Shown piece by piece: positions 1 to 64,000 of a stretch of DNA of 64,000 nucleotides (the first letter of the stretch is position 1; every line of letters begins with the position of its first letter). The position numbers and the translations under genes were made by a program. Below the pieces are notes generated by a model. The model saw only the letters and a list, made by a program, of their open reading frames with translations, was not told the DNA's origin and did not search any database. Source of the DNA: Acidobacteriota bacterium (GTDB lineage Bacteria; Acidobacteriota; Terriglobia; Bryobacterales; Bryobacteraceae); contig QHXW01000290.1 in the NCBI GenBank assembly GCA_003223115.1, positions 1 through 64,000 on the forward strand, written 5' to 3'.

Positions 1-1302
1 GCACCCAGCCACGTGGCGCTCACTCGGACGGTTCCACAGAACGAATCGTACTCGCAGCCTTATTGGCTTCGAAGACCTCACCCCGGAGACTTGTACGAAA
101 TCGACCAGCAGCAGTTGATTGGCCGGGCGGATAGCGCGCCCGTGCTCACGGCTCAATTCACATTGGATTTCGACGGCACACCGGTGACGTTGAGCACCCC
201 GGTGCGCTACCGCTACATCGACCACACCGAAGGCGAGCTGACGCGTCCGCTAGTGATTGTGCCGCCAGTCGCGGTGGACCTTCCGGCCAAAGTGCTGCTG
301 TTCCCGAACACCGGTTCGAAATCACTCGAAGTGCAGTTGAAGGCCCACGTGGCCGACGCATCCGGGAAGGTGAAGCTTGATCTGCCGCAGGGCTGGAAAG
401 CGGAACCTGCGTCACGATCTTTTCACTTGGCCGAATCCGGTGACGAGCAAACAGTGACGTTTACTCTGATTCCCCCGCTGCAAGAGTCGACCGGTTTGGT
501 GCGCGCTCTAGCGAACGCCGGCGGAAAAGACATCTCGACAGGAATGACCGTCATGGCGTTCCCGCACTTCCCGGCACAGATGGTTTTCGAAGAGGCGCAG
601 GCCAAGCTCGACCGCGTGGACGTCAAGGTCCTGGCCCGCAAAATCGGGTACGTGATGGGCGCCGGCGATAGCGTTCCCGAAGCGCTGCGGCAACTCGGAT
701 GTGAGGTGACGCTGCTTTCCGCGCAAGACTTGGCGGAACGCAATCTTTCGGAATTCGACGCCATTGTCACCGGCGTGCGCGCCTATAATGTGCGAGCCGA
801 TCTGCGCGCCAACCAACAGCGTTTGCTCGATTACGTGCGCGTAGGCGGCACTCTGATCGTGCAGTACAACGTGCTGGCGGGATTCTTCGGCCGTGGCGAC
901 TCGGGCCAGCTCGCGCATATCGGTCCCTACCCCATCACCATCAGTCACGACCGCGTGAGCGTGGAAGAAGCTCCGGTCGAATTTCCGGATCCGCGGCATC
1001 CGTTATTGCTCGGGCCCAATCGCATCACCGGGCATGATTTCGACGGTTGGATCCAGGAGCGCGGTCTCTATTTCGCATCCGTATGGGACCCGCGCTATCA
1101 GCCGGTCCTCGAATGTAACGATCCCGGCGAAAAACCACTCGCGGGCGGGATGCTGTACACGCGCTACGGCAAGGGCGTCTACATTTTTAGCGCGTACTCC
1201 TGGTTCCGCGAACTGCCTGCCGGGGTACCGGGAGCATACCGGATTTTCGCCAACATGTTGAGTGCGAGCGGCGCCGCTCGAGCCACCGCAGCTTCGCATT
1301 AA
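1..1302 (+). CDS. PIG-L/LmbE-like exported protein, C-terminal part (partial, 5' end outside window)
   Basis: The frame is open to base 1, so the GTG at 13 is probably internal and the gene starts upstream. About residues 70-175 of the visible part look like an immunoglobulin-like NEW3 beta-sandwich (LDLPQGWKAEP, TVTFTLIPP). From about residue 205 to the end there is an alpha/beta domain of the class I glutamine-amidotransferase-like or ThuA type (DAIVTGVRAYN, RVGGTLIVQYN). I see no nucleophile cysteine. From family knowledge, PIG-L deacetylases of Acidobacteriota often carry this pair of domains after the N-terminal deacetylase, which would lie outside the window. The product is therefore probably exported and acts on N-acetyl sugars, but the catalytic domain is not visible and the assignment is an inference. 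Confidence 0.55.
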   Translation, partial: APSHVALTRTVPQNESYSQPYWLRRPHPGDLYEIDQQQLIGRADSAPVLTAQFTLDFDGTPVTLSTPVRYRYIDHTEGELTRPLVIVPPVAVDLPAKVLLFPNTGSKSLEVQLKAHVADASGKVKLDLPQGWKAEPASRSFHLAESGDEQTVTFTLIPPLQESTGLVRALANAGGKDISTGMTVMAFPHFPAQMVFEEAQAKLDRVDVKVLARKIGYVMGAGDSVPEALRQLGCEVTLLSAQDLAERNLSEFDAIVTGVRAYNVRADLRANQQRLLDYVRVGGTLIVQYNVLAGFFGRGDSGQLAHIGPYPITISHDRVSVEEAPVEFPDPRHPLLLGPNRITGHDFDGWIQERGLYFASVWDPRYQPVLECNDPGEKPLAGGMLYTRYGKGVYIFSAYSWFRELPAGVPGAYRIFANMLSASGAARATAASH

Positions 1303-1480
1303 CCTACAAAAGGCAATTGACGCAGAGCGCTCTCGGGAAGTCCGAGACCTGTCTGGTGTTCCAACTGCTGCGCACTTCACCCAATGGGTGACAAATGCCA
1401 TTGCTGCAAATATTTGCGGCTGAAGAGGAACGCTCATATGGCGGGCTCTTAACCGCGTTTTTGGGATTAACGAGGTTCAC

Positions 1481-1504
1481 GTGGAATAGGCATTCCTGCC
1501 TGTC
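1481..1504 (+). repeat. Interspersed hairpin repeat, family A, copy 1
   Basis: The unit reads GTGGAATAGG, loop CATTCCTG, then CCTGTC, and can fold as AGGCA-TTCC-TGCCT. A copy differing at one of the first 23 bases lies at 18288-18310, and other copies are at 35574-35607, 19802-19824, 35685-35707 and (reverse strand) 46904-46941. This copy lies between the first gene and the SelA-like gene. Confidence 0.75.
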
Positions 1505-1575
1505 TCCGTGGGATGAGATGGCCTGATTCCTCTCATCCCGTCCCCATGCGATACACTTGATCGCAGGAGATTTCC

Positions 1576-2763
1576 ATGCCAAATCGTCGCCGTTTTCTGC
1601 AAAGCGCCACACTGCCACTCCTCGGAGGTCTGCGCGGTGTTGCTAATGCAGCCACAGTGAAGCGCGATTATTTTGCCGAGCTGGGCGTGCGGCCCTTCAT
1701 CAATGCTGGTGGAACATATACCATGTTCACCGCGTCGCTGATGACGCCGGAAACCATGCAGGCGATTGATTACTGCTCGAAATACTTTGTGCACCTGGAT
1801 GAATTGCACGATCGCGTGGGCGAACGCATCGCTTCTTTGATCGGCTGCGAAGCGGCCCTGGTCAGCTCCGGCGCTGCATCCGCGCTCTCGTTGGGCACCG
1901 CGGCATGCGTAGCGGGCACGAATCCCGATTTCATCCATCGTCTCCCGGACACCACCGGCATGAAGAACGAAGTGATTATTCAGAAAGCTCACCGCTATGG
2001 TTACGACCACGCGGTGCGCAATTGCGGCATCCGATTCATCGAAGTCGAGACGCGCGACGAGCTCGAGCATGCGATCAACGAGCACACCGCAATGATGCTA
2101 TTCTTCAATGCCGCTACCCCGCCCGGACAGATCTCGGTGGAAGAGTTCCCGCAACTTGGCAAGAAACACGGCATTCCCACTTTCAATGACGCCGCCGCGG
2201 ACGTTCCCCCGGTTGAAAATCTTTCCAAGTACATCAAGTTAGGATTTGACCTGGTGACCTTTTCGGGCGGCAAAGGTCTGCGTGGTCCTCAAAGCGCGGG
2301 TTTGCTTTTGGGCCGCAAGGACTTGATCAGCGCCGCTCGCATGAATGCTTCACCCAATAGCGACAGCATCGGCCGGGGCATGAAAGTGAACAAGGAGGAG
2401 ATGGTCGGGATGCTGGCGGCCGTGGAAGTCTATGTGAAAAAGGATCACGCCGCGGAATGGCGCGAGTGGGAGCAGCGCGTGAAAACCGTGGCCGATAGCG
2501 TCGGCCCGCTGGCTAGCGTCAAGACCGAGCGCTTCGTGCCCGAGATCTCCAACGCCGTGCCTCACCTGCGCATTACCTGGGACCAGAGCCAGATCAAAAT
2601 CACTCCACAGGAAGTGGTCAAAAAGCTGCGCGAAGGCGAGCCCTCCATAGAGCTGCGCCCCGGCGCCAAGGAAGCCATTGAAGTCGCGGTCTGGATGATG
2701 CTGCCTGGTGAAGCCCAGACTGTAGCGCGCCGCATTCGCGAAGTGCTAAAAGCGGCAACTTAA
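1576..2763 (+). CDS. Tat-exported SelA-like PLP-dependent enzyme
   Basis: 395 residues. The N-terminus is a twin-arginine signal (RRRFLQSATLPLLGG, about residues 4-19). The rest is a fold-type I PLP enzyme of the SelA / D-glucosaminate-6-phosphate ammonia-lyase-like group: FINAGGTYT near 41, the substrate and cofactor region near 95-110, and a likely Schiff-base lysine at about 233 in FSGGKGLRGPQ. Proteins of this type are usually annotated as selenocysteine synthase, but no selenium genes are nearby and the export signal argues against a role in tRNA charging. Likely reactions are elimination or racemisation on an amino acid or amino sugar in the periplasm; the substrate cannot be read from the sequence. 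The ATG is preceded by GCAGGAGATTTCC, a good ribosome binding site. Confidence 0.75.
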   Translation: MPNRRRFLQSATLPLLGGLRGVANAATVKRDYFAELGVRPFINAGGTYTMFTASLMTPETMQAIDYCSKYFVHLDELHDRVGERIASLIGCEAALVSSGAASALSLGTAACVAGTNPDFIHRLPDTTGMKNEVIIQKAHRYGYDHAVRNCGIRFIEVETRDELEHAINEHTAMMLFFNAATPPGQISVEEFPQLGKKHGIPTFNDAAADVPPVENLSKYIKLGFDLVTFSGGKGLRGPQSAGLLLGRKDLISAARMNASPNSDSIGRGMKVNKEEMVGMLAAVEVYVKKDHAAEWREWEQRVKTVADSVGPLASVKTERFVPEISNAVPHLRITWDQSQIKITPQEVVKKLREGEPSIELRPGAKEAIEVAVWMMLPGEAQTVARRIREVLKAAT

Positions 2764-2899
2764 GGCATACCTCAGCCCGCCCGCGCGGATCCCCAACCGG
2801 CAGCAGCTCCCTCGTCCTGGGCGTCGTGCGAATCCGTAATCTCGTGGTTGATCCCGCTGCCACTCCGACACGCTGCACCGCATCATGTGTTATTCCCTA

Positions 2900-2949
2900 T
2901 TGACGCAGTCCAGACTCTGTACCATAGTAATACTGCACTATTACCATAG
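2900..2949 (+). promoter_or_regulatory. Promoter and probable operator of the GntR gene
   Basis: TTGACG (2900-2905), 17 bases, then CATAGT (2923-2928). An imperfect inverted repeat, ATAGTAATA (2924-2932) and TATTACCAT (2939-2947), covers the -10 and start region. ACCATAG is also repeated directly at 2921 and 2943. The position fits autoregulation by the GntR protein encoded immediately downstream. Confidence 0.5.
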
Positions 2950-2963
2950 CACTATAGAAAACA

Positions 2964-3368
2964 ATGTTCTGGAAACCCAATGCCAGGTCTGGGGTCCCCA
3001 TCTATCTCCAACTCATGGAGCAGGTAAAACATGCCGTCGAGACTGGGGCGCTGCGGTCCGGCGAGCAACTTCCAGGGATCCGCAAAATGGCTGAGGACCT
3101 GGTCATCAATCCCAACACGGTCGCCAAAGCTTATCGCGAGCTGGAGCACGAAGGCGTGATCGAGTTGCGCCAGGGCTTCGGCGCGTTCGTGACAAAGAAC
3201 GGAGCTGCCGCGGAATCACGCGAGCGGCGCAAGATGCAGGACGCGCAAGTTCTGGTGAAAGGGGCGGCAGATTGCCTGGCCGCGCTGGGCCTCGATGAAC
3301 AACAGATGCGGCGTCTTTTCGAAACGGAAATGACACGGCTGCGAGAGTCGTCGGGCGGGGGGAAGTAA
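2964..3368 (+). CDS. GntR-family transcriptional regulator, YtrA subfamily
   Basis: 134 residues, the short form typical of YtrA regulators. The winged helix-turn-helix occupies residues 12-78 (GVPIYLQLMEQVKHAVETG, then LPGIRKMAEDLVINPNTVAK and YRELEHEGVIELRQGFG). A short helical C-terminal segment follows in place of an effector domain. The gene ends two bases before the ABC ATPase remnant, the usual regulator-ATPase-permease order of YtrA operons, so it probably once controlled that transporter. A strong promoter with an inverted repeat lies upstream. The start at 2964 has no clear Shine-Dalgarno sequence. The protein looks intact although its target operon is destroyed. Confidence 0.88.
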   Translation: MFWKPNARSGVPIYLQLMEQVKHAVETGALRSGEQLPGIRKMAEDLVINPNTVAKAYRELEHEGVIELRQGFGAFVTKNGAAAESRERRKMQDAQVLVKGAADCLAALGLDEQQMRRLFETEMTRLRESSGGGK

Positions 3369-3370
3369 CG

Positions 3371-3709
3371 ATGGATCAAGAACCGATCATCGTCACTTGC
3401 GAGCTGCGAAAGGTATACGGCGAAATCAGCGTCATCGACGGGCTCAACCTTGAGGTGCCGCGCGGCTCCATCTGTGGGCTGCTCGGCCGCAACCGTGCGG
3501 CCAAGACCACCCTACTCAAGATGTTTGTTGGCTTGACGAGGCCCACATCGGTTGAGGGTCGCATCTTCGGCCTGCGGATCGATCGCTCCGCCGAAAGCAG
3601 CCTTCGTGTCCGAAGACAAAATGTTTCCGGGTGCGACTACGGTTGCCGAGATAATCCGCTTCACCCGCGCATTCTATCCGAGGTGGCGGTCTGACCTGGA
3701 ACAACAGTA
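3371..3709 (+). pseudogene. ABC transporter ATP-binding protein remnant (mutated Walker A, frameshifted)
   Basis: The N-terminal part of an ABC ATPase reads well in one frame to about 3595 (EPIIVTCELRKVYG, IDGLNLEVPRGSICGLLG). It continues in another frame with AFVSEDKMFPGATTVAE and IIRFTRAFYPRWRSDLEQQY, a typical GntR-linked ATPase segment, until about 3709. Both invariant glycines of the Walker A motif are changed (GRNRAAKTT where GRNGAGKTT is expected), each explained by one G-to-C change. Signature, Walker B and H-loop are absent because sequence of another origin begins at 3707. The gene cannot make a working ATPase. Confidence 0.8.
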
Positions 3710-3970
3710 CACGTTCCAAACCGCGAGACCAAGACATGGCTGGAAACCGAATTCTGCAGCCACGTGGATTCGATTATCCGGCGATTACAGGTTCCGGTCC
3801 AGTCTGTTCTCTATCAGCTTGCCGCAGCTACTGGTGAGAGCGCGGTTGTCATGCAGTCCGACCAGGAATTCGGCCTCGAGTCGCCTTTCAGCCAGTTAAA
3901 CCCGAAGTTTACGTTCGACTCGTTCGTCGTCGGCGCGTGTAATCAATTCGCGCATGCCGCGGCCGTCGCG
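3707..3970 (+). pseudogene. dnaA gene fragment inserted in the ABC transporter remnant
   Basis: In one frame this stretch encodes VHVPNRETKTWLETEF, a linker with SVLYQLAAATGE, and then LNPKFTFDSFVVGACNQ followed by FAHAAA. The last part is the hallmark opening of the AAA+ domain of the replication initiator DnaA, and the first part fits the end of DnaA domain I. About 88 codons are kept, and the Walker A motif that should follow is missing. Both flanks are ABC transporter sequence. I infer an illegitimate recombination or a partial duplicate of dnaA. A functional dnaA must exist elsewhere. Assembly chimerism is an alternative. Confidence 0.7.
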
Positions 3971-4345
3971 GCCCTGGTTTCTTCGCTTCTGGTCTGCGCC
4001 GCAGCGCCCCTGGTGGGCCAGGCGTTTTCCATCAGGGAGAGCCTTGTGCATGCGCTGCTTGCGATTGCAGGCATCGTTTCTTTCTACGGAGTGTTGGTAT
4101 TTCTTTCAACCACCGTTGGTGAGTTGCACAAAGCCGTGCTGGGAGCCGCGCTGCTGTTCCTCTACGGAATGCTGACCTTCCTGGCGAACGGATTTAGGCA
4201 GTTCAGTATGCTGCGGCTCATGACCGGCGATATGTATTTCCTGCGTGGCGAGATTCCCTGGGCCGGGATCTGCGGCAGCGTCGGTGTGGCGTTAGTAATG
4301 GTGTGGCTCTCGCTGATGATTATCGAACGGCGAGACTACTCGCAT
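3971..4345 (+). pseudogene. ABC-2 type permease remnant (C-terminal membrane segments)
   Basis: The same open frame as the dnaA fragment continues into hydrophobic protein: about four membrane segments (ALVSSLLVCAAAPLVG, LLAIAGIVSFYGVLVFL, AVLGAALLFLYGMLTFL, GSVGVALVMVWLSLMII) ending in ERRDYS. This looks like the C-terminal half of the permease expected after a GntR-ATPase pair. The reading frame then runs on to 4435, antisense to the 3' end of ppdK, so the natural stop has been lost. No start codon or N-terminal half remains. Confidence 0.6.
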
Positions 4346-4348
4346 GGC

Positions 4349-7084
<2,736 letters not shown>

Positions 7085-7093
7085 TCGTCTCTC

Positions 7094-9067
7094 CTATGTA
7101 TTCGTGACTATTTCGGAAAAATCCGCGATGCTGGAAAATTCCGCCAATAACCTATGCAATAACGTGAGCCGGTTCTGGCGGATTCGAGCATCCGGCGCAT
7201 TCACCAGCACCTTGTCGAAAAACAGATCGACCTTCGGCCGTAGCGAAGCGATCGATTCGAGCGCGGGCCGGTATGGCTGGTTCGCCACGAGACCGCGCAC
7301 ACGCTCGAATTCTTCGTAAAGATCTTTTTCGGGACCAGGTTCGAGCAACGCGGCGTCGATCTGGCTCCCGTCACCGGCAAAATGGGCCTGCTTGAGAATG
7401 TTCTGGATGCGCTTGAAGCTCGCTGCTAGCGGCCCGAAATTTTCCGTGGGCCGCACGTCGTGAATCGCAACCAGGCGCTCTGCGGCATCCACCACATCGT
7501 CCCAGCCGCCGGCCAGCACGGCGTTGACTTCGTCGTAAGGAAAATTGCGGACGTCTTTGAAGTAATAGCGGATGCGGTCGAGAACGAATTCTTCGAGCCT
7601 GGTGTCGCCGCCCAGCAGTTTGCGGAAAGGCAGCCGCAGTTCCCCCTCGACCAGAATCTTGACGACGCCCTGCGCCGCACGCCGCAGCGCGAACGGATCG
7701 CGCGAGCCCGTGGGAATCATGCCGATGCGGAAGCAGCCACGCAGCGTATCGAGCTTGTCGGCGAGCGAAACGAGTTCTCCAGCGGGGTTTCGCGGGATGG
7801 AATCTTCCATGCTGACGGGCTTGTAGTGGTCATAAATGGCCTGCCAGACCTCTTCGGGCTCACCCTGCTCGTGGGCGTAGAGACCGCCGACGACGCCCTG
7901 CAGTTCCGTGAACTCCTTGACTAGTTCAGTCGTGAGATCGCACTTGCTCAACTTCGCCGCGCGAATCGCGGCATGGTCGCCGTGCAGTTCCTTTACCAGC
8001 GCGACCATGCGCTCGGCCTTCTCCAGATACGAGCCGAGCTTGGCCTGAAAGGTCACGTGCGCCAGGTCAGCCACCCGATCTTCGAGTTTCTTGCGCTGGT
8101 CCGTCTCCCAGAAAAACTTCGCATCATTGAATCGCGCGCGCAGTACGCGCTCGTGGCCGCGGCGAACCAGGCCTTCCGGATCGGCATTGGTGTTCATCAC
8201 CGCGACGAACTTTGGCGCAAGCTTTCCGTGGCCGTCTTCCACCGAAAAATACTTCTGGTGGTGCCGCATCACGGTGATGAGCACTTCTGCCGGCAATTTG
8301 AGAAACTCAGGATCGAAACTGCCCTGAATCGCGGTCGGGTACTCGGTCAGGTAGACCAGAGTATCGAGCAGCCCCGGGTCCGGCTTGAGACGCACGGTGC
8401 GAACTTCCTGCTCAATTTTTTTCCGGCGCTCGGATGCGGACAGAATCACGACTGCGTCTTGAAGCTGCTGTTCGTATTTTTCGACAGTGACTTTAATTCG
8501 TGCGGCCCCCAAAATGCGATGGCCCGAAGTCACATTGCCGGATTTCACGCCCGCAATCTCGAACGGCACCACGTCACTACCCAATAAAGCCACAATCCAA
8601 CGGATGGGCCGGATGAAGCGCGGGCCGTTTTTGCCGGTCCAGTACATTGCCTTCGGGAAATAGATTTTTAGAACCAGGTCGGGCAGAGTCTCGGCCAGAA
8701 TATCGAGTGAAGGGCGTCCAGCGATTTTCTTCAGGTAGGTATAGTACTCGCCCTTGGAGGTGGCGCGCACTTCGAGCTGTTCTGCCGCTATTCCGAGCTT
8801 TCGCGCAAAACCAGCGACCGCGTTCTGCGGTGCCGCTTTCGGCGGCCCGGACACCAGCTCTTCGGCATCGTTCTGCCGCTCCGGTATGCGGTCCGCGTGC
8901 AGCAGCAGCCTGCGCGGCGTGGCATCGATCCGGACAGTAACTCCCTGGCCGACGCCGTTCTTTGCCAGCAGGTCGAGAAACAGCTCGCGCAGGTTCTCGA
9001 GCGCCGGCGGAATCATCCAGTCCGGAATCTCTTCGGTCCCGATTTCGAGCAGAAACGGCAGGCTCAC
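7094..9067 (-). CDS. glyS: Glycine-tRNA ligase, beta subunit
   Basis: 657 residues from a GTG start at 9067. The open frame extends 50 codons further upstream, but that part is arginine/glycine-rich and overlaps glyQ in another frame. Family homology begins at the GTG ([20 protein letters not shown]). The GTG overlaps the glyQ stop as GTGA, so the two are translationally coupled. The protein is the tRNA-binding and editing-like half of the alpha2beta2 enzyme, with the HD-like core around GYAHEQGEP-type sequence ([20 protein letters not shown]) and an anticodon-binding helical C-terminus. It charges tRNA-Gly together with GlyQ. Confidence 0.96.
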
Positions 9068-10020
9068 CCGACCGCCTCCGCCGCGACCACGCCGTGCTGA
9101 TCGACCCAGGCGCCGGCCAGCCCCACCGCCAGATTCCTGACGCGCCCGATCACCGCCACCCGCTCCGTCACCGAGATCGCGCCGCGCGAATCGAGCGTGT
9201 TGAACAGATGCGAGCACTTCAGCACGTGTTCGTAGGTCGGCAGTAGCGGGAAACGCTGCTTCTCGGCGTCTGAGGGACCGCTCTCAGTCGGTCGCGGCTC
9301 TGCCGGATTGAGAGATGCCGTGAGCTTGCGGTACTGGTTCAACAGCCGCGCCGCCTCCCCCTCATGAAGATCAAACAGCTTCCACAGCGTCGCCACATCG
9401 GCCAGCTCGAAGTTGTACACCGAGTTCTGCAGCTCGTCTTCGAATCGCACATCCCGATACGTCGCGCCGCCGCCCCACTCGATGTCGTACACGCTGTCTT
9501 TCACCTGCAGAAAAGCCGCAATCCGCTCGAGACCGTACGTCAGCTCTGCCGGCACCAGGTCCAGATCGATTCCGCCGCATTGCTGGAAGTACGTGAACTG
9601 CGTGATCTCCAGTCCATCGAGCATCACCTGCCAGCCCACGCCCCACGCGCCCAGCGTCGGCGATTCCCAGTTGTCTTCTTCGAACTTAATATCGTGTTGG
9701 CGCAGGTCGATGCCAATCGCGCCCAGGCTACCCAGGTACTGATCGATCACATCATCGGGCGACGGCTTCAGGACCACCTGCAACTGCATGTGCTTGTAGA
9801 GCCGGTGGGGATTTTCGCCATATCGGCCGTCAGCGGGACGGCGGCTGGGCTGCACGTAGGCTACGCGGTAGGGCTTAGGCCCCAGCACGCGCAGGAAAGT
9901 CTCGGGGCACATGGTCCCAGCGCCCACTTCCAGATCGTACGGCTCCTGAATGATGCAGTCGCGGTCGGACCAGTACTTCTTCAGCTTGAAGATAAGTTCT
10001 TGGTATGAACCTGAATCCAT
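9064..10020 (-). CDS. glyQ: Glycine-tRNA ligase, alpha subunit
   Basis: 318 residues. This is the catalytic class II synthetase subunit that activates glycine. It contains [19 protein letters not shown] near the N-terminus, the motif 2 region [20 protein letters not shown] (about 72-91), and [19 protein letters not shown] with [11 protein letters not shown], which are nearly invariant in the family. The last 40 residues (after about 275) are slightly longer and more variable than usual. It starts three bases after the recO stop and overlaps glyS by four bases. Confidence 0.97.
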
Positions 10021-10023
10021 TCC

Positions 10024-10794
10024 CTATGCAGCTTCCAATGCCGGTGCGGTAATCAACTTGCGTTCGATGTGGTGTTCGATCTGACGGACCAGAAAATGGC
10101 GCAGATCGGCAGCAGTCTCGCGCCGCCAGTCTTCCTGCGTCAACTGTGCGATCGGCGTGTGCAGCATCCGTTCGGCAATCTCTCTCGATTGAATGCTCAG
10201 CTCCCAGCTTTTGCCCAACTCCGCGCTGCGCCGGCAATGACTACAGAAAAGACCGGTGCGATAGCGGCTGAAATACGCCGCCTGAGGCGCTTCGGGATTC
10301 TCCAGCCAACTGCCGCACTCCAGGCACGCATGCAACTCGGGCAAAATTCCCGCCAAGCGTGTGGCCCAAAGACTGAAATACGTGACAGCCCGCCAAACTC
10401 TGCCCGGCTCAGCGGCTCTCATAGAGTCCAGCATGGCCACCAGCAGCCGGAAATAACGCTCGTTGGCTTCGGCGGGCGGAAGCAACTGTTCTGAAATTTC
10501 AGCAAAGTAGTCGAGCGCCACAGCCGCTTCGTAATCCACTAGCAGTTGAGACTGTGAGCGAATCAGCTCGCACGAATCCAGATTCACCAGCTCCCGCGTT
10601 TCACGCTGGAAATATGCCATTTTCACCTGAGAAAGACGTTCCAAGCCCGCACCGAAGCTGCTCTTCAGCCGGCGGGCCCGCTTGGCCACACCCCGCAATT
10701 TACCCTGATCCCGAGTCAAGAAACTGACCACGAGATCCGACTCTTTAAACGGGTAGGTTACCAGGACGATGGCTTCGCTCAAACGAGCGGGCAT
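10024..10794 (-). CDS. recO: DNA repair protein RecO
   Basis: 256 residues from ATG 10794. A longer frame to 11025 exists, but its first 77 codons show no family similarity. RecO works with RecF and RecR to load RecA on gapped DNA. The N-terminal OB fold begins at SEAIVLVTYPFKESDLVVSF and includes DQGKLRGVAKRARRLKSSFG. A zinc-finger-like set of cysteines follows: CLECGSWLE and LFCSHCRRS. The gene leads the recO-glyQ-glyS-ppdK cluster. Its upstream region carries four short direct repeats (see 10795-11241). Confidence 0.92.
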   Translation of the reverse strand: MPARLSEAIVLVTYPFKESDLVVSFLTRDQGKLRGVAKRARRLKSSFGAGLERLSQVKMAYFQRETRELVNLDSCELIRSQSQLLVDYEAAVALDYFAEISEQLLPPAEANERYFRLLVAMLDSMRAAEPGRVWRAVTYFSLWATRLAGILPELHACLECGSWLENPEAPQAAYFSRYRTGLFCSHCRRSAELGKSWELSIQSREIAERMLHTPIAQLTQEDWRRETAADLRHFLVRQIEHHIERKLITAPALEAA

Positions 10795-11241
10795 ATCCGC
10801 GACATGCTGAATCTTCAAGAGTAGCACGTGGCGCTCGACGAGAGTGTCGCCGCGTTTTTCGCACCCGGCCGGCTTTCTGAAGCCGCTGGTTTTTTCTAAA
10901 GAGGTTGGTGTTTTCTGAAGACCGGTTAACGGATCGGATCTCGGGTCGATAAGTTTTCTGAAGGCGGGCAGCAGCAGCAAGCCCCTGAGCGGGACGGCCA
11001 TGCGGAAGCCGGCGCGAACAGTCATTGAGTGCGGCCAACCAGCCGCCCCGCCAGCATCATCCTCATCGGTTACATCCGATGCCCTATGGAGAACTATCGT
11101 TCGTTAGCAAGAAATTGCTGCACGACGGTGAATGAAATGACTCAGATATGGGATGTCCGCGCGAATCGTCGCGAAATTTCGCGCCAAACGAGTTTTCTCT
11201 GGAGCTTTCTAGGGATTTTCCGTTACAATGTGGACACTTCT
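10795..11241. other. Intergenic region between divergent recO and the metalloprotease-like gene
   Basis: No convincing gene. It holds four imperfect direct copies of TTTTCTGAAG at 10874-10882, 10892-10901, 10911-10920 and 10954-10963 (CTTCAGAAAA on the recO strand), which could be a binding-site array or slippage repeats. TACAAT at 11224-11229 lies 12 bases before the ATG at 11242 and would give an almost leaderless transcript; no clear -35 accompanies it. An open frame from 11029 runs into the downstream gene, but its first 71 codons look like noise. Confidence 0.4.
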
Positions 11242-11697
11242 ATGGTGCTATTGCTCACATTACTTCTCGTTTTTGTGAGTTTCGGGAACGCCGCTTCAAC
11301 CTCCCGTGACCGAACCACCTCGGGTCCGCCGATTGTCAGTCAGCAACAAGCTCAAGACTGGCTTCATCTCTGGCAGAAACGCCTACACCTCGAGGACTGG
11401 AAGATTGACATTAAGATCGTCAGGATCTGGGAATTGGAGCAGGGCACCCTGGGCCACATCGATTGGTCGGTTCCGCATAGAACCGCCACCATCAAGGTAC
11501 TGAACTCTGCGGACTATGAGCTGCCGAAGGACAAGATCCCCAGCGATGTGGAACTTTCCATTGTCCACGAACTGGTGCACCTGCACCTCTCAGTGCTGCC
11601 GCTGAATAAATCCACTCGCGGCGCTGAAGAGCAGGTGGTCACCATGTTGGCGGATGCCCTCGTCGACCTGGAACACAATCAATCGCCTACGGAATAG
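11242..11697 (+). CDS. Small exported zinc-metalloprotease-like protein
   Basis: 151 residues from ATG 11242. I chose this start because it opens directly with a signal peptide (MVLLLTLLLVFVSFGNAAS). The mature part contains WLHLWQKRLHLEDWKIDIKI and a HExxH motif, IVHELVHLHLS (near residues 111-121), which is the usual zinc site with a possible further histidine. The family is not one I can name; similar short HExxH proteins occur in Acidobacteriota. Its last 11 bases overlap the end of the convergent gene 11687-12544. The periplasmic location and peptidase activity are inferred from these motifs only. Confidence 0.6.
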   Translation: MVLLLTLLLVFVSFGNAASTSRDRTTSGPPIVSQQQAQDWLHLWQKRLHLEDWKIDIKIVRIWELEQGTLGHIDWSVPHRTATIKVLNSADYELPKDKIPSDVELSIVHELVHLHLSVLPLNKSTRGAEEQVVTMLADALVDLEHNQSPTE

Positions 11698-12544
11698 CGG
11701 GCACGCCGAACGATACCGTGCTGGTGACATCCGATCTCTGAAATCCGCTGTTCATCACCGAAAGGGAGATGGTGCGCTTGTAGAAAAAAACGGCGCGTAA
11801 CTTGAACTCCCCGCCATAGGTGACCGGGAACCAGAGCCCCTCCTCGAATTTCTGATACGCCACTTTGAATCCCAAGTGTTTCAGGTTCGTGCCCAGAAGG
11901 ATCTGCACCGCCATCGGGATTCCTTTGGCCAGCCAAGTCCTCACCAGTACCGGCTGGAATTCGTGACTGTCGATCAACGCCTCACCCGCCCAGCAGGTGC
12001 CGTCACCGTCTTCGTCACAGTCCAGGAGCGAAGGTTTCTTCGGTTTGAAGGTAATGCGGTAAACTTCCCTGCCCCGGTAATTCTCCTTTCCTTCCAGCCG
12101 GAAGGCATACCGCTTCTGTTTCAGTCCCGTTAACGCAAACAGATCCTGAGTAATCCCGTCGCGCGAGTGCTGATCATTGGCCAGATCATTTGCCAGGTCG
12201 TTGGCCAGATCTCCGTCGATATCCAGGTCTTTGTACTGATAACCAGGCTTGTCGTACTCGATCAGCTTGCCTGCCTTTTCATACTTGCCGATGAAGTGGG
12301 TGAGGTCTTTCTTGAAGCTCGTTTCCGTCGGTGTCACCACGTACTCGCGCTGCTCTTCGCGCGCCAGCTTGCCGTTCCCGCGAGTGAAGCGGATCAGCAT
12401 GCTCTGCCGGTACACGAATGCTGAACGCATCTGCTGGGCGCGGTCCTGATTGGCGGCAACCTTGACCATGATCACCTCGGCGGTCTGCGCATGCGTTGCG
12501 AAGTACCAGTCGAGAACGGCTAGCAGCACCAGCGTCGACGACAT
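11687..12544 (-). CDS. Exported protein of unknown function with an LAND tandem repeat
   Basis: 285 residues with an N-terminal signal-like segment (STLVLLAVLDWYFATHAQ). Overall it resembles outer-membrane-associated LolA/DUF-type beta proteins seen next to sigma factors in Acidobacteriota, with YRITFKPKKPSLLDCDEDGD in the middle and a beta-rich C-terminus, but I do not recognise a defined family. Residues 112-124 are DLAND followed by LANDLAND, coded by a 12-base unit repeated about three times. The start overlaps the stop of the DUF4252 gene by one base (TGATG), so it is the fourth gene of the ECF operon. Confidence 0.6.
   Translation of the reverse strand: MSSTLVLLAVLDWYFATHAQTAEVIMVKVAANQDRAQQMRSAFVYRQSMLIRFTRGNGKLAREEQREYVVTPTETSFKKDLTHFIGKYEKAGKLIEYDKPGYQYKDLDIDGDLANDLANDLANDQHSRDGITQDLFALTGLKQKRYAFRLEGKENYRGREVYRITFKPKKPSLLDCDEDGDGTCWAGEALIDSHEFQPVLVRTWLAKGIPMAVQILLGTNLKHLGFKVAYQKFEEGLWFPVTYGGEFKLRAVFFYKRTISLSVMNSGFQRSDVTSTVSFGVPAIP
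12173..12211 (-). repeat. In-frame 12-base tandem repeat (LAND)x3
   Basis: Three copies of a 12-base unit coding L-A-N-D, with third-position differences between copies. The copy number is a multiple of three bases, so changes in it keep the frame open. Confidence 0.8.
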
Positions 12545-13092
12545 CAGTCATCCTTTTTTGTGGGCTTGGTCTTCTCGAGTTCCAGCTTGGGTACGCCGAG
12601 ATTGCCGCCCAGATCGCTCAACTGGTCCAGATCGATCTTGCCTACGATACTGACCACGGTCAGTTGTCTCGGCTCGGTCGAAATGATCACCAGGCCGCCA
12701 AAGCCTTTCCCACCGGTCCTGATGTAAATTTCGGTGTTTTCGCCTTGTTTCCGGCTGTGCACGTCGACAATGCGCGACCAATCCGGCGCGCGGAGGTGCT
12801 CGCGAACGGCCGTGACATCCGACTCCGAGTAAGCGCCGTCCGCATCGAACTCAAAGCTCTTCACGTAAATCCCTTTCAGCCCGACAATCAGTTGTTTGAC
12901 CTTGGCCTCATCCGGATCGTCCTTCGAAAGGAATTTCGCCGCCATTTGCAGCAGCGACCCATCGAGCGACACGTTGGCCGTCTCACTGGCCTTCGATGCC
13001 AGCCGGTCGAGAAATTTCAGATCGAGCGCCTGTCCGTAAGCCGTGAGCCCTGTCGATATGAGCAGCATAAAAGTGTAGAACCCAATTTTCAT
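12544..13092 (-). CDS. DUF4252-type exported protein
   Basis: 182 residues from ATG 13092, preceded by an overlap ATGA with the stop of the upstream gene. A signal peptide (KIGFYTFMLLISTGLTAYG) is followed by FLDRLASKASETANVSLDGS, FLSKDDPDEAKVKQLIVGLK and GIYVKSFEFD, the typical DUF4252 pattern. The function of the family is unknown. In this genomic setting it is usually part of an ECF sigma operon with an anti-sigma-like membrane protein, so it may report on or respond to envelope state. The open frame extends 62 codons upstream, but that part overlaps the preceding gene and has no similarity. Confidence 0.75.
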   Translation of the reverse strand: MKIGFYTFMLLISTGLTAYGQALDLKFLDRLASKASETANVSLDGSLLQMAAKFLSKDDPDEAKVKQLIVGLKGIYVKSFEFDADGAYSESDVTAVREHLRAPDWSRIVDVHSRKQGENTEIYIRTGGKGFGGLVIISTEPRQLTVVSIVGKIDLDQLSDLGGNLGVPKLELEKTKPTKKDD

Positions 13093-13436
13093 AAATGCCT
13101 GTCCGTTTGACTGATTTCGAATACTTTCTTCTGAACGTGGTGCAGCTTGCTCCCGGCCAGGCGCACTGCATAGACCAATTGCTGTTTTGCCATCTCGCCC
13201 TCCATGCGCCGCTGTTCGCGTTCGTGAATTCCCGCAATGGGGATGACTGTACCGGCGATGACGCTCAAGGCCACCCATTGCAGGCGCGGGGGCCGCAATA
13301 ACAGGGCCAGCTCAGCCCACCAATTTCGCTTCGGCGCTTCGGGAGCCGCCAGGCGCTCGAGCACGCGCGCCGTAAAGTCTGGCGGAGCTTCAACCCGCCG
13401 CAGCGCCGCCTTCAGATCTTCTTCGAGGTAACTCAT
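13089..13436 (-). CDS. Small single-pass membrane protein, putative anti-sigma factor
   Basis: 115 residues. A cytoplasmic N-terminal segment (SYLEEDLKAALRRVEAPPDF, then RVLERL) is followed by one membrane segment (about 52-70, LQWVALSVIAGTVIPIAGI) and a basic, glutamine-rich tail. Overlaps of four bases (ATGA) link it to the sigma gene before it and the DUF4252 gene after it. There is no zinc-binding HxxxCxxC motif. The anti-sigma role rests on position, size and topology; it could be a plain membrane partner. Confidence 0.6.
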   Translation of the reverse strand: MSYLEEDLKAALRRVEAPPDFTARVLERLAAPEAPKRNWWAELALLLRPPRLQWVALSVIAGTVIPIAGIHEREQRRMEGEMAKQQLVYAVRLAGSKLHHVQKKVFEISQTDRHL

Positions 13437-13987
13437 AAAGCAATCTCTCCCACCGTGCGTGCCAGCTTATCCCGTAATATGTCGAGCGAGCGCCGCAGAT
13501 GACTCTTCACCGTGGCCACCGGCATGTCCAGCAACTCCGAAATTTCAGCCGGATCCAGGTCCTCCTGATATCGCAGCACCACCACCATGCGCGGCTTCTC
13601 CGGAAGCGAGGCCACCAGCTTTCCGAGCGCGCCCGAGAGCAGCGTATCTGTTTCGCGCGTCTTCGCCTCCGGCTCAGGGATTTCGTCCAGCCGAAACTTG
13701 GGCCAAAACGACCGGCGCCGGTTCTGGTCGATGCATTTCCTGCTGGCCACCTTGCGCAGCCAGAAGACCAGATGCGCGGAGGACTCGATCGAACCGAGGT
13801 GCCGGTGCAGCTCCAGAAAAACCTCCTGCGCCATTTCTTCGGCTAGGCCGCGATCTCGCAGGAAGTGATACGCCAGGCTGAAAATCATCCCTTGATGGGC
13901 ACGCACAATCTCGGCGAAATCCGGTATCCCGCCTTCCGCCGCTGTCCCTAGGCCTTCCTGCACGTGATCGATCGTCCCCTGCTGCAA
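13433..13987 (-). CDS. ECF-type RNA polymerase sigma factor
   Basis: 184 residues. Region 2 reads FAEIVRAHQGMIFSLAYHFL and AEEMAQEVFLELHRHLGS (about 24-65), and region 4 reads VVVLRYQEDLDPAEISELLD and VATVKSHLRRSLDILRDKL (about 138-175). The start is TTG at 13987 with GAGGG eight bases upstream; an in-frame stop lies 15 codons before it, and no ATG is available. It heads a four-gene operon joined by ATGA and TGATG overlaps, so it probably controls its own operon along with other envelope genes. Confidence 0.9.
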   Translation of the reverse strand: MQQGTIDHVQEGLGTAAEGGIPDFAEIVRAHQGMIFSLAYHFLRDRGLAEEMAQEVFLELHRHLGSIESSAHLVFWLRKVASRKCIDQNRRRSFWPKFRLDEIPEPEAKTRETDTLLSGALGKLVASLPEKPRMVVVLRYQEDLDPAEISELLDMPVATVKSHLRRSLDILRDKLARTVGEIAL

Positions 13988-14171
13988 TCCGAAACCCTCG
14001 CCGCTATATCGCCGCTTTCATAGACATACTACGCGCCCGAATGAACGAAGAACGCAGTTTTTTAACCGCGATGCAGCTTTCTGCCAACACAGGACAGGCG
14101 TCGCGCCCGCGTAATATCCGGGCTTTTGCGTGTCTGCCGCACCTTCTGACTTACAGAGTTATATTGGTTTG

Positions 14172-15191
14172 ATGAGCAGCAGCCCACACTCCCAGCAACC
14201 GTCACCCGCACATTTCTTTGATACATTGAACGCCTACCAGCGCACACAGGCGCTGAAAGGGGCAATTGAACTCGACCTTTTTACCGCCATCGGCGAAGGC
14301 AAAACCTCTGCGAAGGCCATCGCAGCCAGATGTCAGGCTTCCGAGCGCGGCATCCGCATTCTCTGCGACTACCTCGTGATCATTGAATTTCTCGTAAAAG
14401 ACGCCAAACAATACCGGTTGACCCCGGATTCCGCTATGTTTCTCGACCGCCGTTCGCCGGCCTACATGGGTACCGCCCAGCGCTTTTTGACGTCTCCGTC
14501 GTTGGTGGACGAATTCACCGACATGGCTGGCGTGGTGCGCAAAGGCGGCACCCTCGGTGGCCACGGAACCATGGAGCCGGAGCATCCCATCTGGGTGGAA
14601 TTCGCGCGCGCTATGGCGCCTCTCATGGCCATGCCGGCTCAGCAGATGGCAGCGATCCTGGGTGCGCCCCAGGGCAAGCCGTCGAAAGTGCTGGATATCG
14701 CCGCCGGTCACGGGACATTTGGAATCACCATCGCCAAACAGAACCCCCACGCCACGATTTACGCGGTGGATTGGCCCAAGGTCCTCGAAGTCGCGACCGA
14801 GAACGCGCAGAAAGCCGGAGTTGGGGGCCGTCACCATACTATCCCCGGTAGTGCCTTTGATGTCGATTTCGGCTCAGGTTACGACATCGTGCTGTTGACC
14901 AATTTCCTGCACCACTTCGACCCACCCACCTGCGAGCTGCTGCTGCGCAAAATTCGTGCCGCGGCCGCGCCCGGCGCCCGTGTCGCCACCCTGGAGTTCG
15001 TTCCCGACGAGGACCGCATCTCGCCACCCACTGCCGCCGCTTTCAGCCTGATCATGCTGGCATCCACGGAGCATGGGGACGCTTATACATTTGCTGAATT
15101 CGAGCAGATGTTCAAGAACGCGGGTTTCTCCCGTAGCGAGCTGCACGAGCTGCCTCCCGGTCCGGGACGCCTGGTCATTTCGTACAACTAG
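14172..15191 (+). CDS. SAM-dependent O-methyltransferase with N-terminal winged helix
   Basis: 339 residues from ATG 14172 (a GTG at 14130 would add 14 poorly coding codons). The N-terminal dimerisation winged helix ([39 protein letters not shown]) and the Rossmann domain with [17 protein letters not shown] and TIYAVDW place it with family-2 methyltransferases such as those acting on small phenolics or polyketides. The segment [20 protein letters not shown] is the usual post-motif region. No biosynthetic genes are adjacent, so the substrate is unknown. Confidence 0.85.
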
Positions 15192-15298
15192 CGCCACTAG
15201 CGCCACAGACAACATACGATTACTAACTTCTTCACGCCACTGATAGCTATCAGATGACTGAGGTTCCAAATAGAGCTTAGAAACTAACCGTCGTTAAC

Positions 15299-15328
15299 TT
15301 TCAAGCGCCGCGTGTTAGAAGTTATAAT
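15299..15328 (+). promoter_or_regulatory. Promoter of the M48-like gene
   Basis: A consensus -10 TATAAT (15323-15328) with a weak -35 TTTCAA (15299-15304) 18 bases before it. The coding start at 15349 follows AAAGGTG, a good ribosome binding site. Confidence 0.5.
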
Positions 15329-15348
15329 CCAGGCGGAAAGGTGACAAG

Positions 15349-17040
15349 TTGTTGCATTATTCCGTTCGACGGAGCTTAGTCAGCCTGATTCTGCTTTTGC
15401 TTTCAGCGGCCGCCGTTGCGGCGCAGGAAGCACCGGAAAATCAGCCGGCTGATCCATCCGGAATCTCGCGGCTAGATATCACTCTGGATGCGCGCGGGGC
15501 TGCCTCGGTCGCGCTTAAGGTATTCGACCGGAAGATATCCGCATCTATTGTCCCAGCGCTCGAGCAGATGCTCCAGTGCCCGCTCGAGGACACCAAGGAG
15601 CGGGATGCCGACGGCGATTGGGTAGCCTCCGCCCGTTGCGCCCAAGCGTTTCGAAAAAAAGGGCTGCTGGTCGGTGGCACCATTGCTCTCACGCCGCTCG
15701 CGGCTCAGCTCAAACAAGCGAATGTTCTGCGCATCGAGGCCACCATACGCCACCCCCACACGGGTTTCTCACAATTCGTCGAAAATAGCTGGACACGTCG
15801 GACTACGCCTCAGTCTGTTGAGTACTCGCGAACTCTATCGCCCGATGACGCGATTCCCACGCTACATCTGGCATTCGGTTATCGCATGGTGAATTTCTTG
15901 CCCGTCAGCCTGCTCCTGTTTCCCGTGAGCCTCACGCTGGTCATGCGTTGGGCAGCCCTGCGCGTAAAGAATGCCGACTCCGCGGTGGTCTGGTTCACTT
16001 ACTGGCGTGTGTTCGGCTGGGTCATGACGGGCGCGTGGTTGTTATGGGTGCAGGGCTCTAACGCTTTGGATTGTGCAGCGCTGGCTCGCTTCCTTCTGAA
16101 CGATTCGTCCAAAGCGCCGCTTCTCCAATTCACCTTTTACCTGGTGCCGCCGATTCTCATTCAGCTCATCTGTACCCTCACCTCCGGACGCGTATTGAGG
16201 CGCGCCGGCGGCGGGCAGTGGGAATTGCCGGTCACTCTGAAGCACGCCTTCTGGCATGAGCCCGTGAATATCTGGCCGCTATTGTGTTTGCTGGCGGGCG
16301 TTGCATCCCTGATGCTGTTCAATGCATTCGTTCTGGGATTCGCTTGCCTGGCTGTGGGGTACGCCAGCCGTATCGCGCTGCTCAGCCTCTGGCAACGATT
16401 TCAGAATCTCTCGCGCTACGAACTGCCGGCAGGTGACCTGCGAGATCACATTCTGGCGTTGGCGCGCCAGGCCGGTGTGAGCTTGAAACAGATCTATCTT
16501 CTCCCTGCTTCCGAAGGCCGCCTGGCATCGCCGCTCATGTCGAGACAAGGCCGCCTGTTGCTCTCTGATTACCTGCTGCGACTGTTGCCAAAGCGGGAGC
16601 TGGATGTTGTGCTCGCGCGCGAAATGGCTCACGTCAAGCGTTACCACACCGCGCTCATGTTGGGTGCAACAGTCGTGGCCCTGCCTCTCATTTATCGTTT
16701 TTCCAACCTGCCGGTGATTGCGGATCAGCTCCCCTGGGCCGTGCGAGGTCCTTTGCTGGTGTGGCTCACACCGCTGTTCCTTTATCTGCTTTGGAGACGC
16801 CTTGAACGCGACGCCGAATCGGCCGCCGTGGCCGCTACCGGTGACCCCGATGCGATGGTGGCGGCGCTCCCGAAAATCGCCCAGTGCAATCTGATCGGGA
16901 ATTACTTCCGCAGACTGGAGTGGCGATTTTGGCCCAACGGCCTCTGGCGCTCGCGGCCTGAAGCGGATCTTATGACGGCTCTTTCCGGTGGGCCACTCGT
17001 TTCCAGCGGAAGCGACGGTTCCCGCGTCATGGGCGGCTAG
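15349..17040 (+). CDS. M48-like membrane protein lacking one zinc histidine (probable pseudopeptidase)
   Basis: 563 residues with a TTG start after an AAAGGTG ribosome binding site. A signal peptide (about 1-25) is followed by a periplasmic region to about 180, several membrane segments (about 181-345) and a C-terminal cytoplasmic M48-type domain. Where M48 peptidases have HExxH, this protein has REMAH at 424-428 in VVLAREMAHVKRYH. H428 and the downstream glutamate region (RRLERDAESAA, near 478-488) are kept. The codon is CGC; one base change from CAC would explain it. All other parts look maintained, so the gene may serve a non-catalytic scaffold role. It ends inside a perfect hairpin. Confidence 0.72.
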   Translation: MLHYSVRRSLVSLILLLLSAAAVAAQEAPENQPADPSGISRLDITLDARGAASVALKVFDRKISASIVPALEQMLQCPLEDTKERDADGDWVASARCAQAFRKKGLLVGGTIALTPLAAQLKQANVLRIEATIRHPHTGFSQFVENSWTRRTTPQSVEYSRTLSPDDAIPTLHLAFGYRMVNFLPVSLLLFPVSLTLVMRWAALRVKNADSAVVWFTYWRVFGWVMTGAWLLWVQGSNALDCAALARFLLNDSSKAPLLQFTFYLVPPILIQLICTLTSGRVLRRAGGGQWELPVTLKHAFWHEPVNIWPLLCLLAGVASLMLFNAFVLGFACLAVGYASRIALLSLWQRFQNLSRYELPAGDLRDHILALARQAGVSLKQIYLLPASEGRLASPLMSRQGRLLLSDYLLRLLPKRELDVVLAREMAHVKRYHTALMLGATVVALPLIYRFSNLPVIADQLPWAVRGPLLVWLTPLFLYLLWRRLERDAESAAVAATGDPDAMVAALPKIAQCNLIGNYFRRLEWRFWPNGLWRSRPEADLMTALSGGPLVSSGSDGSRVMGG

Positions 17041-17053
17041 CTAAGCTAGCCGC
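17033..17053. terminator. Perfect 9-bp hairpin between convergent genes
   Basis: GCGGCTAGC (17033-17041), loop TAA, GCTAGCCGC (17045-17053). The stem includes the stop codon of the M48-like gene and lies ten bases before the end of the convergent GH88 gene, so it could terminate both transcripts. There is no run of T on either side. Confidence 0.55.
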
Positions 17054-17062
17054 GGCGACCCG

Positions 17063-18184
17063 TCATTTTCCGAGCGCTCGATCCAGCGCCTCCACAAAAA
17101 AATATTCACCCCACATCACGGACTCATTGACGCCCAGCTTCTTGTGCAGGTGATACACGCCGCCTTTCAGAATTCCTTCCCAATCCGCATCGCCCTCCCC
17201 AAGATACTGGCGAACCAGAGTGGATAAGACGCGGCGCCCCACGGCTTGGTAGTAATGCTTCTTCACGTTGTCCGGCACAAGCCGCGCCAGTTGCAGCAGG
17301 CCGGATGCGGCAATCGCCGCAGCCGAGGTGTCGGGCAGTGCGCGGGTCTCTTCAGGAGCATCGTAGTCCCATGGCGGCACGCCGTCGGCGGGTGTGTTCT
17401 CGATATAGAATGCGGCGCAGGCTTCCGCCGTCTGCAGAAACCGCGCATCGCGCGTGTAGTGATACACCGTGCCAAATCCGTACAGCGCCCAGGCCAGCCC
17501 TCGCGACCAGCAAGAATCGCCACTCGACCCCTGGTGCGTGCTTTGTCTGAGAAATGCGCCAGTATCGAGATCGAACAGTCCTTCGTGCGCCGTAGACCCG
17601 TCCCCGCGCACCAGCACGCGCCGTGTGGTCAGCGAATGCCGCGTCGCGATGTCCAGCAGCCCGGAATCGCAGGTTTCGCGCGCGGCATAAAAGATGATGC
17701 CGACGTTCATCATGATGTCGATGAACAGAGAATCCTCGGACACGAATGAACGCAGATATGCGCCCTTCTCGCGAAATCGCAAACCCATGGTGCGCCCGGC
17801 CTGGACCAGCACCGATTTCAATTGCGTGTCGCCGGTGAGGTCAAACCATCGCTTGTACGTGGACGTGAAGATGAAACCGAGATCGTGCACCTCCCGGTCG
17901 TATTGCCGTGGTTCGAGCGGTCGCGAATAGCGCTCGGCCTGCTTGCTCCACCAATCGCCTTCGGCGTCACCAGGCTCTCTGGCCGCGATGATCCAAAGCA
18001 TTCCCGGCAGGAAGCCGTCACACCAGTGCGTCCAGGCTTCGCCGCTGTGGCGCCAGCGTCCGCGTTCGGTGTACATAGGATAGAAATCCGGGTCGCGCTC
18101 GATGAGCGAGCGAAGCTGCCGGCGCGCGAAGCTCAACGCATGTTCGTATGAAGTCCGGTCGCTGCTCTCACTGATCTGGATCAT
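17063..18184 (-). CDS. Glycoside hydrolase family 88 protein (unsaturated uronyl hydrolase)
   Basis: 373 residues from ATG 18184 (an ATG eight codons upstream is also possible). GH88 enzymes remove the unsaturated uronic acid left at the non-reducing end of oligosaccharides by polysaccharide lyases. The two expected catalytic aspartates are at D101 ([10 protein letters not shown]) and D156 (SLFIDIMMN), close in position and spacing to the pair in the Bacillus enzyme. The [12 protein letters not shown] and [13 protein letters not shown] motifs are also present. No signal peptide is seen, so the substrate is probably imported. No lyase or uronate catabolism genes are nearby. Confidence 0.88.
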
Positions 18185-18218
18185 TTTGATCGAGGTCCGC
18201 ACGCGCATTGTAGCGCAG

Positions 18219-18310
18219 GTGGGACATCCGCCTGTCGTGCTCTATTGCGGCCTCTGTGCTCTGGTGGGACCGGCGCTTCCGTGTCACGTGGAATAGGAAT
18301 TCCTGCCTGT
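18219..18310 (+). repeat. Cluster of three family A hairpin repeats
   Basis: Three units in a row: a short one at 18219-18236 (GTGGGACA, TCCG, CCTGTC), a degenerate one at 18264-18285 (GTGGGACCGG, CGCTTCCG, TGTC), and a full copy at 18288-18310 that differs from 1481-1503 at one base. They fill the gap between the GH88 gene and the CCC1 transporter. Confidence 0.7.
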
Positions 18311-18334
18311 GGCGTTCGTTTTCCCAATTCACCC

Positions 18335-19051
18335 TTACGAAATCAATCGCGCGATGCCGAAGGCCGCCGCCGCCGCAAGACCTCCGATGAGCGCCGTCTG
18401 AGCGCCGGCCCGTATCGCCGATACACCCGTGAAACGGCCTTTGATGAGTCCGAAAACAAACAGCGCCATAGGCGTGATCCCGGCGGAAATCCACAGCGCG
18501 CTCTTCACGTGATGCCAGACCATGTAGGGGAACAGCGGGATCAGGCCTCCCACAATGTACGAAGCCGCGATCAGGGCCGCACTCTTGCGCGCGCGATTGG
18601 CGTCCGGTTCCTCCAGGCCCAGTTCGAAACGCATCATGAAATCGACCCAACGCTTCGTATCGGACCGTATGGCATCCACCACCGGCGCAATCTGATCGTC
18701 ACGCATGCCATAGCTGCGGAAAATGTCCGCCACTTCATCGGCTTCCCGCTCCGGCTTTTCCTGAGTCTCGAGCAGCTCGCGTTTCTCCTCGGCACGGTAA
18801 TGCTCCAGGTCTGTTTTGGCCGCCAGATAACCGCCCAGTCCCATGGCGATGGAACCGGCTGCAATTTCCGCAAGGCCCGCGATCACCACGATGCTGGTGG
18901 TCTCGACCGTGCCCGAAAGCCCCGCCGCCAGAGCGAAGGGCACCGTCAGGCCGTCCGACATCCCGATGACGATGTCGCGAACCACCTCGGTGGAAGTGAA
19001 ATGGTGTTCAGTGTGCTGCACGTCGCTCCAGGCTAACAAAACCGGCCGCAC
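18335..19051 (-). CDS. VIT1/CCC1-family iron/manganese transporter
   Basis: 238 residues with a GTG start at 19051; a second GTG ten codons later is possible. The first membrane helices carry the family signature RDIVIGMSDGLTVPFALAAG and LAEIAAGSIAMGLGGYLA (about 25-77). A cytoplasmic charged segment (about 80-150, EHYRAEEKRELLET) is followed by three further membrane helices. Members move Fe2+ or Mn2+ across membranes by proton exchange, in bacteria usually as efflux or storage. It may belong to the same metal economy as the FTR1 cluster, but it lies 35 kb from it. Confidence 0.88.
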   Translation of the reverse strand: MRPVLLAWSDVQHTEHHFTSTEVVRDIVIGMSDGLTVPFALAAGLSGTVETTSIVVIAGLAEIAAGSIAMGLGGYLAAKTDLEHYRAEEKRELLETQEKPEREADEVADIFRSYGMRDDQIAPVVDAIRSDTKRWVDFMMRFELGLEEPDANRARKSAALIAASYIVGGLIPLFPYMVWHHVKSALWISAGITPMALFVFGLIKGRFTGVSAIRAGAQTALIGGLAAAAAFGIARLIS

Positions 19052-19139
19052 ATCGCGGAATGAATTTTGAAAGGAGCAGGCACAGGAGTGAAGAACGACA
19101 CCGCGGCTATCGCAGTACGCGCAGGCCGGTCATCAACAT

Positions 19140-19800
19140 GTGTCCGCGGAAGGCCTCATATGGGTAGAACGGCTCGCCAAACCCATACCAGCGCCACTCC
19201 GCATACCAGGCGAGCTGCTTGCGCAAAGGCGCCGTGAACCGCGACATCGGCTGCTTTATACCGTGAGCGGTCAGAAAACCGCAATGCCCGGCAATCTGCC
19301 GCTGCGCCAGATGGACTGCGTGGACTGCCACAGCCGGCCCAGCCATGCCTATGAACTGCCGGATCGCGCCGTGGACCGGGATCTCGCCGCAAGCGCAATT
19401 TCCTGTGAACTGCCCTTCGCCAAGAAAGAAAGCCTGGAGCTGCTGAAGGCGCGATATGTCAGCCGGGATGATGCCGCGGTTCGAATACCGGCGGCCTTTC
19501 AGGATTACTGCAGGCTGTCGTATCCGGCAGTGTACGCGGCCAAGCGCCCGGCGTTGGAATACTCTGCACGGGCGGTGCTCGCGATCTACAATCGAAAATA
19601 TTTTTCCGGAGATGGGCGTCACTTGGGGAGCTTATCCGAACAACATCGGCCACACCGATTTTCCGGGCTGCTTCTGCCACGACGACCTGCACTTGAGTCC
19701 CACAGGCGCCAAGGTCACGCAGGATTGCGGCGCGTGTCACAACCTGCTCGCCATGGATGAGGCGTCACCCAAAATCCTGACGGATCTGGGACTGCGGTAG
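19140..19800 (+). pseudogene. Multihaem cytochrome c remnant (frameshift, damaged haem site)
   Basis: From about 19310 one frame reads MDCVDCHSRPSHAYELPDR and then PALEYSARAVLAIYNRK. At about 19600, within a run of A and T, the frame changes and continues as FPEMGVTWGAYPNNIGHTDF and then DCGACHNLLAMDE. Together these match the C-terminal half of NapC/NirT-like or ResB-linked multihaem cytochromes. The haem site expected as CFRCHD is CFCHDD, so one residue and one haem site are lost. The N-terminus (19140-19300) is poorly coding and the start is missing. It sits directly before the GMC oxidoreductase module, which has another, intact cytochrome. Confidence 0.7.
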
Positions 19801-19801
19801 A

Positions 19802-19824
19802 GTGGGACCGGGCTTTCGCCGGTC
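19802..19824 (+). repeat. Family A hairpin repeat, copy with changed stem
   Basis: GTGG, then stem GACCGG, loop GCTTTCG, stem CCGGTC. The copy at 35685-35707 has GACAGG and CCTGTC around the same loop, so the two differ by a compensated base pair. Confidence 0.65.
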
Positions 19825-19905
19825 GCTTCACGAACCCCGGCCTTGAGCTGGTCCATCCACGGCGGCCGCGGTCGTGAGATCCTGGTAAATCTCCGCGAGA
19901 ACCAG

Positions 19906-20517
19906 ATGAAACGTCGCCGCGCAATCCAAACACTGGCCGGCATCTCGGTAGCCGGCGCGCTGCCGCTGCCCGCTTCCCCACAACAAACGTCCGTCGCGCC
20001 CAACCAGCCCACAGGCGCCAATCAACCACCCAATGAAACGCCGAAGCTGGATAGTGCCGTGGCGGAGGCTGCCGCCGAGAGCGTGCCGCGCCTGTTTTCC
20101 TCTGCGCAGTTCGGCGCACTTGGACGCCTGGCCGAGTTGTTGATGCCAGCCGCCGGTGAGAATCCAGGCGCGAAGGAAGCTGGCGTGGCCGAGTTTCTGG
20201 ATTTCCTGATTGGCGCATCGCCCGCGGACCGCCAGACGTTGTACCGCGAAGGCCTCGACAAATTGAATGTGGAAGCTCGCAATCGTTACGGAAAGCATTT
20301 CGCGGAAACAACCGGCACAGAAGCTGGCACGATCCTGGCGCCACTACGGCGGGCGTGGACAGACGAATCCCCTGAAGATCCTCTGGCGCGGTTCCTGCAG
20401 GCGGCCAAGCAGGACGTGATGGAGGCGACCCTCAATTCGCGTGAATGGTCGGTCACGCGCGCCAAACGCAGCCGCAGGGCCGGGAGCCTCGGCATGTATT
20501 GGTACCCCATCGAGTGA
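19906..20517 (+). CDS. Gluconate 2-dehydrogenase subunit 3-like Tat-exported protein
   Basis: 203 residues from ATG 19906, chosen because it opens with a twin-arginine signal ([20 protein letters not shown]). The mature part has [32 protein letters not shown] and a C-terminal YWYPIE, as in the small subunit of periplasmic gluconate or fructose dehydrogenases. The partner is the GMC flavoprotein, which begins one base after its stop; the small subunit carries the folded dimer through the Tat system. This explains why the flavoprotein has no signal of its own. Confidence 0.85.
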
Positions 20518-20518
20518 G

Positions 20519-22084
20519 ATGAAACCTGAATACGACGTTCTGATTGTAGGCTCAGGCGCGTCGGGCGGCATGGCTGCCTGGGTGCTGACGCAGAAGGGCG
20601 TGAAGTGTCTGATGCTGGACGCTGGGCCGCTGGTGGATTTCGAGCGCCAGCGCGGCCTGAAGCACGTTTACGAGTTGCCTTACCGCGGCTTCGGAAAGCC
20701 TGGCCGATTTCCGCACGTCACGCAGGCAGACGAGTTCAATGCCAACGTCTGGGCTGACGAAAAACAGAATCCATACACCTACGATCCCGACGATCCTTAT
20801 TACTGGGTGCGCATTCGCCTGGTAGGCGGCAAGACGCTGATGTGGGGCCGCGCGTCCTGGCGCATGAGCGACTACGAGTTCAAGAACAAGGATCACGATG
20901 GCTTCGGCGACAACTGGCCCATCAGCTATAAGGACCTGGCGCCGTACTACGACCGGGTGGAGCCGCTATTTCGCGTGAAGGGCCGGCGCGAAGGCTTTCC
21001 CCAGATTCCCGACGGCGTTTACCTCGAAGACAACTCGGCGGACAGCGAAAGCATCCGGCGCTTCATCGCTTCGGCCAAGCGCATGAATGTTCCGACCACG
21101 AAAGAGCGCGTGGCCACGGGCCAATTCGCCAGCTCCGTGAATCTGCTGCTGCCGGGTGCGCTCGAAACCGGAAATCTCACCCTAATTCCGCATGCCGTGG
21201 TGCGTGAAGTCTCCACGGACCGGAAAACGGGCTTGGCGAATGGCGTGCATTTTATCGACCGCCGCACAAAACGCGAATATCATGCCCGGGCGCGGGCGGT
21301 GGTCCTGGGCGCTTCGTGTCTCGAGAGTGCGCGTTTGCTGTTGAATTCTGGCCTCGCGAATTCGAGCGGCGCGTTAGGGCACTACTTGTTCGATCAGTTC
21401 TACGTGAAGAATGTGGTGGAAGCCGTGGTGCCCGAAGCACGCGGAGGCCGGGCTACGCGCGAACTCATGGGTGGCGATGGATACATCCCTCGCTTCCGGA
21501 ATCTGGACACCCGCGAGAAGAAGTTCCTCCGCGGCTATGCCTACGACTTCGGCTCCGGGGGTACGCCGCATCCGCGCTACTTTCCGCTCTATGGCGCGGA
21601 ATTGCAGCAAGCGCTGGCCGACGTTTCAGGCGCCGGCTTCGGCATGACCACCATGGGGACCGTGCTGCCGCGCTTCGAACACCTCGTGCGCATCAACAAG
21701 GACGTGAAAGACGAGTGGGGCATCCCGGTGCTGCACATTCATCAGAAGTACACCGAGAACGAATTCGAGATGGCCAAGGACTCCATGCAAGTCGCCGAAG
21801 AGTTGTGCCGCGGCGCCGGATTCGAGGTGATCGCGAAGCACTGGCAGATGGTCCCTCCCGGTGAAAGCATCCACGAGCTCGGGACCTGCCGCATGGGAGA
21901 CAATCTCAAAACATCGGTGCTCAATCAATTCAATCAGTGTCACGATGTGAAAAATCTGTTCGTGATGGACGGCAGCTCGTTTGTCTCGGGCGGCTCGCAG
22001 AATCCCACTTTGACTATCCTGGCGCTGGCCATGCGGGCATCGGAATATCTGGCGGAGCAGATGCGCAGGCGGGCGATTGGATGA
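20519..22084 (+). CDS. GMC-family oxidoreductase (large subunit, FAD)
   Basis: 521 residues from ATG 20519 after GAGTGAG. The FAD-binding GSGASGG motif is at about 11-17 ([19 protein letters not shown]), followed by [20 protein letters not shown]. The C-terminal HELGTCRMG (near 461) and the [20 protein letters not shown] end are typical of the GMC C-terminal domain. Together with the subunit-3-like protein and the five-haem cytochrome it forms a periplasmic sugar or sugar-acid dehydrogenase that passes electrons to haem c. The true substrate is unknown. Confidence 0.9.
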
Positions 22085-22106
22085 GGATGCAGCCGCCGAT
22101 CCGATT

Positions 22107-22595
22107 GTGAACCGGCTACTCGCGTTTTTACTGGTTGCCGCGGTGTTCGCACAAGAATCTCAGCGGCACCCTGACGCCCCCCTCCAGCCCGTCCCTTACA
22201 GCCACAAACAGCACGTGGCGATGGGGCTCACGTGCAAGGATTGTCACGCCATGCCGGACCCAGGCGAGCTGATGGGTATTCCAGAAGCGGCGAAGTGCAT
22301 GAGCTGTCACCGGAGTATCAAGACAGACAGTCCCGCGATTCAGAAGCTGGCCCGGTTCGCGCGCGAACGCCGGGAGATTCTCTGGGTGCGGGTGTATCAA
22401 ATTCCGAGCTACGTCGACTTCAGCCACAAAGTACATATCGAGGCCGGTGCCGGGTGCGAAACCTGCCACGGCGCGGTGGCCCAGCGCGACCAGCTCTGGC
22501 GCGAGACCGATATTTCCATGGCTGGCTGCATGAATTGCCACCGGCAGCGAAAAGCCAGCCTCGCCTGCCGCGCCTGCCACGAGGAGCTCAGGTAA
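22107..22595 (+). CDS. Exported multihaem cytochrome c (five CxxCH motifs)
   Basis: 162 residues from GTG 22107, which opens the signal peptide NRLLAFLLVAAVFAQ. Five haem sites are present: CKDCH, CMSCH, CETCH, CMNCH and CRACH. Histidines suited as distal ligands are in YSHKQHVAMG and FSHKVHIEAG. The layout is that of class III (c3/c7-like) cytochromes. The start lies 22 bases after the GMC stop, in the same transcript, so it is the likely electron acceptor of the dehydrogenase. Confidence 0.88.
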   Translation: MNRLLAFLLVAAVFAQESQRHPDAPLQPVPYSHKQHVAMGLTCKDCHAMPDPGELMGIPEAAKCMSCHRSIKTDSPAIQKLARFARERREILWVRVYQIPSYVDFSHKVHIEAGAGCETCHGAVAQRDQLWRETDISMAGCMNCHRQRKASLACRACHEELR

Positions 22596-22622
22596 GGGCC
22601 CACAAATCCTACATTTATCCTC

Positions 22623-22657
22623 TTGACTTGTTCTATATAACTAGTACAATACTAATT
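22623..22657 (+). promoter_or_regulatory. Promoter and operator of GntR-slipin operon; transcript likely leaderless
   Basis: TTGACT (22623-22628), 16 bases, TACAAT (22645-22650). The ATG at 22661 is ten bases after the -10, so the mRNA should have almost no leader. An inverted repeat AACTAGTA (22639-22646) and TACTAATT (22650-22657) covers the -10, a position suited to autorepression by the GntR protein. Confidence 0.6.
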
Positions 22658-22660
22658 TAG

Positions 22661-23080
22661 ATGACTAGAGCGGCTGCAATCCGCGACCCTCTCCGGCTGC
22701 AGTTGGATCTGCGCAGCGGCGTGCCGGTCTACCGCCAGATCATGGACCAGGTGCTCGCGGCCGTGGCGTCGGGCCGCCTGGCGGAGGGCGATCAGTTGCC
22801 GACCGTGCGCCAACTGGCCGTCGACCTTTCGATCAACCCCAACACGGTGATCCGCGCCTATCGGGAACTGGAGATCCGGGGATTCCTGAATACGCACCAG
22901 GGCACGGGCACATTCATCAGCAACCAGCGCGTGGAGCAGGATGATGCAGAACGGCGCCGCAAACTGGATTCCATTGTGAGCGACTGCATCGCGCGAGCCG
23001 GCGCTGAAGGATTCACGGCCAGGCAGGTAGTGGACCGGTTGAAGGAACTGCTGGCGGAACAGAAAACAAGGAGGACTTGA
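22661..23080 (+). CDS. GntR-family transcriptional regulator, YtrA subfamily
   Basis: 139 residues. The wHTH is at about 15-85 (LDLRSGVPVYRQIMDQVLAA, LPTVRQLAVDLSINPNTVIR, FLNTHQGTGTFISN). The C-terminal tail is a short helix without a ligand domain. It is very similar in pattern to the regulator at 2964 (both have INPNTV and YRELE). Its stop is two bases before the ATG of the slipin gene, so the pair forms an operon under the autoregulated promoter upstream. Confidence 0.9.
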   Translation: MTRAAAIRDPLRLQLDLRSGVPVYRQIMDQVLAAVASGRLAEGDQLPTVRQLAVDLSINPNTVIRAYRELEIRGFLNTHQGTGTFISNQRVEQDDAERRRKLDSIVSDCIARAGAEGFTARQVVDRLKELLAEQKTRRT

Positions 23081-23082
23081 TT

Positions 23083-23982
23083 ATGCTGCTTCCAGGCTCC
23101 GTAAAGAATGTAGTAGGTGATGCCGGTGCGCTTCCGAGGAGTGCCAGTGCGCCCGGAGTGTTTGTCTTCTTGGTGGTGCTACTCGCGGGCGTGGCCGGGT
23201 CCATCGTCACCGGGATGGCGATCCCTGGAATCGCCGGCGCGATCGTGGGCGTTTATTTTCTGTTCTCCATCCAGGTGGCCAAACAGTGGGAGAAGGCCGC
23301 CGTCCTGCGTCTGGGACGTTATCGCGGATTGCGCGGTCCGGGCCTGTTTCTGATCGTGCCGGTGATCGATTCGATCAGCCGCTTTGTGGATCAGCGCGTG
23401 CGCGTCACCGATGTGAAGGCCGAATCCGCGCTGACACGGGACACGGTGCCAGTGAATGTGGATGCAATTGTGTTCTGGCTGGTCTGGGATGCGGAGAAGT
23501 GCATTCTGGAAGTGCAGAACTTCGGCGAGGCCATCGCCCTGAGCGCACAGACGGCGCTACGCGAATCCATCGGCCGGCACGAACTGGCGCAGATGATCAC
23601 CGAACGCGAGACACTGGGCCACGAGCTGCAGCGGATTCTGGATACCAAGACCAACCCCTGGGGGATTACGGTACATTCAGTCGAGATTCGGGACGTGCAC
23701 ATTCCGCAAGCGCTCGAGGACGCCATGTCCCGGCAGGCGCAGGCGGAACGCGAACGACAGGCGCGCATCATTCTGGGAACGGCGGTAACTGAAATCTCGG
23801 AAAAGTTCGCGCAAGCGGCTCAGGTCTATCAGCAGAATCACATTGCTCTGCATCTTCGAGCCATGAACATGCTGTATGAGGCCATCAAAGAGAAAGGCGC
23901 CATGGTGATTGTGCCGTCGTCGGTGGTCGAGACCATGGGTCTCGGCGGCCTGTTGGGCACAGCCGCGTTGAGTAAGCAATAA
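23083..23982 (+). CDS. SPFH/Band 7 protein (stomatin/slipin family)
   Basis: 299 residues from ATG 23083, eight bases after AGGAGG. Two N-terminal membrane segments (about 25-65) precede the SPFH domain, with AAVLRLGRYRGLRGPGLFLI, VDQRVRVTDVKAESALTRDT and GITVHSVEIRDVHIPQALED. A helical segment rich in A/Q/E/R (SRQAQAERERQARIILG) follows, then the oligomerisation end. Slipins form microdomain scaffolds in the inner membrane and often pair with NfeD proteases; no nfeD is present here. The link with a YtrA-type regulator suggests expression in response to envelope stress. Confidence 0.9.
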   Translation: MLLPGSVKNVVGDAGALPRSASAPGVFVFLVVLLAGVAGSIVTGMAIPGIAGAIVGVYFLFSIQVAKQWEKAAVLRLGRYRGLRGPGLFLIVPVIDSISRFVDQRVRVTDVKAESALTRDTVPVNVDAIVFWLVWDAEKCILEVQNFGEAIALSAQTALRESIGRHELAQMITERETLGHELQRILDTKTNPWGITVHSVEIRDVHIPQALEDAMSRQAQAERERQARIILGTAVTEISEKFAQAAQVYQQNHIALHLRAMNMLYEAIKEKGAMVIVPSSVVETMGLGGLLGTAALSKQ

Positions 23983-24002
23983 GTGATCCGGAGGACGATG
24001 CC

Positions 24003-24407
24003 ATGAAACGTTTTGCATCGCTTGTGGGGCTCGCGCTGGTGATGGCCGAGGTGGCTCTCGCCAGTTCGCCGGCCGCGGGACAATGGCAGGGAAGAGTGAA
24101 AGACATGCCGGCGGTTACGCTGAAGGTTGGCGACGACGCAGGCAAGCTCAGCGGGACCGTGACCTTCTTCGTGGTCAAGGACCAAGGAAGCGGGCCGCAA
24201 GTCGTCGGCCACCTCGAGATTCCCATGCTTCATCCGCGATTTGACGGGCGCGCTCTCTTGTTCGAGATTAATCAGGACCGCCAGCATTCCCCTCCGGGCG
24301 CGGCGCCGGGCGTGGTGCGGTTTAAGATGAAGCTGCTGGGTGCCGACGAGGGTGAATTCGTGAAAGCCGGTGAAACCAGCGGCGTGCGCATGAAGAGAGT
24401 GCGTTGA
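24003..24407 (+). CDS. Exported protein of unknown function
   Basis: 134 residues. A signal peptide (KRFASLVGLALVMAEVALA) is followed by a beta-rich domain: WQGRVKDMPAVTLKVGDDAG, LSGTVTFFVVKDQ, LEIPMLHPRFDG, VRMKRVR. The pattern resembles small lipocalin-like proteins that occur widely in Acidobacteriota, and the 34102 gene has a similar plan (GKWSG start and repeated strands). It is 20 bases after the slipin stop, so it may be the third gene of that operon. No function can be assigned. Confidence 0.65.
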   Translation: MKRFASLVGLALVMAEVALASSPAAGQWQGRVKDMPAVTLKVGDDAGKLSGTVTFFVVKDQGSGPQVVGHLEIPMLHPRFDGRALLFEINQDRQHSPPGAAPGVVRFKMKLLGADEGEFVKAGETSGVRMKRVR

Positions 24408-24908
24408 GGGTTCGAACATATTGTTCGGCCGCACGCGGATTAGATTCATGGCGTGAAGGAATGCCCTTTGAGATCCAACAACGACGATGCCTTCAAGGCC
24501 ATCGGTGAGCCGGGGGCCTTCTCCTCTCAGCTACGCATCTACCTCTCAGTGAAGGACATCCACGTGTTGCACCCATCCTCGGCGCGCTCCCTGATTACGA
24601 AGTCGTGATACTTCGGTCAAAGTATGAAATTGCGCTCATTCGCAAGATGATCATTGAATCGGCAGAGCAATTTAATTTAAGCAGGAATGTGAGCGAGTAG
24701 CAGCGACAATCGCTCCTCTGTTGATTCTCGAGTCCCATCTTGGGTGCGCCTGTACGAGGATGCCACTGGTTATACTCAGTTCCACATCGAGCTATGATAA
24801 CTTAACTAACTAACGAAGACGGGCGAAAGTCCGCAGTTCATCGAAACGGAGGTGCCATGATCCGGCGGCGTGAGGATGAAGGGCGCGGCATGGCCCTGTT
24901 CCAGCTAA
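24408..24908. other. 501-base region without a convincing gene
   Basis: Short open frames only, with many stops in all frames and lower G+C in the middle (24620-24690). The only structure I noted is a pair of direct repeats, AACTAACTAACG at 24804-24815 and GCTAACTAACG at 24904-24914, the second overlapping the stop of the DUF1080 gene. It may be decayed DNA. Confidence 0.4.
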
Positions 24909-25694
24909 CTAACGCTCGATCAGCGGCCGTAACGCACGCCAGTAAATATTGCGGAAGGCTACGGGGCCGTGATCGCCCTGCAGCATGATTGGATTCTCAG
25001 CCGCTTCGGGAATATCCATGGCGGCGCGCGTCGGCCCGTCTACCTCTGCGTTGTTCTGAATCGAAAACCCGTTGAACAACACGCGGATGAATTTCGCGTT
25101 TTCTGTCTTGCGGCCGGAGCCATCGAATCGCGGAGCACGAAACCAGATGTGATAGGACTGCCATTGGCCGGGCGGGCGGCAGGCGTTGCGGCTGGGCGCT
25201 GACCCACCGACCCCTTTGTTGTTGATCCAGCGGTGATAAATGCCGCCGCAATCCGACGAAGTCACGGGTTCTGTCGAACCGTAGCTGTCGAAGATTTGTA
25301 CTTCGTACAACCCATGCAGATAGACGCCGGAGTTTGAACCCTTGGCCAGCATGAATTCCAGGTAAAGCTCGGTGTCGCCAGACTTCTGGTCCGTAATCAG
25401 ATTCACGGTGCGGCCGTGAGGACCGTTCAACAGCCGGTCGCCAGGGCCTCCAATGCCGGCCAGTCGCGTAGGTCCCAGCAACCGATCCCAGAAGATGCCC
25501 TTGGAGGCAAACCATTCGTTCGGCTCGTTTCCCAAACCGTGCCAGCCCGCCAGATCTCTGCCATTGAAAAGCGGAGTCCAGCCGTCTTCGACAAGAAACG
25601 GCGCGTCTCCGTGGGAATCGCCGTCATTCACCTCGGGGCGCGATTGTGCGCCGAGCGAAAGCGCGGTCATCAGGGCGACAAGCAGGATGCGCAT
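24909..25694 (-). CDS. DUF1080 exported protein (3-keto-disaccharide hydrolase-like), paralogue 1
   Basis: 261 residues from ATG 25694, which begins the signal peptide (RILLVALMTALSLGAQ). A DUF1080 jelly-roll domain follows: WTPLFNGRDLAGWHGLG, DTELYLEFMLAKGSNSGVYL, YEVQIFDSYG, QWQSYHIWFRAPRFDG, FRNIYWRALRP. Characterised members cleave 3-keto-glycosides after oxidation by an FAD enzyme. A GMC oxidoreductase and a second DUF1080 gene (28104) are in the window, but neither is in the same transcript. The open frame extends 39 codons further upstream without similarity. Confidence 0.85.
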   Translation of the reverse strand: MRILLVALMTALSLGAQSRPEVNDGDSHGDAPFLVEDGWTPLFNGRDLAGWHGLGNEPNEWFASKGIFWDRLLGPTRLAGIGGPGDRLLNGPHGRTVNLITDQKSGDTELYLEFMLAKGSNSGVYLHGLYEVQIFDSYGSTEPVTSSDCGGIYHRWINNKGVGGSAPSRNACRPPGQWQSYHIWFRAPRFDGSGRKTENAKFIRVLFNGFSIQNNAEVDGPTRAAMDIPEAAENPIMLQGDHGPVAFRNIYWRALRPLIER

Positions 25695-26303
25695 AGAGTC
25701 TGAGTTTACCCCATGGCTTTGTGTACGGATTGTTCCGCGGCGCGCGGGACTCTCAGTGTCACGGCGTTCCAGCCGTAAGTCGCAACCGGTTTGATGTGCG
25801 GTCTTGTCCAAAATCCGAGTGAATGTGGATTGAAATCGGCATCACTGGCACTTGGTTTCGCAACATGGTTCGTCGGCAGCCGTTGTGAGGACTGCCACTC
25901 CAAGTCTGGTGGTTCAGCCGCAGCACAAGCGAACACCACAAAAGAGGTATTGAGGTCACTCGCACTGATACTGGTGTTGTGCTCTTTTCAAAATCCGGCG
26001 CTCGGACGGCCCCGCCTCGACTTGCGCGCGGACAACAGTTACTGGGAACAACTGGCGTTTCGGCAATTAGGCGACATAGCCAGAACCAACGCTCCGAGTA
26101 GAGGAGAACGCCATAAGCTGTAGGCTTTTCTTGGCTCTATCCGCCGTTTCCAGCTTCGTGCGCGTTTAGGTCTGCCATGGCCCATTTTGTTCTCCCCCCT
26201 CACGGACCCCGCCGTGCAGATTTTCCGCAGCGGTGGCGCGATCTGGAGAGGAACGAGCCATGGTTCAAACCTCAGTGACTCTGGCGCCCGCAAGGAGAAC
26301 ACC
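25695..26303. other. Gene-poor region, probably decayed coding sequence
   Basis: Several short open frames on both strands, none recognisable. On the minus strand 25706-25850 reads DADFNPHSLGFWTRPHIKP, which looks like real protein but has no start or partner. On the plus strand 25962-26120 has a signal-peptide-like run LALILVLCSFQNPALG. I cannot support either as a gene. The region separates the DUF1080 gene from another broken gene. Confidence 0.35.
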
Positions 26304-26640
26304 ATGAGTACTGCTGTGATCCTGGCCTGGATGCTGCTTCAGTTTCCGAGGAGCGCCGGCTTCCATACGCTGATTGACGACAGGCGTATGTCAACAGGCC
26401 GGCGCATTGTTGTCGACCTGCCAGATCCGGGGGTGGCCGCGGCAGCAAAAAAAGCGGCGGCTTACCGAGGAGAAACAATTCAGGGACAGTTTCAATCAGC
26501 TGTTGAAAACTCAGGTCGAGTTTGCGGATCAGTACAATTCCGACCACAAGATCGATGTCCAAAAAGGTGAAGGCGATGAAGAAGGCCTGGAGAGAGCTGG
26601 AAAAAGCGATCCCTGGTTTGGCAAAGAGAAAACCAGGTAA
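26304..26640 (+). pseudogene. Small exported protein, broken by two frameshifts
   Basis: Reading three frames in turn gives one plausible protein. From ATG 26304, STAVILAWMLLQFPRSAGF (signal-like) leads to AAAAKK; then, after AAAAAAA near 26450, another frame gives LTEEKQFRDSFNQLLKTQVE and ADQYNSDHKIDVQK; and after AAAAA near 26560 a third gives VKAMKKAWRELEKAIPGLAK. Both frame changes fall in runs of A. Either a small coiled-coil protein gene has decayed or the assembly has homopolymer errors. The gene has AAGGAG before its ATG. Confidence 0.5.
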
Positions 26641-26651
26641 TTTCGACACGG

Positions 26652-28061
26652 TTACTGCGCGCCCTCTACCGTCGTCAGCGTTTCCGGCATATCGGCCAGA
26701 ATGTAGGTCATCACTGCCATGGCCGCGATATTCAGCCGCAGATCTTCAAGCCTGACTTTGTCCATCGTGTCCGCTTCGGTGTGATGCCAGTCAAAGTAAC
26801 GAACGCCCACCGTCTGCAGACTCAGGCTGGGAATGCCCTCACTAGTCAGCGGGCTGATGTCGGCCCCGCCTCCTCCACGGCGAATCTCGCCGGCTCCGAT
26901 CCGCTCTAGGAGCTTACCGATCTCCTGAAGCCGCGCGATGGACGCGTCCTCGCGGGAATTGTCACCTTTGGCGCTAAATCCGAAACCCACGGGTTTCTCC
27001 GCGCCTCCGTCCATCTCAACAGCAGCGGTGTGGTGCGCCAGGTTCGAGCCAATCCACTCCCGATAGGCTTTACCGCCCGCGAGACCGTTCTCTTCATTGG
27101 TCCACAGGACCACGCGAATGGTGCGACGCGGCTTGAGCCCGAGCTGCTTGATCAACGCCGCCGCTTCGAGTGCCGTGATGCAACCGGAGCCGTCATCCTG
27201 AGCGCCTTCGCCGACGTCCCACGAATCGATATGGCCTCCGATGACCACCAGCTCTTCGGGCTTTTCCCTGCCCGGGATTTCTCCGATGACGTTAGCGGAA
27301 TCGGCATCGGGCAATGTCTGCGCCTCCATGGCCAGATGCACGACGACTTTGTTGCCCGCACTCACCAACCGTTGGATCAACGTGGCATCTTCAATGGAAA
27401 TGGCGGCGGTAGGAATTTTAGGCGCATCGGCATCGTAATTCATGGAGCCGGTATGCGTCGCCTGGAGGCTTACGGGAGTAACGGAACGGACCAGCGCGGC
27501 CAGCGCGCCTAGCTTCGCGGCTCGTGAGGCTCCGTGAGAACGGTACTGCACCGTCTGACCATAGTTGACGAACGGAACGTTGTAGACAACGATCTTGCCT
27601 TCGACGGCGGGCCGGCCGAATCGCTCCAGTTCGTCGAAATTTCCTACCACGACAATTTCAGCCGTGATGCCCTCCTTGGGCGTAGCCACGCTGCCGCCCA
27701 GACCTAACAGGTGAAGCTGCCGCTGAACCGGCTCCATGATGGAAGCACTCTCCCGGCCGCGTACCCAGTGCGGCACCTTGACTGCCGGGGTGACTACGTT
27801 TTCCAGCCCGTCCTTCTTCATCTGCGCCGCGGCCCACTGAATGGCGCGATCGAGCGCCGACGAACCACACAACCGGTTGCCAATGCGGTCGCACAGGAAC
27901 GCTAGCTTTTCGTATCCGCCGGTATCCTCGAGCGCCGCCCCGATCAATTTATCCGCGGTTGCACGGTAGGTCTGATAGAGCGGTTCCGCCGCGGAAAGAC
28001 CGGAGCAGGATGCCAATAAGGCGCAGGCTGTCAAAAAAAGACCGAGGACGTAACGCATCAT
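26652..28061 (-). CDS. M28-family zinc aminopeptidase/carboxypeptidase (lipoprotein)
   Basis: 469 residues. The N-terminus has a lipobox LASC with the lipid cysteine at about 19. A protease-associated insert lies at about 110-250. The M28 metal ligands are visible: H277 (GGHIDSWD), D289 (EGAQDDGSG), E323/E324 (WTNEENGLAGG), D351 (VEMDGG) and a late histidine in FDWHHTEADTMD. The enzyme should cleave amino acids from peptides at the cell surface or in the periplasm. Closest in plan to carboxypeptidase Q-like proteins. It is followed, after 42 bases on the same strand, by the DUF1080 gene (upstream in transcription). Confidence 0.92.
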   Translation of the reverse strand: MMRYVLGLFLTACALLASCSGLSAAEPLYQTYRATADKLIGAALEDTGGYEKLAFLCDRIGNRLCGSSALDRAIQWAAAQMKKDGLENVVTPAVKVPHWVRGRESASIMEPVQRQLHLLGLGGSVATPKEGITAEIVVVGNFDELERFGRPAVEGKIVVYNVPFVNYGQTVQYRSHGASRAAKLGALAALVRSVTPVSLQATHTGSMNYDADAPKIPTAAISIEDATLIQRLVSAGNKVVVHLAMEAQTLPDADSANVIGEIPGREKPEELVVIGGHIDSWDVGEGAQDDGSGCITALEAAALIKQLGLKPRRTIRVVLWTNEENGLAGGKAYREWIGSNLAHHTAAVEMDGGAEKPVGFGFSAKGDNSREDASIARLQEIGKLLERIGAGEIRRGGGGADISPLTSEGIPSLSLQTVGVRYFDWHHTEADTMDKVRLEDLRLNIAAMAVMTYILADMPETLTTVEGAQ

Positions 28062-28103
28062 CGAACGGGCATGGTATCACGAGCGACGGCGGGCCGATCG
28101 CCG

Positions 28104-28730
28104 TTACTCGGGTTTTACTGCGACTTCCTTGAAGTACACCGTGGATGTGCCGTCGTGGTTTTGCAGGCCGATGTAGCCCGAATCCGGACGCGGACCGCGA
28201 ATCGGCTCATACCAGGCATGCCGCTCCGGAACCGTCTGACTACCGACGAACGTGTTGACCACCTCGCCGTTCAGCTTCACGGTGGTTTTCTGGCCATCGA
28301 TCGTAATGTCCATGGTGTTCCACTCGCCCGCGGGTTTCTGGTTGCGTTTAATCACTTTGCTGAGCGAGTACAGCGATCCCGTGCAGTGCCACTCGTCGCC
28401 GCCGGCATCGATCTGCACTTCGTAACCGTTGTGCACCGCATACCACGGATCTTTGGGAGGTTCCGGAAAACGGATATAGACACCAGAGTTGGCGTTGGGC
28501 GAAGCGGTCTTGAAGACCACGCGGATGATACTATGGCCGAATGTCTGCCCCGTGTACCAGAGCAGCCCCATTCCGCCTTCGGTTTTGAGCATTCCGCTCT
28601 CGACGACGAAACGACCGGGGCCCACCATCTGCCACCCGTTGAGGTCCTTCCCGTCGAACAGTTGTTTCCAATCCGAAGCCTGCGAGACCGTGGCAAGCAA
28701 GAACACAACGAATACGAGGCGCATAAACAA
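28104..28730 (-). CDS. DUF1080 exported protein (3-keto-disaccharide hydrolase-like), paralogue 2
   Basis: 208 residues. A signal peptide (FMRLVFVVFLLATVSQAS) precedes DWKQLFDGKDLNGWQMVG, SIIRVVFKTASPNANSGVYI, RFPEPPKD, YEVQIDAGGDEWHCTGSLYS and GYIGLQNHDGTSTVYFKEVA. The motifs VEVQI-like strand and the final FKEVAVKP match the DUF1080 domain alone, with no other domain. The gene is shorter than paralogue 1 and differs enough to suggest separate substrates. It is probably cotranscribed with the M28 peptidase downstream. Confidence 0.85.
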   Translation of the reverse strand: MFMRLVFVVFLLATVSQASDWKQLFDGKDLNGWQMVGPGRFVVESGMLKTEGGMGLLWYTGQTFGHSIIRVVFKTASPNANSGVYIRFPEPPKDPWYAVHNGYEVQIDAGGDEWHCTGSLYSLSKVIKRNQKPAGEWNTMDITIDGQKTTVKLNGEVVNTFVGSQTVPERHAWYEPIRGPRPDSGYIGLQNHDGTSTVYFKEVAVKPE

Positions 28731-28767
28731 CTCATCTTACTCCCTTCTGGTCTGTGACTCCTGTCGG

Positions 28768-30117
28768 TTAGTCCGACGGTACTTCCGATAGCGTGATCTG
28801 CCGGCGGAAGCCGTTGGTCTTGAACGCGCCGTAGATCAGCCCCGCGAGCATCCAGACGCCACCAGCGATCAGCACCGGCAGGCGCAGGCTGGCCCATATG
28901 GCGAAACAGATCACGAACCCGAGCGCGGGAAGTAGACAGTCCAGCCAGTTCCTGTGTTCACGATGGAAGAAGGCGTGCACGAACGCCGCGGCATTGACGC
29001 CCATGAAGGCCATGAACGCGCCAAAATTCAACAGCTCCGCGCCAAACTGGTAGCTCACCAGGAAGCCGCCGGCTAGAATAATGGCGCCGGTAAACAGGAC
29101 ATTGTTGCGCGGGATGTGACGCCTGGGCTCGATCGAGCCGAAGAAGCTTTTCGGGATGGCGTTGTCGCGGCCCATGCCATAGAGCAGGCGCACCGCCGCA
29201 AGATGCGCACCCATGCCGGAACCGAATTGAGCCACCAGCAGCGTAAAGTTCACGACGTGAAACATCACATCGCCGCCTGCCCGGCCTGCGACGAATGAAA
29301 ATGCCGTATCGACATCCGGATACTTCTGAAAATCGGGCCAGGTGAGTTGGCCCGCATAAGTTTCGAGGATCGACAGCACCCCCATGATGAAGCATGTCAG
29401 CACTGTCGCCAACAGAATATTGCGGCGCGGATTGTGGGCTTCTTCCGAAAGCGTCGAAATCCCGTCAAAGCCAATAAACGTCAGGACCGCGATGGAAGTG
29501 CCTGTCGCCACGGCGCCAAACGAGAACGTCGCAGGATCAATAACAGGGCGCGTCAAGGAAGCGGTGTCGAGAACCGGCTGATGCAAGATGTAACGCACGG
29601 CAACCACGAAAAACGCCGCGATCACAGCGGCCATCGCGATCACCAGAACCTGCGTGGCGCGCGCACTGGTCCGGATACCAAACAGATTGAGGCCCGTGAA
29701 CATCATCGCGAAAAAAACCACCCACACCGCATATGGTACGTTCGGCGTAATGTTGACCGCAGCTTTGGCGCACCAGATGACCGAGATGATGGGATTGAAA
29801 AGATAACAGAGCGTCGTACCCCAGCCCGCGGTGAAACCCACGCTCGGGTGCATCTCTCGTCCCACATATGTGTAGACTGAGCCGGCGCTCGGATAAACGC
29901 TCGCCATACGTCCGTAGCTAAGCGCCGTCAGAAGCATGGCGCCCATGGCGATCAGCAGCGTTAGAGCCATGTGACCGCGCGCCACCTGGGTCACTATTCC
30001 GAACAGCGGCATGGGCGCCGTGGGTGCAATCATGACGATGCCGTAAAAGACCAGCGCCCATAAACCCAGCTCCCGGCGCAGACGCGGCCGGCTTTCGCTT
30101 GCGTGGGAACTCGACAT
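28768..30117 (-). CDS. APC-superfamily amino acid permease
   Basis: 449 residues from ATG 30117. The open frame runs on to 30498, but that part overlaps the DUF58 gene on the other strand and has no similarity. About 12 membrane helices are seen. The first pair reads LGLWALVFYGIVMIAPTAPM and VARGHMALTLLIAMGAMLLT; the family motif FIGFDGISTLSEEAHNPRRN (near 245-264) is clear. It resembles the putrescine/amino acid permeases of the APC family. It is divergent from the DUF58 gene across 63 bases. Confidence 0.9.
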   Translation of the reverse strand: MSSSHASESRPRLRRELGLWALVFYGIVMIAPTAPMPLFGIVTQVARGHMALTLLIAMGAMLLTALSYGRMASVYPSAGSVYTYVGREMHPSVGFTAGWGTTLCYLFNPIISVIWCAKAAVNITPNVPYAVWVVFFAMMFTGLNLFGIRTSARATQVLVIAMAAVIAAFFVVAVRYILHQPVLDTASLTRPVIDPATFSFGAVATGTSIAVLTFIGFDGISTLSEEAHNPRRNILLATVLTCFIMGVLSILETYAGQLTWPDFQKYPDVDTAFSFVAGRAGGDVMFHVVNFTLLVAQFGSGMGAHLAAVRLLYGMGRDNAIPKSFFGSIEPRRHIPRNNVLFTGAIILAGGFLVSYQFGAELLNFGAFMAFMGVNAAAFVHAFFHREHRNWLDCLLPALGFVICFAIWASLRLPVLIAGGVWMLAGLIYGAFKTNGFRRQITLSEVPSD

Positions 30118-30180
30118 GAACGCTCGATTGTGACACAACAAAAGAGGCAGGCGCTGAGCGCTTGCCCGGAATTTCAACCT

Positions 30181-31326
30181 GTGAAGAAACTGTTGCGCCG
30201 CCTCAAAGCCTCGTTGCGTCGCGGGATCCGGTACAGGGTCACGCGCGGAGGACTTCTGTTCACTCTGGCGATTCTTCTGGTGGCCACCGCGGCGGCCCTC
30301 TCGGCGAATAATCTGCTGTTTCTGATTCTCGCGGTGATGATCGCCACCCTGATGATCTCGGGTTTCATCAGCCGATTGTGCCTGGCGGGGCTGGAGCTGG
30401 ATCTGGTGCTTCCCGAGCACATCTCGGCTGGGCGCGCTGTTGCGGCAAAGCTCTATGTACGGAATCTCAAGAACTGGATGCCGTCGTTTTCCATTCATGT
30501 CACGGGCGTCCCAGAGCGTCCCTCCGGGGGCCTGGCCCGGTCCGCGGATCTGCCCGCAATTCTAAGCCAGCCTGTTTATTTTCCAGTGATTCCCGGCGGC
30601 GCCGTGCTCGAGGAACCGGTAGAACTGCGGTTCGCCCGGCGTGGAACGCAGCGCCAGAACAGCTTCCTGTTCACCACGCGCTTTCCGTTCGGTTTTCTGG
30701 ATAAGTCCGTGCATGTGACGCTGCGGCGCGAGGTCATCGTGTATCCGACCATCGAAGCGCAGGCCGGTTTTGAGGAGCTGCTTTCGACCATTGTCGGCGA
30801 GATTGAAACCCACATGGTGGGGCTCGGCCGCGATTTTTACCGCATCCGTCCATATCAGACGTTTGAAAGCGCACGACACCTGGATTGGAAGGCCTCGGCA
30901 CACACTGGCGACTTGCAGGTGCGGGAATTCGCGCGAGAGCAGGAACGCGCAGTCGAGATTTTTCTGGATCGCGACGTCCCCCTGCATTTGGAAGACTGGT
31001 TTGAGCGGGCTGTTGAATGCTGCGCCTATCTGAGCTGGAGCCTTTCGCAGATGGGCGCCGGAATTCAGTTCCGCTCGCAGCAGTTTGACCTGCGGGTTCC
31101 GGAAGAGGGCGACGTTTATACTATCCTGAAGTACTTAGCATTGGTATTTCCCCAAGTAGGAAAGATTCCGGAGAACCCGGTTGATGAAGGCAGCTTCCAG
31201 ATTGTGCTCAGCGCCGCTCCTGATCGCTTCCGCCATTCGGGTTGGACTCCCGCTCATCTGCTGGGTCCTGACACTTTCGCCGATCCAGCTCTGCGCACAG
31301 ACCAATCCCGGCGATCAGGACAATAA
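30181..31326 (+). CDS. DUF58-domain membrane protein
   Basis: 381 residues from GTG 30181; starts at 30130 or 30103 are also open. Two adjacent membrane segments (RGGLLFTLAILLVATAAALS, LLFLILAVMIATLMISGF) precede a long soluble part with the DUF58 core GRDFYRIRPYQTFESARHLD and WKASAHTGDLQVREF, where the domain resembles a degenerate von Willebrand A fold. DUF58 proteins normally stand next to a MoxR ATPase, but none is within reach. The C-terminal 48 codons overlap the start of the TonB-receptor gene in another frame, and the final residues (after about 360) look unlike the family, so the end may have been shifted by mutation. Confidence 0.75.
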   Translation: MKKLLRRLKASLRRGIRYRVTRGGLLFTLAILLVATAAALSANNLLFLILAVMIATLMISGFISRLCLAGLELDLVLPEHISAGRAVAAKLYVRNLKNWMPSFSIHVTGVPERPSGGLARSADLPAILSQPVYFPVIPGGAVLEEPVELRFARRGTQRQNSFLFTTRFPFGFLDKSVHVTLRREVIVYPTIEAQAGFEELLSTIVGEIETHMVGLGRDFYRIRPYQTFESARHLDWKASAHTGDLQVREFAREQERAVEIFLDRDVPLHLEDWFERAVECCAYLSWSLSQMGAGIQFRSQQFDLRVPEEGDVYTILKYLALVFPQVGKIPENPVDEGSFQIVLSAAPDRFRHSGWTPAHLLGPDTFADPALRTDQSRRSGQ

Positions 31327-33169
31327 GCTCGAGCCCGTTCACACTTCGATTACTATTGTTGAAAACATCTCGACTGAAGCTCCAGCCAATGTTTTGGTGA
31401 TCGGACAAAAACAGCTTCAGGTGATCCCCGGCGTAAACCTGGACGACCGTCTGCGCGATGTTCCAGGCTTCAGCCTGTTCCGGCGGTCATCGGGCCTGGC
31501 GGCGCACCCCACCACGCAGGGAGTATCGCTGCGCGGAATCGGATCTTCGGGCGCCAGCCGGACGCTGCTCCTGTGGGAGGGCGTGCCGGTCAACGATCCC
31601 TTCGGCGGTTGGGTTTACTGGACCCGCTTTCCTCCCGGCGAAATCGAGCGCGTTGAAGTTTCGCGCGGAGCTTCCACCAGCATTTTCGGCAACCTCGCCG
31701 CCGGTGGAGTCATTTCGCTGTGGTCGCGCGGGCCCGAGAAACGGCATGTCAGAGCATCCTGCGAGGCGGGTAATCGTGACGCTCATGATGTGTATGCCGG
31801 CTATTCCGACCTGTGGTCACACTGGGCCGTTTCCGTAGATGCGCGCGCTTTCAGAACCGACGGTTATTTCATTGTTCCGGCAACTCTACGCGGCACGATC
31901 GACCGCATGGCGAATGTCCGCGTCGTGACCTCCGGCACTCGCTTGGATTACTTCGGCGCCGCCGATCGCGTTTTCGCCAAGTTCGACATGCTGGCCGAAG
32001 GGCGCCACAACGGCACGGCACTGCAGAACAACTCCACCGGACTCGGCAGCGTGTCGTTGCATTACGCGCATGACTTCGGTCACGACGAATTTTCGGTCCT
32101 GGGCTTTCACACGCGCGAGCAGTTCCACAGCACCTTTTCCGCGCCCAATGCCAGACGCAGTTTCGAGCGCCTGACGGACCGGCAGACGGTCCCGGCTGAA
32201 GGACTGGGCGCCTATGCGCTCTGGCGGCACGACGGCGGCAACTGGCACGCCCTGGCCGGCGCGGATGCGAATCGCGCGCACGGTTTCAGCACAGACCGTT
32301 TAGTTCCCACTGGCCTGAATGTGGGCGGCGGCACTTTGTTGCAACATGGCGTCTTCGGACAAGTCAATGTTTCGATCAGACCGGCCACTTTTTTCGCGGG
32401 CGTGCGCCACGATTTTACTGGACAGGATCGCGAGTTTCTGAGCCCGAGCGCGGGATTTGTCGCCGGCCACAGACGGCTGCGCGCCAGGGGTTCTGTCTAT
32501 CGCAGTTTTCGCGCGCCGTCGTTGAATGAGCTCTACCGCCAGTTTCGGCAGGGGAACGTGCTCACCCAGGCGAATAGCGTACTACGGCCCGAAACCTTGT
32601 TCGGCGCGGAAATTGGTCTGGACTTCGTCGGCGAAACCTCGCGCATACGCCTCACCGGCTATCGCAATTCACTTGGTAACCTGATCATCAATCGCACGCT
32701 CAGCGTCACACCCACCCTCATCACCCGGCAGCGGCAGAATGCGGCTTCAGCGCTCAATCGAGGCGCCGAGATTGAAGGCGAGCGCCGCTGGCGCAACTTC
32801 AGCGGCCGCCTCGGCTATTTATTTGTGGACTCACGAATTAACTCGGGCTTCCTTGACCGTAAGCGGATTCCGCAAATCCCCAAACACCAGGGATCGGCGC
32901 AACTCATGTATCAGCGCGGCGGTACCGTGGCGTCGGCAGGCGTACGCAGTTTCGCTTCCCAGTTCGAGGATGACGTGAATCAGTTCCTGTTACCGGGTTT
33001 TGCGACGGTGCAGGCGTACGTCCAGCAGCGGCTCGTGCGGAATTTGTCGGCGCTCATTGAATTTGAGAACCTGCTCGACCGCCAATACTACACCGCATTC
33101 ACACCCACTCCCAACATTGGAGCGCCACGGTTGTTCCGCATAGGCCTGCGCTGGGAAGGCAAGCTGTAG
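31184..33169 (+). CDS. TonB-dependent outer-membrane receptor
   Basis: 661 residues from ATG 31184 (the ATG at 31181 is alternative). A signal peptide (VGLPLICWVLTLSPIQLCAQ) precedes the plug domain: VIGQKQLQVIPGVNLDDRLR, DVPGFSLFRRSS, GVSLRGIGSSGASRTLLLWE, VPVNDPFGGWVYW, IERVEVSRGASTSIFG. The C-terminal beta-barrel ends with FENLLDRQYYTAFTPTPNIG and the aromatic end. The short plug and the barrel resemble BtuB-like or small-siderophore receptors; the ligand is unknown. The first 48 codons overlap the DUF58 end. Confidence 0.9.
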   Translation: MKAASRLCSAPLLIASAIRVGLPLICWVLTLSPIQLCAQTNPGDQDNKLEPVHTSITIVENISTEAPANVLVIGQKQLQVIPGVNLDDRLRDVPGFSLFRRSSGLAAHPTTQGVSLRGIGSSGASRTLLLWEGVPVNDPFGGWVYWTRFPPGEIERVEVSRGASTSIFGNLAAGGVISLWSRGPEKRHVRASCEAGNRDAHDVYAGYSDLWSHWAVSVDARAFRTDGYFIVPATLRGTIDRMANVRVVTSGTRLDYFGAADRVFAKFDMLAEGRHNGTALQNNSTGLGSVSLHYAHDFGHDEFSVLGFHTREQFHSTFSAPNARRSFERLTDRQTVPAEGLGAYALWRHDGGNWHALAGADANRAHGFSTDRLVPTGLNVGGGTLLQHGVFGQVNVSIRPATFFAGVRHDFTGQDREFLSPSAGFVAGHRRLRARGSVYRSFRAPSLNELYRQFRQGNVLTQANSVLRPETLFGAEIGLDFVGETSRIRLTGYRNSLGNLIINRTLSVTPTLITRQRQNAASALNRGAEIEGERRWRNFSGRLGYLFVDSRINSGFLDRKRIPQIPKHQGSAQLMYQRGGTVASAGVRSFASQFEDDVNQFLLPGFATVQAYVQQRLVRNLSALIEFENLLDRQYYTAFTPTPNIGAPRLFRIGLRWEGKL

Positions 33170-33199
33170 AAACGAGGGCGCGGTTGTCAACGCGGATCC

Positions 33200-33898
33200 T
33201 TACTTCTTGGCCGGCGCTGTTGTGGCTGGCGCTTTCTTGGCTGCCGGTTTCTTTACGCTTGGCTTCGGTGCTGCCGCGGGCGCGGGGCCTTCGCGCACCA
33301 GTTTGATACTCACGATCTTCACCGGCGTGTTCGGCTTATCGTTCGCATCACGAGGTACGTTGGCAATCTTGTGGACCACATCCTGGCCTTCGATCACCTG
33401 CCCGAAAATGGTGTGTTTTCCGTTCAAATACGCCGGCAGGCTGTCTGTAATAAAAAACTGCGTACTGCCCGTATGCGGGTCGCCGGTATTAGCCATAGCC
33501 AGGCGGCCGTTCACGTCGAATTTCAGGGTAGGGATAAATTCATCCGGAATGGTGTAGCCGGGATCGTACCGGCCGGTGCCAGTCGGGTCGCCGCCTTGGA
33601 TCATGAAGTCCGGGATCACGCGGTGGAACGCTACGCCACTGAAGTACGGTCGCTTCACCATGGCCTTGGTTTTCGGGTCGCGAAACTCCTGGGTGCCGCG
33701 CACCAGTCCCACGAAATTGCGCACTGTAACCGGCGTTTCTTTCTCGAACAGCCGCAGCGTAATCGTGCCCAGTGTGGTGGTCATGACCGCATAGAGGCCC
33801 GGTTCGCGGACCGGCTTTGCAGGCGCGGTTTCGGCGGACGGCGGCGTCTGAGCCATCAGCGCGCTTCCGAGTAGTGCAATCAGGGTGCAACGAATCAT
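33200..33898 (-). CDS. Peptidyl-prolyl cis-trans isomerase, cyclophilin type, exported
   Basis: 232 residues. After a signal peptide (RCTLIALLGSALMAQ) and a short proline-rich linker the cyclophilin domain reads ETPVTVRNFVGLVRG, YFSGVAFHRVIPDFMIQGGD, GRLAMANTGDPHTGSTQFFI and HTIFGQVIEGQDVVHKI. All catalytic arginine and phenylalanine positions are kept (FHR, QGGD, STQFF). The last 30 residues are an alanine/lysine/proline-rich tail that may bind membrane or nucleic acid. It should speed proline isomerisation of exported proteins in the periplasm. Confidence 0.95.
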   Translation of the reverse strand: MIRCTLIALLGSALMAQTPPSAETAPAKPVREPGLYAVMTTTLGTITLRLFEKETPVTVRNFVGLVRGTQEFRDPKTKAMVKRPYFSGVAFHRVIPDFMIQGGDPTGTGRYDPGYTIPDEFIPTLKFDVNGRLAMANTGDPHTGSTQFFITDSLPAYLNGKHTIFGQVIEGQDVVHKIANVPRDANDKPNTPVKIVSIKLVREGPAPAAAPKPSVKKPAAKKAPATTAPAKK

Positions 33899-34101
33899 CG
33901 ATCAGTCCCTCATAAACGGATTTTTTCTCGCAAACGAAGCATTATACTGAATGCCAGTCTGGCGCGCCGGCCTGAACCAACAGAGCCAGGCGATACGGCC
34001 GCAAGCGCAAGCCTTGAGCCCGGAGGGCTTCGCCTACGGATCGAAATCGGGTTATCATATTGCGGATCAGTCAAACCGCCATTTTTAGGGAAGGTTGTGA
34101 C

Positions 34102-34473
34102 ATGAAAAAGGTTTTATGGATTTTGCCCTGCTTATTATTGACCCTGAGCGGAGCAGATCTAACGGGCAAATGGTCTGGCACCATCGAAATCGAGGATTCT
34201 GGAACCACGACTCCGGTGAGCGCGGAATTCATCCAGAAAGCCGCTTTGGTGTCGGGCAAAATCGGGCGCACCGGCGGCGGTGACGAGGAATCGATCCGCA
34301 ACGGCAAGGTGGACGGTAAGAAGGTTTTCTTCGAAGTAGTCTCCTCGCACACCGCCACTCCGATGAAGTTCACCCTCACTGTAGTCGATGACCGGCTCGA
34401 GGGAGAGATGAAAGGAGCGGTGGACGAAGGCGAGATCATCGGCAAAGTAAGGCTGAGCCGGGAAAAACCGTGA
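34102..34473 (+). CDS. Small exported protein of unknown function
   Basis: 123 residues from ATG 34102, which follows GGGAAGG. A signal peptide (KKVLWILPCLLLTLSGA) precedes DLTGKWSGTIEIEDSG, ALVSGKIGRTGGGDEE, VDGKKVFFEVVS, MKFTLTVVDDRLEGEMKG and IIGKVRLSRE. Repeated GKW/GxI strands suggest a lipocalin-like beta barrel, as in many Acidobacteriota proteins of this size; the gene at 24003 looks similar in plan. No nearby gene suggests a function. Confidence 0.65.
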   Translation: MKKVLWILPCLLLTLSGADLTGKWSGTIEIEDSGTTTPVSAEFIQKAALVSGKIGRTGGGDEESIRNGKVDGKKVFFEVVSSHTATPMKFTLTVVDDRLEGEMKGAVDEGEIIGKVRLSREKP

Positions 34474-34501
34474 GGCGGGCACAACGCAATAGTTTTCGAC
34501 G

Positions 34502-35383
34502 TTAAACCACGATTTTCAGTACACGTGAGGCGTTTCGGAACAGGATCTTGTTGAGAATCTCTTTAGCCGGCGCAAGTCTGCGTAGGGTCTCCAGACATTG
34601 AGCCCCGCTGCATGCCGGACCTTGGCCCACACGGTCGTCGCAATCGCTTCCATACATGAGTTTGTCTTGGTGACGTACCAGAAATTCGCGCGCGTGGTCT
34701 TCGTCGCGTCTGAGCGCATTCAAACCTGAGCCCGCGGAGAGATCTCCGAACATATTCGGATAATCTGAGAGCAGCCGGTCAGTGATGCCTCCCGGTGTCA
34801 CTTTGGTTTTCGGATACAAAACGGTTTGATCGTGATTGCGATCGATATTTCCCCACCAGGTTTGCGCGTGGCCGATGATGGATGCTTTCGGGTGCTTCTC
34901 GAGAACCGTGTGGAAGCGCTCGATGCCCATGTTGTAGACATCGTGCTGAAAATGCATCAGCACCGGCACGCCAAACTCCTGCGCCACATCCGCCACTAGG
35001 TGGATAAAGGGTGAATCGCACTGGACGTTGAATTTTTGTTCGCCGATTCCGATCGCACCTGCGTTCAAATACTTTTCAAGCGCCTGGCGCGCCTCCGGCA
35101 AATCGGGCAGTTCATTGGTGAAAAACACGAATTGTTCTGGAACCTCTTGCGCAAGCGCCCTGCACGAATCGTTGCCGCCTGCACCTACCGCCAGACCGTA
35201 TTTCGAGCCCGCGGGAAGCAGCACGGTGCGTGTAATGCCCATGGTGCGCTGATGCGCTATGAGCTCTTCATCAGTCCGTCCGGCGTAATTGGTGTGCTGA
35301 TGGATATCGATCACCGGCTCAGCGGCGCGCAATAGATTGGAAGCCGCCGCTCCCGCCAGAAAAGTCCGCCTGGAAATGCGCAT
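34502..35383 (-). CDS. Tat-exported amidohydrolase (TIM-barrel metal-dependent hydrolase)
   Basis: 293 residues from ATG 35383 (two codons further up another ATG exists). The N-terminus is a twin-arginine signal (RISRRTFLAGAAASNLLRA). The amidohydrolase-2 barrel shows DIHQHTNYAG near the start, VPVLMHFQHD, KASIIGHAQTWW and LMYGSDCDDR, the usual metal ligands of the family (HxH, H, H, D). The open frame reaches 35560, but the first 59 codons are noise. Probably a periplasmic decarboxylase or hydrolase with an unknown substrate. Confidence 0.8.
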   Translation of the reverse strand: MRISRRTFLAGAAASNLLRAAEPVIDIHQHTNYAGRTDEELIAHQRTMGITRTVLLPAGSKYGLAVGAGGNDSCRALAQEVPEQFVFFTNELPDLPEARQALEKYLNAGAIGIGEQKFNVQCDSPFIHLVADVAQEFGVPVLMHFQHDVYNMGIERFHTVLEKHPKASIIGHAQTWWGNIDRNHDQTVLYPKTKVTPGGITDRLLSDYPNMFGDLSAGSGLNALRRDEDHAREFLVRHQDKLMYGSDCDDRVGQGPACSGAQCLETLRRLAPAKEILNKILFRNASRVLKIVV

Positions 35384-35560
35384 GAACATATGATCGCTGA
35401 TCGCGCGGCTGGAATGCGATTTGGACAGCGGCCAGGACGCGGCGCCGACTACATCCTGGCAATTTTCACTGCCGATAATAGTAAGCGACTGAAGTTGTTC
35501 CATTCGTTTCGCAACTGGTGGTCCAGGAGTTCTCAATCGCGAATCTATAGCGTTTGGCAC

Positions 35561-36139
35561 AGGCGTCTGTTGTGTGGAATAGGCATTTCTGCAGCATTCC
35601 TGCCTGTTATGGCTTAGTTTAGTTATAGTGCAGGCGTACGCCGGTGTTTCATCCGGGGTCCCGGCTGCGATCCAGTGGGCTTACGTGAGACAGGGCTTTC
35701 GCCTGTCGCTCGACGAGCTCTTCCGTCTCCTGGCTGGTCTGTGACTTCTCCCTGTTTGAACACGACAGCCCGGGTTGGCCGCAATATGGATGCTGGTCTA
35801 GAGGAGTGCTACAAGAGCCTCGCTAATGTTCAATCGCCTTCCCGGAGCCATGCTGATCTCGGGGCATTCGCACCAATGAAGAAAGGGCCTTAACTGCAGC
35901 CGTGTGCTTTCGCAGTATAACTCTGGAGCCACAAAAAGTCACAGACTGTTCAATCCAGCCTCAGCTGGTGGCCCCGCTGATCTGTGACTTCCAGTCAAGC
36001 CGTTTATTTCCAACATCGGCTGTCTCCCCAAAAACTGCAGCGCGGGAAGCCGGTAGTCGGCTGCGGTCGAAGTCACAGGCTGTTCAATCCGGCACCGCCG
36101 GAGGTGGCTGACTCCTGCCTGCGTGGGACACGTTCTAAA
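35561..36139. repeat. 579-base repeat cluster without genes
   Basis: Two families lie here. Family A: 35574-35607, a 34-base copy with an internal duplication of 11 bases, and 35685-35707 (stem GACAGG, loop GCTTTCG, stem CCTGTC). Family B: a 55-base element at 35936-35990 bounded by perfect 10-base inverted repeats AAGTCACAGA and TCTGTGACTT, containing a hairpin CCAGC-CTCA-GCTGG. A second copy at 36070-36108 starts AAGTCACAGGCTGTTCAATC and has CCGGC-ACC-GCCGG in the hairpin position. A single TCTGTGACTT lies at 35738-35747. A related end occurs at 28750-28766. Confidence 0.7.
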
Positions 36140-37462
36140 CTAACTCGCTCGCAATGCGCCTGCCTGCCGTCGAATCTTGCGAACCGCTTCGACAATCTGA
36201 TCCATGTCCTCGCGCGGGCCAAGTAACATGGTCTGCGTGAACCAAACCGCTTCCTCGCAGAGTTTGTCATTGGCGGCACAGTGGTTGCGCTCAGTCCATT
36301 CAAGAAGCTGTTTCGCCTCGTAAATCGCGCGATAGGCGCGTGAATCGAAGGTGTGCTTCAGGAACGGTTCTTTATTGAGCGGCGTGTAGCCGCCGGAGCA
36401 GTGGATTCCTTCCGCATTCATTGCCTTCAGGAACTGCCCGCGCTCCAGACCGGCAAAGTGCTCCTTATCGTAGCGGAACATGTACAAGTGATACGCATTG
36501 CGCGTGGCGCCGCTATACATGCGCGCCGGCCGGATGCCGGGGATCTCCGAAAACTGTTTCGTCAGGTACGCCGCGTTTTGCTCGCGCGTGCGCGATTGCT
36601 CCTCAACTCGCTTCAACTGCTCGATCAGCAGCGTCGCCTGGAATTCCGTCATGCGCAGGTTTGCGCCGTTCCTCATGTAGGCGAAACCTGAACCGCTCTT
36701 GCCCCGGCCATTATTGTGGAAGCTCTGACAGGCGCGGTAAAGCTCGTCATCATTGGTGAGGATCGCGCCGCCTTCGCCCGAGTTCAGATTCTTGGAAGCC
36801 TGGAAACTGAAGCAGCCCAGCGCGCCCAGCGTGCTGACTTTCCGATGACGCCATTCCGCCAGGTGTGCCTGGCAGGCGTCTTCAAGCACCGGGATTTTGT
36901 GCTTGCGGCCGATCTCGAGAATCGTGTCCAGATCCGCCGGCGAGCCTCCCAAATGTACCGGCAAAATGCAGCGCGTGCGGTACGTAATAGCTGCTTCGAT
37001 CTTTCCGGCATCAATCTGAGACGTCTCGGGGTCAGTGTCCACAAATATCGGCAGCGCATGCTGCAGAAGAACCGCGTTCACGGTCGCCACAAACGTGTAG
37101 GGCGGTACGATCACTTCGTCACCGGGACCGATGCCCAGCGCATTCAAGGAAGTGAACAGAGCGCTGGTGCCGTTTGCGGTGGCCAGGCAGTATTTCGCGC
37201 CCAGCGTTCGCGCCCAAATCTCTTCGAACTCGCGAGCGTGATTGCCGTCGAGCCGGTTCCACTTGCCGTTGCGCAGCACTTCCATCCAAGCGCGTTCCTC
37301 GTTGTCCGCAATCACCGGCCACGATGGAAACGGTGTACGGCGAACCGGGCTGCCGCCGAGCAAGGCGAGTTTGTCGGTGGAAGCCGGCCGCGCCACTTGG
37401 GATGCAACCAGGCCGGCAGAAGCCGCCCCAAGAACCTCACGACGAGTTGGTCGATTGTGCAT
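36140..37462 (-). CDS. Tat-exported DegT/DnrJ/EryC1/StrS-family PLP enzyme
   Basis: 440 residues. A twin-arginine signal ([20 protein letters not shown], residues 4-23) stands before a complete aminotransferase-like domain: [60 protein letters not shown], and a PLP lysine in [15 protein letters not shown] (about 226-240). Family members use amino-sugar nucleotides and normally act in the cytoplasm. Export of such an enzyme is unusual and matches the SelA-like gene at 1576. The adjoining genes are exported amidohydrolases. Confidence 0.85.
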
Positions 37463-37515
37463 ATGATGGCTCCTTCGGCCGGCGAAACTTTCGGCTAAAG
37501 GCCTGATTGCCTGTT

Positions 37516-38397
37516 CTACTTGCTGTTCAAAATCCGCCAGAGCGTTCCGCCGAAAATGTTGGCCTGCGCTTCAGGTGAAACACCGCAGGCGTCCAGCATC
37601 TTATGGTAGCGCTCCAGTTCCCGATCAAACTCTTCCATTTCGCCGCCGAACACGTCTGAACCGAAGACAAGTTTTTCGAACGCGCTGGGGCCGCCTTTGG
37701 GCGAATGCGGGCTCGACACGCCGGACCACCAGAAGATGGATTTGAAGAACGCGTAATCTTCCTGTTTCTTGATCAGCGTTGAGCCGGAGAGATCAAAATA
37801 GATATTCGGATTCCAGCGCCCGATCTCCGCGGCCCAGGCGTAATCCGGGTTGCCCATGTGAGCGGCAATGATGGTGATCTTGGGAAATCGCCGCGCAATG
37901 CCATCGAGCAGCGTAATGCGCATCCTGTCCACGCTGATGTCCGAAGGGACCTCGGGCGAGGTGCGGTTGACGATACCGGTATGGAACAGGACCATCATGC
38001 GGTACTTTTCTGCCCGTTCGTAGATCGGCGTGTATGCCGGGTCGTCAAAATTCTTGCGCGGCCCCGAGATCTCGCCGAGGCCTCGAAACCCCGCGGCGTG
38101 GAAACGGTCGACCTGATGCAGTACGTCCGGCGCATCCAGACGAATTTCGCCGAAGCCGATCAGCCGGTTGGCGTGCTGCTGTATAACAGGTCTGGCGGTC
38201 TCGAAATCCTTAGGGTCGACGAGCAGGAACGCCAGGCCATCAATGGCGTCAAGCTTCACCAATAGGTCCTTCAGAAACGCAGGATCGCCATTGTAGTGCA
38301 GATGCGCGTCGATCAACTTAGGCTGGGCACACAGCGGCCGCGAAACAAATAACGCGAGCGTGGTGATGAATGCAAGAACCTGATACCGCCTCACCAT
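37516..38397 (-). CDS. Exported amidohydrolase family protein
   Basis: 293 residues with a signal peptide ([19 protein letters not shown]). The amidohydrolase-2 barrel has [37 protein letters not shown] and [17 protein letters not shown]; the metal ligands HxH, H, H and D are in place. It resembles the enzyme at 34502 in fold but not closely in sequence. It stands 53 bases upstream of the DegT-like gene on the same strand, so the two are probably cotranscribed. The substrate is unknown. Confidence 0.85.
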
Positions 38398-38406
38398 GCG
38401 GCTATT

Positions 38407-40230
38407 CTACCGCTGCTTCAGAGACACCACAGGAAAATAAGTGCCTTTCAGGTCGCGCTTCCACCAGTTTCCAGTGGCGCGGCGTTCCGCGATGTTCGTG
38501 AAGTGGTAATCGTAAACCAGAGCGCGCACATATTGCGGCGGCGCGCCGGGAAAGGGATTCTTGCTCAACAGCGCCAGCACGTCAGGTGACCCTTCGAGCA
38601 GCCGGACCATGAAATTCACAAACCAGGGCTGTGCCTGATAGTTGCTGAATGCCGCAAACCACATCTGCCAATCGAGCCTGGGCTGATGCGGCTGGACCCA
38701 AACCGGCGCGCGTTTGAGGTCGACCGGCTTGTACTTGAAACCATACTCGGTCCAGTTCTGGCCGTCGTTTGAACCTTCTACGATGATTTCCGGTCGCGAG
38801 GTCGTCATAACGGCAAAAAGGCCATACGTATTCACGATGGCGAAGGGCGCAACCCGGCCCACGAGCGCTGCGGCCGGCCGCGGCACGGGAGCGGAAAAAA
38901 TCTCCATCAATTCGATACAACTCAGGATCATGATCGAGCAGAACAATACTGCAGTGACGGCTCGCTGAAATTTCGTCGGGCTCCCCGGTCGACGCTCAGG
39001 TGGACTCCCGGTCCTGCGGCCGAAGCGTCGCAGAATCACGTCATCGTACAAGAACAGGCAGAGCGCCACGTCCATCAGGTTAAAGAACGCGTAGTTGCCC
39101 GTGATGAAGACAAATGTCTGCAGAACAATGGTTGCGGCTGCCGCGAAGTGCCTGATGCGCCGCGGCGCGAACATCAGAAACGGCACCACCAGCTCCACAA
39201 AGAACATGTACAGCACGGAAAACTTCTGGAAACCTGCGGGCAGTTGATGAAAGTACCAGGCGACACGCGTGGGCAGTGGCTGGGTTTCATAGTGATACTG
39301 CAGCGCCGTGAGACTGCGCCAGGTAGGGTCGCCGCTCAAGAGCTTGGCGGTTCCCGAGAGCAGCATCAGCCGGAACAACAACCACCGGCAGAGCCATACG
39401 CGCGCCAAGAAGGGCCGCAAGAAAATTGCCAGGAAACCGGCTTCGAGCAGCAACAAGTCCCACTGAAACGCCAAGAACGTTTGACCAACCGAGACCAGCG
39501 AGAGATACAAGGCGAACAAGAGAGCCGCTACCAGCGGCCGTGCGAAACCCAGAATCAACATCACGGCCAGAATGGCTCCGGCTCCGCACATCGCTTTCAG
39601 GAATCCGTCACTCGAGTTCAGCCAGAAAACTGCCGGCACCTGGAACCATGGCGTGTACCCGTAGCTTTCCTGAACCGCCTTGAGAAAATTGCCCACTGGC
39701 AGGACTCCGCGCGCACCAACCAGGCCCGAGACTTGAACGCCAAATGACACAAACGCAATCAGGTAAATCGCACCCAGGCATCTCAGGAACCCGCGGCTCG
39801 CAACCTCAAATGACGGCGGCTCGAAATCCTTGCCCCAGAAAAATACAGTTGCGTGATAGGCCGCGGAGCGGTGCGCCGCCACGCATCGATAGAGCAGTTC
39901 GGCGAGTGCGGCAAAACCCGGCACGTGATGGTAAGTCCACCACATCCATCCGTACTCCGGAACATCCGCCAGCGAACGGGCCACGGCCTGCGCGGCGCTC
40001 AGAACTTCGCCATCCGGCAGAATCAACTGCACGGCGCGTTTGAAATTCTCGAGTGGCACTTCCGGGAAACGTTCCGCCGCTTCTTGGTACGGCGCGTAAT
40101 CGATGGTGCTGCCGGTAAGCTTGCGCCAGTAGGCGATCCAGAGGCGGCAAAAACTGCAATCGCCATCGAACACCATCAGGGGCACAGTGCGAGGCGAATC
40201 CGTCGGCATGAAAGTTGAACGCTCCATCAA
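38407..40230 (-). CDS. DCC1-like thiol oxidoreductase fused to lipase maturation factor-like membrane protein
   Basis: 607 residues. Residues 17-130 are a DCC domain with its namesake motif: VFDGDCSFCRLW (C25, C28). After residue 150 there are about eight membrane helices and the signatures of the lipase maturation factor family: FLAFQWDLLLLEAGFLAIF, DPTWRSLTALQYHYETQPLP, LVVPFLMFAPRRIRHF, TGNYAFFNLMD. The C-terminal soluble domain ends WKRDLKGTYFPV. The two parts would combine a thiol active site with a membrane chaperone for exported, disulphide-containing lipases. The start may also be M8. It is divergent from sdhC, with 65 bases between. Confidence 0.8.
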   Translation of the reverse strand: MMERSTFMPTDSPRTVPLMVFDGDCSFCRLWIAYWRKLTGSTIDYAPYQEAAERFPEVPLENFKRAVQLILPDGEVLSAAQAVARSLADVPEYGWMWWTYHHVPGFAALAELLYRCVAAHRSAAYHATVFFWGKDFEPPSFEVASRGFLRCLGAIYLIAFVSFGVQVSGLVGARGVLPVGNFLKAVQESYGYTPWFQVPAVFWLNSSDGFLKAMCGAGAILAVMLILGFARPLVAALLFALYLSLVSVGQTFLAFQWDLLLLEAGFLAIFLRPFLARVWLCRWLLFRLMLLSGTAKLLSGDPTWRSLTALQYHYETQPLPTRVAWYFHQLPAGFQKFSVLYMFFVELVVPFLMFAPRRIRHFAAAATIVLQTFVFITGNYAFFNLMDVALCLFLYDDVILRRFGRRTGSPPERRPGSPTKFQRAVTAVLFCSIMILSCIELMEIFSAPVPRPAAALVGRVAPFAIVNTYGLFAVMTTSRPEIIVEGSNDGQNWTEYGFKYKPVDLKRAPVWVQPHQPRLDWQMWFAAFSNYQAQPWFVNFMVRLLEGSPDVLALLSKNPFPGAPPQYVRALVYDYHFTNIAERRATGNWWKRDLKGTYFPVVSLKQR

Positions 40231-40295
40231 CTATTGCAAACTTTGGGGAGTGTAGTATCGTGTACATCACCCCTCGGGGGCGAAGGAGCTGGTTG

Positions 40296-41096
40296 ATGTC
40301 CACAATTGACGTGTACTGGAGTCAGCGCCGCTTCGGTCAGACGGCGCGGCGCGACTGGTGGTGGGTCCAGCCACTCGCGATTTTCCTCGGTCTTTCTGCT
40401 TTTTTCATTTACGCCAACTGGGCGGCCTTCCAGGGAAAGTTCTATTCCTGGGGACCCTACTTATCGCCATTCTACTCTCCGGAAATTTTCGGCGATTCGC
40501 CGCATAGCTGGTTCGGTCCCAAGCCAGCTTGGTGGCCCGCGTGGTGGCCGTATTCGCCCGCGTACCTGATCCTGTGGGCGCCCGGCCTGTTCCGAGTCAC
40601 CTGCTATTATTACCGGGGCGCGTATTACAAGGCCTTCTGGGCCGATCCGCCCGCATGCGCTGTGGGCGAGCCGCGCAAGCATTATCTGGGCGAGCGCTCT
40701 TTTCCGCTGATCATGCAGAACGCGCACCGGTACTTTCTGTATCTCGCGGTCTTGTTCGTGGCTTGCCTTGCGTATGACGTCTGGAAGGCGATGTGGTTCC
40801 GGGATGCGGCCGGTCACGCCTCATTCGGAATCGGCATAGGAACTCTGATCCTGGCCGCGAATGTCGTCCTGCTTGGCGGCTATACTTTCGGCTGTCATTC
40901 CATGCGGCACCTCACCGGCGGCCGGCTCGACCGGCTTTCGGAATCTCCCATCTGCCAGAAAGCCTATGACTGTTCCAGTTGCCTCAACCGCCGCCACATG
41001 CTGTGGGCCTGGATGAGTCTCACGTCCGTGATGTTCTCCGACATTTATATCCGGCTGTGCTCCATGGGTATCTGGACTGATTGGAGAATCCTCTGA
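40296..41096 (+). CDS. sdhC: Succinate dehydrogenase membrane anchor (single-subunit type)
   Basis: 266 residues from ATG 40296, after GAAGGAG. It has about five membrane helices, conserved PFYSPEIFGDSPHSWFG, and the C-terminal sequences GGYTFGCHSMRHLTGG and CSSCLNRRHMLWAWMSL. This form is known from Actinobacteria and Acidobacteriota, where one long anchor replaces SdhC plus SdhD. Histidines for haem b are present. It transfers electrons between the iron-sulphur subunit and menaquinone or ubiquinone. The stop directly touches the sdhA ATG. A long upstream frame to 40215 overlaps the DCC-LMF gene and is not coding. Confidence 0.85.
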   Translation: MSTIDVYWSQRRFGQTARRDWWWVQPLAIFLGLSAFFIYANWAAFQGKFYSWGPYLSPFYSPEIFGDSPHSWFGPKPAWWPAWWPYSPAYLILWAPGLFRVTCYYYRGAYYKAFWADPPACAVGEPRKHYLGERSFPLIMQNAHRYFLYLAVLFVACLAYDVWKAMWFRDAAGHASFGIGIGTLILAANVVLLGGYTFGCHSMRHLTGGRLDRLSESPICQKAYDCSSCLNRRHMLWAWMSLTSVMFSDIYIRLCSMGIWTDWRIL

Positions 41097-42911
41097 ATGC
41101 CGGAATACACAACGCACACCTACGATGTCCTGGTCATTGGCGCGGGTGGAGCGGGATTGCGGGCCGCCATTGAAGCCTCCGCGGCCGGCGTCTCGATCGG
41201 CGTCATTTGCAAATCGTTGCTGGGCAAAGCGCACACCGTGATGGCCGAAGGAGGCATCGCCGCGGCTATGGGAAATGTGGACGAGCGCGATAATTGGCAA
41301 GTGCATTTCGCCGATACCATGCGCGGCGGCCAGTATCTGAACAACTGGCGCATGGCCGAGCTGCACGCCAGAGAATCTCCCGATTGTGTACGCGAGCTTG
41401 AAGCCTGGGGAGCGCTGTTCGATCGCACCAAAGACGGCCGCATCCTGCAGCGCAACTTCGGTGGTCACAAGTACCCGAGGCTGGCGCACGTCGGTGACCG
41501 CACGGGCCTCGAGATGATCCGCACATTGCAGGACCACGGCATTCATCAGGGCATCGAAGTGCACATGGAGTGCACCGTGTTGAAGCTGCTGATGGACGAC
41601 GGGCGTGTCGTAGGCGCATTCGGCTATGATCGCGAGCGCGGCCGGTTCCTGTTGTTCAAGGCCAAAGCCGTGGTGGTGGCGACCGGCGGAATTGGGCGCG
41701 CGTATAAGATTACGAGCAACAGTTGGGAGTACACCGGCGACGGTCTTGCGCTGGCGTATGACGCCGGGGCGGATCTCATCGACATGGAGTTCTTGCAGTT
41801 TCATCCCACCGGCATGGTGTGGCCTCCCAGCGTCTGCGGCATTCTGGTCACTGAAGGCGTGCGCGGCGAAGGCGGAGTATTGCGGAATAAGGAACACCGC
41901 CGCTTTATGTTCGACGATATTCCCGAACCTTACCGCACCCAAACCGCCGACAACGAAGAGGAAGGCTGGCGCTACACGCAGGGCGACAGGAACGCGCGCC
42001 GCCCACCCGAACTACTGACTCGCGATCACATCGCGCGCTGCATTGTGCGAGAAATCAAAGAGGGCCGTGGCAGCCCGCATGGCGGCGTATTGCTCGATAT
42101 TTCCTGGATCAAAGAGCGCATTCCCAATGCCGAAGAGCACATCAAGAAGAAACTGCCGAGCATGTATCACCAGTTCAAACAACTCGCGGACATCGATATC
42201 ACGAAGGAGCCCATGGAAGTCGGACCCACCACGCATTACATGATGGGCGGCATCAAGGTGGACGGGGACACGCAAATGTCCACCGTGCCTGGTCTTTTCG
42301 CAGCGGGCGAGTGTGCCGCGGGGCTGCACGGCGCGAACCGGCTTGGTGGGAATTCTCTCTCGGACCTGCTGGTTTTCGGCAAACGCGCCGGCTATTACGC
42401 TGCCTGCTTCGCGAAGAAAAGCGGGCTGGGACCAGTCGCGGACGCGCAGATCAACCTCGCAGCGTCGAATGCGCTCGCGCCGTTTGAGCGGACAAACAGC
42501 GCAGAAGGTCCCTACCAGGTCCAGCAGGACTTGCAGGAGATGATGCAGAACCTCGTGGGGATTGTCCGCACAGGCGGTGAACTGGAGCAGGCTTTGCCGG
42601 AGCTCGAGCGGTTGGGCGAACGCTCGAAACACCTGGCCGTCTCTGGAAACCGCGAGTACAACAACGGCTGGCATACGGCGCTCGACCTGCCGAATCTGTT
42701 GACCGTATCCGAAGCCGTCACGCGCGCAGCCATCGAGCGACAGGAGAGCCGCGGCGCGCATTTCCGCGAAGACCGGCCGAACAAAGATCCCGAGTTCGGC
42801 AAAGTCAACATCATCATCCGTAAAGGGCCTGCCGGCGAAATGCAGGTGATTCGCCAGCCGGTGCCGGCAATGCCGCAAGAGTTGAAACAGATCATCGAGG
42901 AGATGAAATAA
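41097..42911 (+). CDS. sdhA: Succinate dehydrogenase/fumarate reductase flavoprotein subunit
   Basis: 604 residues. The FAD Rossmann motif (YDVLVIGAGGAGLRAAIEAS) and the covalent-FAD histidine region KAHTVMAEGGIAAAMGNVDE are at the N-terminus. The substrate pocket has MEFLQFHPTGMVWP, then GEGGVLRNKEHRRFM, and THYMMGGIKVDGDTQMSTVP and GLFAAGECAAGLHGANRLGG. It oxidises succinate to fumarate in the citric acid cycle. It overlaps sdhB by one base (TAATG). Confidence 0.96.
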   Translation: MPEYTTHTYDVLVIGAGGAGLRAAIEASAAGVSIGVICKSLLGKAHTVMAEGGIAAAMGNVDERDNWQVHFADTMRGGQYLNNWRMAELHARESPDCVRELEAWGALFDRTKDGRILQRNFGGHKYPRLAHVGDRTGLEMIRTLQDHGIHQGIEVHMECTVLKLLMDDGRVVGAFGYDRERGRFLLFKAKAVVVATGGIGRAYKITSNSWEYTGDGLALAYDAGADLIDMEFLQFHPTGMVWPPSVCGILVTEGVRGEGGVLRNKEHRRFMFDDIPEPYRTQTADNEEEGWRYTQGDRNARRPPELLTRDHIARCIVREIKEGRGSPHGGVLLDISWIKERIPNAEEHIKKKLPSMYHQFKQLADIDITKEPMEVGPTTHYMMGGIKVDGDTQMSTVPGLFAAGECAAGLHGANRLGGNSLSDLLVFGKRAGYYAACFAKKSGLGPVADAQINLAASNALAPFERTNSAEGPYQVQQDLQEMMQNLVGIVRTGGELEQALPELERLGERSKHLAVSGNREYNNGWHTALDLPNLLTVSEAVTRAAIERQESRGAHFREDRPNKDPEFGKVNIIIRKGPAGEMQVIRQPVPAMPQELKQIIEEMK

Positions 42912-43684
42912 TGGCCACCGCTACTTTTCGCGTCTGGCGCGGCGATCGCGAGGGAGGCCGATTTCAGGACTATTCAACCGTAGTCTCCGAAGGCATGGTG
43001 GTGCTCGACGCCATGCATCGTGTGCAGGCCGAGCAGGCTCACGATCTGGCGCTGCGCTGGAACTGCAAAGCCGGCAAGTGCGGCTCATGCTCCGCTGAAA
43101 TCAACGGCATGCCGCGGCTGATGTGCATGACGCGGCTGAACCAACTGCCGCTCGACAAACCCGTCACCGTAGAGCCACTGCGAGCGTTTCCACCGGTCAG
43201 AGATCTGGTGACGGACGTCTCCTGGAACTTCGAAGTCAAGAAGTCCATCAAACCATTTAAGTCCCGAGTGCCGGACGCGCCGGATGGGACCTGGCGCATG
43301 GCCCAGAAAGATGTCGACCGCGTGCAGGAGTTCCGCAAATGCATTGAGTGCTTCCTGTGCCAGGACGTCTGCCACGTGCTGCGCGAGCACCGCAAGTTCG
43401 CCGAGTTCGCAGGCCCGCGTTACTTCGTGCACATGGCTGCGCTTGAAATGCATCCGCTGGATGTAGAAGACCGCACAGCGGAGCTGAAAGGGACGCACAG
43501 CATCGGCTATTGCAATATCACCACCTGCTGCCGCAAAGTCTGTCCCGAGAACATCACCATCACCGAAAACGCTATTATTCCCCTTAAGGAGCGTGTCGCG
43601 GACCGGTTTTACGACCCGCTCACGAAGCTGTTCCGTATTCTTCGAGGCGGAGATTCACGGCGGTCAACCGGGCCGCCGCGGTAA
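42911..43684 (+). CDS. sdhB: Succinate dehydrogenase iron-sulphur subunit
   Basis: 257 residues, starting at the TAATG overlap. The [2Fe-2S] site is CKAGKCGSCSAEINGMPRLM with a further C, and the C-terminal [4Fe-4S]/[3Fe-4S] sites are CIECFLCQDVC and CNITTCCRKVCPENITI. It carries electrons from FAD to the anchor. The first motif has the pattern of the non-classical type, as in the sdhCAB operons that have one anchor. The C-terminal tail (RRSTGPPR) is short and basic. Confidence 0.95.
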   Translation: MATATFRVWRGDREGGRFQDYSTVVSEGMVVLDAMHRVQAEQAHDLALRWNCKAGKCGSCSAEINGMPRLMCMTRLNQLPLDKPVTVEPLRAFPPVRDLVTDVSWNFEVKKSIKPFKSRVPDAPDGTWRMAQKDVDRVQEFRKCIECFLCQDVCHVLREHRKFAEFAGPRYFVHMAALEMHPLDVEDRTAELKGTHSIGYCNITTCCRKVCPENITITENAIIPLKERVADRFYDPLTKLFRILRGGDSRRSTGPPR

Positions 43685-43696
43685 AGGAGGCCACGC

Positions 43697-44197
43697 ATGC
43701 TGGAACTTAAACCCTTGTCGAAGGAGGGCATCGCAGGGGCACTGGCGCGAGTTGAACGTTACAGGTTGCTGAACGAGCCGGAGCAGGCCGAGAGCATCTG
43801 CCAGGATGTTCTGCGCTGCGACGCTGACAACCACGACGCACTCATCTCCCTGCTGCTGGCGATCACGGATCAATTCAGCGGTGGTGAAGGCCCGCGAGTC
43901 AGCGAGGCGCGCGAGCTGCTGCCGCGGCTGAAGAGCGAGTACGATCGCGCCTACTATGCCGGCATCATTTCCGAGCGCCGTGGGCGCGCGCTCATCAACC
44001 ACGGCGGGCCCGGAAGCGGATTCATCGCTTACGAATGGTTGCAGGACGCCATGGGCTGGTATCAAAAAGCCGAAGCTCTGCGCCCGTCCGGAAACGATGA
44101 CGCCATTTTGCGCTGGAATACGTGCGCGCGCTTCTTGATGCGCAATCCGCATCTGGCTCCGGCTGAGGAACGCATGGAGCCGCTGTTTCTCGAATAG
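43697..44197 (+). CDS. Conserved hypothetical protein, helical (TPR-like)
   Basis: 166 residues; the ATG follows AAAGGAGG. Entirely helical: LSKEGIAGALARVERYRLLN, AESICQDVLRCDADNHDALI, EARELLPRLKSEYDRAYYAG. The spacing of A, L and Y residues suggests two or three tetratricopeptide-like hairpins. It has no signal peptide and lies 12 bases after sdhB in the same transcript, so it could help assemble succinate dehydrogenase, although no known assembly factor (SdhE) motif is present. Confidence 0.65.
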   Translation: MLELKPLSKEGIAGALARVERYRLLNEPEQAESICQDVLRCDADNHDALISLLLAITDQFSGGEGPRVSEARELLPRLKSEYDRAYYAGIISERRGRALINHGGPGSGFIAYEWLQDAMGWYQKAEALRPSGNDDAILRWNTCARFLMRNPHLAPAEERMEPLFLE

Positions 44198-44202
44198 CCA
44201 GG

Positions 44203-44217
44203 CGCTAGCAGCTAGCG
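44203..44217 (+). terminator. Hairpin after the sdh operon
   Basis: CGCTAG (44203-44208), loop CAG, CTAGCG (44212-44217), five bases after the stop codon of the TPR-like gene. There is no following run of T. Confidence 0.4.
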
Positions 44218-44244
44218 ATCGTCAGAATTTAGGGCCTGCATCCG

Positions 44245-44274
44245 TTTCGATCACGCAACTCAATCCGGTATACT
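44245..44274 (+). promoter_or_regulatory. Promoter of the GH42-like gene (leaderless)
   Basis: TATACT at 44269-44274 with a weak TTTCGA at 44245-44250, spaced 18 bases. The ATG at 44284 lies nine bases after the -10, so the transcript should begin almost at the start codon. Confidence 0.45.
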
Positions 44275-44283
44275 CACTCCGTA

Positions 44284-46887
44284 ATGCGAAATCTTATCGA
44301 ACGGCTCGGCCGTTCGTCTCTCTGCGCCCTGGTGTTGAGCGCGGCGCTCGCTACTCCGGCGCTCGCCGGCGAGATCATTCTGCCTTCGCACGCGTTGGAG
44401 CGCGGTGGAGTAGTGCAAGCCGTCTATCGCACCAACGGGCTGGCTACCGGCAAAGGGCAGCTCTTCATCAATTGGACCGATGTGCACGGCCGTATGGTTG
44501 AGGACCGCAAGGTTCCATTTCAGCTAATGGACGAAGATCGCGTCGGTTTCCCGCTCGATCTGCGGCGTGCCGCCGCGATGAAGAACATGTTGCGTGTGCA
44601 CTTTACGCTGCAGGGCCGCAACAAAAAGGGGGAGCCCGACATGCGCGAGGAACGCGCCGAGACAGTGTTCATCGCGCGGCCGTCCGAGCGACGCTGGCGT
44701 GACTACGTGATCATCATGTGGCAGGAGCATAACGCCGAACAATCGCAACTGCTCAAGTCACTGGGTATCAATGCCGGCCAATGGGTCGGTAGAAATACGG
44801 CGCCGCCCGATTTCTATCTCGACAACGATATGCGATGGTACGCCGAAAATATCGCCACGGATTTTTACTCGGCCTATCATCGCTGGTTTCCGGATCGTCC
44901 GGTGAACTGGATGTTCCGCGAGGCTCGGGAGATGTACCAGAAGGACCCGACGCGCAAAGAGGCGTTCAAGCGGCGTCCGAGTCTTTCCGATCCCGCATGG
45001 CTCGAGAAAGTTCACGATCGGCTGATCGAATCCGTCAAGCGAAATGCGCCCTACAGGCCCATCTTCTACAATCTGGCGGATGAGTCCGGCATTGCCGATC
45101 TCGCGGCATTCTGGGATTACGATTTCTCCGACCAATCACTCGAAGCCATGCGGCGCTGGCTGCGCGAGCGCTATAGCACGCTCGACGACCTGAACCGCCA
45201 GTGGGGAACAACCTTCACCAGTTGGGATCTGGTGACGCCCATGACCACCAGCATGGCCATGAAGCGTACCGACGACAATTTCTCCAGTTGGGCCGATTTC
45301 AAAGAGTGGATGGATATCGCTTTCGCGCAGGCAGTCAAAATGGGCGTGGACGCGGTGCGCTCAGCCGATCCGGACGCCTATGCCGGAATTGAAGGCGCTC
45401 AGATGCCCGGCTGGGGCGGCTACGATTATTACCGCTTGTCGCAGTCAGTCAACGCCATTGAACCGTACGATATCGGCAACAACATCGAGATCCTGCGCTC
45501 CATCAACCCGAGTATCGCCGTGCTCACCACCGCATTCGCGCAAGGTCCGTGGGAAAAGCAGCGCATCTGGTACGAGCTGCTGCATGGCAACCGCGGCATC
45601 ATCATCTGGGATGACAAACACGGATTCATCGCTCAGGACGGCAAAATCGGCGAGCGCGGCCGCGAAGTGGAGCCGTATTACAACGAGCTGCGCAAGGGAG
45701 TTGGGGCGCTGCTGATCAATAGCACGCGTCTTGCCGATCCCATTGCGATTCACTATTCGCAAGCCAGTATGCGCAACGAATGGATGCTGGCGCAGAAACC
45801 CAAGGGTGAAGCCTGGGCCATGCGCCGGTCGAGTTCGGACGAGCGGCTGGACAACGACTTTCTCCGTTTGCGCGAATCTTACTGCCGGCTGATCGAGGAT
45901 GCAGGACTGCAGTACAACTTCGTCGCGTACCGGCAGGTTGAACAGGGCGAGCTGTTGAAGCGGGGTTATCGCGTGTTGATTCTGCCACGATCGAGCGCGC
46001 TTTCCGCCGCCGAGGTCCGCGAGATCCGCGCGTTTGTCGAACAAGGTGGAACGCTCATCGCCGACGGAACTCCTGGTGCATTCGACGAACACAGCCGCCG
46101 CCTGGAAAAGCCTCAGTTGGACGATCTATTCGGCGGCGGGAGCAACGGTCCGGCGGCCGCGCACTCGTTCGGCCGGGGCCAGGCGATTTCCCTCCATGCG
46201 GACACTCTGAACTACCACCAGAACAGGTTGATCAGCAAAGAGGGCGAAGTGTTCCAACTGATGCGCGAGCTGCTGGGCCGAAGCGGCGTACATCCAGAGT
46301 TTACGGTCACAGACGATGCCGGGCAGCCGGTGGTCGGCGTCGAAACGCACTCATTCCGCAACGGTGCTGTCGAGATCGTCGGACTATTGACGAATCCGCA
46401 ATTGCGGGTGGATGAGATGGGGCCGCCGCAATTCAAGTCGAACGAACGGTTCGAGCATGCGCGAAAGCTCAAGGTGGCGCTGCCGCGAGAAATGTACGTG
46501 TACGACGTGCGCGCCGCGGAGTCGTTAGGCAAGAGGAAGGATCTCAACGTGACGCTCGATCCTTATGAGCCCCGAATCTTCGCGATGTCCGCCGTCGAGA
46601 TCCCTGAGCTTGAAACCCGCGCTCCCGCACGTCTGCGCCGCGGCGAATGCGGTGAGATCGGATTCCATTTCGACCGCACACCCGCCGCAACGCATATTTT
46701 GCATGTCGATGTTACTGATCCCTCGGGCAAGGTCATCGACTACTATTCCGGCAACATCATCGCGTCTCAAGGCCGTGCCGAAAAGCTACTGCCGCTGGCT
46801 CTGAACGATGCGGCCGGAAAGTGGCAGATCCGTGTTCGGGACCTGATGAGCGGCCAGACCAAGAGCTCCACGGTAGAAGTCGAGTAA
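44284..46887 (+). CDS. Exported GH42-like beta-galactosidase family protein
   Basis: 867 residues. A signal peptide (LIERLGRSSLCALVLSAALA) leads to an N-terminal beta domain (to about 135), a TIM barrel, a trimerisation-like alpha/beta domain (AEVREIRAFVEQGGTLIADG, near 580-600) and a C-terminal beta domain. In the barrel, FYNLADESGIADL places the likely acid/base at E267, and YAGIEGAQMPGW suggests E370 as nucleophile. Barrel architecture and the GH42-like trimerisation domain are clear, but the sequence is distant from well-studied members. Probably a periplasmic or secreted glycosidase of plant or microbial polysaccharide. Confidence 0.75.
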   Translation: MRNLIERLGRSSLCALVLSAALATPALAGEIILPSHALERGGVVQAVYRTNGLATGKGQLFINWTDVHGRMVEDRKVPFQLMDEDRVGFPLDLRRAAAMKNMLRVHFTLQGRNKKGEPDMREERAETVFIARPSERRWRDYVIIMWQEHNAEQSQLLKSLGINAGQWVGRNTAPPDFYLDNDMRWYAENIATDFYSAYHRWFPDRPVNWMFREAREMYQKDPTRKEAFKRRPSLSDPAWLEKVHDRLIESVKRNAPYRPIFYNLADESGIADLAAFWDYDFSDQSLEAMRRWLRERYSTLDDLNRQWGTTFTSWDLVTPMTTSMAMKRTDDNFSSWADFKEWMDIAFAQAVKMGVDAVRSADPDAYAGIEGAQMPGWGGYDYYRLSQSVNAIEPYDIGNNIEILRSINPSIAVLTTAFAQGPWEKQRIWYELLHGNRGIIIWDDKHGFIAQDGKIGERGREVEPYYNELRKGVGALLINSTRLADPIAIHYSQASMRNEWMLAQKPKGEAWAMRRSSSDERLDNDFLRLRESYCRLIEDAGLQYNFVAYRQVEQGELLKRGYRVLILPRSSALSAAEVREIRAFVEQGGTLIADGTPGAFDEHSRRLEKPQLDDLFGGGSNGPAAAHSFGRGQAISLHADTLNYHQNRLISKEGEVFQLMRELLGRSGVHPEFTVTDDAGQPVVGVETHSFRNGAVEIVGLLTNPQLRVDEMGPPQFKSNERFEHARKLKVALPREMYVYDVRAAESLGKRKDLNVTLDPYEPRIFAMSAVEIPELETRAPARLRRGECGEIGFHFDRTPAATHILHVDVTDPSGKVIDYYSGNIIASQGRAEKLLPLALNDAAGKWQIRVRDLMSGQTKSSTVEVE

Positions 46888-46903
46888 GGCGAAGAAGAAG
46901 AGC

Positions 46904-46941
46904 ACAGGCAGGAATGCCACTGGGCATGCAGGCAGGAATGC
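46904..46941 (-). repeat. Family A repeat, reverse orientation, doubled
   Basis: ACAGGCAGGAATGCC at 46904-46918 and GCAGGCAGGAATGC at 46928-46941 are two reverse-strand copies of the core of the repeat at 1481. They lie between the stops of two convergent genes. Confidence 0.7.
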
Positions 46942-46952
46942 TGAGGGAACGC

Positions 46953-47801
46953 CTACTCCACCGGGCGCTTTTTCTGAGCTTCCAGCAGCCGGTAGGCCTC
47001 GCGTTTCGAGAGCCCGTGCTGGTGTGCCACCTGCTTGAGAGCCTCCATGCGGCTCATCCCCTGCCGCATGCTGATTTCGACTTCGCTTTCGAGTGATGCG
47101 CCATCGGCGGGTTGTTCCGCGCCGCGTTCGGCCCTCGCGATCAGGAGTGTGATCTCCCCTTTCACCGACGGGCGCGAACGAAGTTGGGCCTCGAGTTCCG
47201 CCGGCGTGCCGCGCAGGAACTCCTCGTGTATTTTCGTCAGCTCGCGCGCCACAACCACGCGCCGGTTGCCCAGCGCCTTGCCGATATCCGCAAGAGCGTC
47301 TGCAATGCGATGCGGCGCTTCGTAAAAGATCAGCGTGGCCTGCTCGCTCTTCAGGGCGTCCAGGGCGCGGATTCTCTGTCCTGATTTAATGGGCAGGAAG
47401 CCCCCGAAGTAGAACGAGTCTGTCGGCAGGCCCGATGCCGCGAGCGCCACAACCAGGGCTGATGCCCCTGGAACGGGCACCACGCGTATCCCGCCGCCGA
47501 TAGCTGCCGACACCAGACGATAACCGGGATCGGACACCAACGGCATTCCGGCATCGGATACTAGCGCGACGTTTGTGCCCTCGATCAGCTTGTTCACCAG
47601 TTCCTCCGCTCGAGCGTCTTCATTGTGTTCGTAATAGCTGACGGTGGGCCGTTTGATTCCGTAGTGTTCCAATAATTTCCGCGTCTGCCGCGTGTCCTCG
47701 CAGGCAATCAGGTCCGCTTCACGCAGGATGCGCACGGCGCGATGGGTCATGTCCTCCAGATTGCCGATCGGCGTGGCGACGATGTAGAGCGTTCCGGGCA
47801 T
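46953..47801 (-). CDS. rsmI: 16S rRNA (cytidine-1402-2'-O)-methyltransferase
   Basis: 282 residues. The tetrapyrrole-methylase fold starts with GTLYIVATPIGNLEDMTHRA and continues with LIACEDTRQTRKLLEHYGIK, VALVSDAGMPLVSDPGYRLV and PTDSFYFGGFLPIKSGQR, all hallmarks of RsmI. It methylates the 2'-hydroxyl of C1402 in 16S rRNA. The gene lies two bases after the stop of the HpnK-like gene, at the end of the mla transcript. The C-terminal 40 residues contain the usual helical DUF-type tail. Confidence 0.97.
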   Translation of the reverse strand: MPGTLYIVATPIGNLEDMTHRAVRILREADLIACEDTRQTRKLLEHYGIKRPTVSYYEHNEDARAEELVNKLIEGTNVALVSDAGMPLVSDPGYRLVSAAIGGGIRVVPVPGASALVVALAASGLPTDSFYFGGFLPIKSGQRIRALDALKSEQATLIFYEAPHRIADALADIGKALGNRRVVVARELTKIHEEFLRGTPAELEAQLRSRPSVKGEITLLIARAERGAEQPADGASLESEVEISMRQGMSRMEALKQVAHQHGLSKREAYRLLEAQKKRPVE

Positions 47802-47803
47802 GT

Positions 47804-48637
47804 TCAGACTGCACGACTCAAGGTTCGATAGTTGACCAATGCCACGTCATTGTCTTCCAGCGCGCGCCGCGTTTCCGAGGCAGTGAGCGCCTCGAGTTCC
47901 CATTCGCGGCTCTCTTTCAGGCGGGTACGCGCAGCTCGCAGCTCATCGGTACAGCGGCCCGGGTGGCACATGAACTCCGTCGTCCCTTCGGGCAAGGCCT
48001 TGATCAGCTCCACCAGTTCCGCAGTTCGAAACCGCCCCGTGATCTGAAACCCGGCAAAATGGTCGGTGGTTCGGCATTGATGCGCCGCAAGCACGTGCTG
48101 GAAGCGCGCTCGCACCAGTTGCAAGCCATCGCTCGTGGCACGCGTCAGCCAGGAAGCTCTGGCCCGCGCCGCCGTGAGCGGAAGATCAAAAGGCCGCCGC
48201 ACCCAAGAGATGTGGAATTCCTCCGCAATTCCAGCGACTACGTCCAGCACCGGAGGCGCCAGATGCGTGTGTTTGTGAGTATCCAAGTGCGTTGGTGATA
48301 TTCCCGCACCGAGGATCCGGCGCACTTGGGCCGCGAGCTCTTCCCGTACGAGAATTTTACGCGTGGCGATTGCGGCCAACAACTGCGGAACGCTGGAGGG
48401 AAGCTCTCGACCGGGATCTGAGACCGACCGGCCGCCGACCAATACCAGGTGGCAACCCACATCGAGCAAAGGATTCTCATGAGCCAGCCGCGCCGCGTCG
48501 TCGAACGCTTCGCCATTGGCCATCAGAGTGGCCGCGGTCAGAATCCCATTCTGATGCGCTTCGACAATCCCGCGGTTGACGTCTCGCGTGTATCCGAAAT
48601 CATCCGCATTCACTACAAGTTGTCGCTTGAGCGTCAA
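47804..48637 (-). CDS. YdjC/HpnK-family deacetylase
   Basis: 277 residues. It begins RQLVVNADDFGYTRDVNRGI, with the metal-binding DD of the YdjC fold, then GILTAATLMANGEAFDDAAR and DVGCHLVLVGGRS, and ends with the CHPGR segment (EFMCHPGRCTDE). In hopanoid loci HpnK deacetylates an N-acetylglucosaminyl hopanoid; elsewhere ChbG removes acetyl groups from chitobiose. Because it overlaps mlaD (ATGA) and precedes rsmI, a role in lipid or envelope glycan processing is possible. No other hpn gene is in the window. Confidence 0.85.
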   Translation of the reverse strand: MTLKRQLVVNADDFGYTRDVNRGIVEAHQNGILTAATLMANGEAFDDAARLAHENPLLDVGCHLVLVGGRSVSDPGRELPSSVPQLLAAIATRKILVREELAAQVRRILGAGISPTHLDTHKHTHLAPPVLDVVAGIAEEFHISWVRRPFDLPLTAARARASWLTRATSDGLQLVRARFQHVLAAHQCRTTDHFAGFQITGRFRTAELVELIKALPEGTTEFMCHPGRCTDELRAARTRLKESREWELEALTASETRRALEDNDVALVNYRTLSRAV

Positions 48638-49707
48638 AACAGTGCAAGCTTGATGCGCAGGAATTTCTTGGGATTGGCGCGCATGTCTTTGAGCAATTGA
48701 TGCAGTTCTCCGGTGGCGCCGTTCAAGCTTTCATAGAGCTGTTGGTTGACCATGAGCTGTCCGATGGTCCCCTGGCCCGAGTTGATCTTGTCAACCGTCG
48801 TGCCGAGTTTGGCGATCACGTCGTTGATTTTGCCGTAGAGCACATCGTCCTTCAGAAGCTTTCCGGCGGTGCCTTTACCGGCCTGCAGATCGTCCAGCAG
48901 CAGATTCATTTGCGCGGTGGTTTTCCGCAGACCGTCGTACAGCGCGGGATCCTTCAGGAACTTTCCGGCCGATCCGCGGCCTTGCTGCAGCTCGTTCATC
49001 AGATCGTTAACCCGCTGGATGGGCGCACGTATTTCCTGATAAAGCGCGTCATCGTAGATCAGGCGGCTGATGGTCCCTTTGCCGGTCTTCACGGCGTTCA
49101 TGATCTGCTGCGCCTCAGAAATGGCGGCATTCAAACGCTGGTACAGCTCCTCGTCCTTGAGAAACTTGCCGATATTCCCGCGTCCGGCTTCGACATCGCC
49201 CAGAATGAGGTCGGCCCGCTTGAGCAGGCCTTGGAATTGAGCCAGCAGGCTAGCGCTCTGCGCCATGAGTTCGGGAATGTCCTGGTTGGGAACACTGCGG
49301 ATTTCATCGCCGGGTTGCACGTGCTGCGGGCTGGTCCCCTTGCTGATATTGATGAACTTGTCGCCCAGCAGGTTCGACGCCGCGATACCAGCCATGGAAT
49401 CTTTGGGAATTTCCTTCATGAAATCGTACTGAATGGTCATGACGATTTCGACCAAGCGGCGGGGGTCCTTTAATCCCGAGAGTCTGAGCTTGTCCACGTT
49501 GCCCACCAAAATGCCGTTCAAGCGAACGGTTGTGCCTTCCGTCATTCCGGCGGAATCGTCCATGTACGTTTTCAAGTCGAACGTGCGCTGAAACAGGTTC
49601 TTGCGGCCGGTGAGCAGAAAAATCAGTACGGCCACGATCACCATGGCCACAATGGCCATGACGCCGACCCGCAGTTTGGCGAAACTGACCTTTTGGGGAT
49701 TGGCCAT
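48634..49707 (-). CDS. mlaD: MCE/MlaD-family lipid-binding protein
   Basis: 357 residues, one N-terminal membrane anchor (LRVGVMAIVAMVIVAVLIFL), the MCE domain with DLKTYMDDSAGMTEGTTVRL and a long C-terminal part. The C-terminal part holds about five repeats of a unit of 40-50 residues shaped G-x-G-x-x-G-x-x-L-x-D-x-x-L-Y: GNIGKFLKDEELYQ, GTISRLIYDDALYQ, GSAGKFLKDPALYD, GTAGKLLKDDVLYG, GTIGQLMVNQQLYE. Such repeats form a helical tail that bridges the periplasm. Partner of mlaF and mlaE. Confidence 0.92.
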   Translation of the reverse strand: MANPQKVSFAKLRVGVMAIVAMVIVAVLIFLLTGRKNLFQRTFDLKTYMDDSAGMTEGTTVRLNGILVGNVDKLRLSGLKDPRRLVEIVMTIQYDFMKEIPKDSMAGIAASNLLGDKFINISKGTSPQHVQPGDEIRSVPNQDIPELMAQSASLLAQFQGLLKRADLILGDVEAGRGNIGKFLKDEELYQRLNAAISEAQQIMNAVKTGKGTISRLIYDDALYQEIRAPIQRVNDLMNELQQGRGSAGKFLKDPALYDGLRKTTAQMNLLLDDLQAGKGTAGKLLKDDVLYGKINDVIAKLGTTVDKINSGQGTIGQLMVNQQLYESLNGATGELHQLLKDMRANPKKFLRIKLALF

Positions 49708-49710
49708 TAC

Positions 49711-50580
49711 CTACCCGCCGCTCTGCTTTCGGAATTTGGAAATGTAGGCATCAGTCGAGGCTTCCAGCTCAGCTTGAGTTCCTTCGAAAACCAGGCGGCC
49801 TTCCCGCAGTACCAGGAATTTTGTCGTGCGCGTGATGTTGTTGCCAACGCCCCGCGCCGGCTCGAGCTTGCCATTGTCAGGATTGTATCGGAAATTGGCC
49901 ATCAAAGCGCCGTCCTGATAACGGTGCGTCACGATGAGCGTGGCGATTTTGCTCAAGTCTCTTTCTTTGATGATCAGGGCCATGATGGTGTGCGCGGTAA
50001 TCGGGTCCAGGCCCGCCGTGGGCGAATCATAAAGCAAAAGAGGCGGCGTTGTCACCACGGCGCGGGCAATGGCCACGCGCCTCCGCATCCCTCCCGACAG
50101 TTCGCTCGGAAAACGCGATAGCGTGTGCTCCAGTTCCACGAACCGCAGCGCCTCCCGCACCCGCTTAGACACGTCTTCGATGGGACACTGAATGGCTTTT
50201 TGATTGACCAGCGGGTAAGCCACATTCTCCTCGATGGTGAGCGAATCGAAAAGAGCGCTCTCCTGAAAGAGCATGCCGAGCTTGCTGCGGATACCGAAGA
50301 GCTGCTGCTCGGTCATCCGCGTGATGTCCTGTCCGAACACGTGCACAGAACCTGACTGGGGCTGCACTAGGCCTAGGGCAGTCTTCAGCAGGACGGTCTT
50401 TCCGCTGCCGGCCGCTCCTAAAATAATGCGCGTCTCCGCTTGCCGGACTTCAAACGAGACGTCCTGAAGCGCGGGAACATCGTCGAATGCAACCGACACG
50501 TGCTCGAAGCGCAGAACGCCTGCCGACGCCGGCGGCGGCGCATCGGGCAAAAGAACAGAGGAAGAAGTACCCCGGGGCAT
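49711..50580 (-). CDS. mlaF: ABC transporter ATP-binding protein MlaF-type
   Basis: 289 residues from ATG 50580, which shares one base with the mlaE stop (TGATG). Walker A GAAGSGKT, Q-loop LFQESALFDS, signature LSGGMRRRVAIARA, and Walker B LLLYDSPTAGLD with D in place of the usual E-neighbour (YDSPTAG; most MlaF have YDEPTAG). The frame extends 49 codons upstream without similarity. It powers lipid transport between the membranes with MlaE and MlaD. The S for E change after the Walker B aspartate deserves checking. Confidence 0.92.
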   Translation of the reverse strand: MPRGTSSSVLLPDAPPPASAGVLRFEHVSVAFDDVPALQDVSFEVRQAETRIILGAAGSGKTVLLKTALGLVQPQSGSVHVFGQDITRMTEQQLFGIRSKLGMLFQESALFDSLTIEENVAYPLVNQKAIQCPIEDVSKRVREALRFVELEHTLSRFPSELSGGMRRRVAIARAVVTTPPLLLYDSPTAGLDPITAHTIMALIIKERDLSKIATLIVTHRYQDGALMANFRYNPDNGKLEPARGVGNNITRTTKFLVLREGRLVFEGTQAELEASTDAYISKFRKQSGG

Positions 50581-51356
50581 CAGGAAGCCGAAACCAATTG
50601 GCTCGTGAAAATGCGCGTCAGGAAGAAGGTGAGGACGAAGATCAAAACAGAGGCAGCCACCATGGCCTGAGTCGTCGCGCGGCCCACGCCCTGAGTGCCT
50701 CCACTCGCCCGCAGCCCGTAGTAGCAACCCACCAGCGCGATCACAAAGGCAAACACAAACGGCTTCAGCAAACCCTGCGTCACATCATCCCATCCCAGGG
50801 CCTGCCAAACCGACGTCCAGTACTGCCGCCCGTTCACGTCCAGCATGCCGGCTGCAACCACATACCCGCCGAACACGCCTACGAAATCGGCAATGATCGT
50901 CAGCAAGGGCAACACTACACAGGTTGCGATCAGGCGCGGCGTAACCAATTTCTGAATGGGATCGGTACCCAGCGCCCGCATGGCGTCAATCTGTTCGGTG
51001 ACTTTCATCGAGCCGATTTCGCTAGCCATGCCCGAAGCGTTGCGACCGGCAACCATGAGCGAAGTGAGAGCCGGACCCAGCTCGCGAACCAAGGTGATTG
51101 AAACCGCAGTTCCCACCTTGCCTGTCTGGCCCCACTGGGCCAGTGCGCGCGCCAACTGGAGCGCCATCACAGCACCGCTGAAGAAGCCGGTCATCACGAC
51201 AATAGGCAGGCTGCCGACCCCGATATTGTCCATCTGCAGAACGATATCGTCCGAGTAATGCGGTTCGCGAAACATGTTGCGAAGCGCCCTTCCCGCGAGC
51301 AGATAAAATTCCTGGACGGCCAGAATGGGTCCGGTGACCACCTCGAGCAGAGCCAT
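50580..51356 (-). CDS. mlaE: ABC transporter permease MlaE-type
   Basis: 258 residues, about five to six membrane helices. Signatures include MFREPHYSDDIVLQMDNIGV, GSLPIVVMTGFFSGAVMALQ and ELGPALTSLMVAGRNASGMA. It is the first gene of the transcript mlaE-mlaF-mlaD-hpnK-like-rsmI; 31 bases separate its start from the divergent P1 peptidase gene, so both promoters must lie in this short gap or overlap it. It forms the channel for phospholipid movement. Confidence 0.94.
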   Translation of the reverse strand: MALLEVVTGPILAVQEFYLLAGRALRNMFREPHYSDDIVLQMDNIGVGSLPIVVMTGFFSGAVMALQLARALAQWGQTGKVGTAVSITLVRELGPALTSLMVAGRNASGMASEIGSMKVTEQIDAMRALGTDPIQKLVTPRLIATCVVLPLLTIIADFVGVFGGYVVAAGMLDVNGRQYWTSVWQALGWDDVTQGLLKPFVFAFVIALVGCYYGLRASGGTQGVGRATTQAMVAASVLIFVLTFFLTRIFTSQLVSAS

Positions 51357-51387
51357 GTCGTTTTCGATGCTACCATACGACTAACCC

Positions 51388-52356
51388 ATGAAAGGACTTA
51401 CCGACATCCCAGGCATTCGCGTGGGACATGTCTCGGATTACGAGGCGCTGACCGGTTGTACCGCTATCCTTTTTGAAGCGGGAGCCGTGGGCGGTATCGA
51501 CGTACGAGGCGCGGCTACTGGAACGGAAGACATTGACGTGCTCAGGCCGTCGCATATAGCCGATCGCGTCCATGCTGTGGTGCTCGCGGGCGGGAGCGCA
51601 TTTGGTCTCGAAGCCGCGTCAGGCGTACGCCGCTTTCTAGAACATCACGGAGTCGGATTCCGTTTCGGCGGGGCGGTGGTGCCGATTGTGACCTCCGCGA
51701 TTCTGTTCGATCTGGGGCTCGGTAAATCCCACGTTCGTCCCACGCGCGAAATGGGGGAGGCTGCTGCCGCTGCGGCGACCGTGGACGCGGTTCATGAAGG
51801 TGCTGTGGGCGCTGGAACTGGCGCTACAGTCGGCAAAATTTTCGGCATGAAGCAGGCCATGAAGAGCGGCATCGGCTCAACTACCGTCAACCTGGACGAT
51901 CGTGTAAGGGTGGCAGCGCTGGTTGCCGTGAATGCGCTCGGCGATGTGCGGGATCCGCAGACTGGCAAGCTAATCGCGGGAGCACGGCGCGCGCCCGCCA
52001 GCGACGAACTGGCCAATACCGAACTCGAGATGAAACGCAGCGCGAGAACCGGCAGGATGGGTGAAAATACGACGTTGGCCGTAGTGGCCACGAACGCGCG
52101 TCTATCCAAGGTCGGCGCCAACCGGCTGGCTCAATTGGCCAGTCTCGGGATGGCCCGCACCATTTTCCCGGTCAACACCAATGGAGATGGCGACCTGTGC
52201 TTCGCGCTGTCAGTAGGCGAGGAACGCGCCGACGTAGACGTACTGGGTGTGGCCGCGGCCGAAGCATTGGCTCAAGCCATTGTGCGCGCGGTGAAACTGG
52301 CGCCGACACTGGGCGGGGTCCCGGGATTGGCGGGACCGCTCAAGACCAACGGCTAG
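51388..52356 (+). CDS. P1-family peptidase (DmpA/BapA-like aminopeptidase)
   Basis: 322 residues. It opens KGLTDIPGIRVGHVSDYEAL and carries VVLAGGSAFGLEAASGVRRF, GAGTGATVGKIFG and the autocleavage region GENTTLAVVATNA, where the N-terminal nucleophile (T) is released by self-processing. Family P1 includes D-aminopeptidase DmpA and beta-peptidyl aminopeptidase BapA. The gene has no signal peptide. The 5' gap (31 bases) to mlaE has no Shine-Dalgarno sequence, so the mRNA may be leaderless. Confidence 0.9.
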   Translation: MKGLTDIPGIRVGHVSDYEALTGCTAILFEAGAVGGIDVRGAATGTEDIDVLRPSHIADRVHAVVLAGGSAFGLEAASGVRRFLEHHGVGFRFGGAVVPIVTSAILFDLGLGKSHVRPTREMGEAAAAAATVDAVHEGAVGAGTGATVGKIFGMKQAMKSGIGSTTVNLDDRVRVAALVAVNALGDVRDPQTGKLIAGARRAPASDELANTELEMKRSARTGRMGENTTLAVVATNARLSKVGANRLAQLASLGMARTIFPVNTNGDGDLCFALSVGEERADVDVLGVAAAEALAQAIVRAVKLAPTLGGVPGLAGPLKTNG

Positions 52357-52392
52357 CCGCGCTGGATAAGGCCCATCATTAGCTCCTGACGG

Positions 52393-52776
52393 TTACTTTG
52401 GCTTATAGGCGATGCAGTCGATTTCTACTTTCATTTTGGGATCGGCGAACTTGCATTCGACGGTAGTGCGCGCCGGCTTGGCCGCGCCGAAAAACTCCGC
52501 GTAAACTTCGTTCATCGCGCCGAAATCCCTGCCATCGGACAAAAATACGGAGCACTTCACAACGTCCGCCACTCCGGCGCCGCAGCCTTCCAGAATCTTG
52601 CGAATATTCGTCAGCACCAGTCGCGTCTCGTGCTTGATGTCGCCGTACGACATCTGATTGGTGGCCGCATCGATGGGCCCCTGCCCCGCGACGAAGATGA
52701 AATCGCCCGCGCGAACAGCCGGAGAGTAGGGCCCGCGTGGCGTAGGCACACCCGGCGGAGTCATTCTCTCGATCAT
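52393..52776 (-). CDS. RidA-family enamine/imine deaminase
   Basis: 127 residues. Family sequence is clear: PTPRGPYSPAVRAGDFIFVA, GQGPIDAATNQM, DVVKCSVFLSDGRDFGAMNE and AKPARTTVECKFADPKMKVE. The arginine that binds the carboxylate (R of ARTTVE) is present. RidA proteins hydrolyse reactive 2-aminoacrylate released by PLP enzymes. It overlaps the trxB stop by one base (TAATG), so it is translated with trxB. Confidence 0.92.
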   Translation of the reverse strand: MIERMTPPGVPTPRGPYSPAVRAGDFIFVAGQGPIDAATNQMSYGDIKHETRLVLTNIRKILEGCGAGVADVVKCSVFLSDGRDFGAMNEVYAEFFGAAKPARTTVECKFADPKMKVEIDCIAYKPK

Positions 52777-53699
52777 TAGTGTCCCTCCGCTTCTAAAAAT
52801 CGTTCCGCTTCCATGGCCGCCATGCAGCCCATGCCGGAGGCGGTGACGGCCTGGCGATAGACGCGGTCCTGCACGTCGCCTGCGTGAAAAACACCCGGAA
52901 TATTGGTCCGGGCGCCGCTTTTCGAGATGACATAACCGTCGGCGTCGGTCTCGATCTGGCCGCGAAACACGGCCGTGTTCGGAATATGACCGATGGCCAC
53001 GAAGAACCCGTCCACTTCCTGCTCCCAGACTTTGCCGGTGACCCCGTTTCGCAGCCGCGCTCCGGTGACGAGCCCTTTCGAGGCGTCGAAGACATCTTCA
53101 ACCACGGTATTCAGGACAAAAGTGATTTTGGGATTGTTCCGCGCGCGATCCAGCATGATCTTCGAAGCGCGAAACTGGTCGCGCCGGTGCACCAGGGCCA
53201 CTTCGCGGCCGAAACGCGTCAGAAAGTTGGCCTCTTCCATGGCGGAATCGCCGCCGCCGACCACCATGATCTTTTTATCGCGATAGAAAAAACCATCACA
53301 GGTCGCGCAAGAGCTGACGCCATGGCCAATCAGGTTCTGCTCATTCGGCAAGCCCAGCCATCGCGCCGAGGCACCGGAGGCGATAATCAACGTGCGAGTC
53401 TCAATCCAGTCGCCCTCGATATTGAGGCGGAACGGCCGTTTCGAGAGATCCGCTTCGACTACCGCGCCTTCCTTAAACTCGGCGCCGAAAGTCTGTGCCT
53501 GCTTCTTGATGTTCTCCACCAGATCCGGCCCGTTGATGCCCTCCGGGAACCCGGGGAAATTCTCCACAAGCGTAGTGAGTGAGAGCTGTCCGCCGGGATG
53601 GTGGCCCTTCACCACCAGCGGCTTCAGATTCGCACGCGCGGCGTAGATGGCCGCGGTATTTCCGGCACAACCCGAGCCGACGATTACAAGATTGAACAT
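52776..53699 (-). CDS. trxB: Thioredoxin reductase
   Basis: 307 residues. FAD motif IVGSGCAGNTAAIYAARANL (6-25), CATC at 131-134 in SCATCDGFFYRDKKI, NADPH motif VVGGGDSAMEEANFL and C-terminal GVFHAGDVQDRVYRQ. It uses NADPH to reduce thioredoxin. The gene is 80 bases downstream of the ABC-DtxR gene on the same strand, so it may belong to the iron operon or have its own promoter in the gap. The ATG has AAGG upstream. Confidence 0.96.
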   Translation of the reverse strand: MFNLVIVGSGCAGNTAAIYAARANLKPLVVKGHHPGGQLSLTTLVENFPGFPEGINGPDLVENIKKQAQTFGAEFKEGAVVEADLSKRPFRLNIEGDWIETRTLIIASGASARWLGLPNEQNLIGHGVSSCATCDGFFYRDKKIMVVGGGDSAMEEANFLTRFGREVALVHRRDQFRASKIMLDRARNNPKITFVLNTVVEDVFDASKGLVTGARLRNGVTGKVWEQEVDGFFVAIGHIPNTAVFRGQIETDADGYVISKSGARTNIPGVFHAGDVQDRVYRQAVTASGMGCMAAMEAERFLEAEGH

Positions 53700-53779
53700 G
53701 ATCGAAAACCTTGTTTCGGGAAAACTAGAATTTCCAATGTATCACGAGCGAGATCTCCGGTTCAGCCGCGCGGCGCTAA

Positions 53780-54919
53780 CTAATTCGCACGGCCGCGCGT
53801 GGATTCCGAGGACCGTTTTTCGCCCGGCGCACCGTCGCCGCAGCACTCACCCGGTGGAATCGGGCTGCCGTGCGGGCAGGTAGCCGGGTGACCCAAGAAA
53901 GTGCAGATGCGGTCTGTGACTTCCGGGCTGAGAATGTGCTCGAACGTGCAGGCATTGGATTCCACGGCGGCATCATCGCGAATGGAGAGCACATCCATGA
54001 ATAACCGTTCGGCCAGCCGGTGCCTGCGGATGACGCTGCGTGCGCGAGATTCTCCGGCCTGGGTGAAATCGACTTCACTGCCGGCCATTTTCAAAAGCCC
54101 GATGCGCGACATGGTCGCGACCAGCCGCCGTTTTTGCATCTCGGTAAAATGCGAACATTCGTGGTGCATCGCGCTTTCGCGCAGCATCCAAAGCTCCTCG
54201 AGCACTTCATCGAAATCCTCGTTCTCTTCCGCCGTAAACACCACGGTCTCGACGATACGGCCGTGCTCCAGGTTGATGCGGCGGTCGGCGCAACGCCCCG
54301 CGCGCTCGTCGTGCGTCACCAACAGGAACGTGCGTCCCTGGGCGTGAAGACCGCTCAAGAGGTCCAGCACGATCTGCTCATTTGATGCATCCAGGTTGCC
54401 GGTGGGTTCATCGGCCAGAATGATTTTCGGATCGTTCACCAGCGCCCGCGCGATGGCCACGCGCTGCTGCTCGCCACCCGATAACTCAGAGGGCAAGTGG
54501 CTTGCGCGCGCGGTCAAACCCACGTGCTCCAGCATGCGCCTGGCCTCGGCTTCATCGGTCATGCTGTGGAAGTATTGCGCCAGCATCACGTTCTCGAGCG
54601 CCGTCAGGTGCGGAATCAGATGATACTGCTGGAAGATCAATCCCACGGTCTCGGCACGAAAGCGAACCAGTTCGGCGCGCGTGAGTTTCGAAATGTCGGT
54701 CGAGCCGATCCGGACCGAGCCGCTCGAAGGCTGATCGAGGCATCCCAGGATATTCAGCAGCGTGGTCTTACCGGATCCCGACGGGCCCATAATCGCGATC
54801 CACTCGCCCGAGTCGGCCGTGAATGTAACCTCATCAAGCGCTTGCACCGGTGCGCCGCCACCTGCCTGGTAGTTCTTCGAAACGCGCTCGGCTTCGAGAA
54901 AATGGACCATCCGCTTCAT
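53780..54919 (-). CDS. ABC transporter ATPase (MacB/LolD type) fused to a DtxR/MntR-like metal-sensing domain
   Basis: 379 residues. Residues 1-228 are a complete ATPase: Walker A GPSGSGKT (45-52), Q-loop FQQYHLIP, signature [15 protein letters not shown] (146-160), Walker [13 protein letters not shown] and H203. From about 235 the sequence resembles a DtxR-family regulator: [47 protein letters not shown] and RLFMDVLSI. It ends [16 protein letters not shown]. The metal ligands of DtxR and MntR map to H300, E304, E320, C324, E327 and H328. The helix-turn-helix is shorter than normal, so DNA binding is doubtful. I infer iron or manganese control of the ATPase. The start overlaps the permease stop (ATGA); a second ATG is three codons later. 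Confidence 0.85.
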
Positions 54920-56019
54920 TCTCCGCGAAGGATCACGGCCGGTTCAATGCGCCAGATGCGTGAGGCGGCAGCAACAGTGGCGACCGCGGCGATCAGCAGT
55001 GTCATCAGGGCCACGGGCATGAACACCGCGAAATCCACGCCGATTGGGGTGGCCTGGGCGGAATTCGAAAAAATCGTCAGGCCAATCCAGTACGCAATAG
55101 CCAGGCCCGCTGCGTAACCCGTGAGCGCGGCCGCGAGCGCCAGCACGAGCGACTCTGAAAGAAGAAGAGTGGCGATGCGCCCTTCAGCCGCGCCGATGGC
55201 CTTCAGGACGCCGATTTCTTTGCTACGCTCGAGCACCAGCTCGCTGAAATTTCCAGTCACGCACAAGGTGGTAATCAGCAGGATCACCACACTCAGCAGA
55301 AGAACCGCGCTGCGAACTTTCATGACTACGTTCGCTTCGGTTTCGGCCAATGCGCGGAGTACTCGCACCTCGGCTTGTGGAAACGCACGGGACAGCGCAT
55401 CGCGAACCTCGGGCAGCCGCTCGCCATCGGCCCGGATTTGCACCAGACTAGCCACGTCCCGGAATGCTGCGTCCGCGGACGCACGCTCGAAGGGCACTAT
55501 CACTTGGCTGTCTTCGGCGCCGCCGGTGCTGACAATCCCGCGAACTGTGCACGGCCCGCTGGCGAGTGTGACCGTCTGCGCCAGCGCGACTCGGAAGTGA
55601 GCCGCCAGCGTTATGCCGGCAAGACACTCGCCCTTCGACGCTGTGCGCGCGCCCTCCACGCGCCAGTAGCTGATGAGAGGGCCGGCTCTCGAAAAATCTA
55701 CGCCCGCCTCGACCACGCGCTCGTCACTGATGTGGCCAATGGTGATGCGGCCGATGGTGTAGATGAAGGGCGCCGCCACGACGTCCAGCTTTTCGGCTGA
55801 GGAGACGGCCTGGAGCGGAACAGTTCGTGCGTCGCCGACCGGAGCAATGACCAGGTTGGCGCCAAACGCCCGGAATTCGCGGCGCATCTTGCGCTCGATA
55901 TCGGAGTACAAGCTGAACACAGCCGTAGCCAGCATGGCCGCCACTGCGAGACCGGCAAAAGCGAGGGCCAGCCGCCTGCGGCGGAATTTCACCGCTCCCA
56001 CAACAAACCGCCAGAACAT
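54916..56019 (-). CDS. FtsX/MacB-type ABC permease, iron system subunit 2
   Basis: 367 residues from ATG 56019, which shares one base with the stop of the first permease (TGATG). The longer open frame to 56349 has 110 noise codons. One N-terminal membrane helix (RLALAFAGLAVAAMLATAVF) is followed by a periplasmic domain of about 200 residues and three C-terminal helices, with VLERSKEIGVLKAIGAAEGR, the FtsX/MacB cytoplasmic loop that contacts the ATPase. In the Campylobacter Cj1658-Cj1665 locus two such permeases stand in the same position. Confidence 0.9.
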   Translation of the reverse strand: MFWRFVVGAVKFRRRRLALAFAGLAVAAMLATAVFSLYSDIERKMRREFRAFGANLVIAPVGDARTVPLQAVSSAEKLDVVAAPFIYTIGRITIGHISDERVVEAGVDFSRAGPLISYWRVEGARTASKGECLAGITLAAHFRVALAQTVTLASGPCTVRGIVSTGGAEDSQVIVPFERASADAAFRDVASLVQIRADGERLPEVRDALSRAFPQAEVRVLRALAETEANVVMKVRSAVLLLSVVILLITTLCVTGNFSELVLERSKEIGVLKAIGAAEGRIATLLLSESLVLALAAALTGYAAGLAIAYWIGLTIFSNSAQATPIGVDFAVFMPVALMTLLIAAVATVAAASRIWRIEPAVILRGE

Positions 56020-57290
56020 CAAGCGCCCTCCCGCAAGATTGCAGCCGGCTCGAGTGAAAGAGCGCGCCTCAGCGGCTGCGCGGCGCCTGCCAGCGCCACG
56101 GCCACGGCCACCACCAGCACCAATGGGATGAGCAAAGCCGGCGCCTGGGCTTCGACGCCAAAGACGCTGCGGCTCACCCAGCCCGACAGTTCCCAGCCGG
56201 CAAGCGCGCCCACCAGACCGCCCACCGCGCCCTGAATTGCAATTTCGGCTCCCAACATCGCGACAATCAGCGCGCTTCCCGCGCCGGTAGCCTGCATGAT
56301 GGCGATCTCGTAACGGCGCTCGAGCACCGTAGTGGCCATCACGCTCCACACCGTGAGCGCGGCGGTGGCCATCGCCGCGAGTGAGATGAGCAGCATCAGA
56401 CCGCGCACCTTGCCGAGCACCCGGCCTTCGTTGTCCGCCACACGCCGGATGGGACGAGCCACAGCCATCGGTAGTACTTCTTCAATTTGATGCGCGATGG
56501 AGCTGATGTACGGCGTGCAGGACCAGCGTTCATATTCGGCCGGTGTCATTCGTTTCGGGTCCCGACGCGCGAAGGCATCTTCGGGTTTGGTGAGCGCACC
56601 GATTTCGATGGCGTCCACGTGCCCGGCGCGTCCAGTCAACCGCTCCAAAACTTCGAGGCGCACGAACAGACGATCATCTTCTTCGCTGCCGGTCGAAATG
56701 ATTCCCATCACTTTGAAAAGCTCGCCGAAAATCGGGACGGTGGAACCAGGTTGCAGGTCGAATCGCCGGGCCAACGCTGCGCCGGCCATGCCCTCAGCCG
56801 AGCGATCGTCAGCGCGCGGATCGCTGATCCATTGTCCCTGGACTTTCCAGGCTGAGTTCAGCACATGCAAACCAGTCATGATGGAGCTTCCATCGGGCAC
56901 GCGCAACTTGCGCTCGAACCACGCTCCTTCGAGCACTATTTCCCGGCCATTGAGCAGCGTTTGTGCGCGTAAAGAGGGCGCAATCGCGGTGATGTTCAAC
57001 TGCCAGAAAATGGATTTGATTTTTGGGATCTGCGCTAACGGGATGGATTCGTCTGTGGCGGTGGGTTGGTAGCTGATGCCGCCAATCTCGACGGGCAGCG
57101 ATGCGGATTTGGGGGTGACGAGAAGGTTTGCGCCGAGCCTGCGCAGCTCATGATTGACACGGTCGCCCACCTCGAGCATGGCGCCCAGCATGGCCGTGGC
57201 TACGGCGGACCCCAGTGCGACCGCCCCCATCGCCATGAGTTTCCTCCGCGGCGAACGGCGGGCCGACTGCGCGACGAATCTCAGGAACAA
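56019..57290 (-). CDS. FtsX/MacB-type ABC permease, iron system subunit 1
   Basis: 423 residues from a TTG at 57290 with GGGAG eight bases upstream; no ATG fits. The plan is one N-terminal helix (KLMAMGAVALGSAVATAMLG), a large periplasmic domain with HELRRLGANLLVTPKSASLP and MTGLHVLNSAWKVQGQWISD, and three C-terminal helices with TTVLERRYEIAIMQATGAGS, the ATPase contact. The periplasmic region is longer than in subunit 2. The pair probably forms a heterodimer that works on a periplasmic or membrane step of iron uptake rather than ion transport. Confidence 0.88.
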   Translation of the reverse strand: MFLRFVAQSARRSPRRKLMAMGAVALGSAVATAMLGAMLEVGDRVNHELRRLGANLLVTPKSASLPVEIGGISYQPTATDESIPLAQIPKIKSIFWQLNITAIAPSLRAQTLLNGREIVLEGAWFERKLRVPDGSSIMTGLHVLNSAWKVQGQWISDPRADDRSAEGMAGAALARRFDLQPGSTVPIFGELFKVMGIISTGSEEDDRLFVRLEVLERLTGRAGHVDAIEIGALTKPEDAFARRDPKRMTPAEYERWSCTPYISSIAHQIEEVLPMAVARPIRRVADNEGRVLGKVRGLMLLISLAAMATAALTVWSVMATTVLERRYEIAIMQATGAGSALIVAMLGAEIAIQGAVGGLVGALAGWELSGWVSRSVFGVEAQAPALLIPLVLVVAVAVALAGAAQPLRRALSLEPAAILREGA

Positions 57291-57291
57291 T

Positions 57292-58554
57292 TCAACGACT
57301 CCCGCCGCTAAAATACCGGGAACCCGCCTGCAATTTTTCGGTGCGGATCACGAGTTGGCCATCAGCTACGGTTGACTCGAGCGGAACTGGATTACAGCCG
57401 CCCTCGGAGCCGATGGTGGGGATGTTGATGGCCGACGCGCAATTCCTGCAAATCAAGTTCGGGCCTTTCTGGTAATAACCCTGGCTGCCGCAAATCTGGC
57501 AGGCATCGAAAGCCACGGCCAGGGTCTGGTCGGAACGACGGATCACGATGATGCGAATGCTGGCGCCTTCGGATTGAATCACGAAGCGGTGCAGCGCGCC
57601 GTCGCTCACGGTATCCACCGGAATTCGCGCCAAGCCGTCCGTGATGACCACGGCCTGAGCTGTCGAAAGGCTGGTAGCCGACTTCGCATAGATATACTCG
57701 GCCGTGATGGTCACCATGAACAGCGCCGCCGCCGAGCAGGACGCCGCCATCCAGAGCCGCTCGCGGCGGGCCGTCCAGCGCATTTTGCGCAATGCTGAGC
57801 CCTCGAGATTCCCTGCGTCCGGCGTGCGACGGTTGCGCCATTCAAACAGGACCATGGTGGCAACCAGCGCCAGAATAGTCACGAAGAAAAAGACATCGTT
57901 GCGCACGATGGGACCAATCAGAGCCATCTCTTCGCTGCTCGCGGGCAGCACCCCCGCTTCGGAAAGCTCGTGCAGGCCAGTGATGGCGAGCTGAAAAACC
58001 ACCACCAACAGAATGGCCGTGGTGATACGGAAAAAGCTGCGCAGGTTGATGCGGATGGTGCCCCTCACGAAGCTGACGCCAAACAGCACCGCGAGTCCCA
58101 GGCCCAATACCGTTCCCAGGAGTGCCATGATTCCAGAGGTGTCGAACCGCAACCCGTTGAGCATGAGGACAGTTTCCACGCCCTCGCGGAAAACCATCAG
58201 AAAAACGAACAGGAATATGCCCCAGCGGGAGGCGTCACTGCGAGTTTCTTGTTGCAACCGAGTTTCAATCTGGCCTTTGAGCGCTTTGGCGTGCCGGTTC
58301 ATCCAGACCACCATGGAGAGCACAAATACCGCGCTCACCACCAGCAGCCAGCCCTCGTAGCGATCCTGGTTGACGTTGACTAGCGCCAGCGGAATAGCCA
58401 CCAAAAAGCTTGCAAACACGGCAGCTACGAAGGCGCGGTAAACCGAAGAGAGCAGATCGCGGCGGTCAATTTTTTTCAGATACGCGATGGCGATGGCGAC
58501 CACCAGGGCCGCTTCCACACCCTCACGCAACGCGATGATGAAGGTTTGCAGCAT
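57292..58554 (-). CDS. FTR1 iron permease fused to a DUF2318 iron-sulphur/cysteine domain
   Basis: 420 residues. FTR1 has two REXXE motifs, REGVE at 10-14 and at 123-127 (MVFREGVETVL), and about seven membrane helices. After about 290 comes a periplasmic DUF2318 domain with C352, C355 (ACQICGSQGYY), C369, C372 (LICRNCASAINIP) and C387. In Campylobacter the two parts are separate genes (Cj1658 and Cj1660), and fusion is common in other bacteria. The permease imports iron, and DUF2318 probably handles redox. It starts the transcript; the TACAAT and operator-like palindrome lie directly upstream. Confidence 0.93.
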   Translation of the reverse strand: MLQTFIIALREGVEAALVVAIAIAYLKKIDRRDLLSSVYRAFVAAVFASFLVAIPLALVNVNQDRYEGWLLVVSAVFVLSMVVWMNRHAKALKGQIETRLQQETRSDASRWGIFLFVFLMVFREGVETVLMLNGLRFDTSGIMALLGTVLGLGLAVLFGVSFVRGTIRINLRSFFRITTAILLVVVFQLAITGLHELSEAGVLPASSEEMALIGPIVRNDVFFFVTILALVATMVLFEWRNRRTPDAGNLEGSALRKMRWTARRERLWMAASCSAAALFMVTITAEYIYAKSATSLSTAQAVVITDGLARIPVDTVSDGALHRFVIQSEGASIRIIVIRRSDQTLAVAFDACQICGSQGYYQKGPNLICRNCASAINIPTIGSEGGCNPVPLESTVADGQLVIRTEKLQAGSRYFSGGSR

Positions 58555-58555
58555 A

Positions 58556-58582
58556 GCAACTCAGTTGCAACTAGCTATTGTA
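58556..58582 (-). promoter_or_regulatory. Promoter -10 and palindrome before the FTR1 operon
   Basis: On the minus strand TACAAT (58582-58577) lies 22 bases before the ATG. Between them is a perfect palindrome GCAACT-C-AGTTGC (58556-58568) overlapping a second one, AGTTGCAACT (58563-58572). This is a plausible operator for an iron- or manganese-responsive repressor; it does not match the Fur or DtxR consensus. No good -35 is seen. Confidence 0.45.
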
Positions 58583-58757
58583 CAGCACGGCGGCCAAATC
58601 CCGTGAGGCCGGCCGCAAACTGTCCGGAAATGGGATTTGGGTTCGTTTTTTTCGGTTCGTTTCTCAAAATCAGTTTTCGCGGCGGCAGCAAGGGGCGGGG
58701 GAACGAGACAACGGGAACGAGACCCCGCCAGCACCATTATGCATGATGGATTTGGGT

Positions 58758-58850
58758 TTACTCGGATCTTTTGGATTTGAAGCCGCGGTCGGCGAGGTAG
58801 TAGTGTGGACGGCCGGAATGACCACCAGGGAGAGCACCATCGAGGCCGCT
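58758..58850 (-). pseudogene. 3'-end relic of an RND efflux permease gene
   Basis: The minus strand carries GAGCACCATCG-side sequence that parallels the last 25 codons of the RND permease at 60460: it would read VVIPAVH, then after a 2-base duplication YYLADRGFKSKRSE and a stop (TAA at 58760-58758). The intact gene ends VVTPAVHYYIADRGFKLK. Similarity stops after about 58850. It is either a relic of a former neighbour copy or a duplicated end. Confidence 0.7.
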
Positions 58851-58922
58851 CACTTTGGCTTCGCCAGAACGCTTCCGGAAACCGGTCCCCGATAAATTTC
58901 CTTGAGACCTAATTCTTGAGGC

Positions 58923-60431
58923 CTAATTTATGCTCGACCGTATCTCGCTCTGAAGGCAAGAGCGCGTAATGCCGGGCGCCGGCGGTTCTGTCGAAAGCTC
59001 TACCCAGGTCCAGTTCCCCACATACGCGTAAAAGCGCAATGCCGGCTGGAGTTGCCAGGAGCCGCCAATGCGCGTAACCGGGGCATTCTCTTGGCGATCG
59101 GCGGCCAGGCGGTCGGCAATCGTTCGCGTGTCAGCGTCGTACTTCCAAACCAGGAAATGCCGCGTGTTGCATTCACTGGCGTACTGAAGAATGAAGATCA
59201 AGGCCAGAATGTACGCAGCCATCGAAGCCACGCGCATCCGTCCTGGAACATTCCTCCACTCGTGCGCCAGCCCGGCCAACGCCAGCCCAGCCAACGGGGG
59301 GAAGTAAATCCCCGTCCGGTCGGCAGGCTTGTCGAGCACGAAATGGATCAACAGCAAAAAGATGGCCGAAAACGCAGCCGCGCCCCCTGGCAAGATTAAC
59401 ACGAGATTACGGCGCAGAATACCCAATACCAAAGCGGCAGCCAGAACCAGCGGAGCGATTCCGAATGCAATGACGTCCGTCCACCTGTGTACCCAGTGCT
59501 GGTTGAGTAATGGACCCGAATGATCGAACGAGGACTCGGCCAAACTGCGCAGACTCGCGCCGATGCTGCCCGCGCCCGTGTAAAAGTCTTGTGAACGCAT
59601 GTCCTCGATTGGCGCAAGATTCAAAAACAAAAAGGCGATCACAACGGCGGGAATCGCAAACACGACAGAGGGCCGTACGCGCGAGCCGGCGTGTTAATCA
59701 GGTCGCGGGGCAACTTTCTTCTTCTTCCGTTTAACTCGCCGGCGGGCGGCTGGGTCACAGGCTCGCGCCGTCGCAGGATGAGAAACGCGGCGATTGCCGC
59801 GAGAGCCGCCGCCGGAAGCACAAACACCAGGTTGGCTGTGACTGAAAGTGCCAACGCGGCGCCGGCCAGCATCGTGCGCCTGGATGAACCCGGCTGTATG
59901 GATTCGTCGAGCAACAGCACCGCTGAAATCATCCACAGCGCCAGCGCCATCCCATACCTGCGCGCAGCCACCATGAAATCCAGCACCAACGGATTCAAGG
60001 CCAGCAGGCAGACGGCAAGCAACATCGTAAATCCATCGCCAAAGGCCACCGCGTAAACCTGTAGCACGCAAAAAAGTACAGCGCCGCTCCGGCCAGTGCG
60101 GGTAACCGCAGGGACCATTGCGAAACTCCGAAAATCGATCTGGAAAGCCGCGCGAGTATCGTGTTCAAAAATGATGGTTCGGCGAGTAAAAATGAAATAT
60201 CTGGCTCGCCGGCGCCAGGATATACAACTACCAGGTCAATGCCTCGTCGTGCACGATCGACTGGCTGAAGGCCCGGAAGACACAGACAGCGAACAGCATT
60301 ATCAAAAAGGCCTGGGCGGCAACCTGGTAGTATTTCCGCGGCATTGTGCTGAACATTGTCGCAGAATGCTGCGCCGGGATTCTCAGGTGGATGCGACCAA
60401 CGCGGTCAGATCTGATTGCATTCCGCCGCAA
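58923..60431 (-). pseudogene. Glycosyltransferase (GT39/ArnT-like) broken by nonsense and frameshifts
   Basis: Three pieces in different frames make one protein. First, FLIMLFAVCVFRAFSQS and IVHDEALTW, a typical dolichyl-phosphate-mannose mannosyltransferase-like start. It stops at TAG (60230-60228), where a glutamine is expected, and a second frame gives LYILAPASQIFHFYSPNHH. After TTTTT a third gives LNTILARLSRSIFG. The 60118-59639 frame has LALNPLVLDFMVAARRYGMA, and the 59663-58923 frame has a long membrane segment to a C-terminal tail. At least one stop and several frameshifts are present. It should not be functional. Confidence 0.75.
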
Positions 60432-60459
60432 CGCGCGAGTGCCCTTGAACCGATTCTGA

Positions 60460-63400
60460 TCATTTCAACTTGAAACCGCGGTCGGCGATGTAATAGTGCA
60501 CGGCGGGGGTGACCACCAGGGAGAGCACCATCGACGCCAGAATGCCGCCAATCACGGCGATGGCGAGTGGTTGGAGCATTTGCGACCCGGTGCCCCAGGC
60601 CAGCGCGAGGGGAACCATGCCGGCGACGGTGGCGAGCGCGGTCATCATGATAGGACGCAGCCGCCGCTCACCGGCATCGATCATGCTCTGCTCGGCGGCA
60701 ACGCCCTCGGCACGAAATTTCTGATCGGCGTCGAGCAGCAGAATGCCGTTTTTGGCGACAATGCCGATCACCATGATGAGCCCCATGAACGACGAAATAT
60801 TAAAGGTGGTGCGCGTGACCAGCAGCGTCAGAAAAACGCCGGACGTCGAGAGCAGGGCCGAGGCCACGACCGCGGCCGGAGCGGCGAAGCTTCCGAATTC
60901 AAAGAGTAGCACGATGAACACCAGCAGCACCGCCAGGACCAGGACAAAAACCAGATCGCGGAAGGAGCGCTGCTGCTCTTCGTAAGCTCCGCCGTATTCC
61001 ACGCGTATGGCTGGCGGCAAGTGCAGTCCGGCGACTGTTTTTTGGACGTCCGCCATACCGCCGCCCAGGTCCCGGCCTTCCAGGCGGCCGGTGACGGTCA
61101 CATCGCGCTGCAAGTTCTCGCGGCGAATTTCCGTCTGGCCAGGAATATCGACGACGGTCGCGAGCGCGCCGAGCGTCCCAATTTTTCCTGTGGAGCTGAC
61201 CAGCAGCGTGTTACGAATGGCCTCCATCGACGAGCGCGTATTTTGTGGAAAGCGCACGCGAATCGTGTAAGAGCGATCGTTCACCACGACGGGCGTGGAC
61301 GCGAGCTCTCCCTGCATGATGGCGCTGGCATCCAGCTCGATTTCCTGCGGTGTGAACCCGCCGCGCGCTGCCACCGCCGGGTCCACTTGAAACACCGTTG
61401 CCGGCCCGCTAATGGTGTTATCGATGCCGTTGAGCACGTCCACGACGCCGGGAATTTTCTTGATAGCATCACCCACGCGCGGCCCCCATTCGCGCAAAAT
61501 GGCGGGATCCTGCGAAAACAGCTTGATGGCGATGGGCTCGGGCGCGCTGGTTAGATCGCCGATCATGTCCTGCAGCAACTGGATAAACTGCACCTGCAGC
61601 ATGGGCTCCTGTTTGGTGATCTTTTCGCGGACGTCGGCGATGACTTCGTCGCCGCTGCGGCTCCGGTCGCGCTTGAGCTTCACCGAAATGTCGCCCGTAT
61701 TGGCTTCGGTCACAGTAGCCAGGCCGAGTTGCAGGCCCGTGCGCCGGGAGGTGCTAGCCACTTCGGGCGTTGTGCGCAGAATACGCTCGACTGCTGATAC
61801 CACGCGGTTAGTCTCCGCGAGCGAAGAGCCCGCGGGCATGATGTAATCCACGATGAAGCCGCCTTCATCCATTTGTGGCAACAGATCGGACCCCAAACTG
61901 CGATAGCAAAGATACGAGGCACCGATCAAGACGACTGTTAGAACCACCAGCAAAACCGGGTGTTCGAGACTCCCGCGCAGCACCCGCTCATAGGTCCGCA
62001 TGATGCGCGGCGGCAGGCCGTGCTGTTCTTCGCCCTGCCCTTTGGCGCGCTTGCGTATGAAGTAATGACTTAACGTCGGAGTCCAGGACAGGGCCAGCGC
62101 GAGCGAGGTGATCAATGCCACTGCGACGGTAATGGCGAGCGCACGAAAAAATGTGCCCGTCACGCCGGTAATCGAAATCAAGGGCAGGAACACCACGATG
62201 GGCGTAATGGTCGAGCCGAGGAGCGGCACGCGGATCTCGCGGATGGCCTTGGTGATGGCCTCTGCGCGCGACTGGCCGGTGTCGCGGTGCGTGACGATAT
62301 TTTCCACCACCACAATGGCGTCATCAATGACCAGGCCGACCGCCGCTGCCAGACCGCCAAGCGTCATCAGGTTGAAGCTTTCGCCCAGAACACGCAACGC
62401 GATGAAGGTGACGGCAATGGTCACGGGAATCACCAGGCCTGCAACCAGCGAGGTGCCCCAGTCGCGAAGGAACACCACCATGATGAACGACGCCAGCACC
62501 AGGCCAATGAGAATGGCGTCGCGCACGCTCTTGATGGAATCGTTCACGATTTCCGATTGATCGTAGAACGGCAGCAACTCCACGCCTCGCGGCAGAGTCT
62601 TGCGAACGCGCTCCACTTCGGCGTGCACGGCATTCGCCACCATCACCGTGTTGCTGTCCGGTTGGCGATAGATATTCAGCAGGACAGCGGGCTTCTGGTT
62701 GGCCGTAACAATTGTGTAGACGGGTTTGACCGATGGAGAAACGCCGGCGATGTCGCCGATGTGGATGGGAGCGCCGGCCGGCGTGGTCTTGACGACGATG
62801 GCGGAGATCTCGGCAGGAGTGCGCGCCTGCCCGCTCACCAGGCTCAGAACCAACTGGTGATTATTCTCGATCAGTCCGGGAGAATCGATGAGATTCCCGC
62901 GGCCGATGGCGTCCAGCAGGTTCGGAATGGTGATGGAGGTCTCCAACAGTTTCACCGGATCCGGTTGAATCTCGAATTCGGGTTCCTGCCCGCCTTGCAC
63001 CACAATGGTCGAGACCCCCGCGGTGCGGTTCAGCCGCGGCTTAATCTCGTAGGTGGCCATTTCCCAGATCCTGGTCTGCGGCACGGTATCTGACGTAAGG
63101 CTGTAACCGATGATCGGGAAGGCGGCGAAAGTGAGCCGGTTGGCGGTCACCTTGGCAGTGGGCGGCAGCGTGGCCTGGACGCGTGCGAGCGCCGCATTGA
63201 CCAGCTCGAGCGTCTGAAACATGTCCACTTTCCAGGAGAAGAAAAGATCGATTTCGACCGAACCGCGGCTGGTGATGGACAACACGCGGTCGAGGCCTTG
63301 CACAGTATTCACGGCCTCTTCAATGGGCCGCGTGACCGTCACCAGCATTTGCTCGATGGGCGCCACCCCGTTGTCGACACCGATGACGATGCGCGGAAAG

Positions 63401-63561
63401 CTGGTTTCCGGAAAGACAGAGACCGGGACGGTCAAGGCCAGATAAACGCCCAGAGCGACGAGCGTGAGGATCACGAAGATGATGGGCTTGCCGTGACAGG
63501 CAGTCCAATGTTCGCTTTGAGGCTCGGTGGTGGCGGGCGGTCGAGTGGAGACGTCGCTCAT
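60460..63561 (-). CDS. RND efflux transporter permease subunit
   Basis: 1033 residues, full family length, with 12 membrane helices and two large periplasmic loops. The GLVIDDAIVVVENIVTHRD motif in helix 4 contains the paired aspartates used for proton coupling in the drug-type (HAE1/AcrB) pumps, in contrast to CzcA-type. Residues RPIEEAVNTVQGLDRVLSIT and the C-terminal VVTPAVHYYIADRGFKLK are typical. It acts with the adjacent membrane-fusion protein; the outer-membrane partner is not in the window. The start overlaps the membrane fusion gene by four bases (ATGA). Confidence 0.93.
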   Translation of the reverse strand: MSDVSTRPPATTEPQSEHWTACHGKPIIFVILTLVALGVYLALTVPVSVFPETSFPRIVIGVDNGVAPIEQMLVTVTRPIEEAVNTVQGLDRVLSITSRGSVEIDLFFSWKVDMFQTLELVNAALARVQATLPPTAKVTANRLTFAAFPIIGYSLTSDTVPQTRIWEMATYEIKPRLNRTAGVSTIVVQGGQEPEFEIQPDPVKLLETSITIPNLLDAIGRGNLIDSPGLIENNHQLVLSLVSGQARTPAEISAIVVKTTPAGAPIHIGDIAGVSPSVKPVYTIVTANQKPAVLLNIYRQPDSNTVMVANAVHAEVERVRKTLPRGVELLPFYDQSEIVNDSIKSVRDAILIGLVLASFIMVVFLRDWGTSLVAGLVIPVTIAVTFIALRVLGESFNLMTLGGLAAAVGLVIDDAIVVVENIVTHRDTGQSRAEAITKAIREIRVPLLGSTITPIVVFLPLISITGVTGTFFRALAITVAVALITSLALALSWTPTLSHYFIRKRAKGQGEEQHGLPPRIMRTYERVLRGSLEHPVLLVVLTVVLIGASYLCYRSLGSDLLPQMDEGGFIVDYIMPAGSSLAETNRVVSAVERILRTTPEVASTSRRTGLQLGLATVTEANTGDISVKLKRDRSRSGDEVIADVREKITKQEPMLQVQFIQLLQDMIGDLTSAPEPIAIKLFSQDPAILREWGPRVGDAIKKIPGVVDVLNGIDNTISGPATVFQVDPAVAARGGFTPQEIELDASAIMQGELASTPVVVNDRSYTIRVRFPQNTRSSMEAIRNTLLVSSTGKIGTLGALATVVDIPGQTEIRRENLQRDVTVTGRLEGRDLGGGMADVQKTVAGLHLPPAIRVEYGGAYEEQQRSFRDLVFVLVLAVLLVFIVLLFEFGSFAAPAAVVASALLSTSGVFLTLLVTRTTFNISSFMGLIMVIGIVAKNGILLLDADQKFRAEGVAAEQSMIDAGERRLRPIMMTALATVAGMVPLALAWGTGSQMLQPLAIAVIGGILASMVLSLVVTPAVHYYIADRGFKLK

Positions 63562-64000
63562 TTTTCGTCCGGCTTCTGTTCGCCACCCGGTTTTTCGCTG
63601 GCGGCCGGCTTTTCGTCCTCGGCGGGTTTTTGGCCAGGCTTCTCAATGCGCACCTTGTTGCCATCTTCCAGACCAACGCCGCCCACGATGATGACTTTCT
63701 CTTCTGGCTTGACGCCGCTCAGGATCTGCACTTTGTCAGGCTCACGAACGCCGACCTCGACTTTTCTTTCGTGCGCCACCGAATCGGCTCCGACCACCAT
63801 CAGGACCGTTTCGCCTTCGGCCGAGGGAAGTAGAGCGGCCGGTGGAACGATGATGGCGTTGGTCAAAGTCTCGGCCACGATCGAGGTATGCACGGAGACG
63901 CCGGGCTTCAAGTGTCCCCCCGGGTTGGCCATCTGAACCCAGACTTGCAGAGTGGTGCTGTTGGCGTCGACAGCCGGACTGACTACGATGACTTTCCCGG
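63558..64000 (-). CDS. RND membrane-fusion (periplasmic adaptor) protein, C-terminal part (partial)
   Basis: The coding frame runs off the right edge, so only the C-terminal 147 codons are seen. They include VWVQMANPGGHLKPGVSVHT, IIVPPAALLPSAEGETVLMV, VGVREPDKVQILSGVKPEEK and VIIVGGVGLEDGNKVRIEKP, the usual HlyD/AcrA beta-barrel and membrane-proximal domains. A tail of Pro, Glu and Lys (KPAEDEKPAASEKPGGEQKP) ends the protein and is unlike most adaptors. The stop overlaps the RND permease start (ATGA), so the two form one transcript. Confidence 0.9.
   Translation of the reverse strand, partial: GKVIVVSPAVDANSTTLQVWVQMANPGGHLKPGVSVHTSIVAETLTNAIIVPPAALLPSAEGETVLMVVGADSVAHERKVEVGVREPDKVQILSGVKPEEKVIIVGGVGLEDGNKVRIEKPGQKPAEDEKPAASEKPGGEQKPDEK

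What the first reader, a model, noticed from the sequence alone, without database searches (positions are those of the whole stretch)
35561..36139. Cluster of hairpin repeats of two families, with terminal inverted repeats
A 55-base unit bounded by AAGTCACAGA and TCTGTGACTT with an internal hairpin occurs at 35936-35990, and a diverged copy at 36070-36108 has a compensated stem (CCAGC/GCTGG versus CCGGC/GCCGG). The ends look like a miniature transposable or REP-type element. No gene lies in the 579 bases.
Basis: seen in the sequence. Interest (0 to 1): 0.5.

Follow-up and report, generated by a model that had tools for sequence, protein, structure and literature searches.

The report
Miniature RNA-guided IS110 transposon pair
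The hairpin cluster is two gene-less mobile elements lying side by side in a soil bacterium, one of which carries a guide RNA of the bridge-RNA type whose guide letters match the DNA next to it, so they look like miniature, hitch-hiking relatives of RNA-guided IS110 jumping genes.

Summary
Element A (35979-36109) has at least 41 near-complete copies in its genome; element B (35736-35978) has seven matches. Both share the ends of ~1.65 kb elements in other Bryobacteraceae genomes whose 468-490 aa gene hits Pfam DEDD_Tnp_IS110 and Transposase_20. B's core, read on the minus strand, is the structured non-coding region upstream of that gene: a bridge-RNA candidate. In 18 elements the predicted target-guide letters match the flank of the element's own insertion in 63 of 72 positions (permuted mean 29, 0 of 100,000 reach it). 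The donor guide matches the element end in all six elements where both could be read. In the window B's guide reads GATCT, A's left end. A carries neither gene nor bridge RNA; most copies sit at a CT core in CTYCTGN heptamer DNA. Best reading: non-autonomous IS110-family elements, one guide-bearing and one miniature, mobilised in trans. REP/RAYT is not supported. No intact recombinase or GACT-guide RNA was found in this assembly; movement is inferred, not shown.

The parts
35736..35978 (-). Element B: guide-bearing, gene-less IS110-family element (strand given as that of the RNA; right core CT 35977-35978 included)
   Evidence: seven matches in own genome; ends and core shared with recombinase-bearing elements of relatives; borders read
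35734..35735 (.). CT core dinucleotide at B's left border
   Evidence: sequence; compare 32 of 36 A copies with CT at this position
35739..35745 (.). B left subterminal repeat CTGTGAC
35792..35944 (-). Bridge-RNA candidate (covariance model R1 match; the real transcript may be longer)
   Evidence: R1 match E 6.6e-40; the window copy is one of the model's 15 seeds, so this match is by construction
35793..35799 (-). Putative donor guide, + strand reads CTGGTCT, identical to B's left end 35734-35740
   Evidence: same relation in five other elements
35853..35860 (-). Putative target guide, + strand reads CT-GATCTC; B's right flank reads CT-GATCTG (35977-35984)
35938..35944 (.). B right subterminal repeat GTCACAG
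35955..35968 (.). B terminal hairpin CCAGC/GCTGG
35979..36109 (+). Element A: miniature without gene or bridge RNA, at least 41 near-complete copies in the genome; CT core at its right border 36108-36109 included
   Evidence: not matched by R1
35982..35988 (.). A left subterminal repeat CTGTGAC
36072..36078 (.). A right subterminal repeat GTCACAG
36089..36101 (.). A terminal hairpin CCGGC/GCCGG
36102..36109 (.). A right tip; this copy is shortened by a few bases relative to the consensus GGCATGGCT
   Evidence: alignment; sequence
36110..36119 (+). Right flank GACTCCTGCC, CTYCTGN heptamer DNA, the inferred original target

Best explanation
A and B are non-autonomous members of an IS110-family insertion-sequence lineage of Bryobacteraceae. 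The full element (about 1.65 kb, seen in relatives) has a DEDD recombinase gene with a structured non-coding region upstream of it, the bridge-RNA position of the IS110 group. B kept the ends and the bridge RNA but has no recombinase gene. A has only the ends (subterminal repeat CTGTGAC/GTCACAG and a terminal hairpin) around an unrelated short core. Proposed mechanism: a recombinase supplied from elsewhere binds a bridge RNA; one loop pairs with the element end (donor guide), the other with a chromosomal site (target guide), and a CT common to both is the exchange point, so no target duplication arises. A entered CTYCTGN heptamer DNA at CT|GACTCCTG; B, whose guide reads GATCT, then entered at A's left end. 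Shown: copy number, shared ends, recombinase homology, guide-to-flank and guide-to-end matches. Inferred: transcription of the RNA, trans-mobilisation, order of insertion.
For: Shared ends and core with full elements: left end to right end about 1.6 kb with one long gene between in L092/L124, L098, L120, L123. Gene: DEDD_Tnp_IS110 E 4e-18, 5e-20, 7e-19 and Transposase_20 E 6e-10, 7e-12, 3e-9 for L092, L120, L123; only PDB relative at E 0.01 or better is ISCro4 transposase, E 6e-6. RNA: 15 cores align at 72% mean identity, two pairs change on both sides (GC 8/CG 7; UA 11/CG 4); found in 25 of 257 genomes of the order, seeds included. Target guide: 63 of 72 positions match over 18 elements, permuted mean 29.0, maximum 50, 0 of 100,000; reduced set of 12: 45 of 48 against 19.5, 0 of 100,000. 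Donor guide equals own end in 6 of 6 readable elements with four different triplets. A borders: CT in 32 of 36 copies; joined flanks keep one heptamer register, 542 of 768 against 207-283 in the other six phases. Four A copies with CCAA/CCAC flanks share an internal variant, and the own-genome B copy L076 has guide CCAAAA.
Against: No intact recombinase of this lineage in the own assembly: one broken copy (C200) and a contig-end piece (C451) among 17 matches, the rest more distant. No own-genome RNA with a GACT guide, although 20 of 36 A copies have GACT at the flank. The second target guide is weak: best of 15 frames (two pairing rules tried) 25 of 49, 0.0023 uncorrected, n = 7. L095's guide does not match its flank. 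Of 9 A copies with clear heptamers on both sides only 6 agree in phase. Only 2 of the 4 CCA-type A copies show the CT core and the GCC end. The window's A copy has a shortened right tip. Orthologous empty sites were not shown; joining the flanks of one copy inside coding DNA (L070) gave no clean reading frame. Subterminal repeats plus upstream RNA and a long recombinase fit neither textbook group exactly.
Confidence: 0.84

Rival explanations
1. REP/BIME palindromes spread by a RAYT (Y1) transposase.
For: Intergenic, hairpin-bearing, multi-copy; 15 Y1_Tnp matches in the genome; one A copy (C131:6851) lies about 3.3 kb from a Y1 match.
Against: None of the 12 fetched Y1 loci carries A; ends, hairpin and border are those of elements with an IS110-family gene.
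Confidence: 0.04
2. A is not a derivative but an independent repeat that IS110-type elements use as a landing pad, as IS1111 uses QMITE2 in Coxiella.
For: B sits at A's left end in three of the seven B matches (C217, C562, C14) and B's guide reads A's left letters.
Against: A itself carries the element's full end anatomy on both sides (subterminal repeats, CTGTTCAATCC, hairpin, CT border), and most A copies have no B next to them.
Confidence: 0.06
3. A is a host-kept structured element (terminator, small RNA) that spread long ago; its IS110 ends are a relic.
For: A-like elements with a related core motif occur in other genera: seven loci in four genomes (L221, L230, L226, L227, L231, L233, L229), so more than the ends is conserved; stable fold, -52.4 kcal/mol (no shuffle control run).
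Against: Amplified in one species only: 0 matches in congener G002, right-end fragments only in G001; copies 88-99% identical to consensus and placed in heptamer DNA rather than at fixed gene positions.
Confidence: 0.06

Closest known systems
IS110 group insertion sequences with bridge RNA (IS621; PMC11208160, passages read)
   Same: DEDD recombinase family; structured RNA upstream of the gene; a guide identical to the left target plus core dinucleotide; a donor guide matching the element end; no target duplication
   Different: A and B lack the recombinase; A lacks the RNA; 7-bp subterminal repeats and a roughly 30-base hairpin tip beyond one of them; recombinase ORF 468-490 aa
IS1111 group with seekRNA (PMC11187229, passages read)
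   Same: Subterminal inverted repeats and RNA-guided insertion
   Different: IS1111 usually has the RNA downstream of the gene, 11-13 bp repeats and short 7/3 bp tips; here the RNA is upstream, the repeat is 7 bp, one tip is about 30 bases long
Coxiella QMITE2, a target of IS1111 (PMC5896051, passages read)
   Same: A short multi-copy element into which an IS110-superfamily IS inserts
   Different: QMITE2 has 7-11 nt direct repeats and is described as a target, not as carrying the IS ends or a guide RNA
Bacterial MITEs in general (recalled, and PMC10969869 seen as a listing only)
   Same: Short, gene-less, multi-copy, intergenic, ends shared with an autonomous element
   Different: No terminal inverted repeats at the very ends, no target duplication, and the presumed partner is RNA-guided

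Membership tests
IS110 family (as origin) | DEDD_Tnp_IS110 and Transposase_20 domains in the full element | tested here: met
   three of three ORFs scanned, above curated cut-offs; absent from A and B themselves
IS110 family (as origin) | bridge-RNA-like structured region next to the gene | tested here: met
   upstream of the gene as in the IS110 group
IS110 family (as origin) | target guide matches the insertion site | tested here: met
   63 of 72, 0 of 100,000 permutations; second guide half inconclusive
IS110 family (as origin) | donor guide matches the element end | tested here: met
   6 of 6 readable elements by eye; no permutation run
IS110 family (as origin) | shared core dinucleotide, no target duplication | tested here: inconclusive
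   CT at 32 of 36 left borders; no orthologous empty site compared
IS110 family (as origin) | circular intermediate, recombination activity | not testable with these tools
   needs experiment
IS1111 group | RNA region downstream of the gene | tested here: not met
   upstream in L092, L120, L123
IS1111 group | long subterminal inverted repeats | tested here: inconclusive
   7 bp CTGTGAC/GTCACAG; 7-17 bp quoted in PMC11208160, usually 11-13 in PMC11187229
MITE | short, no coding capacity, multi-copy | tested here: met
   A at least 41 near-complete copies
MITE | ends shared with an autonomous element | tested here: met
MITE | terminal inverted repeats and target-site duplication | tested here: not met
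   repeats are subterminal, no duplication seen in the flanks; so 'works like a MITE', not a textbook one
REP/RAYT | repeat frames Y1 (RAYT) genes of the genome | tested here: not met
   0 of 12 fetched Y1 loci, of 15 matches
REP/RAYT | conserved tetranucleotide at the foot of a 20-40 nt palindrome (recalled) | not tested
   no systematic test

The most novel reading that the evidence does not exclude
A three-tier parasitic system: recombinase-bearing IS110 elements; guide-only elements (B) that supply bridge RNAs in trans and redirect the recombinase; and guide-less miniatures (A) that ride on them. Some B guides read A's left end, so B homes onto A and builds B+A units that may move together. 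It would be a natural case of donor ends and guide RNA living in separate mobile elements.
Probability: 0.35. Interest if true: 0.78.

Novelty: new variant of a known kind. Interest (0 to 1): 0.62.

Why it matters
Bridge-RNA recombinases are being developed as programmable DNA-joining tools, but in the passages I read the recombinase, guide RNA and ends are treated as one element. Here natural copies separate these parts: some 40 copies with ends only, several with ends plus guide RNA. That gives a data set on which end letters, core and hairpin suffice for mobility, and a test of guide-to-target matching from sequence alone. It also explains an intergenic repeat class of soil Acidobacteriota: the right-end motif occurs in 30 of 257 genomes of the order.

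Tried and rejected
Rfam on the window at gathering thresholds: no match; on six B loci at E up to 3: one tRNA and three sub-threshold hits. RAYT link: tested and dropped. An IS200/IS605 reading was considered and dropped once the IS110 recombinase appeared. I first took the layout for IS1111-type because the core lies 3' of the gene in my reading direction; corrected when the gene proved to be on the opposite strand. Second target guide: weak only. Coding-gene empty sites: joined flanks of 36 A copies were scanned for open frames and four translations looked at; no clean restored gene. A hairpin motif near 35683 was searched as a second repeat family with an idealised 20-mer: 0 matches at up to 2 mismatches; the idealised pattern may simply be wrong.

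Paper searches (open PMC text only): IS110 + bridge RNA (19 hold the terms, 18 listed); IS110 + MITE + non-autonomous (8); seekRNA (9); IS1111 + miniature inverted (4); bridge RNA + non-autonomous (1; passages unrelated); Solibacter + repeats + insertion sequence (7, listing only); IS110 family + miniature inverted-repeat transposable elements (1). In these seven searches I saw no description of IS110-derived miniatures with or without a bridge RNA. Passages were read in PMC11208160, PMC5896051, PMC11187229, PMC9769881, PMC11578231, PMC3718332 and PMC12859917; all others were seen as listings.

Full report
What was checked. The cluster at 35561-36139 was read and compared with itself. AAGTCACAGACTGTTCAATCC at 35936 recurs at 36070 and, with up to 3 mismatches, 46 times in the genome that holds the window (9.14 Mb, 594 contigs); the reversed control gives none. 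BLAST with the consensus gave 43 places, 41 covering at least 103 of 136 positions, at 88-99% identity (40 of 59 candidates scored, so a lower bound).

Element B. The bases upstream (query 35730-35978) match seven places in the genome, several of them partial or at contig ends. In three of the seven (C217, C562, C14) element A follows directly. In BLAST, A and B share only their ends. B's core is present in congener G001, and in four full elements (L092/L124, L098, L120, L123) it lies about 1.6 kb from a matching left end with one long gene between.

The gene. The 468-490 aa ORFs of L092, L120 and L123 hit DEDD_Tnp_IS110 and Transposase_20 above the curated cut-offs; start codons are not certain. 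The one PDB relative at E 0.01 or better is the ISCro4 transposase, E 6e-6. L098's gene is interrupted in the record (unread letters, frame breaks) and was not scanned. The gene runs on the strand opposite to the RNA core as drawn on the window's + strand, so in gene orientation the core is the non-coding region upstream of the gene, where IS110-group elements keep the bridge RNA (PMC11208160, PMC11187229; passages).

The RNA. Fifteen cores align at 72% mean identity. The consensus fold (-16.2 kcal/mol, of which -1.45 covariation; no shuffle control run) has an outer stem, an internal loop around a small apical hairpin, and a second stem-loop; two of 20 pairs change on both sides, one being GC in 8 and CG in 7 sequences. 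The model matches in 25 of 257 genomes of the order; seeds match by construction, and several weak matches in another family of the order (E about 1e-8 to 1e-13) were not examined closely.

Guides. Of 28 right ends (picked with a pattern that already asks for GG...CT), 24 have the form GGC-NNN-G-CT (exceptions L102, L107, L178, L214), which fixes the border. Taking the six letters after CT in the RNA loop and the six flank letters after the element's CT, 18 elements agree at 16, 16, 17, 14, 8 and 0 of 18 positions. Over the first four this is 63 of 72; permuted mean 29.0, maximum 50, 0 of 100,000 permutations reach it. Dropping rows that share a loop or whose flank is another element leaves 12 rows: 45 of 48 against 19.5, again 0 of 100,000. 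L095 disagrees. Elements without a readable right end or loop (L077, L155/L100, and weak or truncated model matches) were left out before the count, and near-identical copies (L074, L088, L091) were counted once. The donor guide (CT-NNN-CTAG on the + strand as drawn) agrees with the element's own end in all six elements where both could be read: GGT (window), AGC (L120), AAC (L176, same locus as L096), GGC (L098, L123, L124); L077 and L079 have lost that segment. The second target guide is weak: best of 15 frames 25 of 49, 0.0023 uncorrected, n = 7.

In the window. B's donor guide CTGGTCT (35793-35799) equals B's left end CTGGTCT (35734-35740). B's target guide CTGATCTC (35853-35860) meets CTGATCTG (35977-35984), A's left end. 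B therefore lies where its own guide points: against A.

Element A. A has no recombinase ORF and is not matched by the bridge-RNA model (one search lists six G000 places, none at A). Of 37 distinct copies with flanks in held loci, 36 have a left flank. CT is the left core in 32 of 36; the right flank starts GACT in 20, GTCT in 5, CCAA or CCAC in 4, other in 7. For the 32 non-CCA copies the joined flanks follow the heptamer CTYCTGN in one register, 542 of 768 positions against 207-283 in the six other phases. Of the 9 copies with clear arrays on both sides, 6 agree in phase and 3 do not. The four CCA-type copies share an internal variant (GTCG); two of them have a CT core and end GCC. This genome's B copy L076 has guide CCAAAA and a donor-guide segment reading GGC in gene orientation, a fitting partner. 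No own-genome B copy with a GACT guide was seen; relatives have them, inserted in the same kind of heptamer DNA (L094, L096, L113). A-like miniatures with a related core lie in other genera, seven loci in four genomes; that core pattern also gave four single reversed-control hits, so lone 2-mismatch matches in other genomes may be chance. The right-end motif occurs in 30 of 257 genomes, with no reversed-pattern hits in the table.

Reading. The cluster is a nested pair of non-autonomous IS110-family elements, one carrying a guide RNA. Mobilisation in trans is inferred: no intact recombinase of the lineage was found in this assembly, which is broken into 594 contigs, some ending inside these elements (L075, L077). 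The lineage mixes traits: subterminal repeats as in IS1111, RNA upstream as in IS110, and a recombinase ORF longer than the 315-450 aa quoted for the IS110 family in the passage of PMC11187229. Seven paper searches showed no account of IS110 miniatures, within open PMC text only.

Noticed in passing
window 1482, 18289, 35575 (+): A separate repeat, about GTGGAATAGGCATTCCTGCCTGT, occurs three times in the window (a fourth match at 37500 is poor); shuffled mean 0.15.
   Followed up: partly
window 35683-35717; similar stretches at 19802-19833 and 46929-46961: Hairpin-like GGGCTTTCGCC stretch and the repeat near it have diverged partners elsewhere in the window at 84-85% identity.
   Followed up: partly
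G000 C37:97371, C155:7395, C328:33690 and 33697, C580:4443: Strict triple CTYCTG heptamers occur 5 times, 0 for the reversed control; at least some are away from any A copy. Their origin is unexplained.
   Followed up: partly
L104/L116 (G099) and L105/L115 (G102): Very short elements with the same ends (16-51 bases between the subterminal repeats) sit in a different heptamer-like DNA, AGCTGATAGCTGA.
   Followed up: no
L070 (G000:C338:37345-37476): An A copy appears to split a coding region; the two halves are not in one clean frame when joined.
   Followed up: partly
L074 (C562), L028 (C565), L021 (C223): Short internal tandem duplications inside several A and B copies.
   Followed up: no
   Followed up: no
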